Assembly: GCA_903875215.1 (NCBI GenBank)
Contig: CAIQVH010000019.1
Location: forward strand, 1 to 64,000
Source: an uncultured Anaerolineae bacterium
Lineage (GTDB): Bacteria > Chloroflexota > Anaerolineae > Anaerolineales > Villigracilaceae
Reading direction: 5' to 3'
Length of the DNA: 64,000 nucleotides
The position numbers were made by a program, and so were the translations under genes. Below are positions 1 through 64,000 of the stretch, in pieces. The notes beneath the pieces are model-generated. The model worked only from the letters and a program-made list of their open reading frames with translations. It did no database searches and had not been told where the DNA came from. How positions within the stretch are numbered: the stretch's first letter is position 1; every line of letters starts with the position of its first letter.

Positions 1-58
1 GACTGGCTACTTGTTCCAGCATTTCGGCTGGTAGGGTAAAATCATCTCGATAGGTCAT
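1..58 (-). CDS. IS256-family (mutator-type) transposase, N-terminal fragment
   Basis: The reading frame starts at an ATG at 58 and runs off the left edge after 19 residues (MTYRDDFTLPAEMLEQVAS). This N-terminus is the recognisable start of IS256-family DDE transposases, which catalyse cut-and-paste or copy-out movement of their element. A good ribosome binding site, AAGGAG, lies about 7 bases upstream of the ATG. Nothing can be said about whether the rest of the gene is intact. The assignment rests on the short N-terminal signature only. Confidence 0.7.
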   Translation of the reverse strand, partial: MTYRDDFTLPAEMLEQVAS

Positions 59-150
59 TGTGCGCTCCTTTTGTCTGGTAAACGATAGGATAACACTTGA
101 CCTATTTTTTGGGAATTTACAGAATAAAGTTTACACTACTATACTGCATC
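1..150 (-). mobile_element. IS256-family element, upstream end only (cut by window edge)
   Basis: The first 58 bases encode the start of an IS256-type transposase on the minus strand. The sequence upstream of it, read on the minus strand from about 150, begins GATGCAGTATAGTAGTGTAA. This resembles IS256-family inverted repeats, which also start with GA and contain GTGTAAA. The outer boundary near 150 is an inference; no target duplication can be tested because the other end is outside the window. From 151 to about 498 I see no convincing gene and no clear promoter. Confidence 0.45.
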
Positions 151-498
151 TGGATGCGCTGTATTATGCCACATAGCTGTCCTGTGATGATTGGTTATAC
201 TCAAATAATCCGTGTGTTTTCTTTTGACAAAGACGGTGGACACGATCGCATCAAATACGTCCGGTCGGATGAAAAGTTATGCCAACAACTCAAGTTGCCC
301 GGCGTGTAAATGATTCTTGCGTTAGTTTAGATCAAGTTTTTCCCGTCATCATCTCCATCCTGAATGGTTGATATAATCAATTTCATTGAATTTATAATTA
401 CGAGTTTTCTTGAATGTTTCTCCGCGGTTATTTTTTCTCGAACCCCCGAGCAAAAATCGCTGATGGCAGCCTGGCACAAACTTGAAAGCGATCAGGAC

Positions 499-1299
499 AT
501 GATTAGTAGAAGAGATTTGCTTAAATTAGTCCCAGCGGTGATGGCGTCCAATTTGGTAACCATCCTGGAACCCCATGATCCAAACCTTAAAACTGATAAG
601 TCATTCCATGGTACGAACCTGGCCGGATGGAATGTGGTTCTCGGAGATGCTCTATATGTGCGAGCTGGTGAACCACCTGTCACCCTGGCCGATATTGAGA
701 CCTTGCATCCCACGTCTCGATTCAGCGAGCTGCGTGCAAATATTAATAGGCGGGTGATCATGGCCCACAACATCACCTTCAAACGAGTCATTGACCCATT
801 CGCCCGAAATTACATTCATACCGCTACCTTCAAATTCCGATTGCCTTATATCCCAACCAACGATAATAACGCTCTCTGGCATGGACAAACCCTTGAAGCA
901 GGCATTTCCATTTGGGATGGTGCGGCGTCAAGACTGGATTATGGTTTAGCTTTCCAGTGGGATCTAAATCCATGGAACGAGTTCGGAAAATTCAGGGTTT
1001 GGACCGGTCAAACAGGTGCCGGCAAATGGGTTAACAATGGTTCATCACTTACCCCGGATACAAATTGGCATCAAGCAATGATTCTTGTTGATTTTAAGCG
1101 TGAAAACACAGACCTGATTATTGACGGCAAACGCCATCTTTCAAGTTTTTTCAAAACCACAAGGCCGGCTGCTTGGGGAAAAGAAGTCGCTGCCAGGTTC
1201 CAGGTTGAAATTGTGAGTATCTATCCGGAACCTTCAGGGATAAAAGCTGCCAATAGAGCACAATTTAAAGATTGGACCTGGCTTTGGAATACAGCGTAA
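499..1299 (+). CDS. Hypothetical exported protein with twin-arginine signal
   Basis: I do not recognise the family. With a start at 499 the protein has 266 residues and opens MISRRDLLKLVPAVM, an SRRxxLK twin-arginine motif followed by a short hydrophobic stretch, so Tat export is likely. The frame is open upstream to 364, but no ribosome binding site supports that earlier start and the Tat motif would then be internal. The mature part is rich in Trp, Asn and Gly and has several WHxxxxxVDF/IDGK-type strands. This is reminiscent of a concanavalin-like beta-sandwich (laminin-G/polysaccharide-lyase type), an impression rather than an assignment. It stands alone with no operon partner. AT content is higher than in most of the window, hinting at recent acquisition next to the insertion element. 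Confidence 0.6.
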   Translation: MISRRDLLKLVPAVMASNLVTILEPHDPNLKTDKSFHGTNLAGWNVVLGDALYVRAGEPPVTLADIETLHPTSRFSELRANINRRVIMAHNITFKRVIDPFARNYIHTATFKFRLPYIPTNDNNALWHGQTLEAGISIWDGAASRLDYGLAFQWDLNPWNEFGKFRVWTGQTGAGKWVNNGSSLTPDTNWHQAMILVDFKRENTDLIIDGKRHLSSFFKTTRPAAWGKEVAARFQVEIVSIYPEPSGIKAANRAQFKDWTWLWNTA

Positions 1300-1378
1300 A
1301 TGGGCCATGCCAGGAAAAATCAGGTCTTTTCGCTACAAGCACCGACAATCCGATAGATCTCTTTAATTTTCCTGGCGT

Positions 1379-1600
1379 CTACTGCAGCCTGGCGACTTGA
1401 CGATAAAGTTCCCAGCTTTCGAAGGTTCCCGGAACCGCCAGCCGGGGGTGCTGGCATTTATTGGCGGCGAGCGGGGAAAGGTAACCGTTTGAGTCTTTCT
1501 GCATGGTGGCGAGGACTTTATCGGCGGCTTTGACCAGGGAGGCTTGCGCCGCCGCATCTTTCCCCACCACTGCCAGCGAGACGGTGCCCAGAACCTCCTT
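1379..1600 (-). pseudogene. Remnant of an unidentified gene, C-terminal fragment
   Basis: On the minus strand an open stretch encodes about 70 residues (LKEVLGTVSLAVVGKDAAAQ onward, ending YRQVARLQ and a TAG at 1379-1381). It has normal-looking composition and helix-like spacing. It begins directly after an in-frame stop near 1600 and has no credible start codon with a ribosome binding site. It therefore looks like the 3' end of a decayed gene. The family is not recognisable from this length. From 1601 to 1852 there is no gene. The only structure there is a 6-bp hairpin (ACCCCG/CGGGGT, 1816-1836) in the leader of the next gene. Confidence 0.3.
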
Positions 1601-1852
1601 GAGTTTTCAGGGTTGGAATTGCTGAGAGTATAGAGAATACCCCTTGTTGACCAAAGAGGAAAATAAGTTTATAATTTTTATGATAATTGTACTAATACTC
1701 CTTACCGGTTTGTTTCAATTTATCAATACTCAAACCAGCCAGATCGCCAGCTTATCTGCCCCATCATACTTCGCCATGACGACACGGCGAGTAGAGATGC
1801 ATTCTTAACCGGTCTACCCCGCAACCTTAACGGGGTTTATAAAAAGGAGAAA

Positions 1853-2470
1853 ATGATGTCACAATCCCAGATAAAAGAAAAACCTGTTCATCCAACCGAA
1901 CCACAGCCTCGCCTTGCATCGCAGCCTGTAGAGCAGATGCGCCCAGAATGGTTGGACACGCTATCTCGTATTCCAGGCGCAGGCCTGAAAGGGGATGGCT
2001 TTCCCCGCAATGTCCTTGGTGTGCTCATGTACAACCCGGAAACATTCGGCCCATTTCTGGATTATTGGGTAACCTGTAAGTTAAAAATGGGTCTCAGCGT
2101 GCGTGAACAGGAGCTTGTCATCCTGCGGATGGCTTGTCTGTATCGGAGCAATTATGTCTGGATGCACCACGTCCCGGTCGGTCGCGAATTTGGTGTAAAT
2201 GATACTGAATTAGACATGCTGCGCAACGGGAGTTATGCCAGCTTTAGCCAGCGGGAACATTCTCTGCTTGCCTTCACCGATGAACTGGTAGATTCTCGCA
2301 CCATAAATCCAGATACATGGGCTCAACATAAAGCAGCCATCAAAGACAGTGACCTGGTGGACCTAATCGGCCTGGTTTCGCAGTATGTCCTGTTCGCCCT
2401 GACAAATAACGCCATGCAGATACAGGTGGAACCTGCGCTCAAATCCATTTCCGGCATCGAAGACGATTGA
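1853..2470 (+). CDS. Carboxymuconolactone decarboxylase / AhpD-like protein
   Basis: The 205-residue product has the all-helical CMD/AhpD layout: an N-terminal segment with PEWLDTLSRIPGAG, a central LSVREQELVILRMACL helix and a C-terminal alpha-helical repeat. The canonical CxxC of AhpD is absent: around residues 100-105 the sequence reads YRSNYVWMHHVPVG, with a histidine but no redox cysteine pair. A peroxidatic role is therefore unlikely. It resembles the larger group of uncharacterised CMD proteins of about 180-200 residues. A strong AAGGAG box sits 3 nt before the ATG at 1853 and 6 nt before a second ATG at 1856; the second may be the true start. The gene is monocistronic, with a small hairpin in its leader. 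Confidence 0.8.
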   Translation: MMSQSQIKEKPVHPTEPQPRLASQPVEQMRPEWLDTLSRIPGAGLKGDGFPRNVLGVLMYNPETFGPFLDYWVTCKLKMGLSVREQELVILRMACLYRSNYVWMHHVPVGREFGVNDTELDMLRNGSYASFSQREHSLLAFTDELVDSRTINPDTWAQHKAAIKDSDLVDLIGLVSQYVLFALTNNAMQIQVEPALKSISGIEDD

Positions 2471-2849
2471 AATCATAATTTCTTAAGCAAGGCACGTTAA
2501 AAATTCCCCTACCGCACAGTTGAAGTAACTTGAGTTTAGAGTTCACCCAAGGCAAAAAGCCTTTGTACCCGGATTTTACGGATGAACACGGACAGAACCT
2601 GTTTTTAAGCTCTTAAATCCGTGCTTTTTCCGTATCATCCGCGTAATCCGTGTCCAGCTTTTTCCATTTTGCGCCGAAATTCATCACTGCTTAAGTTCTC
2701 AAAACAAAATCCAAACTCAAGAAATAAAAGGTCAGTCATAAAGCACACTTTGCGGTGACCAAACCAAAAAAGTGGAGCCAAATGACTGACCGCTTCATCG
2801 TAGATACAAAAGTATTGAAAGTACGCAAGGAGATGAGGGGATTTGACTG
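2471..2849. other. Intergenic region with an imperfect inverted repeat
   Basis: No gene is supported here. Between about 2565 and 2663 lie two related arms in opposite orientation: ATTTTACGGATGAACACGGA on the left, and on the right a stretch ending GCGTAATCCGTGTCC. They contain several copies of ACGGAT / ATCCGT and could fold into a long imperfect hairpin. Elements with this ACACGGAT wording occur between genes in many environmental bacteria; function unknown. Confidence 0.5.
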
Positions 2850-3254
2850 TTATTCGATGATTTCAAAATCGGTGCTGATCTCTGCCGTCGCCCGGACAGT
2901 GGCTGCCACCGAACAATACTTCTCGTGCGAAAGCTGGATGGCCTGCGCAACAGCTTTTTCGGTCAACCCTTGGCCAGAAACCTTGAAATGCAGGTGAATT
3001 TTCCGAAAAGTCCAGGGGGGATCGGCATCCTGTTCACCGCTGGAGCTGATCTCCAGGGAGGCCAGCGGCATGCGCTTTTTCTCAAGGATTTCCACCACAT
3101 CCACTGCAGAGCAGGAGGCCACTGCCAGCAGCAGCAAATCCGAAGGTTTGATCCCGACTCCTTCATCAGGCGTGGAGAGGACGACCGAGTGGCGGGTCGA
3201 GTCGATCCCGACAAATTGTTTTCCTTCAACCCATTTGACAATCGCAGTTCCCAT
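2850..3254 (-). CDS. OsmC family protein
   Basis: The 134-residue product is a typical small OsmC/Ohr-family protein. These are dimeric thiol-based peroxidases or related detoxification proteins of the cytoplasm. Visible signatures are the N-terminal strand AIVKWVEGKQFVGID, the helix KPSDLLLLAVASCSAVDVVEILEKK carrying the first conserved cysteine, and the C-terminal LSHEKYCSVAATV with the second. Both redox cysteines are thus present. Start at 3254 is chosen because AGAGGAA lies 7 nt upstream; the frame is open further upstream without a site. It is the last gene of a minus-strand redox cluster that includes a thioredoxin fusion. Confidence 0.88.
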   Translation of the reverse strand: MGTAIVKWVEGKQFVGIDSTRHSVVLSTPDEGVGIKPSDLLLLAVASCSAVDVVEILEKKRMPLASLEISSSGEQDADPPWTFRKIHLHFKVSGQGLTEKAVAQAIQLSHEKYCSVAATVRATAEISTDFEIIE

Positions 3255-3313
3255 AAATATTCCTCTTTGTATTTTAGATTGAAAACGGTACACGACCGTT
3301 GCAGTTACCCTGC

Positions 3314-3526
3314 TCAGCTAAATCCAGCGCGGCTTCCACAACTGCTGCCGGAGGTATTAAGCGAGCCCGACGAAGCAGCTCCAAACGAAATCACCTTGGA
3401 AAGTTGTTTCTGGGTGTTGGCGCTGGCGCATTCAGGGCAGGCCGGAATCCGGTCGGCTTCAGAAAATCGCAGCATCTTCTCAAATTGGGTGCCGCATTCA
3501 TTGCAGCGATATTCATACGTCGGCAT
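3314..3526 (-). CDS. FmdB-family zinc ribbon protein
   Basis: A 70-residue protein starting MPTYEYRCNECGTQFEK, with a second knuckle CPECASANTQKQLSKVISFG. The CxxC...CxxC arrangement and the opening are diagnostic of the FmdB/CxxC_CXXC_SSSS putative regulatory family. The family was first noted beside formamidase/amidase genes and its role remains unclear. The C-terminus is Ser/Gly-rich (GAASSGSLNTSGSSCGS) as in many members. A TTAGGAG box precedes the ATG. It sits 31 nt downstream of the thioredoxin-DUF2892 gene and 59 nt upstream of the OsmC gene, so cotranscription is likely. Confidence 0.85.
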   Translation of the reverse strand: MPTYEYRCNECGTQFEKMLRFSEADRIPACPECASANTQKQLSKVISFGAASSGSLNTSGSSCGSRAGFS

Positions 3527-3557
3527 GGCTACTCCTAATCCATGAGAAAAGATGTAA

Positions 3558-4082
3558 TCAAACTGAGGCTCCGCCAGTCATTTTCTTAAATTGACTGGTT
3601 AACGCTTTCCAGATTGGGCAACGATCATAAATGGCACTGAACATAAGCAGACCACTCAACCCAAACAGGAGCCTGTTGCTGCCAATCATCCAGCCCAAAC
3701 CAAACACAGCCAGCCCCAATCCGATACGGAGAAAGCGTTCCCCATTCGAAAGTCCAACCAGAGAGAGCTCGCCGCCGGTTGCCAACGTCTCGAACATCTT
3801 TTGGAGCGCGGCCGCCGGTTTTGCGCCCACCTGGCGTAATGTTTCCTGACCGTTGCGATAGACGATCAGCGTGGGAATGCCATAGATTTTGAGCTGTTGC
3901 AGCAATTCCTGGTTTTCATCGGCGTTGATTTGCCATAAATCCACGCGCCCGGCATATTCCTGGGCCAGTTTTTCCAGGATGGGCTTTACCATTTTGCATG
4001 GCCCGCACCAGGGCGCCCAAAAATCCACCACCACCGGGCGGGGATTTTGCTTCAGGTTTTCAAAAAAAATTTGCGGCTTCAT
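3558..4082 (-). CDS. Thioredoxin fused to a C-terminal DUF2892 (YgaP-type) membrane domain
   Basis: Residues 1-105 form a thioredoxin fold with the active site FWAPWCGPCK (Cys26 and Cys29) and the cis-proline region GIPTLIVYRNGQ. Residues about 115-170 (SNGERFLRIGLGLAVFGLGW...SGLLMFSAIYDRCPIW) form a DUF2892 domain: two hydrophobic segments and a CPI motif, as in the membrane part of the YgaP rhodanese and in the separate DUF2892 gene next door. The product is therefore probably a membrane-anchored cytoplasmic dithiol reductase. Start at 4082 (MKPQIFF) is preferred over a GTG at 4097, because 4097 falls inside a hairpin; no good ribosome binding site is visible for either. Neighbours are OsmC, FmdB, DUF2892 and DUF302. 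Confidence 0.85.
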   Translation of the reverse strand: MKPQIFFENLKQNPRPVVVDFWAPWCGPCKMVKPILEKLAQEYAGRVDLWQINADENQELLQQLKIYGIPTLIVYRNGQETLRQVGAKPAAALQKMFETLATGGELSLVGLSNGERFLRIGLGLAVFGLGWMIGSNRLLFGLSGLLMFSAIYDRCPIWKALTSQFKKMTGGASV

Positions 4083-4091
4083 AAAGAAATA

Positions 4092-4115
4092 GGGCACGCT
4101 GGCGAAGCCGTGCCC
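4092..4115 (-). terminator. Hairpin between DUF2892 and thioredoxin-fusion genes
   Basis: Read on the minus strand, GGGCACG (4115-4109) pairs with CGTGCCC (4098-4092). The inner GGC/GCC can extend the stem, and TATTTCTTT follows. It resembles an intrinsic terminator or attenuator after the DUF2892 gene. The ATG of the thioredoxin fusion lies directly in the tail, so expression of the downstream gene may be attenuated or start separately. Confidence 0.55.
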
Positions 4116-4136
4116 TCGCTCCTCGCTGCGATTGTT

Positions 4137-4337
4137 TTACTTGCTGAGCGTGCTGATTTTCAGCAGGGCATAGATCGGGCAGAAACCAACTGCGCCGGTA
4201 AATAGCAGCACCACGCCAACTACATCCGCAACAATCGCGGTTGCGCCGCTGAGCAAGCCGCCAAAACCCAGATACAGTAACACGATGCCGGCAATCGCAC
4301 GGATAACACGATCAATGGTCGATTCATTTGCTTTCAT
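4137..4337 (-). CDS. DUF2892 (YgaP-like) small membrane protein
   Basis: A 66-residue protein (MKANESTIDRVIRAIAGIVL...CPIYALLKISTLSK) with two predicted membrane helices at about 14-32 and 38-55 and the family CP motif near the end. DUF2892 is known as the membrane domain of the E. coli rhodanese YgaP and as a stand-alone protein near sulfur-transferase, thioredoxin and sulfide-related genes. Start at 4337 has an ideal GGAGG 5-6 nt upstream. The same domain is fused to thioredoxin in the next gene, so the two may pair in the membrane. Substrate unknown. Confidence 0.88.
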   Translation of the reverse strand: MKANESTIDRVIRAIAGIVLLYLGFGGLLSGATAIVADVVGVVLLFTGAVGFCPIYALLKISTLSK

Positions 4338-4445
4338 CAGAGCCTCCAAAATTAGTGGGATTAATGAGCGTACTGCTTCTTTGGATGCAAATATCCAATA
4401 AAGGTTACATTTTGTTTTTTATGGATTGCGCCGCCAACCAGATGT

Positions 4446-4838
4446 TTATGCCTGTAATGCGGCGGAGACGCGCGCCAGGCGCTTTCTCGCTTCGTCTGCT
4501 ACCGCCTCAAGCGCCGGATCATGAATAAGATCGGTCATGGAGAGTGGATCAATAATATTGACCACCGTTTCATTGCCTTGTTCGTACACGATCACGTTAC
4601 AGGGCAACAGCAAGCCCACTTCTGGCCGCGCTGTCAACGCCCGGTGCGCCAGTGGCGGATTGCAGACACCGAGAATGGCATATTTGCGAAAATCAACATC
4701 CAGCTTCTTTTTCATCGTTTCCTTGACGTCAATGCTGGTGAGTACGCCGAAGCCTTCGGTTTTTAGCGCATCGGTTACTTTCTCGAGCGCGGCTTCATAG
4801 GATAATTTCAAAGTGGATTGAAATCCTAATTCAGACAT
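4446..4838 (-). CDS. DUF302 domain protein
   Basis: The 130-residue product (MSELGFQSTLKLSYEAALEK...) shows the whole DUF302 domain: the helix SYEAALEKVTDALKTEGFGVLTSIDVKETM, then KYAILGVCNPPLAHRALTARPEVGLLLPCNVIVYE, and VVNIIDPLSM. DUF302 proteins are small alpha/beta proteins, often next to thioredoxin, sulfur-metabolism or metal genes; the biochemical role is unsettled. The two cysteines (GVCNPP and LLPCNV) are conserved in the family. Start at 4838 has GGGAG 7-8 nt upstream; the longer frame to 4892 lacks one. It is the first gene of the minus-strand redox cluster, about 250 nt from the divergent thrC. Confidence 0.88.
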   Translation of the reverse strand: MSELGFQSTLKLSYEAALEKVTDALKTEGFGVLTSIDVKETMKKKLDVDFRKYAILGVCNPPLAHRALTARPEVGLLLPCNVIVYEQGNETVVNIIDPLSMTDLIHDPALEAVADEARKRLARVSAALQA

Positions 4839-5091
4839 AAGATTCTCCCGTATCAAGTTTATGCGTTTCTTTTTGGATGTATTAAGCATCAAAAAGTTGC
4901 GCTCCCCTGCAAAAAAGGTGAAAAAGGGTTGGGTCGTCCACCCCGTCTGTGTTGGCGCTTTTTGAGCCTTCCGGGCACATAGCCTCGCTTTTACAAACCC
5001 TCGCGCCTCTTATCGAACCGTTTCCAAAACAGGGCTGCCGGGTTTTTTTGTGTTAAACTTGGCAAAATTTCCTGAAAGCTGGATTAATTTC

Positions 5092-6147
5092 ATGCCTTAC
5101 CGCGGTTTACTGGCCCACTATGGCCCCCTGCTCGACCTGCCTGCCCACACCCGCCCCGTCACCCTGCTGGAGGGAAATACGCCCCTGATCCCGGCTGTAA
5201 GTCTGGCGCGCCAGCTGGGCGGCGGATTTGAGCTGTATATCAAGTACGAAGGGCTCAACCCAACCGGGTCCTTCAAAGATCGCGGCATGACGGCTGCGAT
5301 CAGCGAGGCGCTCGGGCGCGGCGTAACAACCGTGATCTGCGCCAGCACCGGCAACACCGCCGCCTCGGCGGCGGCCTACGCCGCGCGCGCCGGTATGAAA
5401 TCCATCGTGCTGATTCCGCAGGGCAAAGTCGCGGCGGGAAAACTGGCCGGAGCCATCGCCTACGGCGCGCAGGTCATCCAGATTGACGGCTCCTTCGACG
5501 ACGCGCTGACAATGGTGGTCGAAATCTCCAGGAAACATCCCATTTCGCTGGTCAATTCGATCAATCCTTATCGCATCGAGGGCCAGAAAACCGCGGCCTT
5601 TGAGATTTGCGACGGTCTCGAACAGGCTCCCGACTGGTTGTGCCTGCCGGTCGGCAACGCTGGCAACATCACCGCCTACTGGGCAGGATTCAAGCAATAC
5701 AACAACCTGAAGTGGAGCGGCCTGCCGCACATTCTGGGTGTCCAGGCGGCAGGCGCGGCTCCGCTGGTGCTCGGACATCCCGTTGAGCACCCTGAAACAG
5801 TGGCAACCGCGATTCGCATCGGCAAGCCGGCGCGGGGTGAGCAGGCGCTCGAAGCAGCGGAAGAATCGGCTGGGCGCATCATCGCAGTCAGCGACGAGGA
5901 AATCGTCGCCATGCAAAAGCTGCTCGCCCGGCTGGAGGGCATCTGGGTGGAACCGGCCTCCGCAGCCGGGTTGGCCGGCCTGGCGCATGAAATCGCCGCC
6001 GGGAAGTTTGACGCCCGCGGCAGGCGCATCGTCGCCATTTGCACCGGGCACGGGTTGAAAGACCCCGAGATCGTCACCCAGGGCATGGACAAGCCAAAAA
6101 TCGTCGCGCCGCAGTTGCAGGCGCTGGAAGAAGTGATCCTGGGGTAA
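5092..6147 (+). CDS. thrC: Threonine synthase
   Basis: Threonine synthase converts O-phospho-homoserine to threonine and phosphate using PLP. The 351-residue protein has the short (class II-like) architecture. The PLP lysine is Lys62 in NPTGSFKDRG, the phosphate-binding CASTGNTAASAAAYAARAG loop follows, and the pyrimidine-binding end is ICTGHGLKDPE. Start at 5092 (MPYRGLLAHYG) matches the family N-terminus; a GTG at 5050 is open but would add 14 unusual residues. Homoserine kinase follows after 29 nt, forming a thrC-thrB operon. No leader peptide or riboswitch is apparent in the 250 nt upstream, which otherwise hold no gene. Confidence 0.95.
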   Translation: MPYRGLLAHYGPLLDLPAHTRPVTLLEGNTPLIPAVSLARQLGGGFELYIKYEGLNPTGSFKDRGMTAAISEALGRGVTTVICASTGNTAASAAAYAARAGMKSIVLIPQGKVAAGKLAGAIAYGAQVIQIDGSFDDALTMVVEISRKHPISLVNSINPYRIEGQKTAAFEICDGLEQAPDWLCLPVGNAGNITAYWAGFKQYNNLKWSGLPHILGVQAAGAAPLVLGHPVEHPETVATAIRIGKPARGEQALEAAEESAGRIIAVSDEEIVAMQKLLARLEGIWVEPASAAGLAGLAHEIAAGKFDARGRRIVAICTGHGLKDPEIVTQGMDKPKIVAPQLQALEEVILG

Positions 6148-6176
6148 CAACCGGGTCACCCAGATGGGAGAACGAA

Positions 6177-7091
6177 ATGAAAATTCTGGTCAAAGTCCCC
6201 GCCACGACCGCCAACCTCGGCCCCGGCTTCGACGCCCTCGGGCTGGCGCTGGATCTGTGGAATGAAGCCGAGTTTATCGCCACTGATGACCGGCAGATCC
6301 GCCTGACGATTTCCGGAGAAGGGGAAGGTAAACTGCCGACCGACGCCGACAACCCGATCGTCGATGCGGCCCTGAAAATTTATGACCTGGCGAAGAAACC
6401 CTGCACCGGCCTGCGGATTCACTGTCTGAATCGTGTGCCGATCAGCTCAGGCCTGGGCTCCAGTTCGACGGCGTTATTGACCGGCATGCTGGGCGCCAAT
6501 GCCTTACTGGGCAGTCCATTTACCGATGAGGAAATCCTGAAACTGGCAATTGAAACCGAAGGCCACCCGGATAACGTCGCGCCGGCCATGCTGGGCGGGT
6601 TGGTGGCCTCCATCGTCTACGAGGGGCGCGTGATTTCGTTGAAACTGCCGGCCAGGGCCAATCGCTCGCCGGTGCATGTCACCATTGTGCTGCCAGACTT
6701 TGATTTCCCCACCAAGCAGGCGCGCGCCATCCTGCCCAAGCAGGTGGAGCGCAAGGATGCCATCTATAACATCAGCCGCGCCGTGCTGGTGACGGAAGCG
6801 CTGCGCACCGGTGACCTGGATCTACTAGGCAAGGCGATGACGGATGCGCTGCACCAGCCCTATCGTCTGCCGCTCATCCCGGGCGCTCAGGCGGCCATGG
6901 AAGCGGCTCACCATGCCGGGGCAGCGGCGGTGGCCCTTTCGGGAGCCGGCCCCAGCCTGATTGCGTTTTCTGCGAAACAGGAACCCGCGGTCGGCCAGGC
7001 CATGAAACGGGCCTTTGAATCGGCTGGTTTATCGGCCCGGATCTTTGAGCTGGGCACCAGCTACGAGGGCGCAGAAGTGTCCATCATCTAA
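6177..7091 (+). CDS. thrB: Homoserine kinase
   Basis: GHMP kinase that phosphorylates L-homoserine, giving the substrate of the preceding threonine synthase. The 304-residue protein opens MKILVKVPATTANLGPGFDALGLALDLWNE, the homoserine-kinase signature. It has the GHMP phosphate loop VPISSGLGSSSTA at about residues 86-98 and the C-terminal ALSGAGPSLIAFS motif. Start at 6177 has GGGAG 8 nt upstream; the frame is open to 6039 inside thrC but that extension is a shadow. The gene ends 9 nt before a strong hairpin terminator, so the operon is just thrC-thrB. Confidence 0.96.
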   Translation: MKILVKVPATTANLGPGFDALGLALDLWNEAEFIATDDRQIRLTISGEGEGKLPTDADNPIVDAALKIYDLAKKPCTGLRIHCLNRVPISSGLGSSSTALLTGMLGANALLGSPFTDEEILKLAIETEGHPDNVAPAMLGGLVASIVYEGRVISLKLPARANRSPVHVTIVLPDFDFPTKQARAILPKQVERKDAIYNISRAVLVTEALRTGDLDLLGKAMTDALHQPYRLPLIPGAQAAMEAAHHAGAAAVALSGAGPSLIAFSAKQEPAVGQAMKRAFESAGLSARIFELGTSYEGAEVSII

Positions 7092-7099
7092 TCACAAAA

Positions 7100-7138
7100 G
7101 CAGCGTCTGCCGGCATCACGCGGCAGACGCTGCTTTTT
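7100..7138. terminator. Bidirectional terminator between thrB and a glycosyltransferase gene
   Basis: A perfect 13-bp stem, GCAGCGTCTGCCG (7100-7112) with CGGCAGACGCTGC (7121-7133), has an 8-nt loop and is followed by TTTTT. The left flank is A-rich (CACAAAA), so it also works on the minus strand. The right arm and most of the loop encode the last codons of the convergent glycosyltransferase gene (stop at 7116-7118), an economical overlap of terminator and coding sequence. Confidence 0.9.
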
Positions 7139-8228
7139 CCAGCGCGGTGAGAAAAACCCCCACCATTTTTCCCAGATTGATCTCTTCTGACACAATCCGA
7201 TATGATTCTTTACCCATGGCGCGCAGGCGCGGCAGGTTGCCCAGGGCTTCGGCCAGGGCTGCCGCCAGGGCAGTATCGTCATCCGGCGGGATTTGCCAGC
7301 CGTTTGATTCCCTGCCCCCGCCAGGGGGACGAACTAAATCATCCTGCGTGCCATCCCCTTTGGCGACGATGACGGGCAGGGCATAGGTCATGGCTTCCTG
7401 CACGGCCAGTCCGCCGGTGCCGGGCAGGACGAACAGGTCGGCGGCGAGGAAATAGGGGGCCAGCTCCGCGCCGTGTTTCGCGCCGGGAAATTCAGCGGCG
7501 GGGTAAAGCTCAAGGGCCAGATTTTTCAGGGTTTCCAGTTCCGGCCCATCGCCGACGATGATTAATCGGGGCTGGATCTGCCGGGGCAGCAGCGAGCAGG
7601 CTTTGAGCAGGGCCGGGATCCGCTTGCGAGCCTGTAAACGCCCGACGAACAGGGCAACCGGTTGACGGGTCGGGTTTTGCTCCCGCTCGGGCATGGGAAA
7701 GGCCGGGGCGGGGGCAACCGCATTCGGGGCCACGAAAATCTTATCCACAGATATTCCACAGGCCGCATATTGCTCGGCCCCGCGCGCCGAATAGGCGATC
7801 ATGGCGTCGAATTGGGCGAGGAAGCGTTTTCGCAGCCCGGAAAGCATCCCACGCTCGAGCGGCGCGCCCAGCCCCCAGCCGATGACCGGTTTCCCGCGCT
7901 TTTTCATCCACTGGATGGCGGCGGGCGAGGAAAGATAACGGAAATTGGCCTCCACGATCAGCGCATCGGGGTTGAGGGCGGCGAGGTCGAGGCCGCGCTG
8001 GTAGCAGAAGTAAAACGGGGATTGGGGGTTGAGAAAGTGGAGATTGTGCGCGGGCTGGTATTTGGCGATTTGTAATTGGCGCGTGGTGGCGATGGATTCT
8101 TGCGGCAGCGGCTGCCCGGCGAAAAGGGTCAGCCCGCCGGCGCAGGCCGCGGCAAGCGCATCAAAAAATGGGGCGCGGTAAGATGGCAAAACGCGCTGGA
8201 TGAGGGCGAGGCGTCCGGGAAAAACCAT
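7116..8228 (-). CDS. Glycosyltransferase family 4 protein
   Basis: A 370-residue GT-B fold transferase. The C-terminal half is typical of GT4: VALFVGRLQARKRIPALLKAC, LIIVGDGPELETLKNL, then ADLFVLPGTGGLAVQEAMTYALPVI, where the EAM glutamate region binds the nucleotide-sugar diphosphate. The N-terminal acceptor domain begins LALIQRVLPSYRAPFFDALA. Acceptor and sugar cannot be told from sequence. Start at 8228 is preferred; the extension to 8258 reads into an intergenic inverted repeat. It shares a minus-strand block with an FkbM methyltransferase, another GT4 and a serine acetyltransferase-like gene, suggesting synthesis of a surface glycan or glycolipid. Confidence 0.88.
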   Translation of the reverse strand: MVFPGRLALIQRVLPSYRAPFFDALAAACAGGLTLFAGQPLPQESIATTRQLQIAKYQPAHNLHFLNPQSPFYFCYQRGLDLAALNPDALIVEANFRYLSSPAAIQWMKKRGKPVIGWGLGAPLERGMLSGLRKRFLAQFDAMIAYSARGAEQYAACGISVDKIFVAPNAVAPAPAFPMPEREQNPTRQPVALFVGRLQARKRIPALLKACSLLPRQIQPRLIIVGDGPELETLKNLALELYPAAEFPGAKHGAELAPYFLAADLFVLPGTGGLAVQEAMTYALPVIVAKGDGTQDDLVRPPGGGRESNGWQIPPDDDTALAAALAEALGNLPRLRAMGKESYRIVSEEINLGKMVGVFLTALEKAASAA

Positions 8229-8242
8229 TTTAACCACCAAGT

Positions 8243-8296
8243 ACACAAAGGAACACAAAGGAAACCCAGGGTATTAACCTTTGTGTTCCTTTGTGT
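8243..8296. repeat. Intergenic inverted repeat, 19-bp perfect arms (CACAAAG family)
   Basis: ACACAAAGGAACACAAAGG at 8243-8261 is the exact reverse complement of 8278-8296, separated by 16 nt. Each arm is itself a duplication of ACACAAAGG. Related arms occur at 9171-9236 and around the GxxExxY gene. It lies between the glycosyltransferase and FkbM genes. It could fold as an RNA hairpin but has no U-tract, so it is not a standard terminator. Confidence 0.85.
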
Positions 8297-8305
8297 CCGT
8301 TGTGT

Positions 8306-9160
8306 TTAATCCTTTTTTGCAATGACATAGGCCTTCCAGCCCAGTTTTTCAGGGGTTTCAATCACCGGGTAGCCTTCGGCCATCTCGTGAAGCGTGTACC
8401 CGACGGCGGTCAGCACCTCCCAGGCAACTTTTTCGGATTCTTCGCCGTGGAGTTCCAGCAGCATCAGCGGATGATACGTCTCAAGGATTTTCTTCATCCC
8501 CGGAATCGCCAGCACTTCCCCGCCTTCGATGTCCATTTTGACGACCTCCGGGGCCGGGTTGCCACGCTGGAAGACAAATTCATCGAGGGCGAGACCTGCC
8601 ACCGTTATCTCGGCTTTATACTGCTCCTCGCGCCGCCCCGCCGACCCGGCAGCTTTGCCCATCCCAACCGATTCGTGGACGTAGAAAGTCACATCCCCGG
8701 CCTTATCCAGCACCGCCGCAGACACCACGCTGACATTTTCCAGCCCGTTGAGCGCAACATTCTTCTGAATCCGCTCCACGTTGGCGGGCAGCGCCTCGAA
8801 GGCGAAAACCTTCCCCGCCGGGCCGGTGTGATGCGCCAGCATCATGGTCACATAGCCGATATTCGCGCCGACATCGTAAATCACCTGCCCCGGCTTGAGG
8901 AAGTCTGTCAGCGCGGCTTGCAGTTCGGGTTCATAGGTTCCCAGCCAGCGGCTTTTCTCGGCCTTCATGTTGAGCAGCACCTTATAGCCTTTCAACGTCC
9001 CGGCAGCGACTTCGATGACGGATAAGCCATCCTCCACGGCAGCATTCATCGAGCCGCGAATCAACCGCGCCAGCGGCGGAAAGCGGTAAATGGCCTGTTT
9101 GACGGGCAGCGGCAGGAGGCGGGCGAAGAGAGAGAAAGTGGAAAGTAGAAGTTTTTTCAT
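8306..9160 (-). CDS. FkbM family SAM-dependent methyltransferase
   Basis: A 284-residue methyltransferase. The SAM-binding motif is VIYDVGANIGYVTMMLAHH, followed by VFAFEALPANVERIQKNVALNGLENV. The FkbM hallmark EVVKMDIEGGEVLAIPGM near residue 210 comes next, then LLELHGEE. The family O-methylates sugars, polyketides and glycolipids; the substrate here is unknown. The N-terminus (MKKLLLSTFSLFARLLPLPV) is hydrophobic and basic and could be a weak membrane anchor. Placement between glycosyltransferases favours glycan methylation. It is flanked on both sides by CACAAAG-type repeats. Confidence 0.9.
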   Translation of the reverse strand: MKKLLLSTFSLFARLLPLPVKQAIYRFPPLARLIRGSMNAAVEDGLSVIEVAAGTLKGYKVLLNMKAEKSRWLGTYEPELQAALTDFLKPGQVIYDVGANIGYVTMMLAHHTGPAGKVFAFEALPANVERIQKNVALNGLENVSVVSAAVLDKAGDVTFYVHESVGMGKAAGSAGRREEQYKAEITVAGLALDEFVFQRGNPAPEVVKMDIEGGEVLAIPGMKKILETYHPLMLLELHGEESEKVAWEVLTAVGYTLHEMAEGYPVIETPEKLGWKAYVIAKKD

Positions 9161-9170
9161 AAGCCTGTTT

Positions 9171-9236
9171 ACTACGAAGACACAAAGTCACAAAGTTTTC
9201 TATCTTCTTTCATCCTGCTTCGTGTCTTTGTGGTGA
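9171..9236. repeat. Intergenic inverted repeat (CACAAAG family)
   Basis: The left arm at 9171-9195 (ACTACGAAGACACAAAGTCA and onward) and the right arm at 9218-9236 (CTTCGTGTCTTTGTGGTGA) are imperfect reverse complements around a 22-nt spacer. The right arm ends at the stop codon of the NTF2-like gene. Same wording as the repeat at 8243-8296. Confidence 0.75.
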
Positions 9237-9662
9237 CTATTTTTCGATATGCGGCGCCGAATACGCCGGTGATTTATGCACATGCACCACTTTCCACTTT
9301 CCATCGAATTTCACCATCACCCGGCTTTCATTGTGCGCCGCAACTTTGACTCCCTGCGGGGTGGCGGTGCTGACCAGCAGGGTGTAGCTGGCGATGGCGG
9401 TATCACCGTACTCCTGGATTTTCAAGTTGGCAAGGTCAAAGCGCGTTGGGGCCGGTTCGCCCTCCGCGCCGAAGACTGTCCCGCGTTTGGCATTGGCCTC
9501 CATCATAAACTCGTGGAAGGCCAGCCCATCCAGGCGGTGCGGAGTGACCCACCACTCGTAGAGCGTCAGGTCAGCGTGGGTGGTTTCGTAATAACCAGCC
9601 GTGTCGTTGGCGTTGATGGCTTTGAGATGTTTGAGCAAAAACTCGTGAATTTCGTCTGTCAT
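9237..9662 (-). CDS. NTF2/SnoaL-like protein (CaMKII-association-domain type)
   Basis: A 141-residue single-domain protein with the NTF2-like cone-fold pattern: HEFLLKHLKAINANDTAGYYETTHADLTLYEW at the N-terminus, HEFMMEANAKRG in the middle, and the closing strands VAAHNESRVMVKFDGKWKVVHVHKSP. The GKWKVVHVH ending is typical of the DUF4440/calcium-calmodulin kinase II association group. These proteins are small ligand-binding or oligomerisation modules; no function can be assigned. A good AGGAG box lies 6-7 nt before the ATG. It sits between CACAAAG repeats in the glycan block. Confidence 0.82.
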   Translation of the reverse strand: MTDEIHEFLLKHLKAINANDTAGYYETTHADLTLYEWWVTPHRLDGLAFHEFMMEANAKRGTVFGAEGEPAPTRFDLANLKIQEYGDTAIASYTLLVSTATPQGVKVAAHNESRVMVKFDGKWKVVHVHKSPAYSAPHIEK

Positions 9663-9680
9663 GTCTACTCCTGAAGACTG

Positions 9681-9708
9681 TTTACCACGAAGGCACTAAG
9701 GCTCGAAG
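9681..9708. repeat. Left arm of repeat bracketing the GxxExxY gene
   Basis: This 28-bp arm begins TTTACCACGAAGGCACTAAG and is related, in opposite orientation, to the arm at 10178-10204. Together they enclose the GxxExxY gene as an inverted repeat about 470 bp apart. Confidence 0.65.
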
Positions 9709-9713
9709 TTTTA

Positions 9714-10132
9714 TTATAGGACCATGCGTTTGATACCATTCTTGATCAACACCACATTGAAGTTAATGAGAAACCCCAATCTTTTGTCTGCCAATTCAAA
9801 TAGGCTAACAGTTGCGCCTGGTGAACAGACAGAATTTCATCTATCGCTTTGAGTTCGCAAATAATGCGGTTTTCAACAAGAACATCCAAGCGCAAATGCT
9901 CATCCAGCTTAATTCCATCGTAAAAAATAGGCACAAGTACCTGTCGCTGCAATGCCAAACCACGTTTTTGCAGCTCAAGACAAAAACAAGGCTCGTAAAC
10001 ACTTTCAAGAAGCCCTGCTCCTAATGTTTTATGAACCACATAAGCAGAGTCTACTACCAGCTTTGCAATTCGTTCAGTCTCATCTGGAAGCGGCGGGTAA
10101 TTATTGACCGGCTTCAAATATTTCGAATTCAT
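9714..10132 (-). pseudogene. GxxExxY family protein gene with a C-terminal frameshift
   Basis: The first 110 or so residues are a normal GxxExxY protein: IAKLVVDSAYVVHKTLGAGLLESVYEPC carries the motif (GLLESVY), then LQRQVLVPIFYDGIKLDEH, LDVLVENRIICELKAIDEI and QAQLLAYL. After AYLN the frame continues as a non-family tail and stops at 9746. In another frame the expected ending LGFLINFNVVLIKNGIKRMVL is intact, with a TAA at 9714-9716. One missing base near 9794-9800 (AATT where AAATT would restore the frame) explains this. It is either a real inactivating deletion or a sequencing error. The family is common and sporadic, of unsettled function. The gene is bracketed by inverted CACGAAG/CACAAAG arms, suggesting it moves as a unit with them. 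Confidence 0.8.
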
Positions 10133-10177
10133 GAGCCCTGACCTTTCCCTGGTGAACTACAAAACATAAACGCTTTT

Positions 10178-10204
10178 CTTTGTGTCTTCGTGCCTTTGTG
10201 GTGA
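10178..10204. repeat. Right arm of repeat bracketing the GxxExxY gene
   Basis: This 27-bp arm begins CTTTGTGTCTTCGTGCCTTT and ends GTGGTGA. Its reverse complement resembles the arm at 9681-9708 and the left arms at 8243 and 9171. Confidence 0.65.
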
Positions 10205-10209
10205 GCTTT

Positions 10210-11226
10210 CTATCCGAGCAAAGCCGAAAGATACTTCTCCATCATCACATTGATATCAAAGGCCGCTTCGGCGCGTTGGCGCGCCCCGCTGCGGAATTTT
10301 TCGTTGTTTTCCAGCACCTCCGTCAGCCCGCACGCCAGCGGCTCGACCACCGGCGGCTCCAGGTTCCAGGAATGGCTGCCATACGGGGCGATAAACCCGG
10401 CTTCGGGCGTCACCAACTCTGAGAGCGAGCCGGTATCGTAAGAGACCACCGGCAGCCCGCAGGCCAGGGCCTCGATCACCGAGTTCGGGCAGGCCGGGTG
10501 CAGGTCGGCGGAGAAAAGCGCGTGGGCTTCGTTCATGTAACCCGGAATCGCCTCCCGCGCCACCAGCCCAAGCCAATGTATTGGCACATTGCATTTTTCA
10601 GTCCACTCAGATTTAAGCGCCGGGCTGACTTCACCCACCACCATCAACTCCAGCGGCTTCGAGAGCAGCGGCGCAGCGGCATTTGCCAGGTTCACGGCAT
10701 TTTCCAGGCCGCTTTCGTAGCCGCCCCCCAGCGTGCCCTCCACCACCAGCAGCCGGTACGATCGGTTCGCAGCGCGCCCAGCCGGGGCATACTGGCTCAA
10801 ATTCACCGCATTATGCACCACCATGCCCGGCGTTTTCAAAACGCCATACCAGTCGTTCCACCATTTGCGCGAAAAATCACTCTGGTAGACGATGAAATCC
10901 GCCAGGTAACGGCGAAGAACGCTCAAGACGAGGTTTCCATATTCCGAGCGGATGGAATGCTTCAGAGAAAGAGGCTTTTTCCGGTGGATCCAGTTGATTC
11001 CATCCAGACGCTGGACAACCCGCACGCCGCGCTGTTTTTCCCGACCGATGCGCAGAATCTGCCTCGTGCCGCCGATCACCAAAATGGCGCTGTAAGGTTT
11101 CTCCGTTAAATCGTTGCAGACCTGCACCCCGGCTTTTTCCGCCGCTGCCGAGAATTTGTGCAGGAAAGACACCATCCCGCCTACGCCATGCACCCGTGGA
11201 ACGACACAAATCCGGTCGCCCGTCAT
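10210..11226 (-). CDS. Glycosyltransferase family 4 protein
   Basis: A 338-residue GT-B transferase. The N-terminal domain has PRVHGVGGMVSFLHKFSAAAEKAGVQV, the glycine-rich acceptor-side loop of GT4, and RIGREKQRGVRVVQRLDGINW. The C-terminal nucleotide-sugar domain has LELMVVGEV and then FSADLHPACPNSVIEALACGLPVVSYDTGSLSEL, where the conserved EALACGLPVV supplies the donor-binding glutamate. The start overlaps the stop of the upstream serine acetyltransferase-like gene by an ATGA, so the two are translationally coupled. Sugar specificity is unknown. It ends right at a CACAAAG-type repeat arm. Confidence 0.88.
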   Translation of the reverse strand: MTGDRICVVPRVHGVGGMVSFLHKFSAAAEKAGVQVCNDLTEKPYSAILVIGGTRQILRIGREKQRGVRVVQRLDGINWIHRKKPLSLKHSIRSEYGNLVLSVLRRYLADFIVYQSDFSRKWWNDWYGVLKTPGMVVHNAVNLSQYAPAGRAANRSYRLLVVEGTLGGGYESGLENAVNLANAAAPLLSKPLELMVVGEVSPALKSEWTEKCNVPIHWLGLVAREAIPGYMNEAHALFSADLHPACPNSVIEALACGLPVVSYDTGSLSELVTPEAGFIAPYGSHSWNLEPPVVEPLACGLTEVLENNEKFRSGARQRAEAAFDINVMMEKYLSALLG

Positions 11227-11675
11227 GCTCCGCCCTCACCAAAATCGCGCATCCCAATCTTGCGCGCCGGAATTCCGGCCCAGATTTCGCCCTCGCCAGT
11301 CGATTCTGTCAGCACGGCATTCGCGCCGACGACGGTGCCCCGCCCAAGGCGCAGGATGCCTTCGGCGCACAGGATTTTGGCTCCAGAGCCGAGGATCACC
11401 TCATCGCCAACGACAATGCCCTCAAAACGGGAGGCGGATGCCGGGCGGTAAACATCCGCGCGGCCCAGGGTCACCCCCGGGTAAATGCTGACGCGCGTTC
11501 CAATCACGCTTTTCGGGTGAATAACGACGCCCATCCCGCCGTGGTGCAGCAAAAAACCCGGGCCAATTTCCACCGTGCACGGGATTTCCACACCAAGCAG
11601 TTTGAGCAAAAAATAAGCCAGTTTGCCCCACAGCGGGCTTTTTCTGGCATAGACCAAGCCTTCATAAAATGACAT
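11223..11675 (-). CDS. Serine acetyltransferase-like left-handed beta-helix acyltransferase
   Basis: A 150-residue hexapeptide-repeat protein. Repeats are visible from IPCTVEIGPGFLLHHGGMGVVIHPKSVIGTRVSIYPGVTLG onward. The catalytic histidine pair is in LLHHGGMGVVIHP, and the C-terminus is EIWAGIPARKIGMRDFG, as in LbH serine acetyltransferases and sugar O-acetyltransferases. It is much shorter than cysteine-biosynthetic CysE (about 270) and lacks the N-terminal helical domain, so O-acetylation of a glycan is more likely given the glycosyltransferase immediately downstream. A TATAAT lies only 6 nt before the ATG, so the transcript is probably leaderless. Confidence 0.85.
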   Translation of the reverse strand: MSFYEGLVYARKSPLWGKLAYFLLKLLGVEIPCTVEIGPGFLLHHGGMGVVIHPKSVIGTRVSIYPGVTLGRADVYRPASASRFEGIVVGDEVILGSGAKILCAEGILRLGRGTVVGANAVLTESTGEGEIWAGIPARKIGMRDFGEGGA

Positions 11676-11681
11676 GCGGCT

Positions 11682-11687
11682 ATTATA
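11682..11687 (-). promoter_or_regulatory. -10 box 6 nt before the acetyltransferase start (leaderless)
   Basis: On the minus strand TATAAT is followed by AGCCGC and then the ATG at 11675. Transcription starting 6-7 nt after the box would begin at or next to the start codon. No convincing -35 hexamer is visible. Confidence 0.55.
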
Positions 11688-11770
11688 CGCGTTGTTTCCC
11701 TCCCAGAGCTTGTCGTTGCAGGCCGGGGAATTATGGTATCCTTAATCATCCTATTTGGGAGAATCGCCGC

Positions 11771-12406
11771 ATGTATATCGCTATCGAGGGAGTGATCGGA
11801 GTTGGGAAGACCACCCTGGCACGCCTGCTCCAGCCGCGGTTTGAAAATTCTGACCTGATGCTGGAAGTCTTCGAGGAAAACCCCTTTCTTTCAGACTTTT
11901 ACAGCGACCGCGCCCGCTACGCCTTCCAGACCCAGATCTTCTTCCTGCTCAGCCGCTATCACCAGCAAAACAAAACCGTCCCGGCCATCCTCAACCACGG
12001 AAAAAGCCTGCTGGCCGATTACACCTTTGCCAAAGATTCCCTCTTTGCGCGCATCAACCTGCACGGCGACGAGTTGACCATGTATCACCGCGTCCATGCC
12101 GCGCTGGCCGAAAAAATCCCCCTGCCCGATCTGACGGTCTACCTTTCCGCCAGTATCGATACGCTCATGGCGCGCATCGCCCTGCGCGACCGGCCTTATG
12201 AGCGCGCCATGGAACGGACTTACATCAGTGACCTGGCCTCCAGCTACGATGACTTCTTCTCCAAAACATCCAGCCCCAAACTGGTCATCGACAGCAATTC
12301 ACTGGACTTTGTCCGCTACCCCGAACATCTCAAACTGATCGAAAACAAAATCCGCGAGGCTCTCGGCATCAGCCCATACCAGCCCGCGTTGCTGGAGGGA
12401 GATTGA
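11771..12406 (+). CDS. Deoxynucleoside kinase
   Basis: A 211-residue kinase of the dNK/dCK/dGK family, which phosphorylates deoxynucleosides for salvage. It opens MYIAIEGVIGVGKTTLARLL, a P-loop. It has the family helix FQTQIFFLLSRYHQQ, the substrate-site DYTFAKDSLFA, and the lid DRPYERAMERTYISDL. Base specificity cannot be told. Start at 11771 has GGGAG about 8 nt upstream; an open extension to 11669 overlaps the divergent promoter and is rejected. The stop is 1 nt from the ATG of the nucleotidyltransferase-fold gene, so the pair is an operon. Confidence 0.92.
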   Translation: MYIAIEGVIGVGKTTLARLLQPRFENSDLMLEVFEENPFLSDFYSDRARYAFQTQIFFLLSRYHQQNKTVPAILNHGKSLLADYTFAKDSLFARINLHGDELTMYHRVHAALAEKIPLPDLTVYLSASIDTLMARIALRDRPYERAMERTYISDLASSYDDFFSKTSSPKLVIDSNSLDFVRYPEHLKLIENKIREALGISPYQPALLEGD

Positions 12407-12407
12407 C

Positions 12408-13385
12408 ATGCGCACCACCCGCGAAACCCTGCTCAAACTGGCCAAGGACTATACCGAACAAAAACTCGTCTCCGACCGTAACGTGACCGCCGTATTTCTG
12501 GTCGGTTCGGTGCGCGCTGAAACCGCGCCCCTGCCCGCCGTGCTGGATGTGGACTTACTGGTCATCTACAATGGCGAACCACCACGCGAGCGCGAAATCA
12601 TCAAACTCTCCAACGAAGTCCACCTGGACATTGCCTTTGAACCGGCGCGGCTCTATGCCCAGCCGCGCGAACTGCGCGGCGACCCCTGGCGCGGCTGGGC
12701 CATGTGGGACCCGCAGCTGCTCCACGAAAAAGGCCGCTTCTTCGAATACACCCAGGCCATCGTTCGCTCCCATTTTGATGAGACCGAAAACCTGCTCAAC
12801 CGCTGCCGAAAATTCTCGGTTCCCGCGCGCATGGGCTGGAACGAGATGTTTTTCAACCCGGAAACCGCCACACCGTTAAAAATCCTTTCTGCCGCTCAGA
12901 ACGCCGCAAACGCCTTCGCCACCCTGGCCGGCCCGCCGCTGACCGAGCGCACCCTGCTCTCCGGCTTTGCAGCGCGCGCCGAAACCCTGCAAATGCCCGA
13001 AATGACCGGCAAACTGTTGAACATCCTCTCCGGCGACCTGAAACCCGACCTGGTAAAACAGGCCCTGCCGCACTGGGAACAGGCCTTCCTTTCCGCCGCA
13101 CCCGGCTCACCGGATGCGCGGCTGCACCCCGTCCGCCTGAAATACTATAAAACCTCCATAGAATCCCAATTAGCCGGGCCGCTGCCCGCCGCAGCCTTCT
13201 GGCCCCTGCTGCACACCTGGGCGCTGGCGCTCAGCCTCCCCATGACCCCGCCTGAAAACCAAGCCGATTGGGATGATTTCTGCCATGCAATTGGCCTGGC
13301 TCCCAACCGCATCGCCGAACGGATCGACGCATTGGACGCATTTCTCGACACACTCGAAGAGACTCTCGAGCAAAAAGCCGGGTAA
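12408..13385 (+). CDS. Nucleotidyltransferase-fold protein, uncharacterised
   Basis: The 325-residue product has, at residues 29-53, FLVGSVRAETAPLPAVLDVDLLVI. This matches the Pol-beta-type nucleotidyltransferase signature GS...DxD, with a third acidic strand VHLDIAFEP about 20 residues on. The remainder is helical with a hydrophobic C-terminal half (FWPLLHTWALALSLP) and no domain I can name. The fold is shared by MNT toxins/antitoxins, antibiotic nucleotidyltransferases and tRNA enzymes. Length and a large helical C-domain argue against a minimal MNT antitoxin. It is translated with the deoxynucleoside kinase just upstream, so a role in nucleotide metabolism is possible but unproven. Confidence 0.7.
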   Translation: MRTTRETLLKLAKDYTEQKLVSDRNVTAVFLVGSVRAETAPLPAVLDVDLLVIYNGEPPREREIIKLSNEVHLDIAFEPARLYAQPRELRGDPWRGWAMWDPQLLHEKGRFFEYTQAIVRSHFDETENLLNRCRKFSVPARMGWNEMFFNPETATPLKILSAAQNAANAFATLAGPPLTERTLLSGFAARAETLQMPEMTGKLLNILSGDLKPDLVKQALPHWEQAFLSAAPGSPDARLHPVRLKYYKTSIESQLAGPLPAAAFWPLLHTWALALSLPMTPPENQADWDDFCHAIGLAPNRIAERIDALDAFLDTLEETLEQKAG

Positions 13386-13826
13386 AGCACCCCCCGTATA
13401 TCCTATATATGGGGTTGAGCAATTCTTTCCAAAAAAGAGGCAAAAGGCCCATTTTCAACAATTTCTGTGGATAACTGCCCAATATCTGTGGATAAACGAG
13501 TCGGATTGTGGAGAAAGTGATCACCTGTTCGAAAAATAAAAAACCAGCAAACACCATATATGGGGGGTATCCCGCCAGCCTGCCAAAAAATAGGTTGGCC
13601 TAGATTTCTCATAAAATCCGGCCAGCCGGGTTGCCGTGAAGTTATCCACAAACAGTCGGCCGCTCCGCTTAACGGGCCGACCCAACATATCGGCCTATTT
13701 CGCCCTGCGGCAGCTACCAATGGGGGATGCCTTTCAGTTATCCACATCATCCACAGACCCTACTACGACGACTATAAGTTAAATTATAATTACCATAAAG
13801 GGTAAGAATCTTTGGAATAGAAATCC
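13386..13826. other. Candidate chromosomal replication origin (oriC)
   Basis: No gene is present. Four perfect DnaA boxes (TTATCCACA) occur: minus orientation at 13466-13474 and 13487-13495, plus orientation at 13642-13650 and 13738-13746. One-mismatch boxes lie at 13507-13515 and 13747-13755. The inner pairs face each other across about 150 bp. Directly after the last box is an AT-rich stretch (about 13768-13800) that could be the unwinding element. The motif ATATAYGGGG appears three times at 13392-13414 and 13556-13565, two copies forming an inverted repeat. Perfect boxes elsewhere in the window are single and inside genes. dnaA is not adjacent; dnaN is 36 kb away. Confidence 0.75.
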
Positions 13827-13855
13827 TTGTATTGAAGTGGGGAATCCTGTACAAT
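13827..13855 (+). promoter_or_regulatory. Promoter of spoVS
   Basis: TTGTAT (13827-13832), a 17-nt spacer and TACAAT (13850-13855) preceded by TG form a convincing vegetative-type promoter. It reads from the edge of the origin-like region into spoVS, with a leader of about 60 nt. Confidence 0.7.
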
Positions 13856-13922
13856 CTTTTTTAGACGCTTATTGATTGAATACAAGACAGGCCCCTCTTT
13901 AGAATTAGAAGGGAGAACCATT

Positions 13923-14183
13923 ATGGATATGATTAAAGTTTCTGCCAACTCCCGCACTTCCGCCGTGGCCGGGGCGATCGCTGGAGTGGTTCGTGAGCAT
14001 AAACGTGCCGAGGTACAGGCAATTGGCGCAGGCGCGGTCAATCAGGCCGTCAAGGCCCTGGTCCTTGCCAAAGGCTATCTGGATGGTGATGGCATCCACG
14101 TGATCTGCGTGCCGGAATTTGTGGATGTGGATATTGACGGAAAAGTGCGCACCGCCATTAAAATGGTGGTTGAGCCACGCTAA
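13923..14183 (+). CDS. spoVS: Stage V sporulation protein S family (SpoVS)
   Basis: An 86-residue Alba-like protein: MDMIKVSANSRTSAVAGAIAGVVREHKRAEVQAIGAGAVNQAVKALVLAKGYL and ending with IKMVVEP. This is near-identical in pattern to SpoVS across Firmicutes, Deinococcus-Thermus and Chloroflexota. In Bacillus it affects septation and sporulation stage V; outside endospore formers its role is not settled, and the Alba-like fold suggests nucleic-acid binding. Start at 13923 has GGGAG 7-8 nt upstream. It stands alone between the origin-like region and a terminator. Its position next to the putative origin is notable for a possible nucleoid-associated protein. Confidence 0.95.
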   Translation: MDMIKVSANSRTSAVAGAIAGVVREHKRAEVQAIGAGAVNQAVKALVLAKGYLDGDGIHVICVPEFVDVDIDGKVRTAIKMVVEPR

Positions 14184-14211
14184 AATCCAATCAACGGTTT
14201 TTTGGCTATGA

Positions 14212-14240
14212 GCCGGGCGACATCCCGGTTTTCTTCTTGT
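14212..14240 (+). terminator. Terminator of spoVS
   Basis: CCGGG (14214-14218) and CCCGG (14225-14229) form a short GC stem with a 6-nt loop, followed by TTTTCTTCTT. Located 30 nt after the spoVS stop. Confidence 0.75.
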
Positions 14241-14248
14241 GATTTGAC

Positions 14249-16423
14249 ATGCGCTTGCCCCCAGATTCCTTCCATCCCCCCCGTCCAGACCGTCAGGTCT
14301 GGATGAGGCGTTGGCCCAGCGCTGTCGGACTTGTTTTCCTGGGCATTTGTCTGATCGTCTCGCTGGCTGTGCCGCCCGCCCGGGCGCAGCCAGCCCAGGC
14401 CAACCTGCCGATGACGGTCATCATCAACGAAGTTGCCTGGATGGGGACAGAAAGCAGCATCAACCAGGAATGGATCGAGCTGTATAACCCCGGCGTTTCC
14501 AGTGTCAGCCTGGTAAATTGGACGCTCAAATCGAGCGATCTGACTCTCTCCATCACCCTGACCGGCAGCATTGCAGCCGGCGGCTATTATTTACTCGAGC
14601 GCACGGCGGATACCACCGTCAGCAATATTTCAGCTGATCAAATTTACACTGGCACGCTAACCAATACAGGCATGTCTCTTAATCTTGCCAATGCCAGCGC
14701 AACGCCGATTGACACCGCCAATGCCAACGGCGGCGACTGGCCGGGCGGGACGAACACTAGTGCCACCGCGCGTTGCAGCATGGAACGCAAAGGCCCGCTG
14801 CTCGACGAGGACATCTCCTGGGTAACCTCCAGCACCACCTCGATCGGCCTCGATAGTACCGGAAAAGTGATTTGCGGAACTCCCAAAGCGCAAAATTCCC
14901 AATACGTCACCCCAACGCTGACCCCTTCCATTACCCCAACCGGCACAGAAACTCTAACGCCCACGGTAACGGCCACCTCCACCGCCACCTCCACCGTCAC
15001 GTTGACAGGAACCGCCACCTCCACCGCAACGAGTACGGCTACAGTCACCTTAACCGGCACTTCCACCTCCACCGCCACCGTTACCCTGACCGATACCGTT
15101 ACGGCCACCGGAACCGCCACCGGAACCGCCACCAGTACCGCAACCGCCACTTCCACGGCCACCGCCACCCAGACCCCCACCCTCACGCGTACCTCCACCC
15201 CGGCTCCCAGCATGTCCGTGCTGATTAACGAAATCGGCTGGATGGGCACCACCGCCAGTTCCAGCGATGAATGGATTGAACTCTACAACCCCGGATCCAG
15301 TTCCATCAACCTGGCCGGTTGGAGGCTGGAAACGACTGAAAGCGGAACGAAATCGCTCTCCTTCACCTTCACCAACTGCGCTGCCCCGCTGAACTGCATT
15401 ATTTCTCCTCTGGGCTACCTGCTGCTCGAACGCACCGACGATACCACCATCTCCAATCTGGCCGCCGATCAGATATTCACCGGCACGCTCCCCAATACCG
15501 GTTATTATCAAAGCCTGCGCCTGTATTCAGGCACCAACCAGCTGATTGACACAGCCAACGCCAACGGCGGCGACTGGCCCGCCGGGAACGTCTCTTCTCT
15601 CTGCAGCATGGAACGCCGCGGCTCCACCTATGCCGATAGCGACACTGCCTGGATTACCAACACCGGTCTTCTAAAGAACGGCCTGGACGCGGCCACGCCC
15701 ACTCCCAACGCCATCTGCGGCACGCCCAAAAACATCAACTGGGCTTATTTTGTCACCCCCACTCCTTCACCGGTCAAATCCCTGACGCCCACCCGCACGC
15801 CCACGCGTACCCGCACGCCCACGCCCAACCCGCTCGGCGAGATGGTGGTGATCAACGAATTTTTGTCTCAACCTCATTCCGATTGGAACAACGACGGCAG
15901 TGTGGACAATGGGGATGAATTCATCGAAATTATCAACCTCGGCGTACAGACGGTTTCCCTGACCAACTGGAAACTCGATGATCGCGATGGCGATTCCTCG
16001 CCATTCACCCTCAAAAATGTCAGCATCGAACCCGGCACGCGGATGGTGTTTTTTACTTCCGAAACCGGACTGCTGCTCAGCGATGGCGGCGACAGCGTGC
16101 GCCTGTTCAAATCCACAGGCCAGTTGGTTGACGCCTTCACTTACACCAGCGCCTCCGTCCTTGAGCGCAGCTGGTGCCGCCTGGAAAAAATATGGAACAC
16201 GGGCTGCCTGCCCACTCCCGGGCAGGCCAACCAGCTGGCGCAAACGGATATGATCGGCAGCAGCCAGTTGCCGCACCTTTGCCTTACCCCCGGTTTGCCA
16301 GAGAGCATTTACCGCGCCGAGTGTGACCTCCCTGATACAGCCAGCCGGGCTGTTCCAGACGAGGCCCTGCCTCTGGTGCCGATGTACCTCGAAGAAAACG
16401 GCATTCTCTTTATATTCGAATAA
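14249..16423 (+). CDS. Secreted protein with three lamin-tail domains and Thr-rich linkers
   Basis: The 724-residue product has a basic N-terminus and a hydrophobic export signal ending PPARAQPAQA (about residues 20-48). Three lamin-tail (LTD) domains follow. The first two open with VIINEVAWMGTESS/LINEIGWMGTTASS and EWIELYNPG and share DTANANGGDWP. The third opens VVINEFLSQPHSDWNNDG and EFIEIINLG. Linkers of about 100 and 25 residues are almost pure Thr/Ala/Ser/Pro (TATSTATSTV type) and would be extended, probably glycosylated, spacers. No LPxTG or C-terminal membrane anchor is seen. The start may instead be an ATG at 14303, which directly follows a 7-bp palindrome (CCAGACC/GGTCTGG) and gives a shorter classical signal peptide. 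LTDs in bacteria are found on secreted nucleases and surface proteins; no enzyme domain is present here. Confidence 0.85.
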   Translation: MRLPPDSFHPPRPDRQVWMRRWPSAVGLVFLGICLIVSLAVPPARAQPAQANLPMTVIINEVAWMGTESSINQEWIELYNPGVSSVSLVNWTLKSSDLTLSITLTGSIAAGGYYLLERTADTTVSNISADQIYTGTLTNTGMSLNLANASATPIDTANANGGDWPGGTNTSATARCSMERKGPLLDEDISWVTSSTTSIGLDSTGKVICGTPKAQNSQYVTPTLTPSITPTGTETLTPTVTATSTATSTVTLTGTATSTATSTATVTLTGTSTSTATVTLTDTVTATGTATGTATSTATATSTATATQTPTLTRTSTPAPSMSVLINEIGWMGTTASSSDEWIELYNPGSSSINLAGWRLETTESGTKSLSFTFTNCAAPLNCIISPLGYLLLERTDDTTISNLAADQIFTGTLPNTGYYQSLRLYSGTNQLIDTANANGGDWPAGNVSSLCSMERRGSTYADSDTAWITNTGLLKNGLDAATPTPNAICGTPKNINWAYFVTPTPSPVKSLTPTRTPTRTRTPTPNPLGEMVVINEFLSQPHSDWNNDGSVDNGDEFIEIINLGVQTVSLTNWKLDDRDGDSSPFTLKNVSIEPGTRMVFFTSETGLLLSDGGDSVRLFKSTGQLVDAFTYTSASVLERSWCRLEKIWNTGCLPTPGQANQLAQTDMIGSSQLPHLCLTPGLPESIYRAECDLPDTASRAVPDEALPLVPMYLEENGILFIFE

Positions 16424-16435
16424 GTGTTCTAAATC

Positions 16436-16464
16436 TTGTCTTTTTCCGCGAATCTTTGTACAAT
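16436..16464 (+). promoter_or_regulatory. Promoter giving a leaderless transcript for the 16471 gene
   Basis: TTGTCT (16436-16441), exactly 17 nt, and TACAAT (16459-16464), preceded by TG. The ATG at 16471 begins 6 nt after the -10 box, so the expected transcription start coincides with the start codon. No ribosome binding site is present. Confidence 0.65.
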
Positions 16465-16470
16465 TCCATT

Positions 16471-16689
16471 ATGGGACCAAATTATTTGCTGGGACTGTTG
16501 GCTGCTTACGCGTTGGGGGCGTTGGGCCTTTCCATATCATATCTTCGTTATCGCCACCTGACTCCAGGTGAATATGCTTTCTGGGGGACACTGGCAGTAT
16601 GCATTCCCATCCTCGGGCCGTTTTTTGTCATTGCCGCCCGCCCGGGGCCGCGCAGACGCCTCCGGCGCACGCGCCGCTCCACCGGGTGA
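16471..16689 (+). CDS. Small membrane protein, PLDc_N-like
   Basis: A 72-residue protein with two hydrophobic segments, about 4-24 (NYLLGLLAAYALGALGLSISY) and 35-55 (AFWGTLAVCIPILGPFFVIAA), and a strongly basic tail RPGPRRRLRRTRRSTG. The helix-PILGPFF-short basic pattern is like the phospholipase-D N-terminal (PLDc_N) two-helix module, here stand-alone. Function unknown. It is read from its own leaderless-type promoter and followed 33 nt later by an anchored protein gene. Confidence 0.6.
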   Translation: MGPNYLLGLLAAYALGALGLSISYLRYRHLTPGEYAFWGTLAVCIPILGPFFVIAARPGPRRRLRRTRRSTG

Positions 16690-16722
16690 TTTCGCTCTTT
16701 TCAACCAGAAAGGAAAAAGCCT

Positions 16723-17202
16723 ATGAAACAAGATCGTTTTTTGACCGGCATCCTGATCGGCATCGCCGTTCTTATTGTTATTGCCCTGGGCGTCTTTTTC
16801 ACCCGCAAAGATAATCTTGTCTATGTGGACGAATCCAACCCGGCCGGCGTGGTGCAAAATTACATCGTCGCCGTGCAAAAACATGACTACGAAAAGGCCT
16901 ATGCTTACCTGGCTGACCTGAAGGATAAACCAACCTATCAGCAATTCAGAGAATCCTTCTTCAACAATTACGTCTCCCCGGCCGGTACTGGCGTTGAGAT
17001 TCTGACCACCGAAATCAGCGATGACCTGGCCAGCGTTGAACTGAGCCTGATCTATAACCAGAGTGGCTTGTTCTCCAGCGATTACCGCAACATTGACTAC
17101 GCCCGCCTGGTATTGCAGCAGGGTGCCTGGAAAATCAAGCAGTTGCCGGGTAATTTCTGGGCCTATGACTGGTACCAGCCCACGCCTCAACCGGTAAAGT
17201 AG
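16723..17202 (+). CDS. Membrane-anchored NTF2-like extracytoplasmic protein
   Basis: A 159-residue protein with one N-terminal membrane helix (residues 7-27, FLTGILIGIAVLIVIALGVFF) and an outside domain of about 125 residues. That domain starts PAGVVQNYIVAVQKHDYEKAYAYLADLKDKPTYQQFRESF and continues with strands ending GAWKIKQLPGNFWAYDW. The pattern of helix, then strands, then GxWKI resembles DUF4878/NTF2-like lipoprotein domains. No enzymatic residues are recognisable. AAGGAAAAAGC precedes the ATG. The DUF5671 gene starts 9 nt downstream, so the two are co-expressed and may form a membrane complex. Confidence 0.7.
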   Translation: MKQDRFLTGILIGIAVLIVIALGVFFTRKDNLVYVDESNPAGVVQNYIVAVQKHDYEKAYAYLADLKDKPTYQQFRESFFNNYVSPAGTGVEILTTEISDDLASVELSLIYNQSGLFSSDYRNIDYARLVLQQGAWKIKQLPGNFWAYDWYQPTPQPVK

Positions 17203-17211
17203 GGTATCCCC

Positions 17212-19140
17212 ATGCGATCCATCCGACGCTTATACTTTTTTACCATCGCTCTGATCAGCGTGGAAGTCATCCTGTGGGGCCTGATCAGCCTGCTGCGCAC
17301 CACCTTCTCCAGCGGGGTGCTTTTTCCCGCAGCCGAGACGCTTGCCCAGGCCCTGGCATTAATCCTGGTCGGCGTGCCGATCTTTCTCCTGCACTGGGCC
17401 TGGGCCCAGCGCGCCGCCTCCCGGGATGCTGAAGAACACACCTCCAGCCTGCGTGCCCTGTTTTTGTACCTGGTCCTGTTTTCCACCCTGGCGCCCGTCA
17501 TTCAAAACCTGCTGGCACTCATTGATCGCTCCCTGATCCAGGTCGCCGGGCTGACGATCAGCCGTGCCCTGCTGGGCGGGATGCAAAGCTGGGTGGATAA
17601 CCTGATCGCCATCGTGTTCAACCTGGGCGCCGCCGCCTATTTTTTCAACATCCTGCGCGGAGACTGGGCAACCCTGCCCGGGCAGGAAAATTTCCGCGAT
17701 ATTCGCCGCCTGTACCGGTATCTCTGGATGTTGTACGGGCTGATAATGGTCATTTTTGGCGCTCAACAGGTCATCCGTTACCTGTTCCTGCCCCCGGCGA
17801 CGACGATTTTAGGTGCAGCAGGCAACGAAGTATTCATCAACGGCGTGGCATTGCTCCTGGTTGGTACACCCCTGTGGGCACTGATGTGGATGATTTGCCA
17901 GCGCGCCGAATCCGAAACCATTGAAACCGGCTCGCTGCTGCGCCTGGGCATTCTCTACCTGCTCTCGCTGGCCGGCGTGATCTCTGTCCTGACCTCCGCC
18001 GGTGTGTTGATCGACCTGCTCCTGCGGCGTGTGCTGGGCCAGGAAATTCCCCTCTCTGAACTGATTTCTCAGGCGGGCGGCCCCATTTCCATTGGCGTGC
18101 CGCTGGCCGCCATCTGGGCTTATTTCGGGCGCTGTCTGACTGCCGAAATTGGCGCCGTGGCTGACCTACCGCGTCGTGCCGGTCTGAAACGTCTCTATTA
18201 TTACATCCTGGCGCTCATTGGGCTGGTCGCCAGCTTCACCGGTCTGGCGCTGCTCTTCTCGTTCATCGTCGAGGCGCTGCTGGGTGCAAATGCCATCCTC
18301 GGCGACGTACTCAGGAACCGCCTGGCCGGCGCCATCTCCACGCTGCTGGCAGGCCTGCCGCTCTGGCTGGCTGCCTGGCGGCCAATGCAGGCCGAAGCCC
18401 TGGAGAGCGAGGCTACGGGCGACCATGCCCGCCGCTCGCTGGTGCGTCGCGCCTTTTTATACCTGGCGATTTTTGCCACAGTCATCGGGGGCATGGCTTC
18501 TGCCATCTGGCTGTTTTACACCCTCCTGTTCGCCGTACTCGACCACGCCACCGAAAATTTTCTGGTGGATGTGTTCAATGCTCTACAATTGCTGATTCTT
18601 TTTATCGCTTTTCTTGCCTACCATTGGGCTGCGCTGCGCCGCGATGGCAGCCGTGCCGCGGTTGCGTTGACCGCGCGGCAGGCGCAATTTGCGGTTCTGG
18701 TCTTTGAACGGCAGGAGAGCGGCTTTGCGGCCCAGATGGCGGCGGCCATTCAACGGATTTCCCCCTCCACCCCGGTTATCACTCACCCGGTGGAACAAAC
18801 CATCCCCGAAACGGCAGAGGCGGCCAGGGCCGTGGTGCTGCCCTTCGATCTGGCGCTTAACCCGCCCGAGGCGCTGCGCCTGTGGCTGATAGAGTATTCC
18901 GGGCACAAAGTCATTGTCCCGGAGACGGTTAATGACTGGTACTGGCCGGGCGGTGTGCCGCATAACCGCATCAATGCCGCGGCGCACATTCTCCAGCAAC
19001 TGGCCGAAGGGCAGGAAGTGCGCATGGTGGCCGGTAATTCGGCCTGGCAGACTGTGGCCTATGTCTTTGCGGTCCTGTTCGGGCTGCAGCTGTTGTTTGT
19101 TTTGTTTACGCTGGGTCTTTCGATCGTGTTTGGCGAGTGA
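17212..19140 (+). CDS. Multi-pass membrane protein with repeated DUF5671 units
   Basis: A 642-residue membrane protein with about 16-17 hydrophobic helices, built from repeats. Units begin RRLYFFTIALISVEVILWGL, RRLYRYLWMLYGLIMVIFGA, KRLYYYILALIGLVASFTGL and RRAFLYLAIFATVIGGMASA, each followed by a charged WxxxxQRAxSxxxE-type loop. This is the DUF5671 pattern duplicated four times, an internal amplification. Residues about 500-600 form a soluble segment (ALTARQAQFAVLVFERQES...YSGHKVIVPETVNDWYWPGG) before a final helix pair. Transport or sensing cannot be distinguished. It follows the anchored NTF2-like gene in one operon and ends 6 nt before the convergent menaquinone methyltransferase gene. 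Confidence 0.75.
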   Translation: MRSIRRLYFFTIALISVEVILWGLISLLRTTFSSGVLFPAAETLAQALALILVGVPIFLLHWAWAQRAASRDAEEHTSSLRALFLYLVLFSTLAPVIQNLLALIDRSLIQVAGLTISRALLGGMQSWVDNLIAIVFNLGAAAYFFNILRGDWATLPGQENFRDIRRLYRYLWMLYGLIMVIFGAQQVIRYLFLPPATTILGAAGNEVFINGVALLLVGTPLWALMWMICQRAESETIETGSLLRLGILYLLSLAGVISVLTSAGVLIDLLLRRVLGQEIPLSELISQAGGPISIGVPLAAIWAYFGRCLTAEIGAVADLPRRAGLKRLYYYILALIGLVASFTGLALLFSFIVEALLGANAILGDVLRNRLAGAISTLLAGLPLWLAAWRPMQAEALESEATGDHARRSLVRRAFLYLAIFATVIGGMASAIWLFYTLLFAVLDHATENFLVDVFNALQLLILFIAFLAYHWAALRRDGSRAAVALTARQAQFAVLVFERQESGFAAQMAAAIQRISPSTPVITHPVEQTIPETAEAARAVVLPFDLALNPPEALRLWLIEYSGHKVIVPETVNDWYWPGGVPHNRINAAAHILQQLAEGQEVRMVAGNSAWQTVAYVFAVLFGLQLLFVLFTLGLSIVFGE

Positions 19141-19146
19141 GCGGTT

Positions 19147-19842
19147 TTATTTTTCGCCCCAGTGAATGGCGATCGTGCCAAACATGACCCGTTTGAAGCC
19201 GATTTGCCTGAACCCGGCGGCGGCCATGCGCGCGGCCAGCTCTTCGGCGCGCAAAAAGGCCTCAGTCGAATCTGGCAGGTAGGTGTAGGCATCACGCTGA
19301 CCGGAGAGCAGCGTTCCCAGCAGCGGGATGACCAGGTGCATGTGCAGCCAGATCAGGGGTGTGAGCAGGTTCTTTTGCGGGCGCGTCGTATCGAGAATGA
19401 CGATGCGCCCGCCTGGTTTTAACACCCGATATTGTTCGCCCAGGGCCTGTTGGCTGTCCACCACGTTGCGCATCAGGAAGCCGGAGACGACAGCGTGAAA
19501 GCTGGCCGAAGGGAAGGGCAGGGCCAGCGCATCTGCGGCTGACCAGGCGAAGGGGTCGTGCGGTTTTCGCCCGGCGCGCATCATCTCGAGGGTGAAATCG
19601 GCGGCGGTGACGTGTGCGCCGGGCTGCTGGCGCAGGGCTTCTCGAGCCAGGTCGCCGGTTCCAGATCCGAGATCTAACAGCGAGGCGTGCGGGTGCAGGC
19701 CGGCGCGGCGGATGACCTCCTGGCGCCAGCGCAAATCCTGTCCGCCGGTCATCAGGCGGTTCATCAGGTCGTAGCGCGCGGCGATACGGGTGAAGACGTT
19801 CTGTACGTAGCGCGATTTTTCGGTCCCGGTCAGGTGGGTCAT
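19147..19842 (-). CDS. Demethylmenaquinone methyltransferase (UbiE/MenG family)
   Basis: A 231-residue class I SAM methyltransferase, probably the last step of menaquinone synthesis (2-demethylmenaquinone to menaquinone). Family signatures are VFTRIAARYDLMNRLMTGGQDLRWRQEVI near the N-terminus, SAM motif SLLDLGSGTGDLAREAL, and the second motif RVLKPGGRIVILDTTRP. The C-terminal part YTYLPDSTEAFLRAEELAARMAAAGFRQIGFKRVMFGTIAIHWGEK is the classical UbiE ending. Start at 19842 fits the family; the extension to 19896 lacks support. No other men genes are in the window. It is divergent from nusA. Confidence 0.88.
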   Translation of the reverse strand: MTHLTGTEKSRYVQNVFTRIAARYDLMNRLMTGGQDLRWRQEVIRRAGLHPHASLLDLGSGTGDLAREALRQQPGAHVTAADFTLEMMRAGRKPHDPFAWSAADALALPFPSASFHAVVSGFLMRNVVDSQQALGEQYRVLKPGGRIVILDTTRPQKNLLTPLIWLHMHLVIPLLGTLLSGQRDAYTYLPDSTEAFLRAEELAARMAAAGFRQIGFKRVMFGTIAIHWGEK

Positions 19843-19908
19843 GGGTTCTCTTTTCAGCGGAGGTCTGCGGCATTGCCGCGCGCTGATTGTATCCAAAATC
19901 GTTCAATC

Positions 19909-19937
19909 TTGCATGAATCTGGTCTTTATGCTAGAAT
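19909..19937 (+). promoter_or_regulatory. Promoter of the nusA operon
   Basis: TTGCAT (19909-19914), a 17-nt spacer and TAGAAT (19932-19937) make a good housekeeping promoter, about 100 nt before the nusA start. Confidence 0.75.
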
Positions 19938-19968
19938 CAAAACAGTTCGACCAATACCGCAAGCACCG

Positions 19969-19992
19969 AAAAGTGGGCGCCCCCCACTTTTT
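19969..19992 (+). promoter_or_regulatory. Terminator-like hairpin in the nusA leader
   Basis: AAAAGTGGG (19969-19977) pairs with CCCACTTTT (19983-19991), loop of 5 nt, and the T-run ends the stem. It lies about 25 nt after the predicted transcription start and before the coding region. It could attenuate the operon; NusA itself acts on such hairpins, so autoregulation is conceivable. Confidence 0.6.
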
Positions 19993-20045
19993 CGCTTGTA
20001 ATGGGTATTTTATCCGAGTCTGTTCAATCGGGAGTTCGTGCAGGC

Positions 20046-21923
20046 ATGAAAAACGAGTTTAATCTGGCTTTCAATGAAGTGTTGGAAGAAAAGCAGCTTC
20101 CCAAAGAGGTGATTTTGGGTGCGCTGGAGTCGGCCATGGTGTCGGCGTACCGTCGCGCGGTGAATGCCTCCAGCGCGCAACACGTTGAAGCGAAAGTCGA
20201 TCCGGAGACCGGCCGGGTGATGGTTTTTGCCGAAAAAGAAGTGGTGGAAAGCACTGTCGATGTGCGTACGGAAGTGACGCTCGAAGAAGCTCGCAAGGTA
20301 AATCCACTGGCGCAACTGGGCGATATGGTGATCGTTGAATCGACGCCCAAGGATTTTGGCCGCGTGGCCGCGCAAACGGCCCGGCAGGTGATCCAACAGC
20401 GCATCCGCGAGGCGGAGCGTGGCGCCCAGATGCAGTATTTTGAACGCCAGTTGGGCGAGATTGTCAGCGGCGTGGTGCAGGCCACCAATCTCCAGAGCAC
20501 AACCATCGGCCTGGATATGAAGGCCGAAGGCGTGATGCCCTCCAACCAGAAGATCCCGGGCGAACGCTTCCGCGTGCACGATCGTGTGCGTTCCATCATC
20601 ATGGAAGTCAAGGATGGCTCGCGCGGGCCGCAGATCATTCTCTCTCGAGCGCACCGCAATTTCCTGCGCCGCCTGCTCGAAAACGAAGTCCCTGAAATTT
20701 ATCATGGCATTGTAGAGATCCGCGCCATTGCGCGCGAGCCCGGCCAGCGCGCCAAGGTGGCGGTTTCGGCCACCCAGGCGGGTGTGGACCCGGTGGGCGC
20801 CTGTGTGGGTGTGCGCGGTGTGCGCATCCAGGCGATTGTTAAAGAACTGCATGATGAAAAAATTGACATCATCGAATGGAATGCCGACCCGGTGGTGTAC
20901 ATTTCCAAGGCCATCAGCCCGGCGCGCGTCAGTGGCGTGTTCCTGACCGAGGGCGAGAAAACCGCTACCGTGGTGGTGATGGAAGACCAGCTTTCCCTGG
21001 CAATTGGCCGCGATGGGCAGAATGCCCGCCTGGCGGCCAAGCTGACCGGCTGGCGCATTGATATCAAGAGCGTCAGCGAAGCGGCGGCCGATACCCTCAC
21101 CCGCCTGCAAATGGAACCGGCTTTCGAAGCTGCAGCCCAGGCCGAAAAGGACAACCTGGCGCATATTGGCGAGATCCTGGCAAAGAAGGCCGAATCCCGC
21201 CCTCTGACGCCCGAAGAATACCAGGCCCTGGCCCAGTTCGTGGAACGCGTGGAACGCCGCACCTTCGAGACTCAGCGCGCCGCCGCGCAAGAATCTGCCG
21301 AGAAACTGGCCGATGCCCGCGCCGGCATCCCGGATGCGGCCTTTGAACAGTCGCTGGACGTTTTTGGTCTGCCCGAGCATGTTTACAACATCCTGACCGA
21401 AGCGGATTACCTTTCTGCTGGTGATTTGCTGCTGGCGCTTAAGGTAAAGCCTGACCAGGTTTTCAGTCTGCCCGGCATTGGTCCAAAAGCGATGCAGGCC
21501 ATCGACAAGGCAGTGCAAGAAACCACCTTTGCGGCTCCTGTCAGCGAGGGTGCCCCGGCAGTGGAAGCCGAGCTTCCTGCCCAGGAAGCTGAAGTGGTTG
21601 CCGCCCCGGTGGAAGTTTCCTCCCCTGAAGAGACCCCGGCAGCTGAGGTGGTTGAACCTGAAGCGGCGCAACCCGTGGAAGCCGAACCCGTTGCCCCGGT
21701 GACCGGAGAAGAGCCCGCCCAGGAAGCCTCCTTCGAGGAACTCTTCAAGCTGCGCCCCGAGTCTTTCCGTCCCGCTACCGAAGAAGAAGAATTGAAAGCG
21801 GACAAAAAAGGCAAGAAGGGCAAGAAATCTGTCATCTACCAGTACGATGAATCTCGTGGCGAAGTGGTGATCCACAAGAAGCATAAGCGCGGCGGTGGTG
21901 GTGATGATTGGATTGATGAATAA
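20046..21923 (+). CDS. nusA: Transcription elongation/termination factor NusA
   Basis: NusA binds RNA polymerase and controls pausing, termination and antitermination. The 625-residue protein has the N-terminal polymerase-binding domain ([27 protein letters not shown]), then an S1 domain around residues 135-200 ([20 protein letters not shown]). Two KH domains follow, with [32 protein letters not shown] and [25 protein letters not shown]. After residue 370 comes a lineage-specific tail: a helical linker, a helix-hairpin-helix segment ([20 protein letters not shown]) and a long acidic then lysine-rich end. Start at 20046 (MKNEFNLAF) fits the family. RimP, usually just upstream, is absent here. 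Confidence 0.97.
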
Positions 21924-21956
21924 ACAGGCAGACCTGGTCGTCAATCTGGTGTTGAC

Positions 21957-22274
21957 GTGAACAAGAAACCTGGAAAACCTGTCAAGCATCTTCCCCAACG
22001 AACTTGTGTCGGATGCCGCACCGTGCTGCCGAAGCGAACGCTGACGCGTATTGTGCGCTCTCCCGACGGCGTTTTTGTAGACCCGACTGGCAAAATGAAT
22101 GGCCGGGGGGCCTATTTGCATGATCAAAAGTCCTGTTGGGAGCGCGGGTTGAAAGGTGCGCTGGCGAATGCGCTGCGCACCGCCCTGACAGCCGAAGACC
22201 GGCTCAGGTTGGAAAACTACCTCTCCAGCCTGCCGGAAGACCCCGCCCAGCACCCGGCGGCGACCAGTTCCTGA
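21957..22274 (+). CDS. ylxR: YlxR family RNA-binding protein
   Basis: A 105-residue protein with the YlxR core KHLPQRTCVGCRTVLPKRTLTRIVRSPDG and GRGAYLHDQKSCWERGLKGAL. Conserved features are the GRGAY loop and the CVGC pair. YlxR proteins bind RNA and, in some bacteria, RNase P RNA; they normally sit between nusA and infB, as here. The start is a GTG at 21957 without a strong ribosome binding site, 33 nt after nusA. The C-terminus is followed by a 98-nt gap before infB. Confidence 0.93.
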   Translation: MNKKPGKPVKHLPQRTCVGCRTVLPKRTLTRIVRSPDGVFVDPTGKMNGRGAYLHDQKSCWERGLKGALANALRTALTAEDRLRLENYLSSLPEDPAQHPAATSS

Positions 22275-22372
22275 GAGCATGGCCATGTGATCTTTTCTGG
22301 CTCACGCGGCACCACAACCAGGCGCTTGTCCCACCAGGGTACAGGCTCAGTTTCATCGCAGGAGGTGTCCTC

Positions 22373-24151
22373 ATGAGCGAAAAACGAATTGAAGTCCCGT
22401 CCGCCATTGGCGTCCGTGATTTGGCGCAGAAAATCGGCGTCAGCCCGATCGATGCCATCAAAAAGCTGATGGTGAATGGCGTCATGGCCTCGATCAACCA
22501 GATGATTGATTTTGATACCGCCGCAATTGTGGCGGCTGAATTTGGCTACGAAGCCATCCCCGAACAGCTGGAAGCTGAAGAAAAGAAAGAAATCGGCGAG
22601 ATCCCGCTCTGGCGGCAGAAGATTGCCAACGAAAAAGATGCCGACCTGGTCAATCGCCCACCGGTGGTGACCATCCTCGGGCACGTTGACCATGGCAAGA
22701 CCTCGCTGTTGGATGCCATCCGGCAGACGAACGTTGCTGCCGGGGAAGCGGGCGGTATTACCCAGCATATTGGCGCTTATCAGGTGGAAAAAGAGGGCCG
22801 GCTGATCACTTTTCTCGATACCCCCGGTCATGCTGCTTTCACGGCGATGCGCGCACGCGGCGCGCAGGGCGCGGATATTGTCGTCCTGGTTGTTGCCGCC
22901 GACGATGGCGTGATGCCGCAGACTCGCGAAGCGATTGCGCATGCCAAGGCCGCCCGCGTTCCAATGATTGTGGCGCTGAACAAGATTGACAAGCCCAACT
23001 CCAACCCTGACCGGGTTAAAAATCAACTGGCGGAATTGGAACTCGTCCCCGATGATTGGGGTGGGAATACCATTGTGGTGCCGGTATCGGCCAAGCAGAA
23101 GCAGGGCATCACCGATTTGCTGGCTTCCATCCTGCTTGTGGCCGATAGCACCGACATTCGCGCCAACCCGCAAGGGAAAGTCATCGGCACGGTGATCGAA
23201 GCGGAAGTGGATAAATCCAAGGGTGTGATGGCCAGCCTGCTCGTGCAAAATGGAACCTTGAAAAACGGGAACGTGGTCGTGGCTGGTATGGCCCAGGGCC
23301 GCTTGAAGGCGATGTTCGATTATCGTGGCAAGCCGGTGCAAAAGGCCGGGCCTTCCATTCCCGTCTCGGTGCTGGGCCTGAGCGATGTTCCGGCGGCTGG
23401 TGAAGTGTTTGAAGTGGTTGAAAATGAACGAGTTGCGCGCGAAATTGTTCTGAAACGACAGGAAGCGCGCAAGAATCAGGCCGCGGCGGGCAAGATGTCG
23501 CTGGAAGATTTGTTTGCGCGTTTCAAGGCTGGCGAACTGAAGGAACTGCGCCTGATTCTGAAGGCGGATGTGCAGGGCTCACTCGAGCCGATTGTCAAGG
23601 AAATTAATGAGCTGGCCAAGAACAACAGCTCTGAAATCGCCCTCAAGGTTTTATATGCCGAAACGGGCAACATTGGCGAAAACGACGTCATGCTGGCCTC
23701 GGCTTCTAAGGCGATCCTGATTGGTTTCAACGTGCAGGCCGAGGTGGCGGCGCGCCGCCTGGCCGAAGCGGAAGGCGTTTCCATCCGCATGTACAACATC
23801 ATCTACCGCCTGACCGAGGATATTGAAAAAGCGCTCAAAGGCATGCTCCAGCCGGAGTTTACCGAAAAAGTGATCGGCAAGGCGCATGTCCTGGCGGTAT
23901 TCCCCATCTCCAAGCTGGGTAAGATTGCCGGCTGCCGCGTCGTGGAAGGGGAACTGCGCCGGAATAGCAAGGCGCGTCTCTACCGCTCGGGTGATATCGT
24001 CTATGAAGGCGAGGTTTCGTCGCTCAAGCATGAAAAGGAAGATGTGCGCGAGATTCGGCATGGACTGGAATGCGGCCTGGGCCTGAAGAATTTCCACGAT
24101 ATCCAGGTTGGCGACATCCTCGAATGTTATGTGCTGGAACGCAATAGTTGA
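22373..24151 (+). CDS. infB: Translation initiation factor IF-2
   Basis: GTPase that places initiator tRNA on the ribosome. With the ATG at 22373 (AGGAGG 7 nt upstream) it has 592 residues. It starts with a single short IF2_N domain ([31 protein letters not shown]) instead of the long N-terminal extension of proteobacterial IF-2. G motifs are [14 protein letters not shown] (G1), [23 protein letters not shown] (G3) and [10 protein letters not shown] (G4). Domains II, III ([20 protein letters not shown]) and IV/C2 ([28 protein letters not shown]) are all present. The upstream open frame to 22136 is a shadow of ylxR. The short form is usual in Chloroflexota and Thermus-like lineages as far as I recall. 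Confidence 0.97.
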
Positions 24152-24189
24152 TTGACGAAACCCGCTTTAACGGGTACGATTGAACCCTC

Positions 24190-24286
24190 CCGGGCTGTTC
24201 AGCCCGGCTGGGGATGTCCACCGGTCGCCGCAGAAAATGGACGCTGATGAGTGTAATCAAGCACTGCTCAATCCGCTCATCAGCGT
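24190..24286. repeat. Two nested intergenic hairpins between infB and rbfA
   Basis: The first hairpin is CCGGGCTG (24190-24197) with CAGCCCGG (24200-24207), a perfect 8-bp stem over TT. The second is ACGCTGATGAG (24241-24251) with CTCATCAGCGT (24276-24286), a perfect 11-bp stem over 24 nt. Neither has a U-tract, so read-through into rbfA is plausible. The CGCTGATGA wording matches a class of intergenic repeats in environmental genomes; possible RNA processing site. Confidence 0.7.
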
Positions 24287-24352
24287 TCCCAAAAGTACTC
24301 GCCGCCGGGAAATCCGTAATTTGAAATCCATTCTCACAACCCAAGAATCCTT

Positions 24353-24721
24353 ATGCCTTCAGGTGTTCGTCTTCAAAAAATAGCCGACCGTATCCGCGAA
24401 GAAATGTCGGCCATGCTCATCAAAGAAATCAGCGATCCGCGGCTTCGGCAGATTTTCGTTACCGACGTGCGCGTTGACCGCGAACTGGCCTATGCCGATA
24501 TCTACGTCTCGGCAGTGGAGGGCAAAGGCCGCTCTGCCGACGTGCTGGCCGGGCTGGAATCGGCCAGCGGCTTTTTTCGCCGCAGCCTTTCAGCGCGAGT
24601 AGACCTGCGCGTTTTTCCGCGCCTGCGGTTTCACTGGGATCCAACCCCCGAAAACGCCGATCACATGGAAAAACTTTTCAAACAATTGCGCGAGGAGCGC
24701 AAAGACTCAAACCCGGCCTGA
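24353..24721 (+). CDS. rbfA: Ribosome-binding factor A
   Basis: A 122-residue KH-fold protein that assists 16S rRNA maturation in the 30S subunit. Signatures: RLQKIADRIREEMSAMLIKEISDPRLRQIFVTDVRVDRELAYADIYVS, then ASGFFRRSLSARVDLRVFPRLRFHWDPTPENADHMEKLF. The RVFPRLRFHWD strand corresponds to the family P-x-L-xFxxD. Start at 24353 is the only sensible one, though no clear ribosome binding site precedes it. It follows infB after a 200-nt gap containing two hairpins, and nrnA starts 37 nt later. Confidence 0.94.
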   Translation: MPSGVRLQKIADRIREEMSAMLIKEISDPRLRQIFVTDVRVDRELAYADIYVSAVEGKGRSADVLAGLESASGFFRRSLSARVDLRVFPRLRFHWDPTPENADHMEKLFKQLREERKDSNPA

Positions 24722-24758
24722 AGCGGGCATTAATAATTTCCGGAGGTTACGAAGCAAC

Positions 24759-25712
24759 ATGACAGCAGAAATCGATGCGGCCATCCAGGCCCGGTTCGCC
24801 GCTGCGCAGAACATTCTTCTCGTTTCACATGTACGCCCCGACGGGGACGCCATCGGCGCCTTGCTTGGGCTGGGCCTGGCGCTTCAGAACGCCGGAAAAA
24901 CCGTCCAGATGGTGCTTAATGATGGCCTGCCCGCCTCTTTCCGGCATTTGCCTGGCAGTGACCAGGTTCGCAAGGAACCGCACGGCGAAAGCGACCTGTT
25001 CATCACGCTCGATTGCGCCGATTACAAACGCACCGGCAAACAGTTTGAAACCCATCGCAAGCCCGATATCAACATCGACCACCACATCACCAATGAACAC
25101 TACGGCGAAATAAACCTGATCGAAGCCACCGCCGTGGCCACCTCCGCCATTTTGACCGATCACCTGCCGAACTGGGGACTTACCATCAACCGCGACGTGG
25201 CCGCCAACCTCGCCACCGGCATTGTCACCGACACCCTCGGATTTCGAACCTCCAACACCACCCCCGCCGCGCTGCGCGCCATGGCCTGTTTGATGGAAAC
25301 CGGCATCGACATGCCCGAACTCTACAATCGCGCCTTGGTGCGCCGCTCCTATGCCGCCGCCCGTTATTGGGGCGCCGGGCTCTCCAGCCTGACCACCCTG
25401 GATGGACTGGTCTACGGCACCCTGCGCCTGACAGACCGCAAACAAGCCGGCTATGGCGGCAACGACGACGCCGACCTGATCAACATCATCTCCGCCATCG
25501 AAGACCACGTGATCGGCATGATTTTTGTCGAACAGCATGACAGCGTCAAAATCTCGTGGCGCGCGCTCCAGCCGGGCGTGGATGTCTCGAAAGTCGCCAA
25601 AACCTTTGGCGGAGGCGGCCACCAGGCCGCCGCCGGGGCCGACATCCCCGGAAAAATGGAAGAAATTCAACCGCGCGTCATCCAAACCACGCGCGAGATG
25701 CTAAAAATCTAG
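24759..25712 (+). CDS. nrnA: DHH/DHHA1 phosphoesterase, nanoRNase/pAp phosphatase (NrnA)
   Basis: The 317-residue protein hydrolyses short oligoribonucleotides and/or 3'-phosphoadenosine 5'-phosphate, replacing Orn in many bacteria. Motif I is LLVSHVRPDGDAIGALLGLGLAL, motif II ITLDCADYKR, motif III NIDHHITNEHYGEINL (the DHH) and motif IV GIVTDTLGFRTSNT. The C-terminal DHHA1 domain ends SKVAKTFGGGGHQAAAGADI. All metal ligands expected for NrnA are present. A CCGGAGG box lies about 12 nt before the ATG. Its place between rbfA and truB is conserved in many Gram-positive-type operons. Confidence 0.94.
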   Translation: MTAEIDAAIQARFAAAQNILLVSHVRPDGDAIGALLGLGLALQNAGKTVQMVLNDGLPASFRHLPGSDQVRKEPHGESDLFITLDCADYKRTGKQFETHRKPDINIDHHITNEHYGEINLIEATAVATSAILTDHLPNWGLTINRDVAANLATGIVTDTLGFRTSNTTPAALRAMACLMETGIDMPELYNRALVRRSYAAARYWGAGLSSLTTLDGLVYGTLRLTDRKQAGYGGNDDADLINIISAIEDHVIGMIFVEQHDSVKISWRALQPGVDVSKVAKTFGGGGHQAAAGADIPGKMEEIQPRVIQTTREMLKI

Positions 25713-25729
25713 GCAAGACGGAGTCAGTC

Positions 25730-26653
25730 ATGATCGATCATCAAGATATTAAAAACGCAATTTCAGGGGTGCTCGTTGTGGATAAACCCGTCGGCATGAC
25801 CTCGCACGACGTCGTCAACGCCATCCGCTTTGGCACCGGAATCCGGCGCGCCGGACACACCGGCACCCTCGATCCGCGCGCCTCGGGTGTGCTCGTCATC
25901 CTGGTCGGCCCGGCAGTGCGTCTCAGTGAATACGTCTCGGCCTCCGACAAACGCTACCAGGCCATCATCCGCATGGGCGCCTCAACCGACACCTTTGACG
26001 CCGATGGCCGCTTTACCCGCCAGGTGACTCCGGCCATCAACGTCACCGAAGAACAATTCGAAGCCACCCTTAAAACCTTCATCGGCGAAATTGAACAAAC
26101 CCCGCCGCCCTACTCCGCCGTCAAAGTGCGCGGACGGCGCGCCTACGACATGGCCCGCCGCGGTGAACAGGTGGAACTTGCCCCACGCAAGATCAACGTC
26201 CACCACCTCGAAGTGCTTGAATGGGCCATTCCCGAAGCCGTAGTCGATGTGCACTGCTCCTCCGGCACCTACGTCCGCTCACTCGCCAACGACCTGGGCG
26301 AAGCACTCGGCACCGGCGCCTACCTCGTCGGCCTGCGCCGCACCAAGAGCGGGCGCTTCAGCCTGCGCGATGCCACCCCCCTGCGCAAACTCCAGGAAGC
26401 CTTCCGCGCCGGCAACTGGTACCAGTACCTGATCCCCGCCGCCGAAGCCCTCGGCGACTGGCCCGCCATTGAACTGGACCCCGACCAGGTCGAATCCGTC
26501 AAGCATGGACACCGCATCCCCGCCAACCCCGCCGACAAACCCGGCATCAACAACCTCGTCCGCGGCGTCAGCATGGCCGGCGAACTTGTCGCCCTGATGG
26601 AACTGGATGCCACCACCTCCGAATGGCAGCCCAAAAAGGTCTTCTTCTCCTGA
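25730..26653 (+). CDS. truB: tRNA pseudouridine-55 synthase
   Basis: TruB isomerises U55 in the T-loop of nearly all tRNAs. The 307-residue protein has the N-terminal GVLVVDKPVGMTSHDVVNAIR, the catalytic loop RRAGHTGTLDPRASGVLVI with the active-site aspartate, YQAIIRMGASTDTFDADG, and QTPPPYSAVKVRGRRAYDMARRG. The C-terminal PUA-like part is present (GHRIPANP). Start at 25730 has GACGGAG upstream. The frame is open back into nrnA but that is a shadow. The conserved VVDKP codons happen to contain a perfect DnaA-box sequence (25777-25785), considered coincidental. Confidence 0.96.
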   Translation: MIDHQDIKNAISGVLVVDKPVGMTSHDVVNAIRFGTGIRRAGHTGTLDPRASGVLVILVGPAVRLSEYVSASDKRYQAIIRMGASTDTFDADGRFTRQVTPAINVTEEQFEATLKTFIGEIEQTPPPYSAVKVRGRRAYDMARRGEQVELAPRKINVHHLEVLEWAIPEAVVDVHCSSGTYVRSLANDLGEALGTGAYLVGLRRTKSGRFSLRDATPLRKLQEAFRAGNWYQYLIPAAEALGDWPAIELDPDQVESVKHGHRIPANPADKPGINNLVRGVSMAGELVALMELDATTSEWQPKKVFFS

Positions 26654-26675
26654 AACAGCCGGCCCTGTGTAGCTT

Positions 26676-27602
26676 ATGAACCAATCCAGCTCCCTGGAAG
26701 CCGTTTCCCTGCAAGATTCCTGGCTTACCATCGGCGTTTTTGACGGAGTCCACCGCGGCCACCAGGAAATCATCCGCCAACTGATAGCAGGCGCGCACTT
26801 CAACGGCGCGCCTGCCGTTTTGCTCACCTTCTCTCCGCACCCGGCCCGTGTGCTGGCCGGCAAAGACATCCCCTGCCTGACCACTCCCGCCGAACGCGCC
26901 GAAATACTGGCCAGCCTCGGCCTGGATGAACTCATCACCCTGCCCTTCACCCGCGAAACCGCCGCACGCAGCGCCGAAGACTTCATCGTCGAGCTCAAAA
27001 CGCGCCTCGGCCTGAAAAAACTGCTCATCGGCTATGACTTTGCGCTCGGCAAGAACCGCGCCGGCGATTTTCAACGCCTGAGTGAACTTGGCCGGCAGCT
27101 GGATTTTGAAACCCGGGCGGTGGATGCCATCCGCTTAAACGGCGAAATCCTCTCCTCCACACTCATCCGCCAAAGCTTGCTCGATGGCGCCGTGGCCCTG
27201 GCCGCCGAAAAACTGGGACGCTGTTACACCCTGACTGGCCCCATCGTCCCCGGCGACGCGCGCGGGCGCACCATCGGCATCCCTACCGCCAATGTTGAGT
27301 TTCCCGCCGAAAAGGTGGTCCCGGCCAATGGCGTCTACGCCTGCCGGGCGTGGGTTGACGGCCAGCGCCACTCGGCGGTGACGAACATTGGCGTGCGGCC
27401 CACCTTTACCAGCGGCGATGTGGCCACCCGCGTCGAAACACACCTGCTCGATTATTCTGCCGACTTGTATGGGAAGATCCTGCGCCTCGAGTTTGTCGAA
27501 CGGTTGCGCGGCGAGCAGAAATTCACTTCGGTCGAGGCGCTGGTGGCCCAAATCCGCGCCGATATTTCGCGCGCCCGGCAGATCTTGTCTGGCGGGGAGT
27601 GA
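26676..27602 (+). CDS. ribF: Bifunctional riboflavin kinase / FAD synthetase
   Basis: RibF makes FMN from riboflavin and then FAD. The N-terminal nucleotidyltransferase half (residues 1-180) has WLTIGVFDGVHRGHQEIIRQL, LLTFSPHPARVL and the loop ILSSTLIRQSLLDG. The C-terminal kinase half has the Mg-ATP motif GRTIGIPTANVEFP, AVTNIGVRPTF and the end VETHLLDYSADLYGKILRLEFVERLRGEQKF with the catalytic glutamate region. The 308-residue length is normal. It is the last gene of the nusA operon, followed by a strong terminator. Together with the riboflavin importer at 44-47 kb it gives a full uptake-to-cofactor route in this window. Confidence 0.96.
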   Translation: MNQSSSLEAVSLQDSWLTIGVFDGVHRGHQEIIRQLIAGAHFNGAPAVLLTFSPHPARVLAGKDIPCLTTPAERAEILASLGLDELITLPFTRETAARSAEDFIVELKTRLGLKKLLIGYDFALGKNRAGDFQRLSELGRQLDFETRAVDAIRLNGEILSSTLIRQSLLDGAVALAAEKLGRCYTLTGPIVPGDARGRTIGIPTANVEFPAEKVVPANGVYACRAWVDGQRHSAVTNIGVRPTFTSGDVATRVETHLLDYSADLYGKILRLEFVERLRGEQKFTSVEALVAQIRADISRARQILSGGE

Positions 27603-27645
27603 ATTCCTAGGGAAGTGCGGAAAAACCGGGTTGAACGGCAGGCAG

Positions 27646-27675
27646 GCGGCGGGTGGATCCCGCCGCAACTTTTTT
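27646..27675 (+). terminator. Terminator of the nusA-ribF operon
   Basis: GCGGCGGG (27646-27653) pairs with CCCGCCGC (27659-27666) over a 5-nt loop, followed by AAC and a run of six T. Confidence 0.88.
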
Positions 27676-27736
27676 AAGGGGGGCGCGTAAGTTTTTATAT
27701 CCACCCGTTTTGACGGGTCAATTTAAGGAGGTTTCC

Positions 27737-28588
27737 ATGTCTAAAAAATTTTTTGTGGCAATTGCTGCGCTGGCACTGGCTGCCGCCGCCTGTGGGGTCA
27801 ATATCGACCTGCCTACACCTCAACCTCTCGGGGAGACCGTGACGGATGAAATCGCCGTCAGCCGCCCGGATGTGGAGACGGCGCACCTGAAGCTGGCTTT
27901 TGGAGCGGGAGAACTGCGCCTGGCGCCCGGCGCACAGCACGGGCTGGTGGAGGGCACGGCGACTTATAATGTTTCCGATCTTAAGCCACGGGTCAGCACG
28001 GAGGGCGCGGAGGTGCGGATTGAGCAGGGCGAGATTCATGTCAATGGTCTTCCAACCCTGAAGGGCATGAAAAACACCTGGGATTTGAAGCTGGACACTC
28101 GCCCGCTGGTTCTGGAGATTGACGCCGGGGCCTACCAGGGCGAGTTTGATCTGGGCGGGCTGGCGTTGACTGAGCTGACCGTGAACGATGGCGCCTCCGA
28201 AGTGACCATTGATTTTTCGAGCGCCAACCAGGAAAAGATGAGCCTGCTGACCTACAAGACCGGCGCTTCGAATGTGACCCTGAAGAACCTGGCGAATGCT
28301 AATTTTTTGGCGTTGAATTTTGACGGCGGCGCCGGGAATTACACGCTTGATTTTGGCGGGAAGCTGCAGCGCGATGGCGCGGTGACCATCCGTTCGGGGA
28401 TGAGCAACCTGACGCTGGTGGTCCCAGTCGGTGTGCCGGTGACGCTCAAGGTCAATAGCGGGCTTTCCAATGTGCAGTTCCCGGAGAACTGGACGAAAAG
28501 TGGCAATCAATATTCCCAGCCAGGCGAAGGCCCGCAGCTGACGATCGTGGTGGAGATGGGCGCCGGAAACTTGCAGATTACGCCGTGA
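27737..28588 (+). CDS. Toast-rack (DUF2154) family lipoprotein
   Basis: A 283-residue exported lipoprotein: signal MSKKFFVAIAALALAAAACG with a lipobox cysteine at residue 19. The mature protein has the N-terminal toast_rack domain (VETAHLKLAFGAGELRLAPGAQHGLVEGTATYN). Repeated beta-helix-like strands follow (LTELTVNDGASEVTIDFSS, SNVTLKNLANANFLALNFDGGAGNYTLDF, SGMSNLTLVVPVGVPVTLKVNSGLSNVQF). The repeated SxxxxVxxxSGxSNV pattern fits the LiaF/toast-rack beta fold known from envelope-stress sensors. No enzymatic site is seen. AAGGAGG lies 5-6 nt before the ATG at 27737. The leader contains a small ACCCGT/ACGGGT hairpin. Confidence 0.85.
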   Translation: MSKKFFVAIAALALAAAACGVNIDLPTPQPLGETVTDEIAVSRPDVETAHLKLAFGAGELRLAPGAQHGLVEGTATYNVSDLKPRVSTEGAEVRIEQGEIHVNGLPTLKGMKNTWDLKLDTRPLVLEIDAGAYQGEFDLGGLALTELTVNDGASEVTIDFSSANQEKMSLLTYKTGASNVTLKNLANANFLALNFDGGAGNYTLDFGGKLQRDGAVTIRSGMSNLTLVVPVGVPVTLKVNSGLSNVQFPENWTKSGNQYSQPGEGPQLTIVVEMGAGNLQITP

Positions 28589-28641
28589 GTAATGTCGCTT
28601 TGGTGAGTAAAAGGTCATAAAATATCGGTGACGATGGTCAC

Positions 28642-28689
28642 TTGTGCATTTTTTCATCTGTAATAGAATATGGTTTATCTAGATGAAAA
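28642..28689 (+). promoter_or_regulatory. rrf2 promoter with overlapping inverted-repeat operator
   Basis: TTGTGC (28642-28647), 16 nt, and TAGAAT (28664-28669) form the promoter. A perfect 9-bp inverted repeat, TTTTCATCT (28651-28659) and AGATGAAAA (28681-28689), brackets the -10 box. An Rrf2 dimer bound here would block polymerase, so autoregulation is likely. Confidence 0.6.
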
Positions 28690-28712
28690 TTACCTTTTTA
28701 GAAGAGGTTTGC

Positions 28713-29117
28713 ATGCAAATCACCCGCCAGGCCGATTACGCCATCCGCGCAGTGCTCTATATTTCAAAACTTGGTGAAAATCAGCGCGCCGCCACCAGCC
28801 AGATTGCGCAGGTGCAGCACATTCCACCGTCCTTCCTGGCGAAGATCATCTCCCAGCTTTCGATTGCCGGTTTGTTGCAGACTTCGCGCGGGGCGCGGGG
28901 CGGGGTGACGCTGGCCAAGAGTCCCGCTGAAATCACTCTGTTGGATGTGGTGGAGGCGATTGACGGGCCGATTGCGCTGAATGAGTGCGTCAATGATCAG
29001 GGTGCCTGCTCGTTTGGCACGGTTTGCCCGCTGCGGCCGATCTGGTGTGATGCACAGGATGACCTGATTGAGCGTTTGAAGATGACCACCTTTGCGAAGT
29101 TTGCGACTGAAAACTGA
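28713..29117 (+). CDS. Rrf2 family transcriptional regulator
   Basis: A 134-residue winged-helix regulator: MQITRQADYAIRAVLYISKLGE, helix-turn-helix ATSQIAQVQHIPPSFLAKIISQLSIAGLLQTSRGARGGVTLAK, and a C-terminal cysteine cluster NECVNDQGACSFGTVCPLRPIWC (Cys-x6-Cys-x5-Cys-x6-Cys). Three such cysteines bind an Fe-S cluster in IscR, NsrR and RsrR-type members, so this one is probably a redox, nitric-oxide or iron-sulfur sensor. Start at 28713 has AGAGG upstream. It is monocistronic: its own promoter/operator precedes it and a perfect hairpin terminator follows. Targets other than itself are unknown. Confidence 0.92.
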   Translation: MQITRQADYAIRAVLYISKLGENQRAATSQIAQVQHIPPSFLAKIISQLSIAGLLQTSRGARGGVTLAKSPAEITLLDVVEAIDGPIALNECVNDQGACSFGTVCPLRPIWCDAQDDLIERLKMTTFAKFATEN

Positions 29118-29180
29118 TTTCTTTTTTACGGACATTTCAATTGTTGTCTTGAGGGAGACACCACTGTATTGAGACCTCCT

Positions 29181-29210
29181 GACCTCCTGATGGACAGGAG
29201 GTCTTTGTTT
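29181..29210 (+). terminator. Terminator of the rrf2 gene
   Basis: GACCTCCTG (29181-29189) with CAGGAGGTC (29195-29203), loop ATGGA, then TTTGTTT. A partial direct copy of the left arm (GACCTCCT) just precedes it. Confidence 0.88.
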
Positions 29211-29225
29211 ACAGGGAGCGCTGCC

Positions 29226-30053
29226 ATGAAAAAAAGTCAGAAGTTGAAGATCCTTATTGGTGTTGAAATTGTGATGCTGGTTTGTCTGTGCTGGGGCGCG
29301 GCGGGTGTGCTGGTCTATGCCGGCGGGCTGCAGTGGCTGGCGGGGCCGGGGAATTCTTCCGGCGGGGCGGCCTTTACTCCGCCGGCGGTTGACTTTCTGA
29401 CCTCCCAGGCAGTCGCGCCGACGCCCATGCCGGCGGCGCAGGGGGTCACGCTGGAATTGCTTCCGGATGGAATGATCCGTTGTCGTGATTTGGATGGGCA
29501 TTATGAAATCAGGTTCCCGTCCGGATGGCTGGTTGTGCGCCCGGGGAACGCGGCGGAGGGCAGCGCGGCGTTGACCCTGCTGGGTGTGGAAAACCCGCTG
29601 CTGGCTGAGCGGCTGAAGGCTGATCTGGGCGGGGCAGATCTCCGCTTTGACCGGCTGCTGGCTTATCCCCGGCGGCCCGACCTGCTGCAGGATGGGGTGC
29701 TGGGAGTTCTGAACGTGGTCTTTGATGCGCAGAATGGAGTGAAACTGGATAATGCTGCGTTGGGTGCGTGGGTGCGCACCATGGAAGCTTCGAGCGCCAT
29801 GCCGGGATTTCGCGTCACGGCCTCGTCGACCCTGTCGAATGGCAACCAGGTGCCGTTGATGCTGGTCAAAGGCCGTTATATACAAAAGAATGCCGGCGGC
29901 GAGCCGGTGCCGCTGGCGGTGACGGTGTTGTTCTTCAAGCCTGCCCCCGGTTCGCTGGTTCGTGTGACTTTTACAGTGTTGCAGGCTTATCAGGATCAGT
30001 TTTTACCGGAGTTTGAGTTGATCCGCGAGTCGATCCTCGTACCGCTGCAGTAG
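29226..30053 (+). CDS. Membrane-anchored extracytoplasmic protein, PsbP/DcrB-like pattern
   Basis: A 275-residue protein with one N-terminal membrane helix (residues 9-32), a flexible Ala/Pro/Gly stretch to about residue 70 and a globular outside domain. The latter opens [25 protein letters not shown] and closes [42 protein letters not shown]. The FPSGW...ESI pattern resembles PsbP/DcrB-like (DUF1795) domains, which adopt an alpha/beta sandwich; this is a resemblance, not a firm match. Start at 29226 has GGGAG 7-8 nt upstream; a longer frame begins before the rrf2 terminator. It stands alone before hutU. Confidence 0.6.
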
Positions 30054-30089
30054 ATGTGCATTTCTGGAAGAAATCCCCGGCTCTACGCG

Positions 30090-30095
30090 TATAAT
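30090..30095 (+). promoter_or_regulatory. -10 box upstream of hutU
   Basis: TATAAT, 40 nt before the hutU ATG; no good -35 hexamer at the usual spacing. Confidence 0.5.
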
Positions 30096-30135
30096 TGGCT
30101 GGCACGTTTTCACACCCTATTCCTGGAGGTTTCCC

Positions 30136-31788
30136 ATGTCCATGCCCCGTGTGGTTCGCGCTCCGCGCGGTACACAGCTCACCTGTAAGAACTGGCTCAG
30201 CGAAGCCGCTTATCGCATGATCCAGAACAATCTCGACCCGGAAGTGGCCGAGAAGCCTGATGACCTGGTCGTGTATGGCGGGCGCGGCAAGGCGGCGCGT
30301 AGTTGGGAAGCCTTCGACGCCATTCTCGACAGCCTGAAGAACCTGGAAGAAGACGAAACCCTGCTGGTGCAGTCGGGCAAGCCGGTGGTGGTTTTCAAGA
30401 GCCACAAGGATGCGCCCAAAGTGCTGATCGCCAACTCGAACCTGGTGCCGCACTGGGCCACCTGGGAACACTTCGATGAACTGGCCGCCAAGGGGCTGAT
30501 CATGTACGGGCAGATGACCGCCGGGAGCTGGATTTACATCGGCACGCAGGGGATTCTCCAGGGCACGTATGAGACTTTCGGCGCGCTGGCCAAGCTCAAG
30601 GGCTGGGATTCGCTCAAGGGTAAGTTCGTGCTGACAGCCGGGTTGGGCGGCATGGGCGGGGCGCAGCCGCTTTCCATCACCATGAACGAGGGCGTGGGGC
30701 TGGTCGTCGAGGTGGATAAAGAGCGGGCTGAACGGCGGCGCGCTATCGGGTATGTCGATCTGGTGGTGGATACGCTCGAAGAGGCGATGACGCTGGTCGA
30801 GGAGAACAAAGCCGCCGGGCGGTCCATCTCCATCGGATTGGTGGGCAACGCGGCGGATATTTATCCCGAACTGGTGACGCGCGGCGTCATCCCCGATGTG
30901 GTCACCGACCAGACCTCGGCGCACGAGGCGCTGTATTATGTCCCGTCCGGGCTGACGGTGGAAGCCGCCAACCAGCTGCGCATCAGCGACCCGGCGCAGT
31001 ACAAGAAAATGTCGATGGCCTCGATGGCGAAGCACGTCCAGGCCATGCTTGATTTTCAACGCAAAGGCGCGGAAGTGTTCGATTATGGCAATAATCTCCG
31101 CCAGCAGGCGTTTAATTACGGCGTGACGGATGCGTTTGAGTTCCCCGGCTTTGTCCCGGCCTACATCCGCCCGCTGTTTTGCGAGGGCAAGGGGCCGTTT
31201 CGCTGGGTGGCGCTTTCGGGTGATAAAGAAGATATTTACAGGACGGATGAAGCGGTGGCAGAACTCTTCCCCGACGACGCGCACCTGCACCGCTGGCTGA
31301 AAATGGCGAAGGAGCGGGTTCCGTTTCAGGGGCTGCCCTCCCGCATTTGCTGGCTGGGCTACGGTGAGCGCGTCAAGGCTGGATTGAAATTCAATGAGAT
31401 GGTGGCGAAGGGCATTGTCAAAGCCCCGATTGTGATTGGCCGCGACCACCTGGACTGCGGCTCGGTTGCCAGCCCCAACCGCGAAACCGAAGCGATGAAA
31501 GACGGCTCGGACGCGATTTCGGACTGGGCAATTCTCAACGCGATGATTAACATCGTCGGCGGGGCCACGTGGGTTTCGTTCCATCACGGCGGCGGGGTGG
31601 GAATTGGCTACAGCCAGCACGCCGGGCAGGTCATCGTCGCTGACGGGACTCCCGAAGCGGCGGCGCGCCTGGAGCGGGTGCTGACGACTGACCCCGGCAT
31701 GGGCGTGGTGCGTCATGCCGATGCGGGCTACGACATCGCCATCGCGGCGGCCAAGCGGCATGGCATCAAAATGCCGATGTTGAAGTGA
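30136..31788 (+). CDS. hutU: Urocanate hydratase
   Basis: Urocanase converts urocanate to imidazolonepropionate in histidine degradation, using a tightly bound NAD. The 550-residue length is typical. Recognisable segments are [51 protein letters not shown], the NAD-binding [13 protein letters not shown], and [35 protein letters not shown] with the conserved cysteine at residue 441. [24 protein letters not shown] follows. CTGGAGG precedes the ATG. No other hut genes (hutH, hutI, hutG) are in the window, so the pathway is dispersed or incomplete here. A strong terminator follows. Confidence 0.97.
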
Positions 31789-31810
31789 TACGCGTGGGAT
31801 TGATGAAAGA

Positions 31811-31845
31811 AACGGGCCTGGAGATTGCTTCAGGCCCGTTTTTGC
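31811..31845 (+). terminator. Terminator of hutU
   Basis: A perfect 10-bp stem, AACGGGCCTG (31811-31820) with CAGGCCCGTT (31831-31840), followed by TTTGCTT. Confidence 0.9.
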
Positions 31846-31876
31846 TTGATTGTGATTGAAGTTGATTGTTTTGAAA

Positions 31877-34030
31877 TTACTTGGTTTGCTCGATGACGAA
31901 CTCGGAAAGAACGTAGCCGCGGTTGCCTTTGTCATCGCGTACCCAAATCCACTGGTTGCGTTTTCCGATTCGGCGGCGCACGTCGGCGAAGTTTTCTTCG
32001 AGCACGCGCAACACGGTGCCGATGGGATGAATGGCGAGGATTTCGGAGACGTAATCGGCGTTTTTGCGCAGGCGCAGGCCGCCCTTGCCGACCACGGGAG
32101 AGATGACAACGCGCATTTTCGGCGGTTCGGGATCCGGGGTTTCGGGCTGCGGGGTGGCGGTATCCGCAGGTGTTTCGGGTTGGGAGGTTGAATCGGCAGG
32201 GGTGGTTGGGTCAGGGGTAACGGGCGTAGGGGTAACGGGGTTAGGGGTAACGGGGTTAGGGGTGACGGGTGCCGGGGTGACGGGTGCCGGGGTGACGGGG
32301 TCAGGAGTGCTGGGGGCCTGGGGTGCCGGAGCAGGCGGCAGGCTAGCGTACAGGCTGTTGAAGGCCTCGTAGCCGTTTTTCATCAAGCTGCCATAGTAGG
32401 CGGCTTGCCCTGAACCGTTGTAGATGGTGGCGAAGGAGGTGAAGTCTTTGCGCCGCAAGGGGGTCAGGGCGCCGCCGCCTGGCAGGACGCCCTGCACAAA
32501 GTCAAAGAAGCCGATGACCTGGTCGCGGTCGCTGCGGGCGAAGGCGGTGAACATATCCAGAACGCTGGCATAGCCGATTACGGCGTAGTTGAACCCCATG
32601 ATTTGTGGCGCGCCCATGCTGATTGAGTTTTTTGCGGCGGTTTCGTCGAGCCGGCATGCGAACTGGAGCACGTCCCATTCTTTGGCCTGGTTGCCATGGA
32701 AGTCAATCCAGGCGGCCTTGGGGTCGGGGCGAAATTTGTGGCCGGTCCAGCGTTGGCCGAGGTCGAAGGTGAAGTACTTGTTGAATTCGTTGACGTTTTG
32801 TTTGCCCCAATAGTTGTAAAACAGGTGATTTTCGAAGCGGATCAGGGTGCGGCCATCGGGTCCGAAGGCTTGCCCGCCTGATTCGACGGCGAATACGCCG
32901 ACTGCCACACCCGGTTCGATGTTCAGTTTGTTGGAGAGGGCTTCGAGCAGGCCGCCGTAGCGGTTCCAGATATCGGCGACGAGGCGGAAGGTGCCGCTCT
33001 GGTTGGGGGCGGCTTTCAGGCGGCGCGCCGTGGGGGCTTCGGTGGGGAGGCTTTCCAGACCGTCGGCGACAGAGGCGCGGGCGCGTTTGATGATAACCGG
33101 CGCGGCGGGTGTGGCAGGTATGGCGGGAGTGGAGGTGACGGGGGCCGGTTCTGGCGTGGTGGGCTGCGGTTGGGGGCTTGTATCGGCGGAGGAGGCGGGC
33201 GGAGTGCTGGGGGTGGCTGTGCCGCTTCCAGCAGCGGCATCCACAAACCAGGCGGCGCAGAAACCGTCTACGCCGGCGGCGTTGCGGACTTGCAGCCACT
33301 GGTCGGTGATGCCGATCTTGGCCCGCGCGCCGGCTTCGGCTTCGGTGACTTTGATGAAGGTGCCGGGGTATTCAATGGAGAGCGTGTCGCCGGCGGTGGA
33401 AGGGGCGGAGCGGATGCGCAGGCCGGCGACGGCCTCTTCTTTGACGCGCACGTAGAAGCTGCCGTCCTGCGGAGGTGCGGTTGGCGCGTCACCGCTCTGG
33501 GTGCATTCGTACCAGACGACGGCGGTGATGGAGCGTTTAAGTTCCTTGCCCTGGCTGTAGCGGGTCATCAGTGAGATGTCTTTGCCTTCTTCGGTGGGAT
33601 AGGGCCAGGGGTCGAGGATGTAAAAGTCTTTTCCGACTTTGTTGTAGGCCAGCACCCAGTGGGTTTGCAGACCGGCTCGCGGGGAGCTGTCCACTTCGAG
33701 CAGGACGGGCTGCCCGGCGTAGATGGAGTTTGAGATGGCGTCGATTGGGGCATCGGTGTCGCGGCAGATGACCAGGTTGCGGAAGCGGACTTTGGGGTAG
33801 AAGCTGCTGACTGCGCCCCAGACGATGGCGTCCTGCACATAGCCGCCGTTTTGTTTGAGCTTGTTGTTCAGGCTGTCGGGGGTTTCGGGGAAGCCGAAGC
33901 CGCTCAGGAGCATGGTGACGCTGGTCATCGCGCATCCGTAGGCGCCGATGGTCGAGCCGCCGCCGAAGCCGAGTTTGGTGTTTTTCCAGCGTGGGTCCTG
34001 TTGGGAAATGCGGACGAGATTAAAAGTCAT
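31877..34030 (-). CDS. C39-like peptidase / SH3 / N-acetylmuramidase / SH3 multidomain protein
   Basis: A 717-residue modular protein with no signal peptide. Residues 1-180 form a papain-like C39-type domain: Cys33 in AYGCAMTSVTMLL, His124 in LQTHWVLAYN and Asp140 in FYILDPW. Residues about 200-280 are a bacterial SH3 domain (GLRIRSAPSTAG...GFCAAWFVD). A Pro/Thr/Ser linker leads to an N-acetylmuramidase (DUF3380) domain at about 350-560: GVFAVESGGQAFGPDGRTLIRFENHLFYNYWGK with the catalytic glutamate, and SISMGAPQIMGFN. A PVTP-repeat linker and a second SH3 (GKGGLRLRKNADYVSEILAI) end it. The layout is that of an endolysin or exported cell-wall effector. Lack of a signal peptide implies release by lysis, a holin or a contractile apparatus, but no phage or secretion genes are nearby. 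Confidence 0.85.
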   Translation of the reverse strand: MTFNLVRISQQDPRWKNTKLGFGGGSTIGAYGCAMTSVTMLLSGFGFPETPDSLNNKLKQNGGYVQDAIVWGAVSSFYPKVRFRNLVICRDTDAPIDAISNSIYAGQPVLLEVDSSPRAGLQTHWVLAYNKVGKDFYILDPWPYPTEEGKDISLMTRYSQGKELKRSITAVVWYECTQSGDAPTAPPQDGSFYVRVKEEAVAGLRIRSAPSTAGDTLSIEYPGTFIKVTEAEAGARAKIGITDQWLQVRNAAGVDGFCAAWFVDAAAGSGTATPSTPPASSADTSPQPQPTTPEPAPVTSTPAIPATPAAPVIIKRARASVADGLESLPTEAPTARRLKAAPNQSGTFRLVADIWNRYGGLLEALSNKLNIEPGVAVGVFAVESGGQAFGPDGRTLIRFENHLFYNYWGKQNVNEFNKYFTFDLGQRWTGHKFRPDPKAAWIDFHGNQAKEWDVLQFACRLDETAAKNSISMGAPQIMGFNYAVIGYASVLDMFTAFARSDRDQVIGFFDFVQGVLPGGGALTPLRRKDFTSFATIYNGSGQAAYYGSLMKNGYEAFNSLYASLPPAPAPQAPSTPDPVTPAPVTPAPVTPNPVTPNPVTPTPVTPDPTTPADSTSQPETPADTATPQPETPDPEPPKMRVVISPVVGKGGLRLRKNADYVSEILAIHPIGTVLRVLEENFADVRRRIGKRNQWIWVRDDKGNRGYVLSEFVIEQTK
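32205..32310. repeat. G-rich tandem repeat encoding a PVTP linker
   Basis: The plus strand reads as degenerate 15-bp units such as GGGGTTAGGGGTAAC and GGGTGCCGGGGTGAC. It encodes, on the minus strand, repeats of PVTPAPVTPNPVTPTPVTP. Multiple runs of four G at short spacing would permit G-quadruplex formation on the template strand. Confidence 0.8.
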
Positions 34031-34106
34031 GGGTTACCTCCTGTTCAATGTAAATCCGATGGATGCTTCTATTATTATACCGATTGCCGGGAAAAAGAAA
34101 AGCGGT

Positions 34107-35561
34107 TCAGGGCTGTGGATGGATGCGGTACACGCTGAAGCGCTTGTTGTTGAAGACCATTTCCAGATGGATGCCCGGGCAGGCGGCGATCTGGTCGGGG
34201 GCGATCTGGTTGTTGGCAGCCATTTTTTCGTGCAGGGCGACGTAATCGCCTTTGGGCAGGTCGGCGCAGCGGGTGGTCAGGAAGGAATCGCGTTGGGTGA
34301 AGAGGCGCAGGGCGCGCGGGCGCATGAAGATGATGATGCTTTCTGCGGGGGTTTGGGTGCGGATGAATTCGTACAGGTCGTAGCTGACTGTGTCGAAGGG
34401 GCCGTTGATGGCGCGCGCGTCGGCCAGATTCTGGGAGGCAATGCTGGCCGAGATTCCCAGCGAAATGAGCAGTAACAGGGCCGAGGCGGCTATCAGGCTG
34501 CGGGAGGCGTGCCATTGCCAGGCGGCTGGAACGCGGCGCAGGGCGAGGTGCAGCCCGTTGCCGGCGAACAGGAACAGGAGCGGAATCAGTGGGTAGATGA
34601 ATCGCAGTCCCTGGCGTTCGGGCCAGGTGATGAAGAGCATCAGGCTGAGCAGGCTGTAGGTGTGCAGGGCCAGATCGCGCTTCCAGTGGTTGATCAGGTT
34701 GAGGATGGCGAAGCAGGCCAGGAGCGGGTAGTACAGGCTGGCGGCCGGGAGGCCTTCAAAGGTGCCGGCGGGCAGCCACAGGTAGAACAGGGCATTTTCG
34801 AGCAGGCGCGGCACAGTCAGCATGGAAAAATGGTTCAAATAGGAAGTTTGCCCGTTGGGGAAAATCCAGGCAGAGAGGGCGAACAGCCCGCTTAAGGTCA
34901 GGCCGGGCAGCCAGGCCCGCCGCAGGGCGCTTTTCCAATCGGGCCAGTGATGGGCGGTCAGTGAAACGGCGAGAGGCGCCAAGAGCAGCAGTCCGTTGGT
35001 GCGCAACAAACAGGCGCCGAACAGGCTGACGCCCAGGGCCAGGCCGGTTTTCCAGCCGGAGGTTTTTTGTCCCCAGGTTTCTATTAACAGCAAGCTCAGG
35101 GTGGAAACAGCCAGAAAGGGGATATCGGATATGAGCTGGTCGCTGGCGCGCAGGAGCGCCGGGTTGGCGGCGAGCAGGGCGGTCAGCAGGAGCGAAGGCT
35201 GAGCATTGAGGCGGGTGCGTGCCAGGAAATAAAAACTAGCCAGGAAGACCGCAAAAAAGGCCACGTTGAGCAATTTCAGAACCAGCGTATTTAACCCAAA
35301 CAGCGCCACCAGAGGTGCCAGTAGCAGCGGATACCCCCACGGGTAAGCCACCGGGCCGGGCGGGTAGGATGAGTTTGCGATGCTGAAGGTGTTGTGGAGG
35401 ATGAAGCCCTGCAAGTCACCTTTCAGGATGGCCTGGGCCTGCATCAGGTAAGAGGCGAAGTCATCCCACCAGGGTTGGCCGCGCGTCAGCATGGAAAAAT
35501 TGAGCCCGCTGGAGACGATGATAATCAACGCCAGGATCAGCAGTTGGCGTTTTTGCTTCAT
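34107..35561 (-). CDS. Polytopic GT39-like glycosyltransferase (ArnT/PMT type)
   Basis: A 484-residue integral membrane protein with about 10-11 helices. The first external loop reads MLTRGQPWWDDFASYLMQAQAI, with adjacent aspartates as in the DE-type catalytic loop of GT-C enzymes. Later DQLISDIPFLAVS and the loop WPERQGLRFIYPLIPLLFLFAG fit ArnT/dolichyl-phosphate-mannose mannosyltransferase-like proteins. These use a polyprenyl-phosphate sugar on the outer membrane face; acceptor unknown. Its ATG overlaps the stop of the upstream histidine kinase by 4 nt (ATGA), so the two are translationally coupled. Confidence 0.8.
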   Translation of the reverse strand: MKQKRQLLILALIIIVSSGLNFSMLTRGQPWWDDFASYLMQAQAILKGDLQGFILHNTFSIANSSYPPGPVAYPWGYPLLLAPLVALFGLNTLVLKLLNVAFFAVFLASFYFLARTRLNAQPSLLLTALLAANPALLRASDQLISDIPFLAVSTLSLLLIETWGQKTSGWKTGLALGVSLFGACLLRTNGLLLLAPLAVSLTAHHWPDWKSALRRAWLPGLTLSGLFALSAWIFPNGQTSYLNHFSMLTVPRLLENALFYLWLPAGTFEGLPAASLYYPLLACFAILNLINHWKRDLALHTYSLLSLMLFITWPERQGLRFIYPLIPLLFLFAGNGLHLALRRVPAAWQWHASRSLIAASALLLLISLGISASIASQNLADARAINGPFDTVSYDLYEFIRTQTPAESIIIFMRPRALRLFTQRDSFLTTRCADLPKGDYVALHEKMAANNQIAPDQIAACPGIHLEMVFNNKRFSVYRIHPQP

Positions 35562-36826
35562 AAGGAAGTTTGATCAGAGCCCTGATCGTTGACGCCAGCG
35601 GCTGGCAGGACAATATGCAGGCTGGTGCCCTGCCCCATGCCCGGGCTTGAGGCCCAGATGCGTCCGCCCTGGCTTTCCACCAGCCCCTTTGCAATCGTCA
35701 AGCCGATGCCCAGACCCTCAAAACGGCGTGTCATGTGCGGTTCCACCTGGCTGAATTCACGGAAGATCATCGACAGATTTTCCGGGGCAATGCCGATGCC
35801 AGTATCCTTGATCTCCACTGCCACACTGCCCGATTCCGGCAGTGCGCAGATTGTGATACTCCCACCGGGCGGCGTGAAACGAATGGCATTATCGAGAATA
35901 TTGATAAAAGCCGGGGTCAGTCTCTCCGGGTCGGCGGTCACCAGTAGCGGATCGGCGGGCAGTTGCAGCGTGACCACATGCTGGCGTTCGTCTGCGCTGG
36001 CGCGCAGGGCATTGTAAGCGGTTTTCAACATCAGCTGGATGGGCACCACGCGCGGCTTGAAGGTCAGCCCGCGCCCCTGGAGCTGCTGCAGGCTGGTCAT
36101 CGACTCGATGATCGAGCGCATCCGGTCGGCGGCTGCCAGCACCCGCTCGGCTTTTTCGGTCACTTCTGCCACACCCTCTTCCTGCAGGAAGGAAGCATAG
36201 CCGATGATGATGCCGAGCGGAGTTCGCAGCTCGTGCGAAGCCAGCGCCAGGAAATTGCTCTTCAACTGGTCGGTTTCGCTGATGTCCTGGTAGGCTTTTT
36301 CCAGCGCCAGGATCAGCCGCGCATTATTTAGCGCGATCGCCGCCTGCGAAGCAACCACTGTCAGCAGTTTCTCATCCTCGGCAGTGAATTCACCCTCCTG
36401 CTTGTTCAACGCCTCCAGCACCCCCACCACCTTGTCCTTGATCCGCATCGGCACACCCACCAGCGAGCGGGGCTGAAAATTAATCTGCTCACCCACCGCA
36501 CGGTAATGGCGCGGATCCTGTGAAACATCATTCAGCAGGATGGCGCGATTCTCGCGGAAAATATTTCCCGCCAGCGAACCCTCCATCGGCACCGGGATCT
36601 TCGCCAGGGTTTTCGGGTCTGAACCCGTCGCCACAAAGATCAGGCGGTTGCGCTTCTCATCGTGGAGCAGGATCGAAGCCGCCTCGCAATTCAAAATCTC
36701 CGCCGCATTCTTGATGATGTGCTGAAGAATTTCATCCAGATTGCGGGTCGAATTGAGCGTCAGGCTGACCTCAACCAGTTTTTCCAACTGCTGGATCCGT
36801 TTTTCAAAAGAAGACAGGGATTGCAT
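35558..36826 (-). CDS. GAF-domain sensor histidine kinase
   Basis: A 422-residue soluble kinase: coiled-coil lead (residues 1-30), GAF domain (about 30-170, ILNCEAASILLHDEKRNRLIFVATG...LVGVPMRIKDKVVGVLEALNK), dimerisation/phosphoacceptor helix with His198 in LASHELRTPLGIIIGYASFL, and a HATPase_c domain with N box FINILDNAIRF and G boxes EIKDTGIGIAPENL and RFEGLGIGLTIAKGLVESQGG. No membrane segment is present, so it senses a cytoplasmic signal through GAF. No response regulator is adjacent; it is an orphan coupled to a membrane glycosyltransferase gene. Confidence 0.93.
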   Translation of the reverse strand: MQSLSSFEKRIQQLEKLVEVSLTLNSTRNLDEILQHIIKNAAEILNCEAASILLHDEKRNRLIFVATGSDPKTLAKIPVPMEGSLAGNIFRENRAILLNDVSQDPRHYRAVGEQINFQPRSLVGVPMRIKDKVVGVLEALNKQEGEFTAEDEKLLTVVASQAAIALNNARLILALEKAYQDISETDQLKSNFLALASHELRTPLGIIIGYASFLQEEGVAEVTEKAERVLAAADRMRSIIESMTSLQQLQGRGLTFKPRVVPIQLMLKTAYNALRASADERQHVVTLQLPADPLLVTADPERLTPAFINILDNAIRFTPPGGSITICALPESGSVAVEIKDTGIGIAPENLSMIFREFSQVEPHMTRRFEGLGIGLTIAKGLVESQGGRIWASSPGMGQGTSLHIVLPAAGVNDQGSDQTSL

Positions 36827-37066
36827 ACCGCAGGTTCATTCCGTTTCGCAGAAGATACAAAAACGATTAAAACGGGGCACGGAGCTCATCCCGCTTTTGA
36901 GCCGGCTCCGCATCTGCTGGATTATACAACCATCCTACTCGAACAGGAGTTTCATACGAAAAGTGATGGGCCTTTCGAAAAAGCAAATATGGAACAAATG
37001 TTCTTTTGCGCGCTCTGACTGGGACAAGCGCCATCAATTCACCTCCTCAAATTCCTGGGCGGCACC
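36827..37066. other. Intergenic region upstream of the histidine kinase
   Basis: No gene is supported. On the minus strand a TATAAT preceded by TG lies at 36926-36921, about 95 nt before the kinase start, and may be its -10 box. A GAACAAATGTTC palindrome at 36992-37003 resembles a Gram-positive LexA box but is of a strength expected once per window by chance. Confidence 0.4.
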
Positions 37067-37101
37067 CAAATAAAAACAGGCTGGCGAGTAACGCCAGCCT
37101 G
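37067..37101 (-). terminator. Terminator of the yhfC gene
   Basis: CAGGCTGGCG (37077-37086) pairs with CGCCAGCCTG (37092-37101) over 5 nt. On the minus strand the stem is followed by TTTTTATTT. Confidence 0.9.
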
Positions 37102-37126
37102 TGCGTCGTAATTCGAGCGCCGCGGT

Positions 37127-37900
37127 TCAACCCTCTCCGGCTGGATCCTCCGGCTCCGGGGTGGTGAAGCGCGGCCTCAGCCAGAAAACAATTCCCAGGC
37201 TCAGAGCGGCGAAGACACCTACCAGGCCTTCCAGCATCAGTGGATCAATTTGTCTGCCAAAGAAAACTGCCGCCGCATCTACCAGCGCGTGCCAGGCCAC
37301 TGCCAGCCAGAACCAGCCAGCCTGTTGGTTGGCCAGCCCATGCAGCACCATCACCGAGAGCGCCACATGCAGGCAGATGGCAAAGATTCGTTCTGCCAGC
37401 CCCAGGATCGCCAGATAAGGCGGCAGGGCCCAATAGGCTGCCACCTGCTGGCGCGCCAGTTCCAGCTGGTCCGCCGGGATGCTCGGAACCGTGGCCAGAT
37501 CAATATTGCGATAAGCCAGCATATTGGCGAAAGCCAGCGCACTCATCACACCCAGCAAAATGGCCTCCGTGCCGCCATGCCCCAGCCCGATGAAAATGCC
37601 ATGTGACCAGCTGCGGCTTCGCTTCAGGAAAAACTTGAACAGCAGGTAGCGCGCTGTCTCCTCGAACAGCCCGGCCAGCAGGCCGAGCGTCAGGGCGTAG
37701 GCAGCCTCGCCCCAGCTCAGAAATGTCTTCGTCAGTGCCAGCACCAGCGGCACGTGCAGAATTTGCGAGGCGATAAAGGTCAGGCCTCCCGCCAGGAATA
37801 GCTTCCACGAAAAATTCAACTTACGGCCCAGGGTTACCCCGGCCAGGACGGGCAACACGATCATGCCCAGAAAATTAAGGACGTACACAGTTTCCAGCAT
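37127..37900 (-). CDS. YhfC family intramembrane metalloprotease-like protein
   Basis: A 257-residue polytopic protein with 7-8 helices. The family core is GLLAGLFEETARYLLFKFFLKR: the EExxR motif, as in CPBP-type intramembrane proteases. A histidine lies in the next helix (SWSHGIFIGLGHGGTEAIL) and another in ALSVMVLHGLANQQ and AVAWHALVDAAAVFFG. These supply the Glu/His residues expected of the YhfC/PrsW/CPBP superfamily. Substrate unknown. The gene follows a DUF4177 gene after 19 nt, and both are read away from a parS site. A perfect terminator follows. Confidence 0.85.
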   Translation of the reverse strand: MLETVYVLNFLGMIVLPVLAGVTLGRKLNFSWKLFLAGGLTFIASQILHVPLVLALTKTFLSWGEAAYALTLGLLAGLFEETARYLLFKFFLKRSRSWSHGIFIGLGHGGTEAILLGVMSALAFANMLAYRNIDLATVPSIPADQLELARQQVAAYWALPPYLAILGLAERIFAICLHVALSVMVLHGLANQQAGWFWLAVAWHALVDAAAVFFGRQIDPLMLEGLVGVFAALSLGIVFWLRPRFTTPEPEDPAGEG

Positions 37901-37919
37901 GGGTGGTTCTCCAGATTCT

Positions 37920-38141
37920 TCAGACCAGGCGTGTGCGCATACGCCGTGTTTCGCGCGTCAGCGGGCGCCTGGCGATGACGTTGATTTTGTTCTGATTTTC
38001 AAGTACATGGGTTGAGACCACTTCCCAGCCCTCTGCGCCCCATTCGTTGAGCAGCAGCTCTAAATTTTCAGCCTTGATGCCCGTCCAAAACGAGCCAACC
38101 GTCTGGACACGATACTCCCAGCAGGGGATTTCTGCAGTCAT
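37920..38141 (-). CDS. DUF4177-like small protein
   Basis: A 73-residue protein (MTAEIPCWEYRVQTVGSFWTGIKAENLELLLNEWGAEGWEVVSTHVLENQNKINVIARRP). The WEYRV opening, the GAEGWEVV centre and the closing IARRP are the DUF4177 pattern: a small alpha/beta protein of unknown function common in Gram-positive-type bacteria. Start at 38141 has GGAGG 4 nt upstream; the frame is open to 38171 without a site. It is cotranscribed with yhfC. The nearest upstream feature is the parS site at 38213. Confidence 0.78.
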   Translation of the reverse strand: MTAEIPCWEYRVQTVGSFWTGIKAENLELLLNEWGAEGWEVVSTHVLENQNKINVIARRPLTRETRRMRTRLV

Positions 38142-38212
38142 TTTACCTCCAGAATTTCCGCGCAAAAGCAAAGCTATTTTTAACCTGGGCCACTACAGCG
38201 GCAGTTTTCCAA

Positions 38213-38228
38213 TGTTTCACGTGAAACG
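38213..38228. promoter_or_regulatory. parS centromere site 1
   Basis: TGTTTCACGTGAAACG matches 15 of 16 positions of the bacterial ParB-binding consensus TGTTTCACGTGAAACA; the 14-bp palindromic core is perfect. It lies just after the stop of the SdpI-family gene. ParB loaded here would act in chromosome segregation. Confidence 0.88.
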
Positions 38229-38876
38229 TTATGGCTTTTTTGGCAGCCGTGTGAACAGGATATACGAGTAAATTACGGGTATCAGGGCCGCTGCAAAGAT
38301 CAGCGCCATCATCAACCAAAAGCCGTTTTGGCCCAGGAAGACACACAGCAGGCTGGTAATTCCTGCCGCGATAAAGAGCCGGCTGCCCAGCCGGTGGGTT
38401 TCATCCCAGACGGTATCATCTGCCAGCGTCCAGGGTGTACGGATGCCGATGAAATAGTTGCGCCGGGCCTGCCCCATCATCACCCCGGCAAAGACAAAGA
38501 TCAAGCCCAGGCCGGGAATTATGGCCAGTGACATGCGGAAGGTGTACCCGAGATTATAAGCCAGCGTCAACGCGTGAATGTAGAGCATGAAAGCCACAAT
38601 CAGCACGATGAAGGTGTTGAATGCACCACGGAACTTTACGATATTTTCCTTGAGCGGATCAATCGCCGGGATGACCAGGAAGAGCAGCGCCATGCCCAGC
38701 GTGACCAGCGGCATCAGCGCCACACCCCAAAAGCGTGACATCGTCCCGTTGACCTGGTCATTTGCATCCCAATGGGAAGCAACCTGCTCGGGAAGTTGTG
38801 GATATACTGCGGCGCTGATGACCACGCCCAGAACGATCAGAACGGTAATGCAGAAAATGGACAGTTTGGTGGACAT
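38229..38876 (-). CDS. SdpI family (DUF1648) membrane protein
   Basis: A 215-residue protein with six membrane helices. The N-terminal DUF1648 part reads AAVYPQLPEQVASHWDANDQVNGTMSRFWGV, and the SdpI part GQARRNYFIGIRTPWTLADDTVWDETHRLGSRLFIAAG is strongly diagnostic. In Bacillus SdpI is the immunity protein and signal transducer for the SdpC toxin; most homologues elsewhere are orphans, as here (no sdpC or ArsR-type sdpR next door). AAGGAAAAAAAT precedes the ATG. It is flanked at both ends by parS sites. Confidence 0.92.
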   Translation of the reverse strand: MSTKLSIFCITVLIVLGVVISAAVYPQLPEQVASHWDANDQVNGTMSRFWGVALMPLVTLGMALLFLVIPAIDPLKENIVKFRGAFNTFIVLIVAFMLYIHALTLAYNLGYTFRMSLAIIPGLGLIFVFAGVMMGQARRNYFIGIRTPWTLADDTVWDETHRLGSRLFIAAGITSLLCVFLGQNGFWLMMALIFAAALIPVIYSYILFTRLPKKP

Positions 38877-38893
38877 ATTTTTTTCCTTTGTTT

Positions 38894-38909
38894 TGTTTCA
38901 CGTGAAACA
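38894..38909. promoter_or_regulatory. parS centromere site 2 (perfect consensus)
   Basis: TGTTTCACGTGAAACA is a 16/16 match to the ParB-binding consensus, 18 nt upstream of the SdpI-family start and 681 bp from the other parS site. A perfect 16-mer is not expected by chance in a window of this size. Confidence 0.93.
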
Positions 38910-38965
38910 GTTGTCGGAGTTTCTGACCGGCCTGCTACTGCTGGCCAGAAGTGGGGATATTTTCT

Positions 38966-39886
38966 TTACTCGGTGGGGCGCTGCTGCTGCGCCAACGAGA
39001 CCATGCCGCTCAACCCGCCGAGATTCATGGTATCGACTGCGGAGCTAGGCACGATGACGAGCGCGCCCTTTTCCTTGAGACCTTCAAAGAGCATATTCAT
39101 GGCCCGCAGGTGCAGGGCGGTGGGGTTGTTGATATAAGACTGGGAGGCCTCCGCAAAAGACTCGGCGATCTGCTTTTCCGATTCGCCCAGGATGACGCGC
39201 GCCTGGCGTTCCCGCTCAGCCTGCGCCTGGCGTGACATGGCATCTTCCAAATCCTGAGGAATGACGATGTCGCGGATTTCAACGGACTGAACAGTGATCC
39301 CCCAGGGCGTGGTGCGCTCGTCGATGATGCGCTGCAATTCATCATCAATGGCGCTGCGCCCGATGAGGATATCTGCCAGCATCATACGGCCTATGATGTC
39401 GCGTAGCGCAGTTTGGGCAGACCATGAAATCGCGGACTGGTAATCTTTCACTTCGAGCGCAGCTTTTTCAGCGTCCCAGACAACCCAGAACAGGACGGCG
39501 TCCACGTCGACCGGGACGGTGTCTTTCGTGAGGGTTTTTTCGGCGGCGAAGGGGGTGACCATGACACGGTGATCGATCCAGGTGGGGATGCTGTCTATCA
39601 ACGGAATGATCCAGAACAGGCCGGGGCCTTTCAGTCCAGTCAGTTTGCCGAGGCGCAGGATGACGGCTTTTTCCCACTGGTTGGCAACTTTTAGCGCGAA
39701 CAAGAATCCGCTGCCGATCAGCAGCAGGACGAGGACATATGCCCCAATCAGGCCGTCGGCGACTTTGCCATCCATCAGCAGGGCGCCGAAAATGGCGGCC
39801 ACCAGAAAGATGGCAAACAGGGTGCCCGCAATCGGCGGGATGCGCTGGTCGGGGGTGGCGAGGCGGGTGTTCAGTTTGAGATTCAT
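38966..39886 (-). CDS. Slipin (SPFH/Band 7 family membrane protein)
   Basis: A 306-residue protein with an N-terminal double hydrophobic region (about 20-65), then a Band 7 domain: VANQWEKAVILRLGKLTGLKGPGLFWIIPLIDSIPTWIDHRVMVTPFAAEKTLTKDTVPVDVDAVLFW. A helical C-terminal part follows (EDAMSRQAQAERERQARVILGESEKQIAESFAEAS) and a hydrophobic end typical of stomatin/slipin oligomers. These scaffold membrane microdomains, often with a partner NfeD protease gene, absent here. It starts 3 nt after the stop of the GntR gene, with AGGAG upstream, so it is probably controlled by that regulator. Confidence 0.92.
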   Translation of the reverse strand: MNLKLNTRLATPDQRIPPIAGTLFAIFLVAAIFGALLMDGKVADGLIGAYVLVLLLIGSGFLFALKVANQWEKAVILRLGKLTGLKGPGLFWIIPLIDSIPTWIDHRVMVTPFAAEKTLTKDTVPVDVDAVLFWVVWDAEKAALEVKDYQSAISWSAQTALRDIIGRMMLADILIGRSAIDDELQRIIDERTTPWGITVQSVEIRDIVIPQDLEDAMSRQAQAERERQARVILGESEKQIAESFAEASQSYINNPTALHLRAMNMLFEGLKEKGALVIVPSSAVDTMNLGGLSGMVSLAQQQRPTE

Positions 39887-39889
39887 TAT

Positions 39890-40303
39890 TTACTCCTGTG
39901 GTTGTTCTTGCGCGGCAGTTGGCTCTGGCCAGCTGGCTGCGGTTTCTTGGAAAATGAGCATGCTTTCGCTGCGGCTGAAACCGTATCGATCGGCTTCAGC
40001 CAGGTAGCGGCGGGCCAATGCCTCCAGGCTGGCCCGCCGCAGAGTTGCAAGCTGGCCTGGAGGGGGTTGTTCGAGGATGAAGGTGCCGCGCCCCTGCTGG
40101 GTTGAGATGATTCCGGCTTCATCCAGCAGGCGGTAGGCTCGGGCGACCGTGTTGAAGTTGATGCGCAGCTCTGTGGCCAGGGCGCGAACGGTGGGTAGCT
40201 GGTCGCCGGGCTGCAGGACTTGCGTGTTAAGCAGGTGTTGGATTTGCTCCACGATCTGGTTGGTGAGCGGGGTTTCTGCGCGAAAGTCGATTTGAATTTG
40301 CAT
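39890..40303 (-). CDS. GntR family regulator, YtrA subfamily
   Basis: A 137-residue regulator: MQIQIDFRAETPLTNQIVEQIQHLLNTQVLQPGDQLPTVRALATELRINFNTVARAYRLLDEAGIISTQQGRGTFI, the winged helix of GntR proteins. A short helical C-terminal tail follows instead of a ligand domain, the YtrA-type size. YtrA members usually repress their own operon containing membrane-protein or ABC genes. Here the downstream partner is a slipin, 3 nt away. Start at 40303 is preferred over 40330, because the latter sits inside a TTGTAT repeat array that is the likely operator. The C-terminus is Pro/Gln-rich. Confidence 0.9.
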   Translation of the reverse strand: MQIQIDFRAETPLTNQIVEQIQHLLNTQVLQPGDQLPTVRALATELRINFNTVARAYRLLDEAGIISTQQGRGTFILEQPPPGQLATLRRASLEALARRYLAEADRYGFSRSESMLIFQETAASWPEPTAAQEQPQE

Positions 40304-40321
40304 GGTCGCCTGTTTTGAGTA

Positions 40322-40353
40322 TTGTATCATTGTATCTTTGTATAATTGTATAT
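40322..40353. repeat. Four TTGTAT repeats at exact 8-bp spacing (putative GntR operator)
   Basis: TTGTAT begins at 40322, 40330, 40338 and 40346, a strict octamer period (TTGTATNN x4). On the minus strand the array reads ATACAA and lies 19-50 nt before the gntR start, overlapping the probable promoter. It is likely the autoregulatory site. Confidence 0.75.
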
Positions 40354-40456
40354 GACTATCTGAAGAAAGTCAAGAGGCAGACCGTCGTCTATCCCGGGGT
40401 GGGGGTTTGCCGGGGGCGCTTATATGGCTCTTATACGGAATAAACTATCGGCGTGG

Positions 40457-40462
40457 TAGAAT
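40457..40462 (+). promoter_or_regulatory. -10 box upstream of pdxS
   Basis: TAGAAT, 34 nt before the pdxS ATG, identical to the -10 boxes of nusA and rrf2. The -35 region is unclear (TTATAC at 40431 is 20 nt away). Confidence 0.45.
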
Positions 40463-40496
40463 TCTGTTGCATCATAATTAAAAGGAGTGTGCAAGT

Positions 40497-41384
40497 ATGG
40501 AAACAACAACTGGTAGTTTCGCCGTCAAGAAGGGCCTGGCCCAAATGCTCAAGGGCGGCGTCATCATGGATGTGGTCACCCCCGAGCATGCCAAAATCGC
40601 CGAAGACGCGGGCGCCTGCGCGGTGATGGCGTTGGAGCGGGTTCCGGCGGATATCCGCGCGGATGGCGGCGTGGCGCGCATGAGCGACCCGGGCATGATC
40701 GAGGCGATCATGAAGTCGGTCACCATCCCGGTCATGGCCAAGTGCCGCATTGGGCATTTTGTCGAAGCCCAGATTCTGGAAGCTATCGGCGTGGATTATA
40801 TTGATGAGTCGGAGGTTCTGACTCCGGCAGATGACGCGCATCACGTCAACAAGCATGATTTTAAGGTGCCGTTCGTGTGCGGCGCGCGCAACCTGGGCGA
40901 GGCGCTGCGGCGCATCTCTGAGGGCGCGGCGATGATTCGCACCAAGGGCGAGGCAGGCACGGGCGATGTGGTCGAAGCCGTCAAACATGCCCGCGCGGTG
41001 CTGGGTGAGATCCGCAGGCTGAGCAATATGGCTGAAGAAGAGCTGTTCACATACGCCAAGGAAATTGGCGCGCCGGTTGCACTGGTGAAAGAAGTAAGGG
41101 AATTGGGCCGCCTGCCGGTGGTCAACTTTGCCGCGGGCGGCGTGGCAACCCCGGCAGATGCCGCGCTGATGATGCAGCTCGGCGTCGATGGCGTGTTCGT
41201 CGGCTCGGGCATCTTCAAGAGCGGAGACCCGGCCAAACGCGCAGCCGCGATCGTCAAGGCCGTTACGCACTTTCAAGATGCGGCCATCCTGGCCGAGGTC
41301 AGCCGCAATCTTGGCGAGCCGATGGTCGGGCGCAACGTCTCGACCATGCCGGAGATTGAAAAAATCGCCGGTCGCGGGTGGTAG
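40497..41384 (+). CDS. pdxS: Pyridoxal 5'-phosphate synthase, lyase subunit PdxS
   Basis: PdxS condenses ribose 5-phosphate, glyceraldehyde 3-phosphate and ammonia (from PdxT) into PLP, in a dodecamer. The 295-residue TIM-barrel protein is highly conserved: [86 protein letters not shown] with the imine-forming lysine in MAKCRIGH, and [17 protein letters not shown] with the second lysine. AGGAG precedes the ATG. pdxT follows after 138 nt that contain inverted repeats. Confidence 0.98.
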
Positions 41385-41401
41385 TTCGGGATTCGGGAAT
41401 C

Positions 41402-41516
41402 GGTAAATTGGGTATTTGGTAGATTTTTGGGTTGTCACGTTGGTCAGCAGTTGCGCTGATGGCCAGTTCCAAAACCCCACTCCACCAATCCCCAATTTAC
41501 CACTTCCCAATTTACC
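41402..41516. repeat. Inverted repeat between pdxS and pdxT (GGTAAATTGGG family)
   Basis: GGTAAATTGGG at 41402-41412 is the reverse complement of CCCAATTTACC at both 41491-41501 and 41506-41516. It may pair with either copy, giving alternative hairpins inside the pdxST message. No U-tract follows. Confidence 0.8.
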
Positions 41517-41522
41517 AGGCCT

Positions 41523-42101
41523 ATGAAAATCGGTGTATTAGCATTACAGGGCGATTTTGCCGAACATATAGTCACATTAAAGCGCCTGGGCGTGGAAACT
41601 GCAGAAGTGCGCCTGCCGCGGCAGCTCGATGACCTGGACGGTCTGATCCTGCCCGGCGGAGAATCGACCACCATTGCCAAGCTGGCAATCGCCTTTGGGC
41701 TGATGGAGCCGCTGCGGATTTTTGCGCGTGAAAAAGCCATCTGGGGCACCTGTGCCGGCGCCATTTTGCTCTCCAAGGATGCCAAGCGTGACCAGCCCCT
41801 GTTGGGTCTGATGGATATTACCGTTGAGCGGAATGCTTTTGGCCGGCAGGTGGATTCTTTTGAAGTGGATCTCGACATTCCAGAGCTCAAAGCCGCCACA
41901 GCTACCCAGGCACCCTACCATGCCGTCTTTATCCGCGCTCCGTTGATTGAATCTGTTTCTGGAAGTGCGCGCAGTCTCTCACAGCTGGCTGACGGTCGCA
42001 TCGTGGCGGCCTTGCAGGGAAAACTGCTGGCCACCTCTTTTCACCCGGAACTGACCCCCGACGACCGCTTCCACGAATATTTCCTTTCGCTTGCCCGATA
42101 A
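41523..42101 (+). CDS. pdxT: Pyridoxal 5'-phosphate synthase, glutaminase subunit PdxT
   Basis: PdxT hydrolyses glutamine and channels ammonia to PdxS. The 192-residue class I glutaminase has MKIGVLALQGDFAEHIVTLKRLG, the GLILPGGESTTIAKLA oxyanion segment, the nucleophile WGTCAGAILLSKD, and the His-Glu pair ATSFHPELTPDDRFHEYF. All triad residues are present. No strong ribosome binding site is seen; the ATG follows the repeat arm by 6 nt. The GNAT-like gene starts 8 nt after its stop. Confidence 0.97.
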   Translation: MKIGVLALQGDFAEHIVTLKRLGVETAEVRLPRQLDDLDGLILPGGESTTIAKLAIAFGLMEPLRIFAREKAIWGTCAGAILLSKDAKRDQPLLGLMDITVERNAFGRQVDSFEVDLDIPELKAATATQAPYHAVFIRAPLIESVSGSARSLSQLADGRIVAALQGKLLATSFHPELTPDDRFHEYFLSLAR

Positions 42102-42109
42102 AACCTGTC

Positions 42110-43027
42110 ATGATCCGCCCACTGGATTTCCTCGACCTGGCCACGCTTCACCGTTATCGCGGCGACGTGCTTTGCCTGGATGCCACCCGCTGGGTGACAC
42201 GCGGCAATCCACTGGGGGCAATGGGTTTCATGGCGTATTTCAACCCGGCGCGGCACCTGTATTCCGCCGTTTCCAGCGAAGCAGGCACCACACTGCTGGG
42301 CGGGGTTATCCACACCCAGGGCGATCCTTATGCCAAACTGCTCTACCTGGCCCCGACCGGATCATTCTCCGAACCCGGATTGCCGGCGCTGATCGAAGCA
42401 CTGGTAACGCAAGCTGCCCAATGGGGCGCTTTTCACGTCCTGGCCGAAGTGGATGAAAACAGCCCGGCCTTTCCAGCGCTGCGCCAGGCAGGATTTTCCG
42501 TTTATGCCTGGCAGCGTATCTGGGATTTAAGCGAGGTCATCCCTGGAACCTCCACCGCGGGCTGGAGCAAAGTTCAGACCATCAACCTGCCTGCCATCCA
42601 GTCTCTGCACCATCAGATCGTACCGCCGCTCCTGCAGCCCGTCGAACCTGCTCCACGCCATGCCAGCGGGCTGGTCTGCCCTGAGGGCGCCCGTTGCTAT
42701 GTCAACGTCAGCTCTGGTTTATACGGGGTGATGCTCACGCCGCTCATTCATCCCGAAGCAGAATACGTCGCCCAGAAAATCGCTGGCCTGCTGGTACAGT
42801 TTTCCCGCCGCACCGTTCGCCCGATCTATTTGCGCGTGCGATCCTACCAGGCCTGGCTCGAGCCGGTGCTGGAAGACCTGGGTGCAAAAGCCAGCCCACG
42901 CCAGGCGGTGATGGTCAAACACCTGGTACGGGCGGTCAGAGAAGAACAATCAGTCACCGCTGTTCAATCAGGGACGACGGTTATTCCCGCTTCACGGTTT
43001 AGCAAGTTTGAGCGTAAAAAACAATGA
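42110..43027 (+). CDS. GNAT-like protein of unknown function
   Basis: A 305-residue protein with an acetyltransferase-like first half: LLGGVIHTQGDPYAKLLYLAP, ALIEALVTQAAQWGAFHVLAEVDENSPAFPALRQAGFSVYAWQRIWDL. The last stretch matches the end of GNAT domains (E-x-x-P-A-x-x-x-x-x-x-x-G-F). The second half (residues about 165-290) repeats an alpha/beta pattern and may be a degenerate second GNAT unit. The substrate is unknown. Being 8 nt downstream of pdxT it is probably part of the pdxST transcript. A bidirectional terminator follows. Confidence 0.65.
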   Translation: MIRPLDFLDLATLHRYRGDVLCLDATRWVTRGNPLGAMGFMAYFNPARHLYSAVSSEAGTTLLGGVIHTQGDPYAKLLYLAPTGSFSEPGLPALIEALVTQAAQWGAFHVLAEVDENSPAFPALRQAGFSVYAWQRIWDLSEVIPGTSTAGWSKVQTINLPAIQSLHHQIVPPLLQPVEPAPRHASGLVCPEGARCYVNVSSGLYGVMLTPLIHPEAEYVAQKIAGLLVQFSRRTVRPIYLRVRSYQAWLEPVLEDLGAKASPRQAVMVKHLVRAVREEQSVTAVQSGTTVIPASRFSKFERKKQ

Positions 43028-43052
43028 AACGATCACTAACGTTCACGATCAA

Positions 43053-43086
43053 TCAAAAAGGTGAAGGCAGGCCTTCACCTTTTTGA
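43053..43086. terminator. Bidirectional terminator between convergent genes
   Basis: TCAAAAAGGTGAAGGC (43053-43068) is the exact reverse complement of 43071-43086, with A-runs on the left and T-runs on the right. It serves both the pdxST transcript and the minus-strand glycosyltransferase ending at 43088. Confidence 0.9.
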
Positions 43087-43087
43087 T

Positions 43088-44227
43088 TTAACTGTCTGAT
43101 GCCGGTTTTAATCCCAGTTGTTCGCCGATCAGACGGGCGATGGTGCGTGATGAGTCCGGGCGGGCGGCTTTTTGGCAAGCCCGGATGACTTTCTCGCGGG
43201 CCTCGGGGTTCTCAATCCAGGTGTTCAGGGTGGCCAGCACGCGCTGCGGCGTGGGCGCCCAGACGCCCGTGCCCGTCTCGCGGACATAGGTGACATTGCC
43301 GTCTTCCTGGCCAGGCAGCTTGGCGTACAGGATGATGGGCAGGTGGGCGTTCAGTGCTTCGGCGATGGTTCCCGGCCCGGCTTTGGTGATAAGCGACTCG
43401 GCGGCGCGCATAAAATCGGGCATGTCTCGGGTGAAGCCGTATATTTTGGCCGGGATGCGCCAGTCGATATTCTCCAGGCTTTTTTTCAGGCGTTCATTCC
43501 TCCCGGCAACGATGACCAGCCCCAGATCGAGACCGGATTCGTTGATGGCGCGCGCGGTCTGGGCCAGCGGGCCCATGCCTTCACCGCCGCCGACCAGCAC
43601 GGCGATGAATTTATCCACCGGCCAGCCCAGCTTTTCGCGCAGGGCGTTTTTATCACCTGCCGGGACGCAGTAGCGCGCGGCAATTGGTTGCCCGACGGTG
43701 ACGACCTTTTCCGGTTCCATGTTGTACTCAATGGCCCGGAAGCGGGCAATCTCGGTTGGCACACAGATCAGATCGGCGCGCTGATCAAACCAGAGCGCGT
43801 GGGTGGTGACCATGTCGGTTACCACGGTGACAAAGGGCGGGCGGTGTTTGCCGAGTGCCTTCAGAATGAATGAATTGGCGAGCGGATGCACGGTGACGAT
43901 GATATCGCTGGGATGCGAGTTGACGATCCGTCGCGCAATCCGGCTGACGGCTGGCCAGAGGGTGGAGGTGATGGCGCGTGCCTGGGCGCGCCCGTCGCTG
44001 ATGTGAAAGCTGGCTCCCCACAGGTGCGGGGCTTTGACCATGTAGGGGTACCACTGTGGCAGGCGGTTGAGCGGGCCGGGGGTGTGTTCTTTGAAGATGT
44101 CGACCATTTCAGTGCTGACGGTTTCGCCAAATTCAAGTTGCAGCGCCTCAATGATGGCCTCGGCCGCCGAGCGGTGGCCTCCCCCGGTGTCTGAAAACAG
44201 GAAAAGAATGTGTCGTTTTTGGCTCAT
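43088..44227 (-). CDS. MGDG synthase / UgtP-like glycolipid glycosyltransferase (GT28)
   Basis: A 379-residue GT-B transferase of the monogalactosyldiacylglycerol synthase/diacylglycerol glucosyltransferase family. The N-terminal lipid-binding domain begins HILFLFSDTGGGHRSAAEAIIEALQLEFG and has VDIFKEHTPGPLNRLPQWYPYMVK. The middle has PPFVTVVTDMVTTHALWFDQRADLICVPTE. The donor domain has AVLVGGGEGMGPLAQTARAI, then AAESLITKAGPGTIAEALNAHLPIILYAKLPGQEDGNV. It probably makes membrane glycolipids from diacylglycerol and a UDP-sugar. A TATAAT lies 9 nt before the ATG, giving an almost leaderless transcript. Confidence 0.92.
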   Translation of the reverse strand: MSQKRHILFLFSDTGGGHRSAAEAIIEALQLEFGETVSTEMVDIFKEHTPGPLNRLPQWYPYMVKAPHLWGASFHISDGRAQARAITSTLWPAVSRIARRIVNSHPSDIIVTVHPLANSFILKALGKHRPPFVTVVTDMVTTHALWFDQRADLICVPTEIARFRAIEYNMEPEKVVTVGQPIAARYCVPAGDKNALREKLGWPVDKFIAVLVGGGEGMGPLAQTARAINESGLDLGLVIVAGRNERLKKSLENIDWRIPAKIYGFTRDMPDFMRAAESLITKAGPGTIAEALNAHLPIILYAKLPGQEDGNVTYVRETGTGVWAPTPQRVLATLNTWIENPEAREKVIRACQKAARPDSSRTIARLIGEQLGLKPASDS

Positions 44228-44236
44228 GGCATCAAA

Positions 44237-44242
44237 ATTATA
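44237..44242 (-). promoter_or_regulatory. -10 box 9 nt before the GT28 start
   Basis: On the minus strand TATAAT is followed by TTTGATGCC and the ATG at 44227. The predicted leader is 2-3 nt. No clear -35. Confidence 0.5.
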
Positions 44243-44260
44243 CCATCCGGGCTGGCCGGA

Positions 44261-45010
44261 TTATTCAATGGCTTGCTTGAGCTTGCGCGCCAGCCGGCCA
44301 AAATGCTGGGTGTAGCGCACTTCTTCGGTACGCGGGCGTGGCAGGTCAACCGTCAGGTCGAGCTTGATGCGGCCAGGGCGGGCGGAAAGCACCAGCACGC
44401 GGTCGGCCAGGAAGAGGGCTTCGCTGATCGAGTGGGTGACCATGATGACGGTTTTCTTTCGCGCCTGCCAGAGGCGCGAAAGTTCCGTCCACATTCGTTC
44501 GCGTGTCAGCGCGTCGAGCGAGCCGAAGGGTTCATCGAGCAGGAGGATTTCCGGGTCGTGGATCAGGGCGCGGGCCAGGGCGACGCGCTGGGCCATTCCG
44601 CCTGAAAGGTCGCGTGGCAGGCTGGATTCAAAACCCTCCAGGCCGACGAGTTCCACCATCTCGGCGGCTTTCTGGCGGGCGGCTTCGCGCGGCAGGTGTT
44701 CGATTTCGAGGGGCAGGGTCATGTTTTCGAGCACGGAGCGCCAGGGCATCAGGTTGGCTTGTTGAAAGACAAACCCGATGCGCGGCTGCGGGCCGTGCTC
44801 GAAGGTGACCGTGCCGGTGGAGGCGGGCAGCAGCCCGGCCAGGACGCGCAGCAGGGTGCTTTTTCCACTGCCTGAGGGCCCCAGCACGCAGACAAATTCG
44901 CGCGGGCAGACCGCGAAGGTGACCGGACCGAGCGCATGCAGGCCGCCGTTACCATCCGGGTAGTGTACGCTCAGGTCGCGGACAAAAAGCTCGGGCTGGG
45001 GGCTGGTCAT
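44261..45010 (-). CDS. ABC transporter ATPase, probable riboflavin importer
   Basis: A 249-residue SsuB/TauB-type ATPase: Walker A LGPSGSGKSTLLRVLAGLL, Q-loop FVFQQANLMPWRSVLENM, signature LSGGMAQRVALARALI, Walker B EILLLDEPFGSLDALTRE, and the switch histidine in VIMVTHSISEALFLADR. It powers the importer made of the permease and lipoprotein encoded upstream in the same transcript; its ATG overlaps the lipoprotein stop (ATGA). The specificity is inferred from the FMN riboswitch at the head of the operon, as this ATPase family also serves nitrate, sulfonate and thiamine-precursor systems. Confidence 0.9.
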   Translation of the reverse strand: MTSPQPELFVRDLSVHYPDGNGGLHALGPVTFAVCPREFVCVLGPSGSGKSTLLRVLAGLLPASTGTVTFEHGPQPRIGFVFQQANLMPWRSVLENMTLPLEIEHLPREAARQKAAEMVELVGLEGFESSLPRDLSGGMAQRVALARALIHDPEILLLDEPFGSLDALTRERMWTELSRLWQARKKTVIMVTHSISEALFLADRVLVLSARPGRIKLDLTVDLPRPRTEEVRYTQHFGRLARKLKQAIE

Positions 45011-45999
45011 GGTTTGGGCAGGTAGCCGTTGGAGTAGGCGCGGGAAAGATCCAGCGGCTGGGAATATAGTTTCATTTCCAACAGAATGTTTTGCATGTTT
45101 TCCCAGGCCTTTGGGTCAGAAAATCCGGGTTGGGGGGCCTGCCACATGGCGATGGAGGCGGCCAGGATCTGTTTCTGGACGGTTTCGTCGGCCTGGGCCA
45201 GGTTTTCGACGTATTTTTTGCTGATTTCGTAGGCTTCGTCTGGTTGGTCGAGGGTCTCTTGCAGGCCGTGTAAAAAAGCGCCGATAAAAGCGCGCACCAG
45301 TTCCGGGTTTTCGGCCAGGGTTTTTTCGTTGGTGATCAGACCGTTGGAGGCCAGTTGGACATGGTCTGAGACGCGGATTTCTTGAATGTCATAGCCCTTG
45401 GCGCTCAGCAGGATGGGTTCGTTGGCGCTGTAGCCCACCACGGCTTCTTCCTGGCCGGAGATCAGGGCTTCCACCTGGTTGAAACCGATTGAATCGAGAG
45501 TCACATCGCTCTCCTGCAGGCCAGCGCTGTGCAACAGGGCGCGCAGGCCAACGTAATTGGCGCCAAACAGGCCGGGCAGGCCGATTTTCTTGCCCTTCAG
45601 GTCGGCAGGTTGGCGGATGCCCTGGTTTTTGGGCGCGACAATGGAGATGGGATATTGCTGGTACCAGGCCAGTACATAGACAACAGGCAGGCCCTGGGCG
45701 CGCGCCAGCAGGACCTGTTCGCCGGAGACCAGCGCGAAGGGCAGCTGGCCGGCGCCGACCAGGGCGACGCCGTCGGTTTCAAAGGCATAATCAAACTCAA
45801 CGTCGAAACCGGCCTGGGCAAAGTAGCCTTTCTCTACGGCGACGTAATAAGGCGCGTATTGGATGTTGGGAATGTACCCCATCGGCAGTTTGATTTTGAG
45901 CCGGTCGGCTGGCGCCGCGGGCGTTGGGTTGGCCGGAGCCGCGCAGGCGCTGAGTACAAGGGCGAGCAGGACGGCGAGCAAGAGATATTTTTTCAACAT
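45007..45999 (-). CDS. ribY: Riboflavin ABC transporter substrate-binding lipoprotein (RibY-like)
   Basis: A 330-residue NMT1/THI5-like binding protein with a lipoprotein signal (MLKKYLLLAVLLALVLSACA, lipobox Cys19). The mature domain reads KLPMGYIPNIQYAPYYVAVEKGYFAQAGFDVEFDYAFETDGVALVGAGQLPFALVSGEQVLLARAQGLPVVYVLAWYQQYPISIVAP, a pattern shared by thiamine-precursor (ThiY) and riboflavin (RibY) proteins. Because the operon starts with an FMN riboswitch, riboflavin or a flavin precursor is the likely ligand, as described for RibXY systems in Chloroflexota. AGGAG lies 6 nt before the ATG. Confidence 0.88.
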   Translation of the reverse strand: MLKKYLLLAVLLALVLSACAAPANPTPAAPADRLKIKLPMGYIPNIQYAPYYVAVEKGYFAQAGFDVEFDYAFETDGVALVGAGQLPFALVSGEQVLLARAQGLPVVYVLAWYQQYPISIVAPKNQGIRQPADLKGKKIGLPGLFGANYVGLRALLHSAGLQESDVTLDSIGFNQVEALISGQEEAVVGYSANEPILLSAKGYDIQEIRVSDHVQLASNGLITNEKTLAENPELVRAFIGAFLHGLQETLDQPDEAYEISKKYVENLAQADETVQKQILAASIAMWQAPQPGFSDPKAWENMQNILLEMKLYSQPLDLSRAYSNGYLPKP

Positions 46000-46022
46000 G
46001 GATACTCCTGAAAGGGGTAAAT

Positions 46023-46832
46023 TTAGGAATGGTGTTCCTGCCAGGCCAGCAGGTGGTTTTCGAGCAGGATGACCAGCCGATAGAGCAGCAGTGCCAGGGT
46101 GACCAGCGTCAGGATGGCGACAAACACCAGGGCTGTATCGTATTGACCGCGCCCGACGTTGATCAGGAATCCCAGACCGCTATCTGCGCCGATCAATTCT
46201 CCGACGACCGCGCCGATCACTGACAGGGTGGCGCCGATCCGCAGGCCGCCCAGGAAGACCGGCAGCGCGGCGGGGATTTCGAGCAGACGCAACATTTGCC
46301 AGCGGCTGGCGTGCAGGGTGCGCATCAATTCATACAGCGCCTGTGGCACCGCGCGCAGCCCGACCACCGTGTTGACCAGCACCGGAAAGAAGACGATCAG
46401 GCTGCAGATCAGCACTTTTGAGAAACTACCCGGCCCGAACCAGATGATCAACAGGGGGGCGATGGCTACGACCGGGATGGCCTGGCTGGCCACCAGGAAG
46501 GGCGAGATCATCTGTTCAAACAGGCGGCTCTTGGCAATGGCGTAGCCGAGCAGCATGGCAGTGATACTGCCGGCCAGCAGGCCTGTCAGCACTTCCAACA
46601 GGGTGACCAGGGTGTGGCGTACCAGGCTGCCATCGCCGAGCGCCTGCCAGAAGCGCGCAGCCACCAGCAGCGGGGATGGCAAGATAAAGGCGGGCAGGCT
46701 GGCTAGGCGCGTCAGCACCTCCCAGCCCAGCAGAGTCAGCGCCAGGATGAAAATGGAAATCCAGTGGGCAGCTTTCCGCGGCTGGAGGAGGGGGGAGGCA
46801 GTTTCAGGTTTTTCCATCAGCTTTAAATCCAT
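46023..46832 (-). CDS. ribX: Riboflavin ABC transporter permease (RibX-like)
   Basis: A BPD-type permease of about 269 residues with six helices: WISIFILALTLLGWEVLTRLASLPAFILPSPLLVAARFWQAL at the start, and the EAA-like cytoplasmic loop LMRTLHASRWQMLRLLEIPAALPVFLGGLRIGATLSVIGAVVGE that contacts the ATPase. It is of the SsuC/ThiX type. Start is 46832 (MDLKLMEKPE) or 46817. The frame is open to 46976, but that stretch encodes the terminator and hairpin of the riboswitch expression platform and is not protein-like. It is the first gene of the riboflavin operon; the lipoprotein gene starts 23 nt downstream. Confidence 0.88.
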   Translation of the reverse strand: MDLKLMEKPETASPLLQPRKAAHWISIFILALTLLGWEVLTRLASLPAFILPSPLLVAARFWQALGDGSLVRHTLVTLLEVLTGLLAGSITAMLLGYAIAKSRLFEQMISPFLVASQAIPVVAIAPLLIIWFGPGSFSKVLICSLIVFFPVLVNTVVGLRAVPQALYELMRTLHASRWQMLRLLEIPAALPVFLGGLRIGATLSVIGAVVGELIGADSGLGFLINVGRGQYDTALVFVAILTLVTLALLLYRLVILLENHLLAWQEHHS

Positions 46833-46864
46833 GCCCAGGCTTTTGTTGGGCGGCGATTGCCCGG

Positions 46865-46901
46865 AAAATAAAACACCCCGGGAAGGTTTTTCCTGCGGGG
46901 C
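46865..46901 (-). terminator. Intrinsic terminator of the FMN riboswitch
   Basis: Read on the minus strand, GCCCCG...AGGAA pairs with TTCC...CGGGG (core CCCCG 46900-46896 with CGGGG 46880-46876), followed by TGTTTTATTTT. It ends about 30 nt before the permease start and is the likely off-state platform. Confidence 0.82.
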
Positions 46902-46922
46902 GCAAAACGAGGCCGCCGAATG

Positions 46923-46957
46923 ACAGGCCCCGAAAACGCGAACGTTTTCGGGGCTGT
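46923..46957 (-). promoter_or_regulatory. Stable hairpin between FMN aptamer and terminator
   Basis: CCCCGAAAACG (46928-46938) pairs perfectly with CGTTTTCGGGG (46943-46953) over CGAA, and the flanking ACAG/CTGT extends the stem. It has no U-tract, so it may act as a spacer, pause site or part of the switching platform. Confidence 0.6.
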
Positions 46958-46995
46958 GGCGACAAAACAAACCCACTCATGGGTCTGAACCTTCT

Positions 46996-47139
46996 TTTAT
47001 CCGGACTGTAACCGTCGGCCCCGGAATTTCACCGGATCCTGCCTGTTTTAGCGGGCGAACTCTCTAGGGAGAGAGACGCTCTGGCCAAAAAGCTCGTGGG
47101 CTGTACCACCGATCGGGAATTTCACCCTGCCCCGAAGGT
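46996..47139 (-). promoter_or_regulatory. FMN riboswitch (RFN element)
   Basis: On the minus strand the conserved blocks appear in order: CTTCGGGGCAGGGTGAAATT, then CCCGATCGGTGGT, ACAGCCCACGAGC, a variable arm GAGCGTCTCTCTCCCTAGAG, GATCCGGTGAAATTCCGGGG, CCGACGGTTACAGTCCGGAT and AAAAGAAGG. This is the complete six-stem RFN aptamer that binds FMN. It heads the ribX-ribY-ATPase operon, so high FMN should shut down riboflavin import. Confidence 0.97.
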
Positions 47140-47271
47140 AAGTGATTCGATTGTAGTGACTTGCTTGAGCGTCTGTGCGCGGTTGCTGCAACGGAACGCT
47201 CAAAAGTACTCGTATTGTACTGGTCGTGTTAGAAAAAGTGTAGGGGCGGGAACCCCGCCCCTATAAAACTC

Positions 47272-47457
47272 TTACGCTTTGACGATGCAGTCGACCGGGC
47301 AGACGGAGGCGCATTGGGGTGAGTCGTGGTGTCCGACGCATTCCACGCAGGTGGCGGGGTCGATCACGTAGATGTCGCCTTCGCTGATCGAGTCGGTTGG
47401 GCATTCTGGCAGGCAAGCGCCGCAAGCAATGCAGTCGTCCTGAATTTTCATGGCCAT
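47272..47457 (-). CDS. Ferredoxin, 2[4Fe-4S] type
   Basis: A 61-residue ferredoxin with two cluster motifs: CIACGACLPECP near the N-terminus and CVECVGHHDSPQCASVCP, in which an insertion (GHHDSPQ) lengthens the spacing of the second motif. This is the Allochromatium-type arrangement, as found in many YfhL-like ferredoxins. It transfers electrons at low potential in the cytoplasm. AAGGAG lies 8 nt before the first ATG. It has its own near-consensus promoter and no operon partner; the PEP-synthase-like gene ends 90 nt upstream. Confidence 0.95.
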   Translation of the reverse strand: MAMKIQDDCIACGACLPECPTDSISEGDIYVIDPATCVECVGHHDSPQCASVCPVDCIVKA

Positions 47458-47493
47458 GGTTTACTCTCCTTGAGGAATTTTAGTACAAGTATT

Positions 47494-47522
47494 CTTATAC
47501 TTATCTTGGGGGGGACTGTCAA
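47494..47522 (-). promoter_or_regulatory. Promoter of the ferredoxin gene
   Basis: On the minus strand TTGACA (47522-47517), 17 nt, and TATAAG (47499-47494). This is the best consensus-like promoter in the window, about 37 nt before the ferredoxin ATG. Confidence 0.85.
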
Positions 47523-47546
47523 ATGACATATTTCTGTGAATCGGGG

Positions 47547-49880
47547 CTAATTTGTCACTTTTGGGCGTTGTGACAGGAATCCGACCGCGCGGCCGGTTTC
47601 GTCGTCCATTATCAGGTTGAGGAGGGCATTGGGGGAGTAATCCAGCACATCGACCAGGCGCAGGGTGTTCAGCATGACCGGGTCGGTGCCGGGGCATATT
47701 TCTGGCAGATGATTGGGTGTGGAGTAGAAAAAGCTGCGATTGAAGATCACATCCGGGTCGTCGAGGTAGATGGCCAGAGGGAAGATGTGGGCTTCCATCA
47801 GATCCTGGAAGAAGTGTGTGCCGAAGGAAGGTTCCGGGGAAGTGCCGATTTCTTGCCCGGAAAGTTCGATCAGCGCCCGGGTGTTGTAGATGTCGCCGTA
47901 GGTGACGTGGACGCCCAGGTCGGGGGTGGAGGTGCCCCAACGCCCCGGGCCGACGCAGATGTAGGTTTCGTCGGCCAGAGCTTTGTTGACCTGGCTGATG
48001 GTTTGTTCCAGCCGGGCGCGTTCGACTGGCGATGGCAGGTTGAAGTAGCCGTCGGGTGTGACAAACAGGATGTAGCGGATGTTTTCGATGCTGCCGTGCG
48101 GCACCATGCGGCGCGTGGAGAGGATGATGTCGTTTTCGTCGAGGGCTTCCGGGATGCGGGCCTGATCGGCTTCATCGATATGGCTTTGTGGGCGGCATTG
48201 TAGGATGGTGATTTTGATTCCGGGATGGATGCTGAGTGGTTCGGTGACTTCGACGGTGAATTCGGTATCCACGGGGGCGTCGTAATTTGATTCCAGCACC
48301 TGCAGCATTTCACGCATGTGGGTGGCCAGGGGGGTGCGGCGCAGCATTTCGTCAAAGGTGACGACCATCTGGTTGGTGTCGGCGGTGCTGGTGCGGATGG
48401 CGGCCAGGTAGCCGCCTTCATCCACCTGGGTGATGTAGCGCAGGGCTGGGTAGCGCGGGTTGAGGGCTTCGGCCAGGGGGACGGTGCGGAAGGCGTTGGC
48501 TTCCAGGTCGATCAGGTCGATGTATTTTTGCGAGTACTGGCTGATCAGGTGGCTGGCCGAGGCCGGGTGCAGCAGCGGGTGGCTGAGGGCCACCAGGCGC
48601 GGGTGGTCGTTGGCGACGGTTTCCACGGCGCGGGTGCCGAGGCCCCAGACCAGGCGCAGGAAGCCGTCTTCGCGACGGATTTGTGGTGACCAGCGGTACA
48701 GGTTTCGGCTGAAGGCTACGCCCGCGCCGTGCGGCAGGAAGTAGTTTCCGAATTTTTCGCCTTGTACGTGCTGGATCAGCACGGCCAGTCGTTCGTCGTA
48801 GTCGACCAGTCCTTTGTGGTGGCGGTAGAGCAGGGCGTCGGGATTCATGCCGCTGGCGTAGATTTGCGAGATGGCGCGGGCCAGGGCCTCCAGGTTGTCA
48901 TCTTCGCTGCCCTGGTTGGGGCAGAAGAAGCTGTCGTATTTGCCGGCAAACGAGGTGCCGAAGTTGTCTTCGAGCAGGCTGGAGGAACGCACAATCAGCG
49001 GCTGGCCTTGCGCTTCGCGGATGATCAGGCGCAGGCGCTCGAGAATGTCATCGGGGAATTTTCCCTGGCTGAATTCTTTTTGGATGATGGGAAATTCGGA
49101 GCGGATCTGGGCTTCGGGTTTGTATTTCTGGTCGGCCCAGTGAATCAGGCCGTTGGCGGAGAGGAAGGTGTAGAAAACGTCGGAGGCCAGGAAATAGGAG
49201 ACGGGGATGTGGATCGCTTCGCGCAGCTGCGGGGAGGCGGCTTCGCTCAGGATGCGGTAGGCCAGCATCATGCCGGCCGATTTGCCGCCGATTTTGCCGT
49301 AGCCGATTTTGCGCTTGCGGATTTCGCGCAGGTCGGCCACATTGAACCATTGGCGCGCAATTTTCAGGTAGGCCAGCTGGTCGCTGATCATGGTGCGGAT
49401 CAGTACGGCTTTGATCTCCTGCAGGCGCGCGTCGAGCAGTTTGCGCTTTTCGGGCGGCATGCGTTCGATCATTTCTGCCTGTTCAAAGAGCATGTCCTGA
49501 GGCGCCAGTTCGGGGTTGAAGGTGATCATGTTGGGCGCTTCACCGCGTTCGCCGACCGTCTGGCGTACGAGGGATTCGAAATCTTCGTAGGGCAGGTTGT
49601 AGGCGAAGTAGAAATCTGTCAGTGCGTCGCTGACCCGTTCGCGGCGCAGTTCCCAGAGATCGAAGGATTCCTCGCTGTAGGGATTGTGCAGACCCTCCCG
49701 CTTTTGCGATTCAATCGCTTTTTTGCGAATTTCGGACTCGAATTCCTCCGGGTGGATGATGCCGCGCGTGAATATTTCCTTGCGCATTTTTTCGCGGATG
49801 CGCGCGGCCAGGATGGGGTATTGGGTCAGGGCCAGGTAGATGTTGAGAACTCGGTCGGAAGTAGGGCTGGGCAGGGTCAT
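47547..49880 (-). CDS. PEP synthase/PPDK N-domain-like protein without the PEP-binding half
   Basis: A 777-residue protein. Residues about 190-620 resemble the ATP-grasp (PPDK_N) domain of PEP synthase and pyruvate phosphate dikinase: KIGYGKIGGKSAGMMLAYRIL, PLIVRSSSLLEDNFGTSFAGKYDSFFCPNQGS, LAVLIQHVQGEKFGNYFLPHGAGVAFSRN and ITILQCRPQSHID. The phosphohistidine swivel domain (TxxGGxxSHxA) and the PEP-binding barrel are absent. A C-terminal domain I do not recognise replaces them (ICVGPGRWGTSTPDLGVHVTYGDIYNTRALIELSGQ...). It could be a phosphotransferase on another acceptor. It lies between dnaN and the ferredoxin. Confidence 0.78.
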   Translation of the reverse strand: MTLPSPTSDRVLNIYLALTQYPILAARIREKMRKEIFTRGIIHPEEFESEIRKKAIESQKREGLHNPYSEESFDLWELRRERVSDALTDFYFAYNLPYEDFESLVRQTVGERGEAPNMITFNPELAPQDMLFEQAEMIERMPPEKRKLLDARLQEIKAVLIRTMISDQLAYLKIARQWFNVADLREIRKRKIGYGKIGGKSAGMMLAYRILSEAASPQLREAIHIPVSYFLASDVFYTFLSANGLIHWADQKYKPEAQIRSEFPIIQKEFSQGKFPDDILERLRLIIREAQGQPLIVRSSSLLEDNFGTSFAGKYDSFFCPNQGSEDDNLEALARAISQIYASGMNPDALLYRHHKGLVDYDERLAVLIQHVQGEKFGNYFLPHGAGVAFSRNLYRWSPQIRREDGFLRLVWGLGTRAVETVANDHPRLVALSHPLLHPASASHLISQYSQKYIDLIDLEANAFRTVPLAEALNPRYPALRYITQVDEGGYLAAIRTSTADTNQMVVTFDEMLRRTPLATHMREMLQVLESNYDAPVDTEFTVEVTEPLSIHPGIKITILQCRPQSHIDEADQARIPEALDENDIILSTRRMVPHGSIENIRYILFVTPDGYFNLPSPVERARLEQTISQVNKALADETYICVGPGRWGTSTPDLGVHVTYGDIYNTRALIELSGQEIGTSPEPSFGTHFFQDLMEAHIFPLAIYLDDPDVIFNRSFFYSTPNHLPEICPGTDPVMLNTLRLVDVLDYSPNALLNLIMDDETGRAVGFLSQRPKVTN

Positions 49881-49905
49881 GGGGGGTGTCCGCTGGGGTT
49901 GATAT

Positions 49906-49939
49906 CAAAAGCACCGGTCAGAAGATCCCGGCGCTTTTG
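49906..49939 (-). terminator. Terminator of dnaN
   Basis: CAAAAGCACCGG (49906-49917) pairs with CCGGCGCTTTTG (49928-49939), with one mismatch. On the minus strand the stem ends in TTTTG. Confidence 0.72.
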
Positions 49940-49965
49940 GTGGAAAACTGTCTGGGCAGGCTGGG

Positions 49966-51096
49966 TTATCCCAAATGCATGGGCATGATGACGTGAATGA
50001 ACCCATCTTCGCCCACCGGGCGGACGACGCCGGGGGCGTTGCCGGCGGAGGTTTCAATGGCCACGTTGGGGGTTTTGATGACTTCCAGCACTTCGCGCAG
50101 GAATTTGACATTGAAGGCGATCAGCAGGGGGATGCCGTCCACCGTGGCCTCGACGATGGTTTCGTTTGAACCGGTTTCCTCGCTGTGGGCCGAGATTTCC
50201 ACCTCACCCGGCTGCAGTTCTCCGCTGTTCTTGATGTTCATGCGCACCACGTTGGATCCTTCGCGTGCAAAAATTTCGGCCTGTTTGCAGGCTTTTAACA
50301 GCGAGGCTGTTGCCACCAGGGTGCGCGATTTGTGTGAGCGTGGAATGATTTGCTGGTAATCGGGGAAGGTGCCGTCGATCAGCTGAGAGACCAGTTCGGC
50401 ATCCTTGACGCGGAACACGACCTGCCCACGCCCTTTGGGAATTACCATCTGGATCATTTGATCGCCCTCGCTGGTAATGCGCGCCAGCTCTGAAAGCGCG
50501 CGGGCCGGGATGATGGCTGTCAGCGGCTGGGCTGCGGCCCCCGAAAGCGTGGAGGTGCGCACCGAAAGGCGGAAGCCATCTGCCGCGGCCATGGTGATGG
50601 TGTCCTTTTCCACTTTGACCAGCACGCCCATCAGCACCGGGCGGGCTTCATCCGTCGAAGCGGCAAAGGCCACCTGCTGAATCATTTCCTTGAAGTTCTG
50701 GACGTTGATCTGCAGCGCGTCTGAAAAATCGGGCACCGGCAGGGGCGGGAATTCCTGCGCGTCGATGCCCTTGATGTCATTGGTGGAGGCGCCCGAGCGT
50801 ACATTGAGCGTCTGGGTGCGCGCATCCAGTGTCAGGCTGACCTGCGGGTTGGGCATGGTGCCGACCAGGTCGGCCAGGGTGCGCGACGGGACGGTGGTGG
50901 AGCCCTCTTCCTCGATCTTGGCCCCGATCCAGCAGGTGATGCCCATCTCCAGGTTGGTGGCCGAAAGGCGTAAACGGCCTTCGTCAGTGGCGATCAGCAC
51001 GTTCGCCAGTACGGGCAGCGTGCTGCGGGGCGATACGGCGCGTGAAACGGTACTCAGGCCGCGGGCCAGGTTCTCTTGCAGTACGGTAACTTTCAT
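49966..51096 (-). CDS. dnaN: DNA polymerase III beta subunit (sliding clamp)
   Basis: The processivity clamp of the replicative polymerase. The 376-residue protein has the three-domain clamp layout: MKVTVLQENLARGLSTVSRAVSPRSTLPVLANVLIATDEGRLRLSATNLEMGI, then DDIKG-like NDIKGIDAQEFPPLP and AASTDEARPVLMGVLVKVE. Next come AADGFRLSVRTS, LIDGTFPDYQQIIPR, and the C-terminal VGEDGFIHVIMPMHLG (the usual M-P-x-R/x-L ending). AGGAG lies about 10 nt upstream. dnaA and recF are not adjacent, and the clamp gene is far from the origin-like region, an unusual layout. Confidence 0.97.
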   Translation of the reverse strand: MKVTVLQENLARGLSTVSRAVSPRSTLPVLANVLIATDEGRLRLSATNLEMGITCWIGAKIEEEGSTTVPSRTLADLVGTMPNPQVSLTLDARTQTLNVRSGASTNDIKGIDAQEFPPLPVPDFSDALQINVQNFKEMIQQVAFAASTDEARPVLMGVLVKVEKDTITMAAADGFRLSVRTSTLSGAAAQPLTAIIPARALSELARITSEGDQMIQMVIPKGRGQVVFRVKDAELVSQLIDGTFPDYQQIIPRSHKSRTLVATASLLKACKQAEIFAREGSNVVRMNIKNSGELQPGEVEISAHSEETGSNETIVEATVDGIPLLIAFNVKFLREVLEVIKTPNVAIETSAGNAPGVVRPVGEDGFIHVIMPMHLG

Positions 51097-51219
51097 CGGC
51101 GTCCTCTCCTGCTTGGATGGGTATCATACCCTTCTATTTTACATCATGTTGACAGGTTCCCGTACCGTCGAAAAGGACAACTCCGGGCAGATTGGCGGGC
51201 ATTTTTGGCTGACGGCATA

Positions 51220-51225
51220 TATAAT
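51220..51225 (+). promoter_or_regulatory. -10 box 7 nt before a methyltransferase start (leaderless)
   Basis: TATAAT, then AGCGCCC and the ATG at 51233. This is closely similar to the minus-strand site at 11687-11682 (TATAATAGCCGC-ATG). No ribosome binding site is present. Confidence 0.6.
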
Positions 51226-51232
51226 AGCGCCC

Positions 51233-51970
51233 ATGACAGAACGCGACCTCGAAAAAGCCGCCCTGCGCGGCGAACCCTCTTACGTCTGGCGCGCCGGGCA
51301 GCAGCGCCGGCTGGGCATGATTCAAGCAGCTGCCGGCGAACGCCTCCAGGGCCGGGTGCTGGAGAATGGCTGCGGCGTGGGCATGTATGTGGAAAAACTG
51401 GCCCCGTTTGGCGGCAAAATCTTTGGGCTGGAATATGACTTTGAGCGTACGCGGGAAGCCTCCTGCCGCAGCCCGCGCATTCTCAACGCTGCCGGCGAAT
51501 TCCTGCCGTATCCGGCTTCCGTTTTCGATCTGATTCTCAGCCACGAAGTGCTCGAGCACGTCGCGGATGACCGGCTGGCCGTCCAGGAAATGGTGCGCGT
51601 GCTCAAGCCGGGCGGCCGCGCCGTGATTTTTGTGCCCAATCTCGGGTACCCGTTTGAGACTCATGGCCTGTACTGGCGCGGAAAATATTACTTTGGCAAC
51701 AAGCCGTTTGTTAACTACCTGCCGCGCGCCTGGCGCGACCGGCTGGCTCCGCATGTGCGCATCTACTCCGGGTCTGACCTGGCCCGGCTGTTTGAAGGCC
51801 TGCCCGTCCGGCTGGTTGAAAAAACCATCCTGTTTGGGGCTTACGACAATCTGATTGCCCGCTTCGGGCTGGCGGGCAAACTCTTACGGGGGATTCTGCA
51901 GTTCCTGGAGCGCACTCCGCTGCGCTGGTTCGGGCTTTCGCATTTTTGGGTGCTGGAAAAGCTGGGTTAG
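51233..51970 (+). CDS. Class I SAM-dependent methyltransferase
   Basis: A 245-residue Methyltransf_11-type enzyme. Motif I is GRVLENGCGVGMYVEKLAPFGGKIFGLEYD, with the acidic residue E in GLEYD at the end of strand 2. ILSHEVLEHVADDRLAVQEMVRVLKPGGRAVIFVPNLGYPFETHG carries motifs II/III. The C-terminal part (FVNYLPRAWRDRLAPHVRIYSGSDLARLFEGLP) resembles methyltransferases of glycan and lipid clusters. Substrate unknown. The start lies 7 nt after a TATAAT; the frame is open far upstream inside the opposite strand of dnaN but without support. Its stop codon overlaps that of the convergent EamA gene. Confidence 0.88.
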   Translation: MTERDLEKAALRGEPSYVWRAGQQRRLGMIQAAAGERLQGRVLENGCGVGMYVEKLAPFGGKIFGLEYDFERTREASCRSPRILNAAGEFLPYPASVFDLILSHEVLEHVADDRLAVQEMVRVLKPGGRAVIFVPNLGYPFETHGLYWRGKYYFGNKPFVNYLPRAWRDRLAPHVRIYSGSDLARLFEGLPVRLVEKTILFGAYDNLIARFGLAGKLLRGILQFLERTPLRWFGLSHFWVLEKLG

Positions 51971-52809
51971 ATCGTCATCAGCCCGATGGCCAGCAGTGAA
52001 ACCAGGATGCCCAGCCGCTGGCTGTTGGAGAGCTGTTCCTTAAGTACCAGCCAGGCCAGCAAGACGGTCACGCCGGGAAAGAGCGAGCTGAGCACCGCGG
52101 CCAGATCGACTCGCCCAGATTGCGAGGCGAGGATGAAGAACAAGTTTCCGGTCACATCCAATGCGCCGCTGAAGGCCACGATGCGCCAGTCGGCGCGTTC
52201 GATGCGCAGAGGTTGGCGCTGGACAACCAGCAGCGCCAGCCCGAGCAGCAACATCCCGCCGCTGCGCGAAGCGACCATCGGCCACAGGGTGGCTTCCTGG
52301 GCGACGCGGTGCATCAGGATGAAATATACGCCGAAGCCAATCCCCGACAAAAATGGCAGACGCAGGTCGGAGAGATGTTCAAGATGGGGGTGGGTTTCGC
52401 CCTCGGCCTGGGTCACCAGCCAGATGGAGGCCAGGGCCAGGGCAAATCCGACCAGCTGGGTCAGCTTGGGCAGTCCTTCCGTCAGCGAGTTGTACAGCAC
52501 CGGCAGCGCGGCGGCCAGCAGGGCCGAGACGGGGGCGGCGATGCTCATTTTTCCGGTCGTCATGGCCTGGTAAAGGGTCAACAGCCCGAGCGTGCCGATG
52601 GCGCCGGCGGAAAATGCGCTTAACAGGCTGCGCGGGGAGAGGAATGGGTCGCGATAGATGCTGAGCGCGGCCAGCAGTAAGACAAACCCGGCCAGTTCGG
52701 AAAACAGCACGGCGCGCAAAGCCCCCATCCGGCGGCTGGCCAGCCCGCCGGTGAAATCTGCTCCGCCCCAGCCCAGGGCGGCTAAAAGCCCAAATAGAAT
52801 TGCTGACAT
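51967..52809 (-). CDS. EamA/DMT family transporter
   Basis: A 280-residue membrane protein with ten helices in two EamA repeats. The first starts MSAILFGLLAALGWGGADFTGG, with GTLGLLTLYQAMTTGKMSIAAPVSALLAAALPVLY. The second has LDVTGNLFFILASQSGRVDLAAVLSSLFPGVTVLLAWLVLKEQLSNSQRLGILVSLLAIGLMTI, the typical end with E in VLKEQL. Members export or import amino acids, nucleosides and other metabolites; the substrate is not predictable. It follows the CitE-like gene after 78 nt and may belong to the carboxylase transcript. Confidence 0.9.
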   Translation of the reverse strand: MSAILFGLLAALGWGGADFTGGLASRRMGALRAVLFSELAGFVLLLAALSIYRDPFLSPRSLLSAFSAGAIGTLGLLTLYQAMTTGKMSIAAPVSALLAAALPVLYNSLTEGLPKLTQLVGFALALASIWLVTQAEGETHPHLEHLSDLRLPFLSGIGFGVYFILMHRVAQEATLWPMVASRSGGMLLLGLALLVVQRQPLRIERADWRIVAFSGALDVTGNLFFILASQSGRVDLAAVLSSLFPGVTVLLAWLVLKEQLSNSQRLGILVSLLAIGLMTI

Positions 52810-52887
52810 TTGATTTTTCTTTCAGGGGAAAAAAGGATTTGAAGATGCCCGCCGCACGCGGATTGGGGACGGCGCGGGATGCGGCGT

Positions 52888-53787
52888 TTACAGCTTTCCG
52901 GCGGCGCGCGCCCGCTCGAGCACTTTTTGGGCGTTTTTGAGCAGCGGCAGGTCGATCATTTTGCCATCCAGGGCGTAGGCGCCGCGCCCTTCGCGCTGGT
53001 GCGCTTCGAAGGTTTCGGCGACGCGCCGGGCGTATGCGATGGCTTCATCGGAGGGGGTGAAGGCTGTTTGGACGGGTTCTATCTGCGCCGGGTGGATGAT
53101 CTGTTTGCCCGAGAATCCCAGCCGGGCGCCGAATTCGGCTTCGGCGCGGACGATTTCCGGGTTGCGAAAATCAATACAGACGATATCAATGGCCTGTAAT
53201 GCGTTGGCGGCGCAGGCGGTGAGGAGGGCCTGGCGGGCGTAGAGCAGTTCGATGGCTTCCGGGCTGCGCACCGCGCCGATGCTGGCGGCAAAGTCTTCGC
53301 CGCCGAAGATCAGGGCTTCGAGGCGTTTGTCGGCGCTGGCGATTTCTTTCAGGTTCAGGATGCCGCGCGCGGTTTCAACGCCGGCCAGCAGGCGGATGCC
53401 GCCGAGCGGCAGGCTGTTGGCGAGTTCGTACGCTTCGATCTGTGCGCTGACTGCAGTGAGTTGTGCGGCGTTTTCCACTTTGGGGACGATAATTGTATCG
53501 GGGCGGGCGGCCAGGGCGGCGGCCAGGTCTTCGTGTTCCAGGCCGGATCCGATGCTATTGATGCGGATGCAGCGTTCGGAGTTTCCGAAATCCAGTTCGC
53601 GCATGGCCGCGGCGATGACGGCGCGGGCTTCTGCTTTTCTGTTGAGTGCGGTGCCGTCTTCCAGGTCCATGCACAGGCAGTCTACTCCCCCCTGGGGCTG
53701 TCTGCCTGGGCCGGCGAGGCTGGCGGCTTTTTCGATTTTGCGGCGGTCATCGCCGGGCATGTATAACAGGGCGCGTCGTGCGTGCAT
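52888..53787 (-). CDS. HpcH/HpaI-family CoA ester lyase (CitE-like)
   Basis: A 299-residue TIM-barrel lyase: MHARRALLYMPGDDRRKIEKAASL with the phosphate/CoA-binding region, CLCMDLEDGTALNRKAEARAVI with the metal aspartate/glutamate, RCIRINSIGSGLEHEDL, DTIIVPKVENA, LLAGVETARGILNLKEIA, LIFGGEDFAASIGA and GFSGKQIIHPAQIEPVQ. The family cleaves malyl-, citramalyl-, or (R)-HMG-CoA-like thioesters. Linkage to methylcrotonyl-CoA carboxylase and MaoC genes mirrors the mycobacterial Rv2498c neighbourhood, where the CitE homologue serves leucine and itaconate breakdown. That makes a hydroxyacyl-CoA lyase role likely. Exact substrate is inferred only. Confidence 0.88.
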   Translation of the reverse strand: MHARRALLYMPGDDRRKIEKAASLAGPGRQPQGGVDCLCMDLEDGTALNRKAEARAVIAAAMRELDFGNSERCIRINSIGSGLEHEDLAAALAARPDTIIVPKVENAAQLTAVSAQIEAYELANSLPLGGIRLLAGVETARGILNLKEIASADKRLEALIFGGEDFAASIGAVRSPEAIELLYARQALLTACAANALQAIDIVCIDFRNPEIVRAEAEFGARLGFSGKQIIHPAQIEPVQTAFTPSDEAIAYARRVAETFEAHQREGRGAYALDGKMIDLPLLKNAQKVLERARAAGKL

Positions 53788-53816
53788 GGGGCCTCCGGGG
53801 CGGGCGGGCTGCGGGG

Positions 53817-54275
53817 TTAGCCGGCTTTTTCCCGTTTTAAGAATAATACTGTGCGTTCGAATTCGATTGCCACGCTTCCGTCTGGCTTGCGGCCCCAGTG
53901 TTTGAGCCGGACAACGCCGATCTCGGGCCGCGACTTGGATTCGCGTTTTTCGAGTACCTCGGTTTCGGCATAAATCGTCTCGCCGTGGAAGGTGGGGTTG
54001 GGGCTGATGACTTTGTCATAGGCGACGGTGGCCAGGATGGTGCCTTCGGTCAGGTCGGGGACGCTCAGGCCGGTTACCAGGCCGAGTACGAAGATGCCGT
54101 TGACAATGCGCTGGCCAAACTGGGTTTTGGAGGAGAAATCTTCGTTGCAGTGCAGCGGCTGGCTGTTCATGGTCAGCATCGAGAACAGGACATTGTCCAT
54201 TTCTGTCACGGTGCGGCCGTTGGCGTGCCGGTAGCGCTGGCCAACTTCGAGGTCTTCGTAAAATTTTCCGGGCAT
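53817..54275 (-). CDS. MaoC family (hot-dog) acyl-CoA dehydratase
   Basis: A 152-residue hot-dog hydratase: MPGKFYEDLEVGQRYRHANGRTVTEMDNVLFSMLTMNSQPLHCNEDFSSKTQFGQRIVNGIFVLGLVTGLSV. The TMNSQPLHCNEDFSSKTQFGQRIVNG segment carries the catalytic Asn/Asp-His pair, in the form typical of mesaconyl-/methylglutaconyl-type hydratases. The closing strand ERTVLFLKREKAG is also family-like. It probably hydrates an enoyl-CoA made in this pathway for the CitE-like lyase, whose gene begins 29 nt downstream. Substrate is inferred from context. Confidence 0.9.
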   Translation of the reverse strand: MPGKFYEDLEVGQRYRHANGRTVTEMDNVLFSMLTMNSQPLHCNEDFSSKTQFGQRIVNGIFVLGLVTGLSVPDLTEGTILATVAYDKVISPNPTFHGETIYAETEVLEKRESKSRPEIGVVRLKHWGRKPDGSVAIEFERTVLFLKREKAG

Positions 54276-54292
54276 GGGGCTCTTTCTTGGCT

Positions 54293-55132
54293 TCAGGCGT
54301 GGGGTGGCGCGAGCAGTTTCTTGATTTCCTGCTGGTGTCTTTCCACTCGTTGATCGAGGTCATCGAGGTGTTTCAAGATCAGGCCCACTTCCAGTTCGGC
54401 CTTGGTGTTCACCTGGTGGTCAATTTCGGCGGCCAGGCGGTCTTTGGCAGATTGCCGGTTCTGGCTCATCATGATGAACGGCGCGGCGTAGGCAGCCTGG
54501 AAGGACAGCATCAGGTTGAGCAAAATGAAGGGGTACGGATCCCAGTGATTGATCCAGGCGGTTACATTAAAGCAGATCCACAGCGCCAATGCGCTGCTTT
54601 GAATTATGATGAAACGCCAGCTGCCCATCGTATCTGCAACTGCGTCAGCGATTTTTTGGCCGAGGGTCAGGCGTTCCTGGTCAACTTCGTTAACGTTGCG
54701 ACTGACCATGCGGCGCAGGATCTGGTCATTTTCATGCAGGCGCCCGCCCAGTTCGATCAGCACGTCAATGGCGGCGGAGGGACGCTTGCGCAGGAAGTCG
54801 TAAAATTCGTCGCGTTCCAGCACCAGGGTGGTGAGGTTGTCCACTGCCTTGACGCGCGCCGAGCGCGGTTCGCTGGTCAGCATGGAAAGCTCGCCAAAAA
54901 AACCGCCCGGGTGGACTTCGTGCAGCACCACTTCCTGCCCGTCTGCATCCTGGATGATGACATGCGCGTGCCCGGCGGTGACAATATAGAACAGGTCGCC
55001 GATCTCCCCTTCGCGGATGATAATTTGCCCGGCTTTGAAGCGCACCTCGTCCATGATGGTGCGGATTTCGTTGACTTCCTGTTCGTCCATTTCACTGAAC
55101 AGGGGCACTTCGCGCAGTTCGATTTCTGCCAT
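54293..55132 (-). CDS. Cyclic-nucleotide-binding domain plus DUF1003 membrane protein
   Basis: A 279-residue protein. Residues 1-120 form a cNMP-binding domain (EVPLFSEMDEQEVNEIRTIMDEVRFKAGQIIIREGEIGDLFYIVTAGHAHVI...GGFFGELSMLTSEPRSARVKAV), with the phosphate-binding cassette FGELSMLTSEPRSARV. Residues about 150-230 are DUF1003: GSWRFIIIQSSALALWICFNVTAW, DPYPFILLNLMLSFQAAYAAPFIMMSQNRQ, two membrane helices. The C-terminus is a coiled coil (LKHLDDLDQRVERHQQEIKKLL). It may be a cyclic-nucleotide-gated membrane regulator. GGAGG is 8 nt before the chosen ATG. It is embedded in the carboxylase operon, 18 nt before maoC, for no obvious metabolic reason. Confidence 0.88.
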   Translation of the reverse strand: MAEIELREVPLFSEMDEQEVNEIRTIMDEVRFKAGQIIIREGEIGDLFYIVTAGHAHVIIQDADGQEVVLHEVHPGGFFGELSMLTSEPRSARVKAVDNLTTLVLERDEFYDFLRKRPSAAIDVLIELGGRLHENDQILRRMVSRNVNEVDQERLTLGQKIADAVADTMGSWRFIIIQSSALALWICFNVTAWINHWDPYPFILLNLMLSFQAAYAAPFIMMSQNRQSAKDRLAAEIDHQVNTKAELEVGLILKHLDDLDQRVERHQQEIKKLLAPPHA

Positions 55133-55148
55133 GACCATTTCCTCCGGT

Positions 55149-55634
55149 TTATTCGATCTCAGCCAAAATCTGATCGCGCTCGACAGTCGCTCCCGGCTGG
55201 ATTTTGAGTGATTTTACCGTACCCGCGCACGGGGCGCAGACTTTCAGCTCCATCTTCATGGCCTCCACGATCAGCAGGGTTTGACCCTGGCTGACAGATT
55301 CGCCCACCTGGACCTGCACGGCACGCACCAGCCCCGGCATGGGCGCGGTTAGTTCGCTGGCGCCATGCGTTGCGGGCCGGGCGCGCGGCGCCAGCCCGTC
55401 GGTGCGGGTCAGCAAAAATGTGCGGCCCTGGATTGTGACCCAGCGCCGGTGGCCTTCGCTCGAGATGTGCGCACTGATGAGTTGGCCGTTCACCCTCAGG
55501 TCGAGCCGCCCGTTTTCAGCGCGCAGGATTTCAATCGCCGCTGTCTCCCCGTTGCAGGCCGCCGTTGCCGTCTGGCCGCTTACCGTCAGATCGAGCAGAT
55601 AGGGATGGGTGAGGTGCTCAAATTGGATTTTCAT
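55149..55634 (-). CDS. Biotin carboxyl carrier subunit (split MCC alpha C-terminus)
   Basis: A 161-residue protein with a C-terminal biotinyl domain: LTAPMPGLVRAVQVQVGESVSQGQTLLIVEAMKMELKVCAPCAGTVKSLKIQPGATVERDQILAEIE, with the biotinylated lysine at residue 127 in EAMKMEL. The first 80 residues (HLTHPYLLDLTVSGQTATAACNG...) resemble the BT-linker part of a fused alpha subunit. In most 3-methylcrotonyl-CoA carboxylases the biotin carboxylase and carrier are one chain; here they are two genes with an 11-nt gap. Start at 55634 (MKIQFEH) is preferred. Confidence 0.92.
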   Translation of the reverse strand: MKIQFEHLTHPYLLDLTVSGQTATAACNGETAAIEILRAENGRLDLRVNGQLISAHISSEGHRRWVTIQGRTFLLTRTDGLAPRARPATHGASELTAPMPGLVRAVQVQVGESVSQGQTLLIVEAMKMELKVCAPCAGTVKSLKIQPGATVERDQILAEIE

Positions 55635-55645
55635 TATTTTTCCAG

Positions 55646-57124
55646 CTAATTCCGAAACCCGTTGGTGCTTTTCCACGGGCTGAAGGGGTTCGCCTCGGCG
55701 TTTTTGGCCGGCTGCGGCACCCCGCTCACGCTCTCTGCGAGGGCAGCCGCCACCAGCGCCGTCAGCGGCGGCAGTGCCGGCGGCCAGTGGAATTCCGTTT
55801 CCACCCAGCGGGTGTGAATCTGGCCCTGAGCAAAAGCCGGGTGTGCCAGTAGCGCCTGCAAAAAATCGAGATTGCTGGCCACGCCGTGCAGTACCGTCTC
55901 GCTCAGTGCCGCTTGCATGCGCCGCAAGGCTGCCTCACGCGTTTCGGCACTGACAATCACCTTGGCCAGCAGTGGATCATAAAAATGGCTCACTTCCAGG
56001 CCGGTCTCAATGCCCGCGTCGACGCGCACACCCGGCCCGCCTGGTGCGTGGAATTGCAAAATCTTCCCGGTGGAAGGGAGAAAGCCCGCGGCTGCATCTT
56101 CGGCATACAGCCGGCATTCGATGGCGTGCCCGCGCTGGGTGAGATCGGTTTGCCGGTAGGGGAACGGTTCTCCGGCGGCGGCCCGCAGCTGCCACTGTGC
56201 CAGATCCAGCCCGGTCAGCGCCTCGGTGATGGGATGCTCCACTTGCAGGCGCGTGTTCATCTCGAGGAAATAAAATTCCCCGCTGCGCGCGTCGAAAATG
56301 AATTCAACCGTCCCGGCATTGGTGTATCCAACCGCCTGGGCGGCCTTTACCGCTGCCGCGCCCATGCGCTCGCGCAGTTCGGGTGTCAGCCGTGGCGAGG
56401 GGCTTTCCTCGATGATTTTTTGGTGACGGCGCTGCACGGAGCATTCGCGCTCGAACAGGTGCACCAGGTGGCCGTGCTGGTCGCCAAAAACCTGGAATTC
56501 GATGTGGTAGGCCGGCTCGATGAATTTTTCCAGCAGCAGGTGCTCATCTCCGAAGGCATTTTGTGATTCGCGCCGGGCGGCTTCCAACGCTGGAGTCATT
56601 TCTGGCGCGGAACGAACCACCCGCATCCCTTTTCCGCCGCCGCCGGCGGCCGCCTTCACCAAGACGGGGTAGCCGATGCGCTCTGCCGCCTCGTTGAACT
56701 CGCTTTCACTTGCCAGATTCTCGGCCCCGGGCAGGGTTGGCACGCCGGCGGCCCGCATCGTATTTTTGGCTTGCGCTTTGTCGCCCATGGCGCGGATTGC
56801 CGCGGCGGGCGGGCCGATAAAGGTCAGCCCGGCGGCGGTGATTGCTTCAGCGCAGGCGGCGTTTTCGGACAGGAATCCGTACCCAGGGTGGATGGCGTCG
56901 GCGCCTGTGGCTCGCGCGGCGGCGAGAATGTTGGGGAGGTGGAGGTATGAGTCGCGCGGCGCGGCCGGCCCAATTTCTACTGCCTGGTCGGCGAAGCGGG
57001 TATGCGGCGCGTTTTTTTCTGCCGCTGAATAGACTGCGACGGTTTGCAGGCCCAGTTCGCGGCAGGCGCGCAGCAGGCGGATGGCGATTTCGCCGCGGTT
57101 GGCAACCAGAACTTTTTGAAACAT
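55646..57124 (-). CDS. Biotin carboxylase subunit (MCC/propionyl-CoA carboxylase type)
   Basis: A 492-residue ATP-grasp biotin carboxylase that carboxylates the carrier biotin. Motifs: MFQKVLVANRGEIAIRLLRACRELGLQTVAVYS, GYPVLVKAAAGGGGKGMRVV (ATP loop), FIEPAYHIEFQVFGDQHGHLVHLFERECSVQRRHQKIIEESPS, and EFYFLEMNTRLQVEHPITEALTGLDLAQWQLR, which carries the catalytic EMNTRLQVEH. It ends at a short spacer with no biotinyl domain, that function being in the next gene. Start at 57124 has AGGATG upstream and lies 2 nt after the carboxyltransferase stop, showing tight coupling. Confidence 0.95.
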   Translation of the reverse strand: MFQKVLVANRGEIAIRLLRACRELGLQTVAVYSAAEKNAPHTRFADQAVEIGPAAPRDSYLHLPNILAAARATGADAIHPGYGFLSENAACAEAITAAGLTFIGPPAAAIRAMGDKAQAKNTMRAAGVPTLPGAENLASESEFNEAAERIGYPVLVKAAAGGGGKGMRVVRSAPEMTPALEAARRESQNAFGDEHLLLEKFIEPAYHIEFQVFGDQHGHLVHLFERECSVQRRHQKIIEESPSPRLTPELRERMGAAAVKAAQAVGYTNAGTVEFIFDARSGEFYFLEMNTRLQVEHPITEALTGLDLAQWQLRAAAGEPFPYRQTDLTQRGHAIECRLYAEDAAAGFLPSTGKILQFHAPGGPGVRVDAGIETGLEVSHFYDPLLAKVIVSAETREAALRRMQAALSETVLHGVASNLDFLQALLAHPAFAQGQIHTRWVETEFHWPPALPPLTALVAAALAESVSGVPQPAKNAEANPFSPWKSTNGFRN

Positions 57125-57126
57125 GC

Positions 57127-58737
<1,611 letters not shown>

Positions 58738-58743
58738 GCCAGG

Positions 58744-58749
58744 AGTGTA
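58744..58749 (-). promoter_or_regulatory. Extended -10 box 6 nt before the mccB start (leaderless)
   Basis: On the minus strand TGCTACACT is followed by CCTGGC and the ATG at 58737. Further upstream TTGCGC occurs twice (with GCGCG copies between), the nearer one 19 nt from the -10 box. Confidence 0.5.
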
Positions 58750-58803
58750 GCATAAAACGCGCGAAAGTGCGCAATAACGCGCAAACCCGGCGGCGGGTGT
58801 TTT

Positions 58804-59700
58804 TTAGGGCTGGGTGCTGGCGCAGCGGAAGCCGTAGCCTGTCCCATCCAGGTCATCGGGCGCTGCGGCGCTGCGACTGGCGGCGCGCACATAGTATCCG
58901 TAATTGTTCCAGGACCCGCCGCGCAGGATGCGGGTGCTGCCCTGGGTTGGCCCCGGTGGGTTGCTGGCGGGGGAGGCCTGGTAATAATTCGGGTCGTAGT
59001 AATCGTTGACCCATTCCCAGGCGTTCCCGGCCAGGTCATGGATGGCGTATGGGCTGGCGCCGGTCAGCGGGTAACTTGCCACGGGCGCGGTATCGCCCAG
59101 CAGGTTGTTGAAGTTGAGGCGGGTTGCGTCGGGCGCCGCCTCGCCCCACGGGTAGGTGCGGCCGTCCGGGCCGCGTGCGGCTTTTTCCCATTCGGCTTCG
59201 CTGGGCAGGCGTCGTCTGGCCCAGGCACAGTAGCGGCTGGCCATTTCCCATTTCACTTGTAGCATGGGGTAATTGGCGTAGAGCGTGTTGTCGTAATAAT
59301 CGGAGCGGGTGGCGGAGGCGGTTTTGCGCGGCGGTTGGCAGACGCCGGCTTGCACACAACGGGCGTACATGGCGTTGGTGACCTCGGTCTGGTCGATCCA
59401 GTAATCTGAGAGGGTGACGATGTGCACCGGTTTTTCGTCCGGGTCGCCCTGGTCGCTGCCCATTGGGAATGGCCCGGCGGGGATGAAAATCAGCGCCATG
59501 CCGTCGACCGGGGAAGTTTGTACATTGGGAGTGCTGGCGGGGGGCGAAGGCTGCGTGGGCGGGCGGGAGTTTTTTCCCGTTGCGAGCAGCACGGATGTGG
59601 CGAGCAGTCCGGCCAGGACGGCTGGCAGGGCCCAGGCGGGCGGGCGCGGGCGGGAGCGGAGTTTGACGGGGGGCGGGGCGATTGGGGAACGCTTGGGCAT
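58804..59700 (-). CDS. Formylglycine-generating-enzyme-like (FGE-sulfatase) membrane-anchored protein
   Basis: A 298-residue protein with one N-terminal membrane helix (about residues 23-42, WALPAVLAGLLATSVLLATG), a Pro/Ser-rich stalk and an FGE-type C-lectin-like domain. The domain has MALIFIPAGPFPMGSDQGDPDEKPVHIVTLSDYWIDQTEVTNAMYARC, RRLPSEAEWEKAARGPDGRTYPWGE, GNAWEWVNDYY and RILRGGSWNN...RSAAAPDDLDGTGYGFRCAS. The reactive cysteines of true formylglycine oxidases are not evident, so a binding or protein-interaction role is more likely than sulfatase activation. It follows holB after 39 nt. Confidence 0.9.
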   Translation of the reverse strand: MPKRSPIAPPPVKLRSRPRPPAWALPAVLAGLLATSVLLATGKNSRPPTQPSPPASTPNVQTSPVDGMALIFIPAGPFPMGSDQGDPDEKPVHIVTLSDYWIDQTEVTNAMYARCVQAGVCQPPRKTASATRSDYYDNTLYANYPMLQVKWEMASRYCAWARRRLPSEAEWEKAARGPDGRTYPWGEAAPDATRLNFNNLLGDTAPVASYPLTGASPYAIHDLAGNAWEWVNDYYDPNYYQASPASNPPGPTQGSTRILRGGSWNNYGYYVRAASRSAAAPDDLDGTGYGFRCASTQP

Positions 59701-59739
59701 GTGGAAGGTTCGAGCCGGGAAAGGGGAACGGCGCGGGTT

Positions 59740-60753
59740 TTAGAGTGTCAGTTTGGGCCAATCGAGCAGAATCACTTCGGCCAGCAGGCGCGCGTTGATG
59801 TTGTTTTCGAGCCGCTCGATGGCTTGCTCGAGACTTTCGGTGACGAGGCGGGCGCTGTGCAATGGCAGCGCCTCTCCAAGCGTTTCAAGCAGATCGGCCT
59901 GGTCTATGTTGGCCAGCGGGGCGCTGGATCTGGCGGCGCAGAGCATCACATCGCGCCAGAAGGAGAGCCAGAGCAGCAGGGTCTGATGGAAGGATTCCTT
60001 GTCCTTGGCCAGTATCTCGGCATAGGCCATACGTTCGCGTCGTTTGGCGCTGAGCAGCGGGCGGATATCGGCCAGTTTTTCGGCGCGGAAGGCGAGTTGT
60101 TTTTGGTTTTGTGAGAGCTGCAGGGCGTAGCCGGGCCGCCCGCCGGAAAGATGCCCGAACAGGTGCGCCTGTTCGGGATTCAGACCCTGCCTGGTGAGGA
60201 ATTCAATTACGGAGGGGATGGGCAGCGGGCGCAGGCGCAAGATTTCGCAGCGGGAAACGATGGTGGGCAGGAGTTGTTCGGGGTTGTTGGCGGTCAGCAG
60301 CAGCCGGACATGCGCGGGGGCTTCCTCCAGGGTTTTCAGCAGGGCGTTTTGTGCGCTGGAGTTGGCGTCTTCGAAATTCAGCAGCAGGGCGATCTTGAAT
60401 TGGGATGCAAAGGGTTTCAGCACAAGCAGGCGGGTTAACTCGCGGATGGGCTCCACCGTGAGGTCTTTTTTGTCTTCCGGTCTGCGTAGAACCATCAGGT
60501 CGATGTGTTTTTCGGCGGCAATTTGCTGGCAGGTGCGGCAGGTCTGGCAGGGCACGCCGGGGGCGGCAGGGGTTGGGCAGTTGATGGCCTGGGCCAGGCG
60601 CAGGGCGAGCGTGCGCCGACCGATGCCGGCCGGGCCGGTCAGCAGGTAGGCGTGGCGCAGGCTGTCGTGGGCCAGGTGTTGTTGCAGCATGGTAACGGCC
60701 CAATCGTGGCCGAAAATTTTCCAGGGGTTCAGGATGGGTGGGGTAGTGTCCAT
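59740..60753 (-). CDS. holB: DNA polymerase III delta' subunit (clamp loader)
   Basis: A 337-residue AAA+ clamp-loader subunit. Walker A is LLTGPAGIGRRTLALRLAQAI, the zinc knuckle CPTPAAPGVPCQTCRTC follows, then IRELTRLLVLKPFASQFKIALLLNFEDANSSAQNALLKTLEEAPAHVRLLLTANNPEQLLPTIVSRCEILRLRPLP, with the sensor-1 Asn and the SRC motif. The gamma/tau and delta' families look alike, but length and lack of domain IV-V point to delta'. It starts 6 nt after rsgA and belongs to a pbp-rsgA-holB-FGE transcript. Confidence 0.92.
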   Translation of the reverse strand: MDTTPPILNPWKIFGHDWAVTMLQQHLAHDSLRHAYLLTGPAGIGRRTLALRLAQAINCPTPAAPGVPCQTCRTCQQIAAEKHIDLMVLRRPEDKKDLTVEPIRELTRLLVLKPFASQFKIALLLNFEDANSSAQNALLKTLEEAPAHVRLLLTANNPEQLLPTIVSRCEILRLRPLPIPSVIEFLTRQGLNPEQAHLFGHLSGGRPGYALQLSQNQKQLAFRAEKLADIRPLLSAKRRERMAYAEILAKDKESFHQTLLLWLSFWRDVMLCAARSSAPLANIDQADLLETLGEALPLHSARLVTESLEQAIERLENNINARLLAEVILLDWPKLTL

Positions 60754-60759
60754 TGACCC

Positions 60760-61674
60760 TTACTCGTCTCGCAATCGCAGGAATGATTCGTAGCGTTCCG
60801 GGCGCACTGTTCCGGCGTTGACGGCTTGCAGTACGGCGCAGTCGGGTTCGTGGGTGTGGGTGCAATCGCTGAACTGGCAGGCGGCGACCAGGTTGCGCAA
60901 TTCGGGAAAGTAGGCGTCGATTTCTTCGGGTGCGGTGTCCCACAGGGCCAGTGATTTCCATCCGGGGGCGTCGGCCACCCAGCCGCCGCCGGTTATCGCG
61001 TGCAGCTGGCGGAAGTTGGTGGTGTGCGTGCCTTTTTTCATAAAGTTGGAGACTTCGCCGACGGCGATTCCCAGACCGGGCTGCAGGGCGTTGAGCAGGC
61101 TGGATTTGCCTACACCCGAAGGGCCGGCCAGTGCGGAGAGTTTGCCGGTCAGGGTGGCGCGCAGTTCGTCCAGGCCCAGGCCGGTGGCTGCGGAGGTGTA
61201 GATGACCCGGTAGCCGAGATCGGGGTAATTGCCGAAGCGTTCCTGGGCAGCGGAAAGCCCGCTCAGATCCACCTTGTTGGCGACGATTATCGCAGGGACG
61301 TTTTGTTTTTCGGCGATGACCAGGAAGCGGTCGAGCATGCGCAGTTTGGGCTCGGGGTGGGCGCAGGCGAAGACGAAGATGGCTTGGTCGGGGTTGGCGA
61401 GCAGGATCTGGCGGTATTCGCCCTGCGGGCGCGGGTCCAGGCGGACGATTTCGGAAGTGCGTGGCAGGATGGCTTCAATGCTGCCGCTGCCATCGGGCAG
61501 CAGAGTGTATGCGACGCGGTCGCCAATGGCGGCCAGGTCGGTTTCGTGCCGGCCTTGTTTCAGGCGTCCGCGCAGCTGGCAGGTGACGGGGGTGTCTGAA
61601 TCGGGGCTGAGGACGAAGAAAAAGCCCGATTGTGAGCGGATGATCAAGCCGGTGAGCGGTTCGGGGGCGGTCAT
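60760..61674 (-). CDS. rsgA: Ribosome small subunit-dependent GTPase A
   Basis: A 304-residue circularly permuted GTPase for late 30S maturation. The N-terminal OB domain (GLIIRSQSGFFFVLSPDSDTPVTCQLRGRLKQGRHETDLAAIGDRVAYT) precedes G4 (IIVANKVDL), G5 (YTSAATGLGLDEL), G1 (LAGPSGVGKSSLLNAL), G2 region (KKGTHTTNFRQLHAI) and G3 (VADAPGWKSLAL, with DAPG for the usual DTPG). The C-terminal zinc finger is CQFSDCTHTHEPDCAV. Start at 61674 (MTAPEPLTG) is chosen; the frame is open to 62037 but that part is a shadow of the penicillin-binding protein gene. It begins 8 nt after that gene's stop. Confidence 0.95.
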   Translation of the reverse strand: MTAPEPLTGLIIRSQSGFFFVLSPDSDTPVTCQLRGRLKQGRHETDLAAIGDRVAYTLLPDGSGSIEAILPRTSEIVRLDPRPQGEYRQILLANPDQAIFVFACAHPEPKLRMLDRFLVIAEKQNVPAIIVANKVDLSGLSAAQERFGNYPDLGYRVIYTSAATGLGLDELRATLTGKLSALAGPSGVGKSSLLNALQPGLGIAVGEVSNFMKKGTHTTNFRQLHAITGGGWVADAPGWKSLALWDTAPEEIDAYFPELRNLVAACQFSDCTHTHEPDCAVLQAVNAGTVRPERYESFLRLRDE

Positions 61675-61682
61675 CAAGGGGT

Positions 61683-63938
61683 TCAGGGTTGCGGCTGGGC
61701 GGTCAGGGTGCCTTCGAAGCCAAGCGGGGTGGGAGTGCGGGTGATGCCGATGTTGGCTTCCCACCAGTACAGGCTGCGCGGGCTGCCGAAGAAGTAGTCT
61801 TCGACGACGCGTTTGAAAATGGGTGCGCCGTAATCGGAGCCTTCGCCCTCGTTTTCGACGATGACGGCGATGGCGATATCGGGGAAGCCTTCGATCTGGG
61901 CGTCGGTATAGCCGGCGAACCAGGCGTGCGGCAGGCCGGAGCCGGATTCGGCGGTGCCGGTTTTTCCGTAGATTGGGACGTTGATGTTGCGGAAGCGGTG
62001 GACGGCGGTGCCGCGCGGGTTGTGGACGACTTCCCACATGGCTTTCCGCAGGGCTTCCAGGTTTTCGGGTTTGATGGGCAGGGTGCCGCGCGCTTCGGGT
62101 TTGAACAGCGTGGTTTCGGTGCCGTCAGCGGCGATGATTTTTTCGACGAGTTGCGGGCGGTAGAGGGTGCCGCCGTTGCCAATGGCGGCCATGAAGTCGG
62201 CGACTTGCAGGGGGGTGACGAGCACGTCGCCCTGGCCGATGGCCTGGTTGACGGCTTCGACTTCTCCGGCGGGGTTGAGAATTTGCCCGGTGCCTTCGGG
62301 GATTTGGGCGAGGCCGGTGGGTTGGCCAAGGCCGAAGGCGCGGGCCATGTCGGCGATGGCGTTGACGCGGCCCTGGCGGTACAGGTCTAGGCCGATGTGC
62401 CAGAACCAGGGGTTGCAGGAGCGCATCAGGCCCTCGGAGAGGGTCAGTTCGCCGGATGGCCGGGTTTTGCCTTCGCCGGTGGCGGCCAGTTCCTGCTGGA
62501 AGTGTTCCCAGGTCCAGTCGTGGCGGACTTTGTCGGGGAGTTCGGTCCAGTCGTAGCCGCATTGCAGTTTGAGATCGGGGGTGTAGGTGCCGCTTTCGAG
62601 GGCGGCGACGTAGGTGATGACTTTGAAGACCGAGCCGAGTGGGTATTGTCCCTGGGTGGCGCGGTTGACGAGCGGTTGGTTGGGGTTGTTGAAGAGTTCG
62701 CCGATGCCGTCGGCGCTGTTCTGGTTTTGGGGTTCAAACAGGTTGGGGTCGTATTGGGGCGAGGAGACCATGGCCAGGACGCGGCCGGTGTCGCGTTCGA
62801 TCACGACGATCGAGCCGCGGAATCCGGCGATGGCTTCCTGGGCCTGTATTTGGAGGGTTTTGTCGAGGGTGAGCTGCAGGTTGGCGGCGGGTTGGGAGGC
62901 GGTGCTGGCCTGTTGGGTCAGGGTGCCGTCGGTTTTACTCAGGTAGAGCGTGCCGCCGGCCCGGCCGGCCAGGTATTGTTCGGCCCATTGTTCGAGGCCG
63001 GCGCGGCCAACGCGCGCGTCGCGCGAGTAGCCGGCGCGCGCGTACAGGTCTTCTTCTTCTTTGGGGATGGGCGAGACGTAGCCGACGGTTTGGGGTGCGA
63101 TGCCGTTTTGATAGTAGAAGCGCGAGGTATAGGGGGTCAGTACCAGGCCGCCCAGGCTGGAGAGCAGGTTCCAGCGCTGGTTGACCGCTTCGGCGGTGGC
63201 TTCGCCGATGGGCAGGTACCAGTAGACGTCGCGCCGGTCATTGTACAGGGCAATGGCTTGCGAGGGGCTGATGTTTAGCAGGCGGCTGAGCTCGCCAACC
63301 AGGGTGTCTTCCTGCTCTGCGACGATGTTGGTGGGCACCAGGCCGAGGGCGTAGGCATCGGTTTGGGTGACGAGTGGTTGGCCGGTGCGGTCGAGGATGA
63401 TGCCGCGTGCCGGGGTCTGGTAATCAATGGTCAGTGAGTTTCCGCCGCTCAGTTCGGGCAGCACCAGGCTTTCGTTCCAGTTCAATGTCCAGGCGCTGGC
63501 GTGTTTTTCCAGCCGGGCACTCATCTCGCGCTGCAGTTCGCCGAACAGGTTGGTGGTGTACGTTACGCGGAAGTTGACCTGTGCGGCGGCGGGATCGGTG
63601 GTCTGCGAGAGGATTTCGTAGCTGAGTTGTTTCAGGGTCAGGGCGTTCATGGTATTGCGGTAGCGCGCGGCAAAATCGTCGGCGCTGATGGCCTGCTGGC
63701 TGGCGGGGGTCAGCATGGCGTACATGCTGGGGTAATCATCGTTCTGCCAGGCGGTCAGGTAGGCCTGCATCAACGCTGCGCCGTCTGCGGCTGGGGCGCT
63801 GGTGACGCGCACTTCCGGTGCCGGCAGGCTGGTTGGCGTGCTTTTGGGGCTGGCCGCGAAGGGCAATGAACAACCGCTCAGCAGGGCCAGGGCCAGCAGC
63901 AGGTTCAGCAGGCGGAGGAATTTCTTTTTGGTTTTCAT
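61683..63938 (-). CDS. Lipoprotein-type class B penicillin-binding protein with MecA_N-like domain
   Basis: A 751-residue peptidoglycan transpeptidase. The N-terminus MKTKKKFLRLLNLLLALALLSGC has a lipobox (Cys23), unusual for this class. Residues about 45-155 (GAALMQAYLTAWQNDDYPSMYAMLTPASQQAISADDFAARYRNTMNAL) are NTF2-like, as in MecA/PBP2a and PBP3 of Gram-positives. The dimerisation domain follows (PARGIILDRTGQPLVTQ), then the transpeptidase: SVFK at 436-439, SCN at 507-509 and KTG at 659-661. It crosslinks peptidoglycan outside the membrane. AAAGG precedes the ATG at 63938. The gene heads an operon with rsgA and holB. Bases 63945-64000 may be the end of another minus-strand gene. Confidence 0.93.
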   Translation of the reverse strand: MKTKKKFLRLLNLLLALALLSGCSLPFAASPKSTPTSLPAPEVRVTSAPAADGAALMQAYLTAWQNDDYPSMYAMLTPASQQAISADDFAARYRNTMNALTLKQLSYEILSQTTDPAAAQVNFRVTYTTNLFGELQREMSARLEKHASAWTLNWNESLVLPELSGGNSLTIDYQTPARGIILDRTGQPLVTQTDAYALGLVPTNIVAEQEDTLVGELSRLLNISPSQAIALYNDRRDVYWYLPIGEATAEAVNQRWNLLSSLGGLVLTPYTSRFYYQNGIAPQTVGYVSPIPKEEEDLYARAGYSRDARVGRAGLEQWAEQYLAGRAGGTLYLSKTDGTLTQQASTASQPAANLQLTLDKTLQIQAQEAIAGFRGSIVVIERDTGRVLAMVSSPQYDPNLFEPQNQNSADGIGELFNNPNQPLVNRATQGQYPLGSVFKVITYVAALESGTYTPDLKLQCGYDWTELPDKVRHDWTWEHFQQELAATGEGKTRPSGELTLSEGLMRSCNPWFWHIGLDLYRQGRVNAIADMARAFGLGQPTGLAQIPEGTGQILNPAGEVEAVNQAIGQGDVLVTPLQVADFMAAIGNGGTLYRPQLVEKIIAADGTETTLFKPEARGTLPIKPENLEALRKAMWEVVHNPRGTAVHRFRNINVPIYGKTGTAESGSGLPHAWFAGYTDAQIEGFPDIAIAVIVENEGEGSDYGAPIFKRVVEDYFFGSPRSLYWWEANIGITRTPTPLGFEGTLTAQPQP

Positions 63939-64000
63939 GGTCAACCTTTAATGGTCGTGTAAAAATGTCCCGGCGGTGATCGAGCGCCAGACGGGGCAGG

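Follow-up and report, generated by a model that had tools for sequence, protein, structure and literature searches.

A cluster of DnaA boxes beside spoVS in an Anaerolineales genome (G000; 3.77 Mb in 38 contigs) is very probably, judging by its sequence and by that of its relatives, the chromosomal origin of replication, oriC. Palindromes like CCCCATATATGGGG lie among its DnaA boxes and upstream of dnaA, in fixed and helically phased places, and were absent from an earlier note on this DNA. On balance we favour, as a probable explanation, a bipartite oriC of the BUS type (Bacillus subtilis type) with a built-in operator for an NrdR-class regulator, which would be shared with the dnaA promoter and would act as a brake on initiation when dATP is high. 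The whole stretch of DNA analysed, here called the window, covers 64 kb (C19:1-64000) of contig C19, which is 231.6 kb long. Its features relevant to the origin are as follows.

11669-12406, plus strand: deoxynucleoside kinase gene, left of p325 (Pfam dNK, E 2.8e-34)
12408-13385, plus strand: p325, left neighbour of oriC, without a Pfam match
13401-13414, no strand: left NrdR-type palindrome, 16.2 bits
13466-13515, minus strand: left DnaA-box triple, exact at 13466-13474 and 13487-13495 and with one mismatch at 13507-13515, in steps of 21 and 20 bp, the same spacing as in relatives
13552-13565, no strand: main NrdR-type palindrome, 19.5 bits, one mismatch to CCCCATATATGGGG
13582-13595, no strand: weak partner box, 3.7 bits, 30 bp from the main palindrome
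13642-13650, plus strand: middle DnaA box, exact
13681-13694, no strand: marginal third NrdR-type site, 9.5 bits
13738-13755, plus strand: right DnaA-box pair, exact at 13738-13746 and with one mismatch at 13747-13755, the box part of BUS and tandem in relatives
13760-13774, plus strand: DnaA-trios (CTA CTA CGA CGA CTA), 13 bp past the exact box
13775-13835, no strand: AT-rich tract, by its AT content the probable DNA unwinding element
13827-13855, plus strand: spoVS promoter-like sequence, TTGTAT then TACAAT, kept in 20 of 21 loci
13923-14183, plus strand: spoVS, 86 aa (Pfam SpoVS, E 1.8e-34)
49966-51096, minus strand: dnaN, encoding the sliding clamp, some 36 kb away from the cluster

The window holds seven exact TTATCCACA boxes, against 0.17 expected from shuffles. 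The earlier note had listed four of these in the cluster, together with two boxes of one mismatch, and all six are present: the exact ones at 13466(-), 13487(-), 13642(+) and 13738(+), the others at 13507(-) and 13747(+). The remaining three exact boxes (7741, 25777 and 42306) are singletons, as it had said. Across the 3.77-Mb genome we counted 40 exact boxes, and 12 occurrences of the reversed control pattern. Four of the 40 fall in the 281 bp of the cluster, and only there do exact boxes pair more closely than roughly 2 kb. Nowhere else on contig C19 do more than two boxes of at most one mismatch fall within 500 bp. The segment had been described as gene-free and followed by an AT-rich tract, and it does run free of genes from the end of p325 at 13385 to the start of spoVS at 13923, with a 60-bp stretch at 13773 that is 77% AT, among the highest of the window. 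dnaN is as distant as reported, and dnaA, said not to be adjacent, sits on another contig, C21. One element of that description was wrong: the left boxes are minus-strand and the right boxes plus-strand, so that the two sets diverge and point outward instead of facing one another. Directly after the right box pair follows CTACTACGACGACTA, the DnaA-trios, in the same arrangement of right pair and trios as is presented in PMC8287927.

We compared this layout across 61 genomes, 47 of which (own genome included) have a spoVS match. Among the best 80 spoVS loci of a longer match list, 60 carry at least four boxes with no more than one mismatch within 400 bp upstream, 14 have no box cluster and 6 are too short upstream, which makes 60 of 74 scorable loci; some of the 14 boxless loci are extra spoVS copies, as with L086 and L100, which come from the same assembly as the cluster-bearing L080. 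Conservation upstream of spoVS, the check that the earlier note had proposed, is thus borne out, with spacings conserved as well: relatives have three left boxes in 21- and 20-bp steps, the right pair, DnaA-trios and then the spoVS promoter. Of the 61 genomes (own genome included), 50 have the 21-bp box pair, 40 of them exactly once and 10 more often; a control pattern gave 0 of 61. When trios are scored by a simple motif (counting by a run rule is less telling), they start after the last box, that of the right pair, in 57 of 58 loci; 200 shuffles averaged 10.7 and never exceeded 23.

The palindromes have equally regular places. In G000, CCATATATGG occurs at four places, including the origin segment and the region upstream of dnaA, and the four best sites for CCCCAYATRTGGGG are C6:17412, C21:119524 upstream of dnaA, 13552 in the cluster and C38:88762; at two mismatches, CCCCAYATRTGGGG has 24 sites in its own genome compared with 14 for the control. 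Allowing at most one mismatch across the 61 genomes, we counted 131 sites within the family of the window genome against 35 for the control, and 74 against 61 outside it; the signal thus lies in the location of the sites more than in their number, and the small excess outside the family speaks against the explanation favoured here. The main palindrome stands 75-77 bp (7 loci), 86-87 bp (14) or 96-98 bp (37) from the DnaA pair, that is, in steps of a helical turn; many relatives have a third palindrome ahead of the right DnaA pair, and upstream of dnaA a palindrome with up to two mismatches is present in 26 of 30 loci, where its position hardly varies, all counts that kinship among the loci inflates. 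Outside the family, an NrdR-type match is present in 13 of 27 box-pair loci (families f3, f4, f5, f6, f7, f8, f10, f13 and f14), and none was found in the box-pair loci of f2, f9, f11 and f15. These matches, together with the shifts by helical steps, speak against an explanation by common descent of a single sequence alone. A wider pattern gave 29 finds in 396 genomes of the class and none for the control, and, as it includes the palindrome, absence of the palindrome is not measurable with it.

Two further places in G000 deserve description in their own right. The perfect CCCCATATATGGGG at L317:3499-3512 (G000:C6:17412-17425) lies upstream of a gene for an AAA_14/DUF4143 ATPase. A 707-aa protein (L324:6121-8244; G000:C38:90120-92243) has DnaA domain I (E 1.8e-14) as its sole Pfam match at E 0.001 and is encoded near a ParA-like gene; a one-mismatch NrdR-type palindrome lies upstream of this parA. 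Similar proteins occur in several relatives, with two copies in relative G018, and its sequence suggests an initiator-like protein that belongs to a mobile element.

In the explanation we favour, oriC spans window positions 13401-13835, and DnaA would bind its left box triple and its right box pair, extend from the right pair along the DnaA-trios and open the AT-rich tract beside the spoVS promoter. The origin operator would consist of the strong palindrome and its weak partner 30 bp off, both lying between the left and right DnaA clusters, and of a further palindrome at the left edge. At high dATP, NrdR tetramers loaded with dATP and ATP would occupy oriC as well as the promoter of dnaA. They would bend the DNA that separates the DnaA clusters and would restrain initiation, and expression of dnaA, in step with the ribonucleotide-reductase genes; as dATP falls, NrdR would release. 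The nrdR gene is present in 58 of the 61 genomes, and the NrdR of G000 has the Zn-ribbon and the ATP-cone. As described in PMC9110341, a dATP- and ATP-loaded NrdR tetramer binds two boxes and sharply bends the DNA, and NrdR carrying ATP only is presented there as not binding; PMC4898720, citing work in Escherichia coli, states to the contrary that dATP inhibits NrdR binding.

The boxes are observed, with their spacing, phasing and conservation; that NrdR binds the origin, and above all that it does so as a brake and not as a helper, we infer. The same oriC with the same NrdR parts could also be read with NrdR as an architectural helper that joins the DnaA clusters by bending, a reading that we regard as less likely but as a serious rival. 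The position of the main box, between the two DnaA clusters and helically phased to the left boxes, would suit such a role, as would the sharp bending of DNA by NrdR reported in PMC9110341. Against it, NrdR is described as a repressor in the portions of the literature examined, and the delay of initiation at raised dNTPs in Caulobacter fits a brake better, although PMC12186491, which reports that delay, calls the mechanism undefined and favours other targets.

Whether the palindromes belong to NrdR can be judged from the boxes at nrdR itself. Exact palindromes lie directly upstream of nrdR (assigned by TIGR00244) in four genomes of other families (L308, L310, L311 and L314). The large gene behind nrdR in these loci we take, by eye, to resemble a class II reductase. 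We collected 31 nrdR loci (30 from relatives and that of G000), 28 of them framed, and upstream of these 28 genes two boxes match best when 31 bp apart, among all spacings from 15 to 69 bp, with a mean mismatch of 7.57 against 11.36 (SD 0.88). The conserved GC pairs 9/18 and 40/49 of NrdR boxes described in PMC9110341 translate into a C and a G nine bases apart (C-N8-G) in each box and a spacing of 31 bp. For a scoring matrix we used 20 nrdR loci (40 boxes), dropping the eight whose mismatch sum exceeded 9; the gene-proximal box has C-N8-G in all 20 and the distal box in just 8, which we count against the NrdR part of the explanation.

Applied to 58 origins (the named loci that carry the box pair; 31.9 kb, each start counted), this matrix, trained on nrdR loci only, gave 151 matches of at least 9 bits, with one or more in every origin and two or more in 53, whereas dinucleotide shuffles averaged 9.1 and gave 17 at most. 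A match of at least 13 bits is found in 56 of the 58 origins, and a sample of 1.17 Mb of G018 away from its origin has 16 such matches. The 18.6 kb upstream of dnaA yield 30 matches, and 39 kb of coding sequence none. The main origin palindrome has C-N8-G around an ATATAT-like centre, as NrdR boxes do, and its best partner spacing is +30 bp (z 4.7), with C-N8-G in the partner in 55 of 58 origins. These partners are weak: their median is 2.7 bits, that of the window scores 3.7 bits, and 16 of the 58 reach 5 bits or more. Both this weakness and the spacing of 30 bp, compared with 31 bp at nrdR, count against the NrdR part. For the dnaA palindrome the best partner lies at +31 bp (z 3.5), the next at -39 (z 3.1), and the +31 partners average -6 bits, with only 1 of 28 above 9 bits, which likewise speaks against it. 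No 31-bp partner of the left oriC palindrome was found, and the top partner spacings of the right one, +32, +30 and -31 (z 2.3-2.4), are no more than suggestive.

The same conservation data also fit a regulator other than NrdR, that is, a plain BUS-type oriC at which some other origin regulator binds the palindromes and also acts on dnaA and nrdR. Residues 15-17 of NrdR read D-T-x in 28 of 28 framed relatives, and x is never R (for example, L361:7031-7468), so that the R17 to which PMC9110341 assigns specificity in Streptomyces coelicolor NrdR, which uses D15 and R17, is replaced throughout. The palindromes of oriC and dnaA, moreover, often deviate less from perfect CCCCATATATGGGG than do the nrdR boxes, and the weak partners and the distal nrdR boxes noted above point the same way. 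What makes such a regulator improbable is that the 31-bp tandem at nrdR and the C-N8-G of every gene-proximal box are features of NrdR, and that the best partner spacings are 30 bp at oriC and 31 bp at dnaA. A residue other than R at position 17 may go with the CCCC/GGGG outer positions of the palindrome.

The neighbours of the origin module vary while its anatomy stays constant. In the tally of 33 spoVS-bearing genomes of the family, 23 have the boxes directly upstream of spoVS, in 7 the pair lies elsewhere, and 3 are unscored (contig ends, no pair found or left out). Where the module lies away from spoVS it usually adjoins the deoxynucleoside-kinase gene, and six of these seven members retain both p325 and the kinase (L223, L224 and L226-L229); in one of them, G014 (L226), dnaN lies about 3 kb past the box pair. 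Of the 58 named spoVS-side origin loci, 20 showed p325 and 22 the kinase, so no neighbour is universal. On the other side of spoVS, the window encodes a 724-aa protein (14249-16423) with three lamin-tail-domain stretches and T/P/S-rich linkers between them, a homologue of which is present in 51 of the 58 loci. The box pair adjoins dnaA in six other families of the order (L243-L249 and L258). In G045, from another family of the order, the oriC pair, dnaA and spoVS all fall inside a span of 2.8 kb (L245:2031-4757), and this origin carries strong NrdR-type boxes.

As for strand skew, the cumulative GC minimum of contig C19 lies at 27461, 14 kb from the cluster. In G018, a single-contig relative of 4.40 Mb with the box pair at 505592 and dnaA at 3067522, we fitted skews from 39 evenly spaced stretches: TA skew fits best at 460 kb, with R2 0.63 both there and at the cluster and near-best fits over 0.35-1.0 Mb, and GC skew fits best near 1.01 Mb, with R2 0.34 there, near-best fits over 0.68-1.11 Mb and R2 0.22 at the cluster. 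A denser local skew table has no clean step, and coding direction is uninformative (R2 0.001). The GC-skew check that the earlier note had suggested therefore came out weak, with the best fit some 0.5 Mb off the cluster, whereas TA skew fits the cluster; as a sharp origin locator, GC skew failed. With G018 dnaA taken as the origin, neither GC nor TA skew gave a positive-leading-strand fit. In the 20 kb around dnaA of G000 (C21) we found no DnaA boxes with up to one mismatch, and because of this and the missing leading-strand fit in G018 we reject a dnaA-linked origin in G000. Skew is thus against an origin at dnaA, yet does not place the origin sharply.

It would be in keeping with this imprecision of GC skew, and with the second 21-bp pair in 10 of the 61 genomes, from which it follows that such pairs are not all origins, if the cluster were a site of DnaA titration or DnaA reactivation and the true origin lay elsewhere. 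Such a reading is highly improbable given that the box pair, trios and AT-rich tract are conserved jointly, that G000 has no other exact-box pair within 2 kb and a boxless dnaA region, and that six other families of the order have the pair beside dnaA. The earlier note's own reading of the cluster as oriC draws support from conservation at spoVS, the box-pair counts, the DnaA-trios and the TA skew of G018. Second arrays of 21-bp-spaced DnaA boxes, at L231:10001 (G017:C105) and L253:10001 (G043:C113) in genomes that have another pair, are without NrdR-type matches and are possibly titration sites or element origins.

Lastly, the palindromes lie upstream of spoVS in the window and could be read as ordinary operators of its promoter, which we reject because spoVS loci without DnaA boxes do not have them (one matrix match in 14 kb over the 14 boxless loci of the best 80) and origins away from spoVS (L223-L230) keep them.

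If the favoured explanation is true, an operator for a dATP sensor embedded in the origin would be a direct link, through one protein, from nucleotide supply to origin firing, in another phylum than that of Caulobacter. Candidate NrdR sites inside oriC appear to be new: no report of NrdR sites in an origin was found in the literature searched, mostly non-subscription and in the portions available (including PMC12176259, PMC11853086, PMC12186491, PMC3840689 and PMC4898720), and NrdR has zero occurrences in the available portion of PMC4285127, which reviews origin instructions and the proteins that bind origins. For the complete claim, that NrdR binds oriC and the dnaA promoter in Anaerolineales, that the dNTP pool gates initiation through it and that this is absent from the literature searched, we would stop just short of an even bet. 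The anatomy also yields a rule for finding origins, namely a 21-bp box pair, a right pair with trios and an NrdR-type palindrome at about +76, +87 or +97, which serves a largely uncultured family in which dnaA does not adjoin oriC.

Compared with known systems, the window origin shares with BUS-type oriC the tandem DnaA boxes, the 13-bp spacer from the strong box, the CTA-type trios and the AT-rich tract, but lies beside spoVS instead of dnaA and has NrdR-type palindromes. With the NrdR operator of S. coelicolor nrdRJ it has in common the C-N8-G palindrome and a best pair spacing of about three turns; in contrast to that operator, the palindromes here lie inside oriC and upstream of dnaA and have CCCC/GGGG as outer positions, the oriC partner is weak and at 30 bp, and NrdR residue 17 is not R. 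Regulator sites interleaved with DnaA boxes are described in PMC4285127 for CtrA at the Caulobacter origin and for Spo0A at B. subtilis oriC, and the arrangement proposed here would resemble both, with the difference that CtrA and Spo0A are controlled by phosphorylation whereas NrdR senses dATP and ATP.
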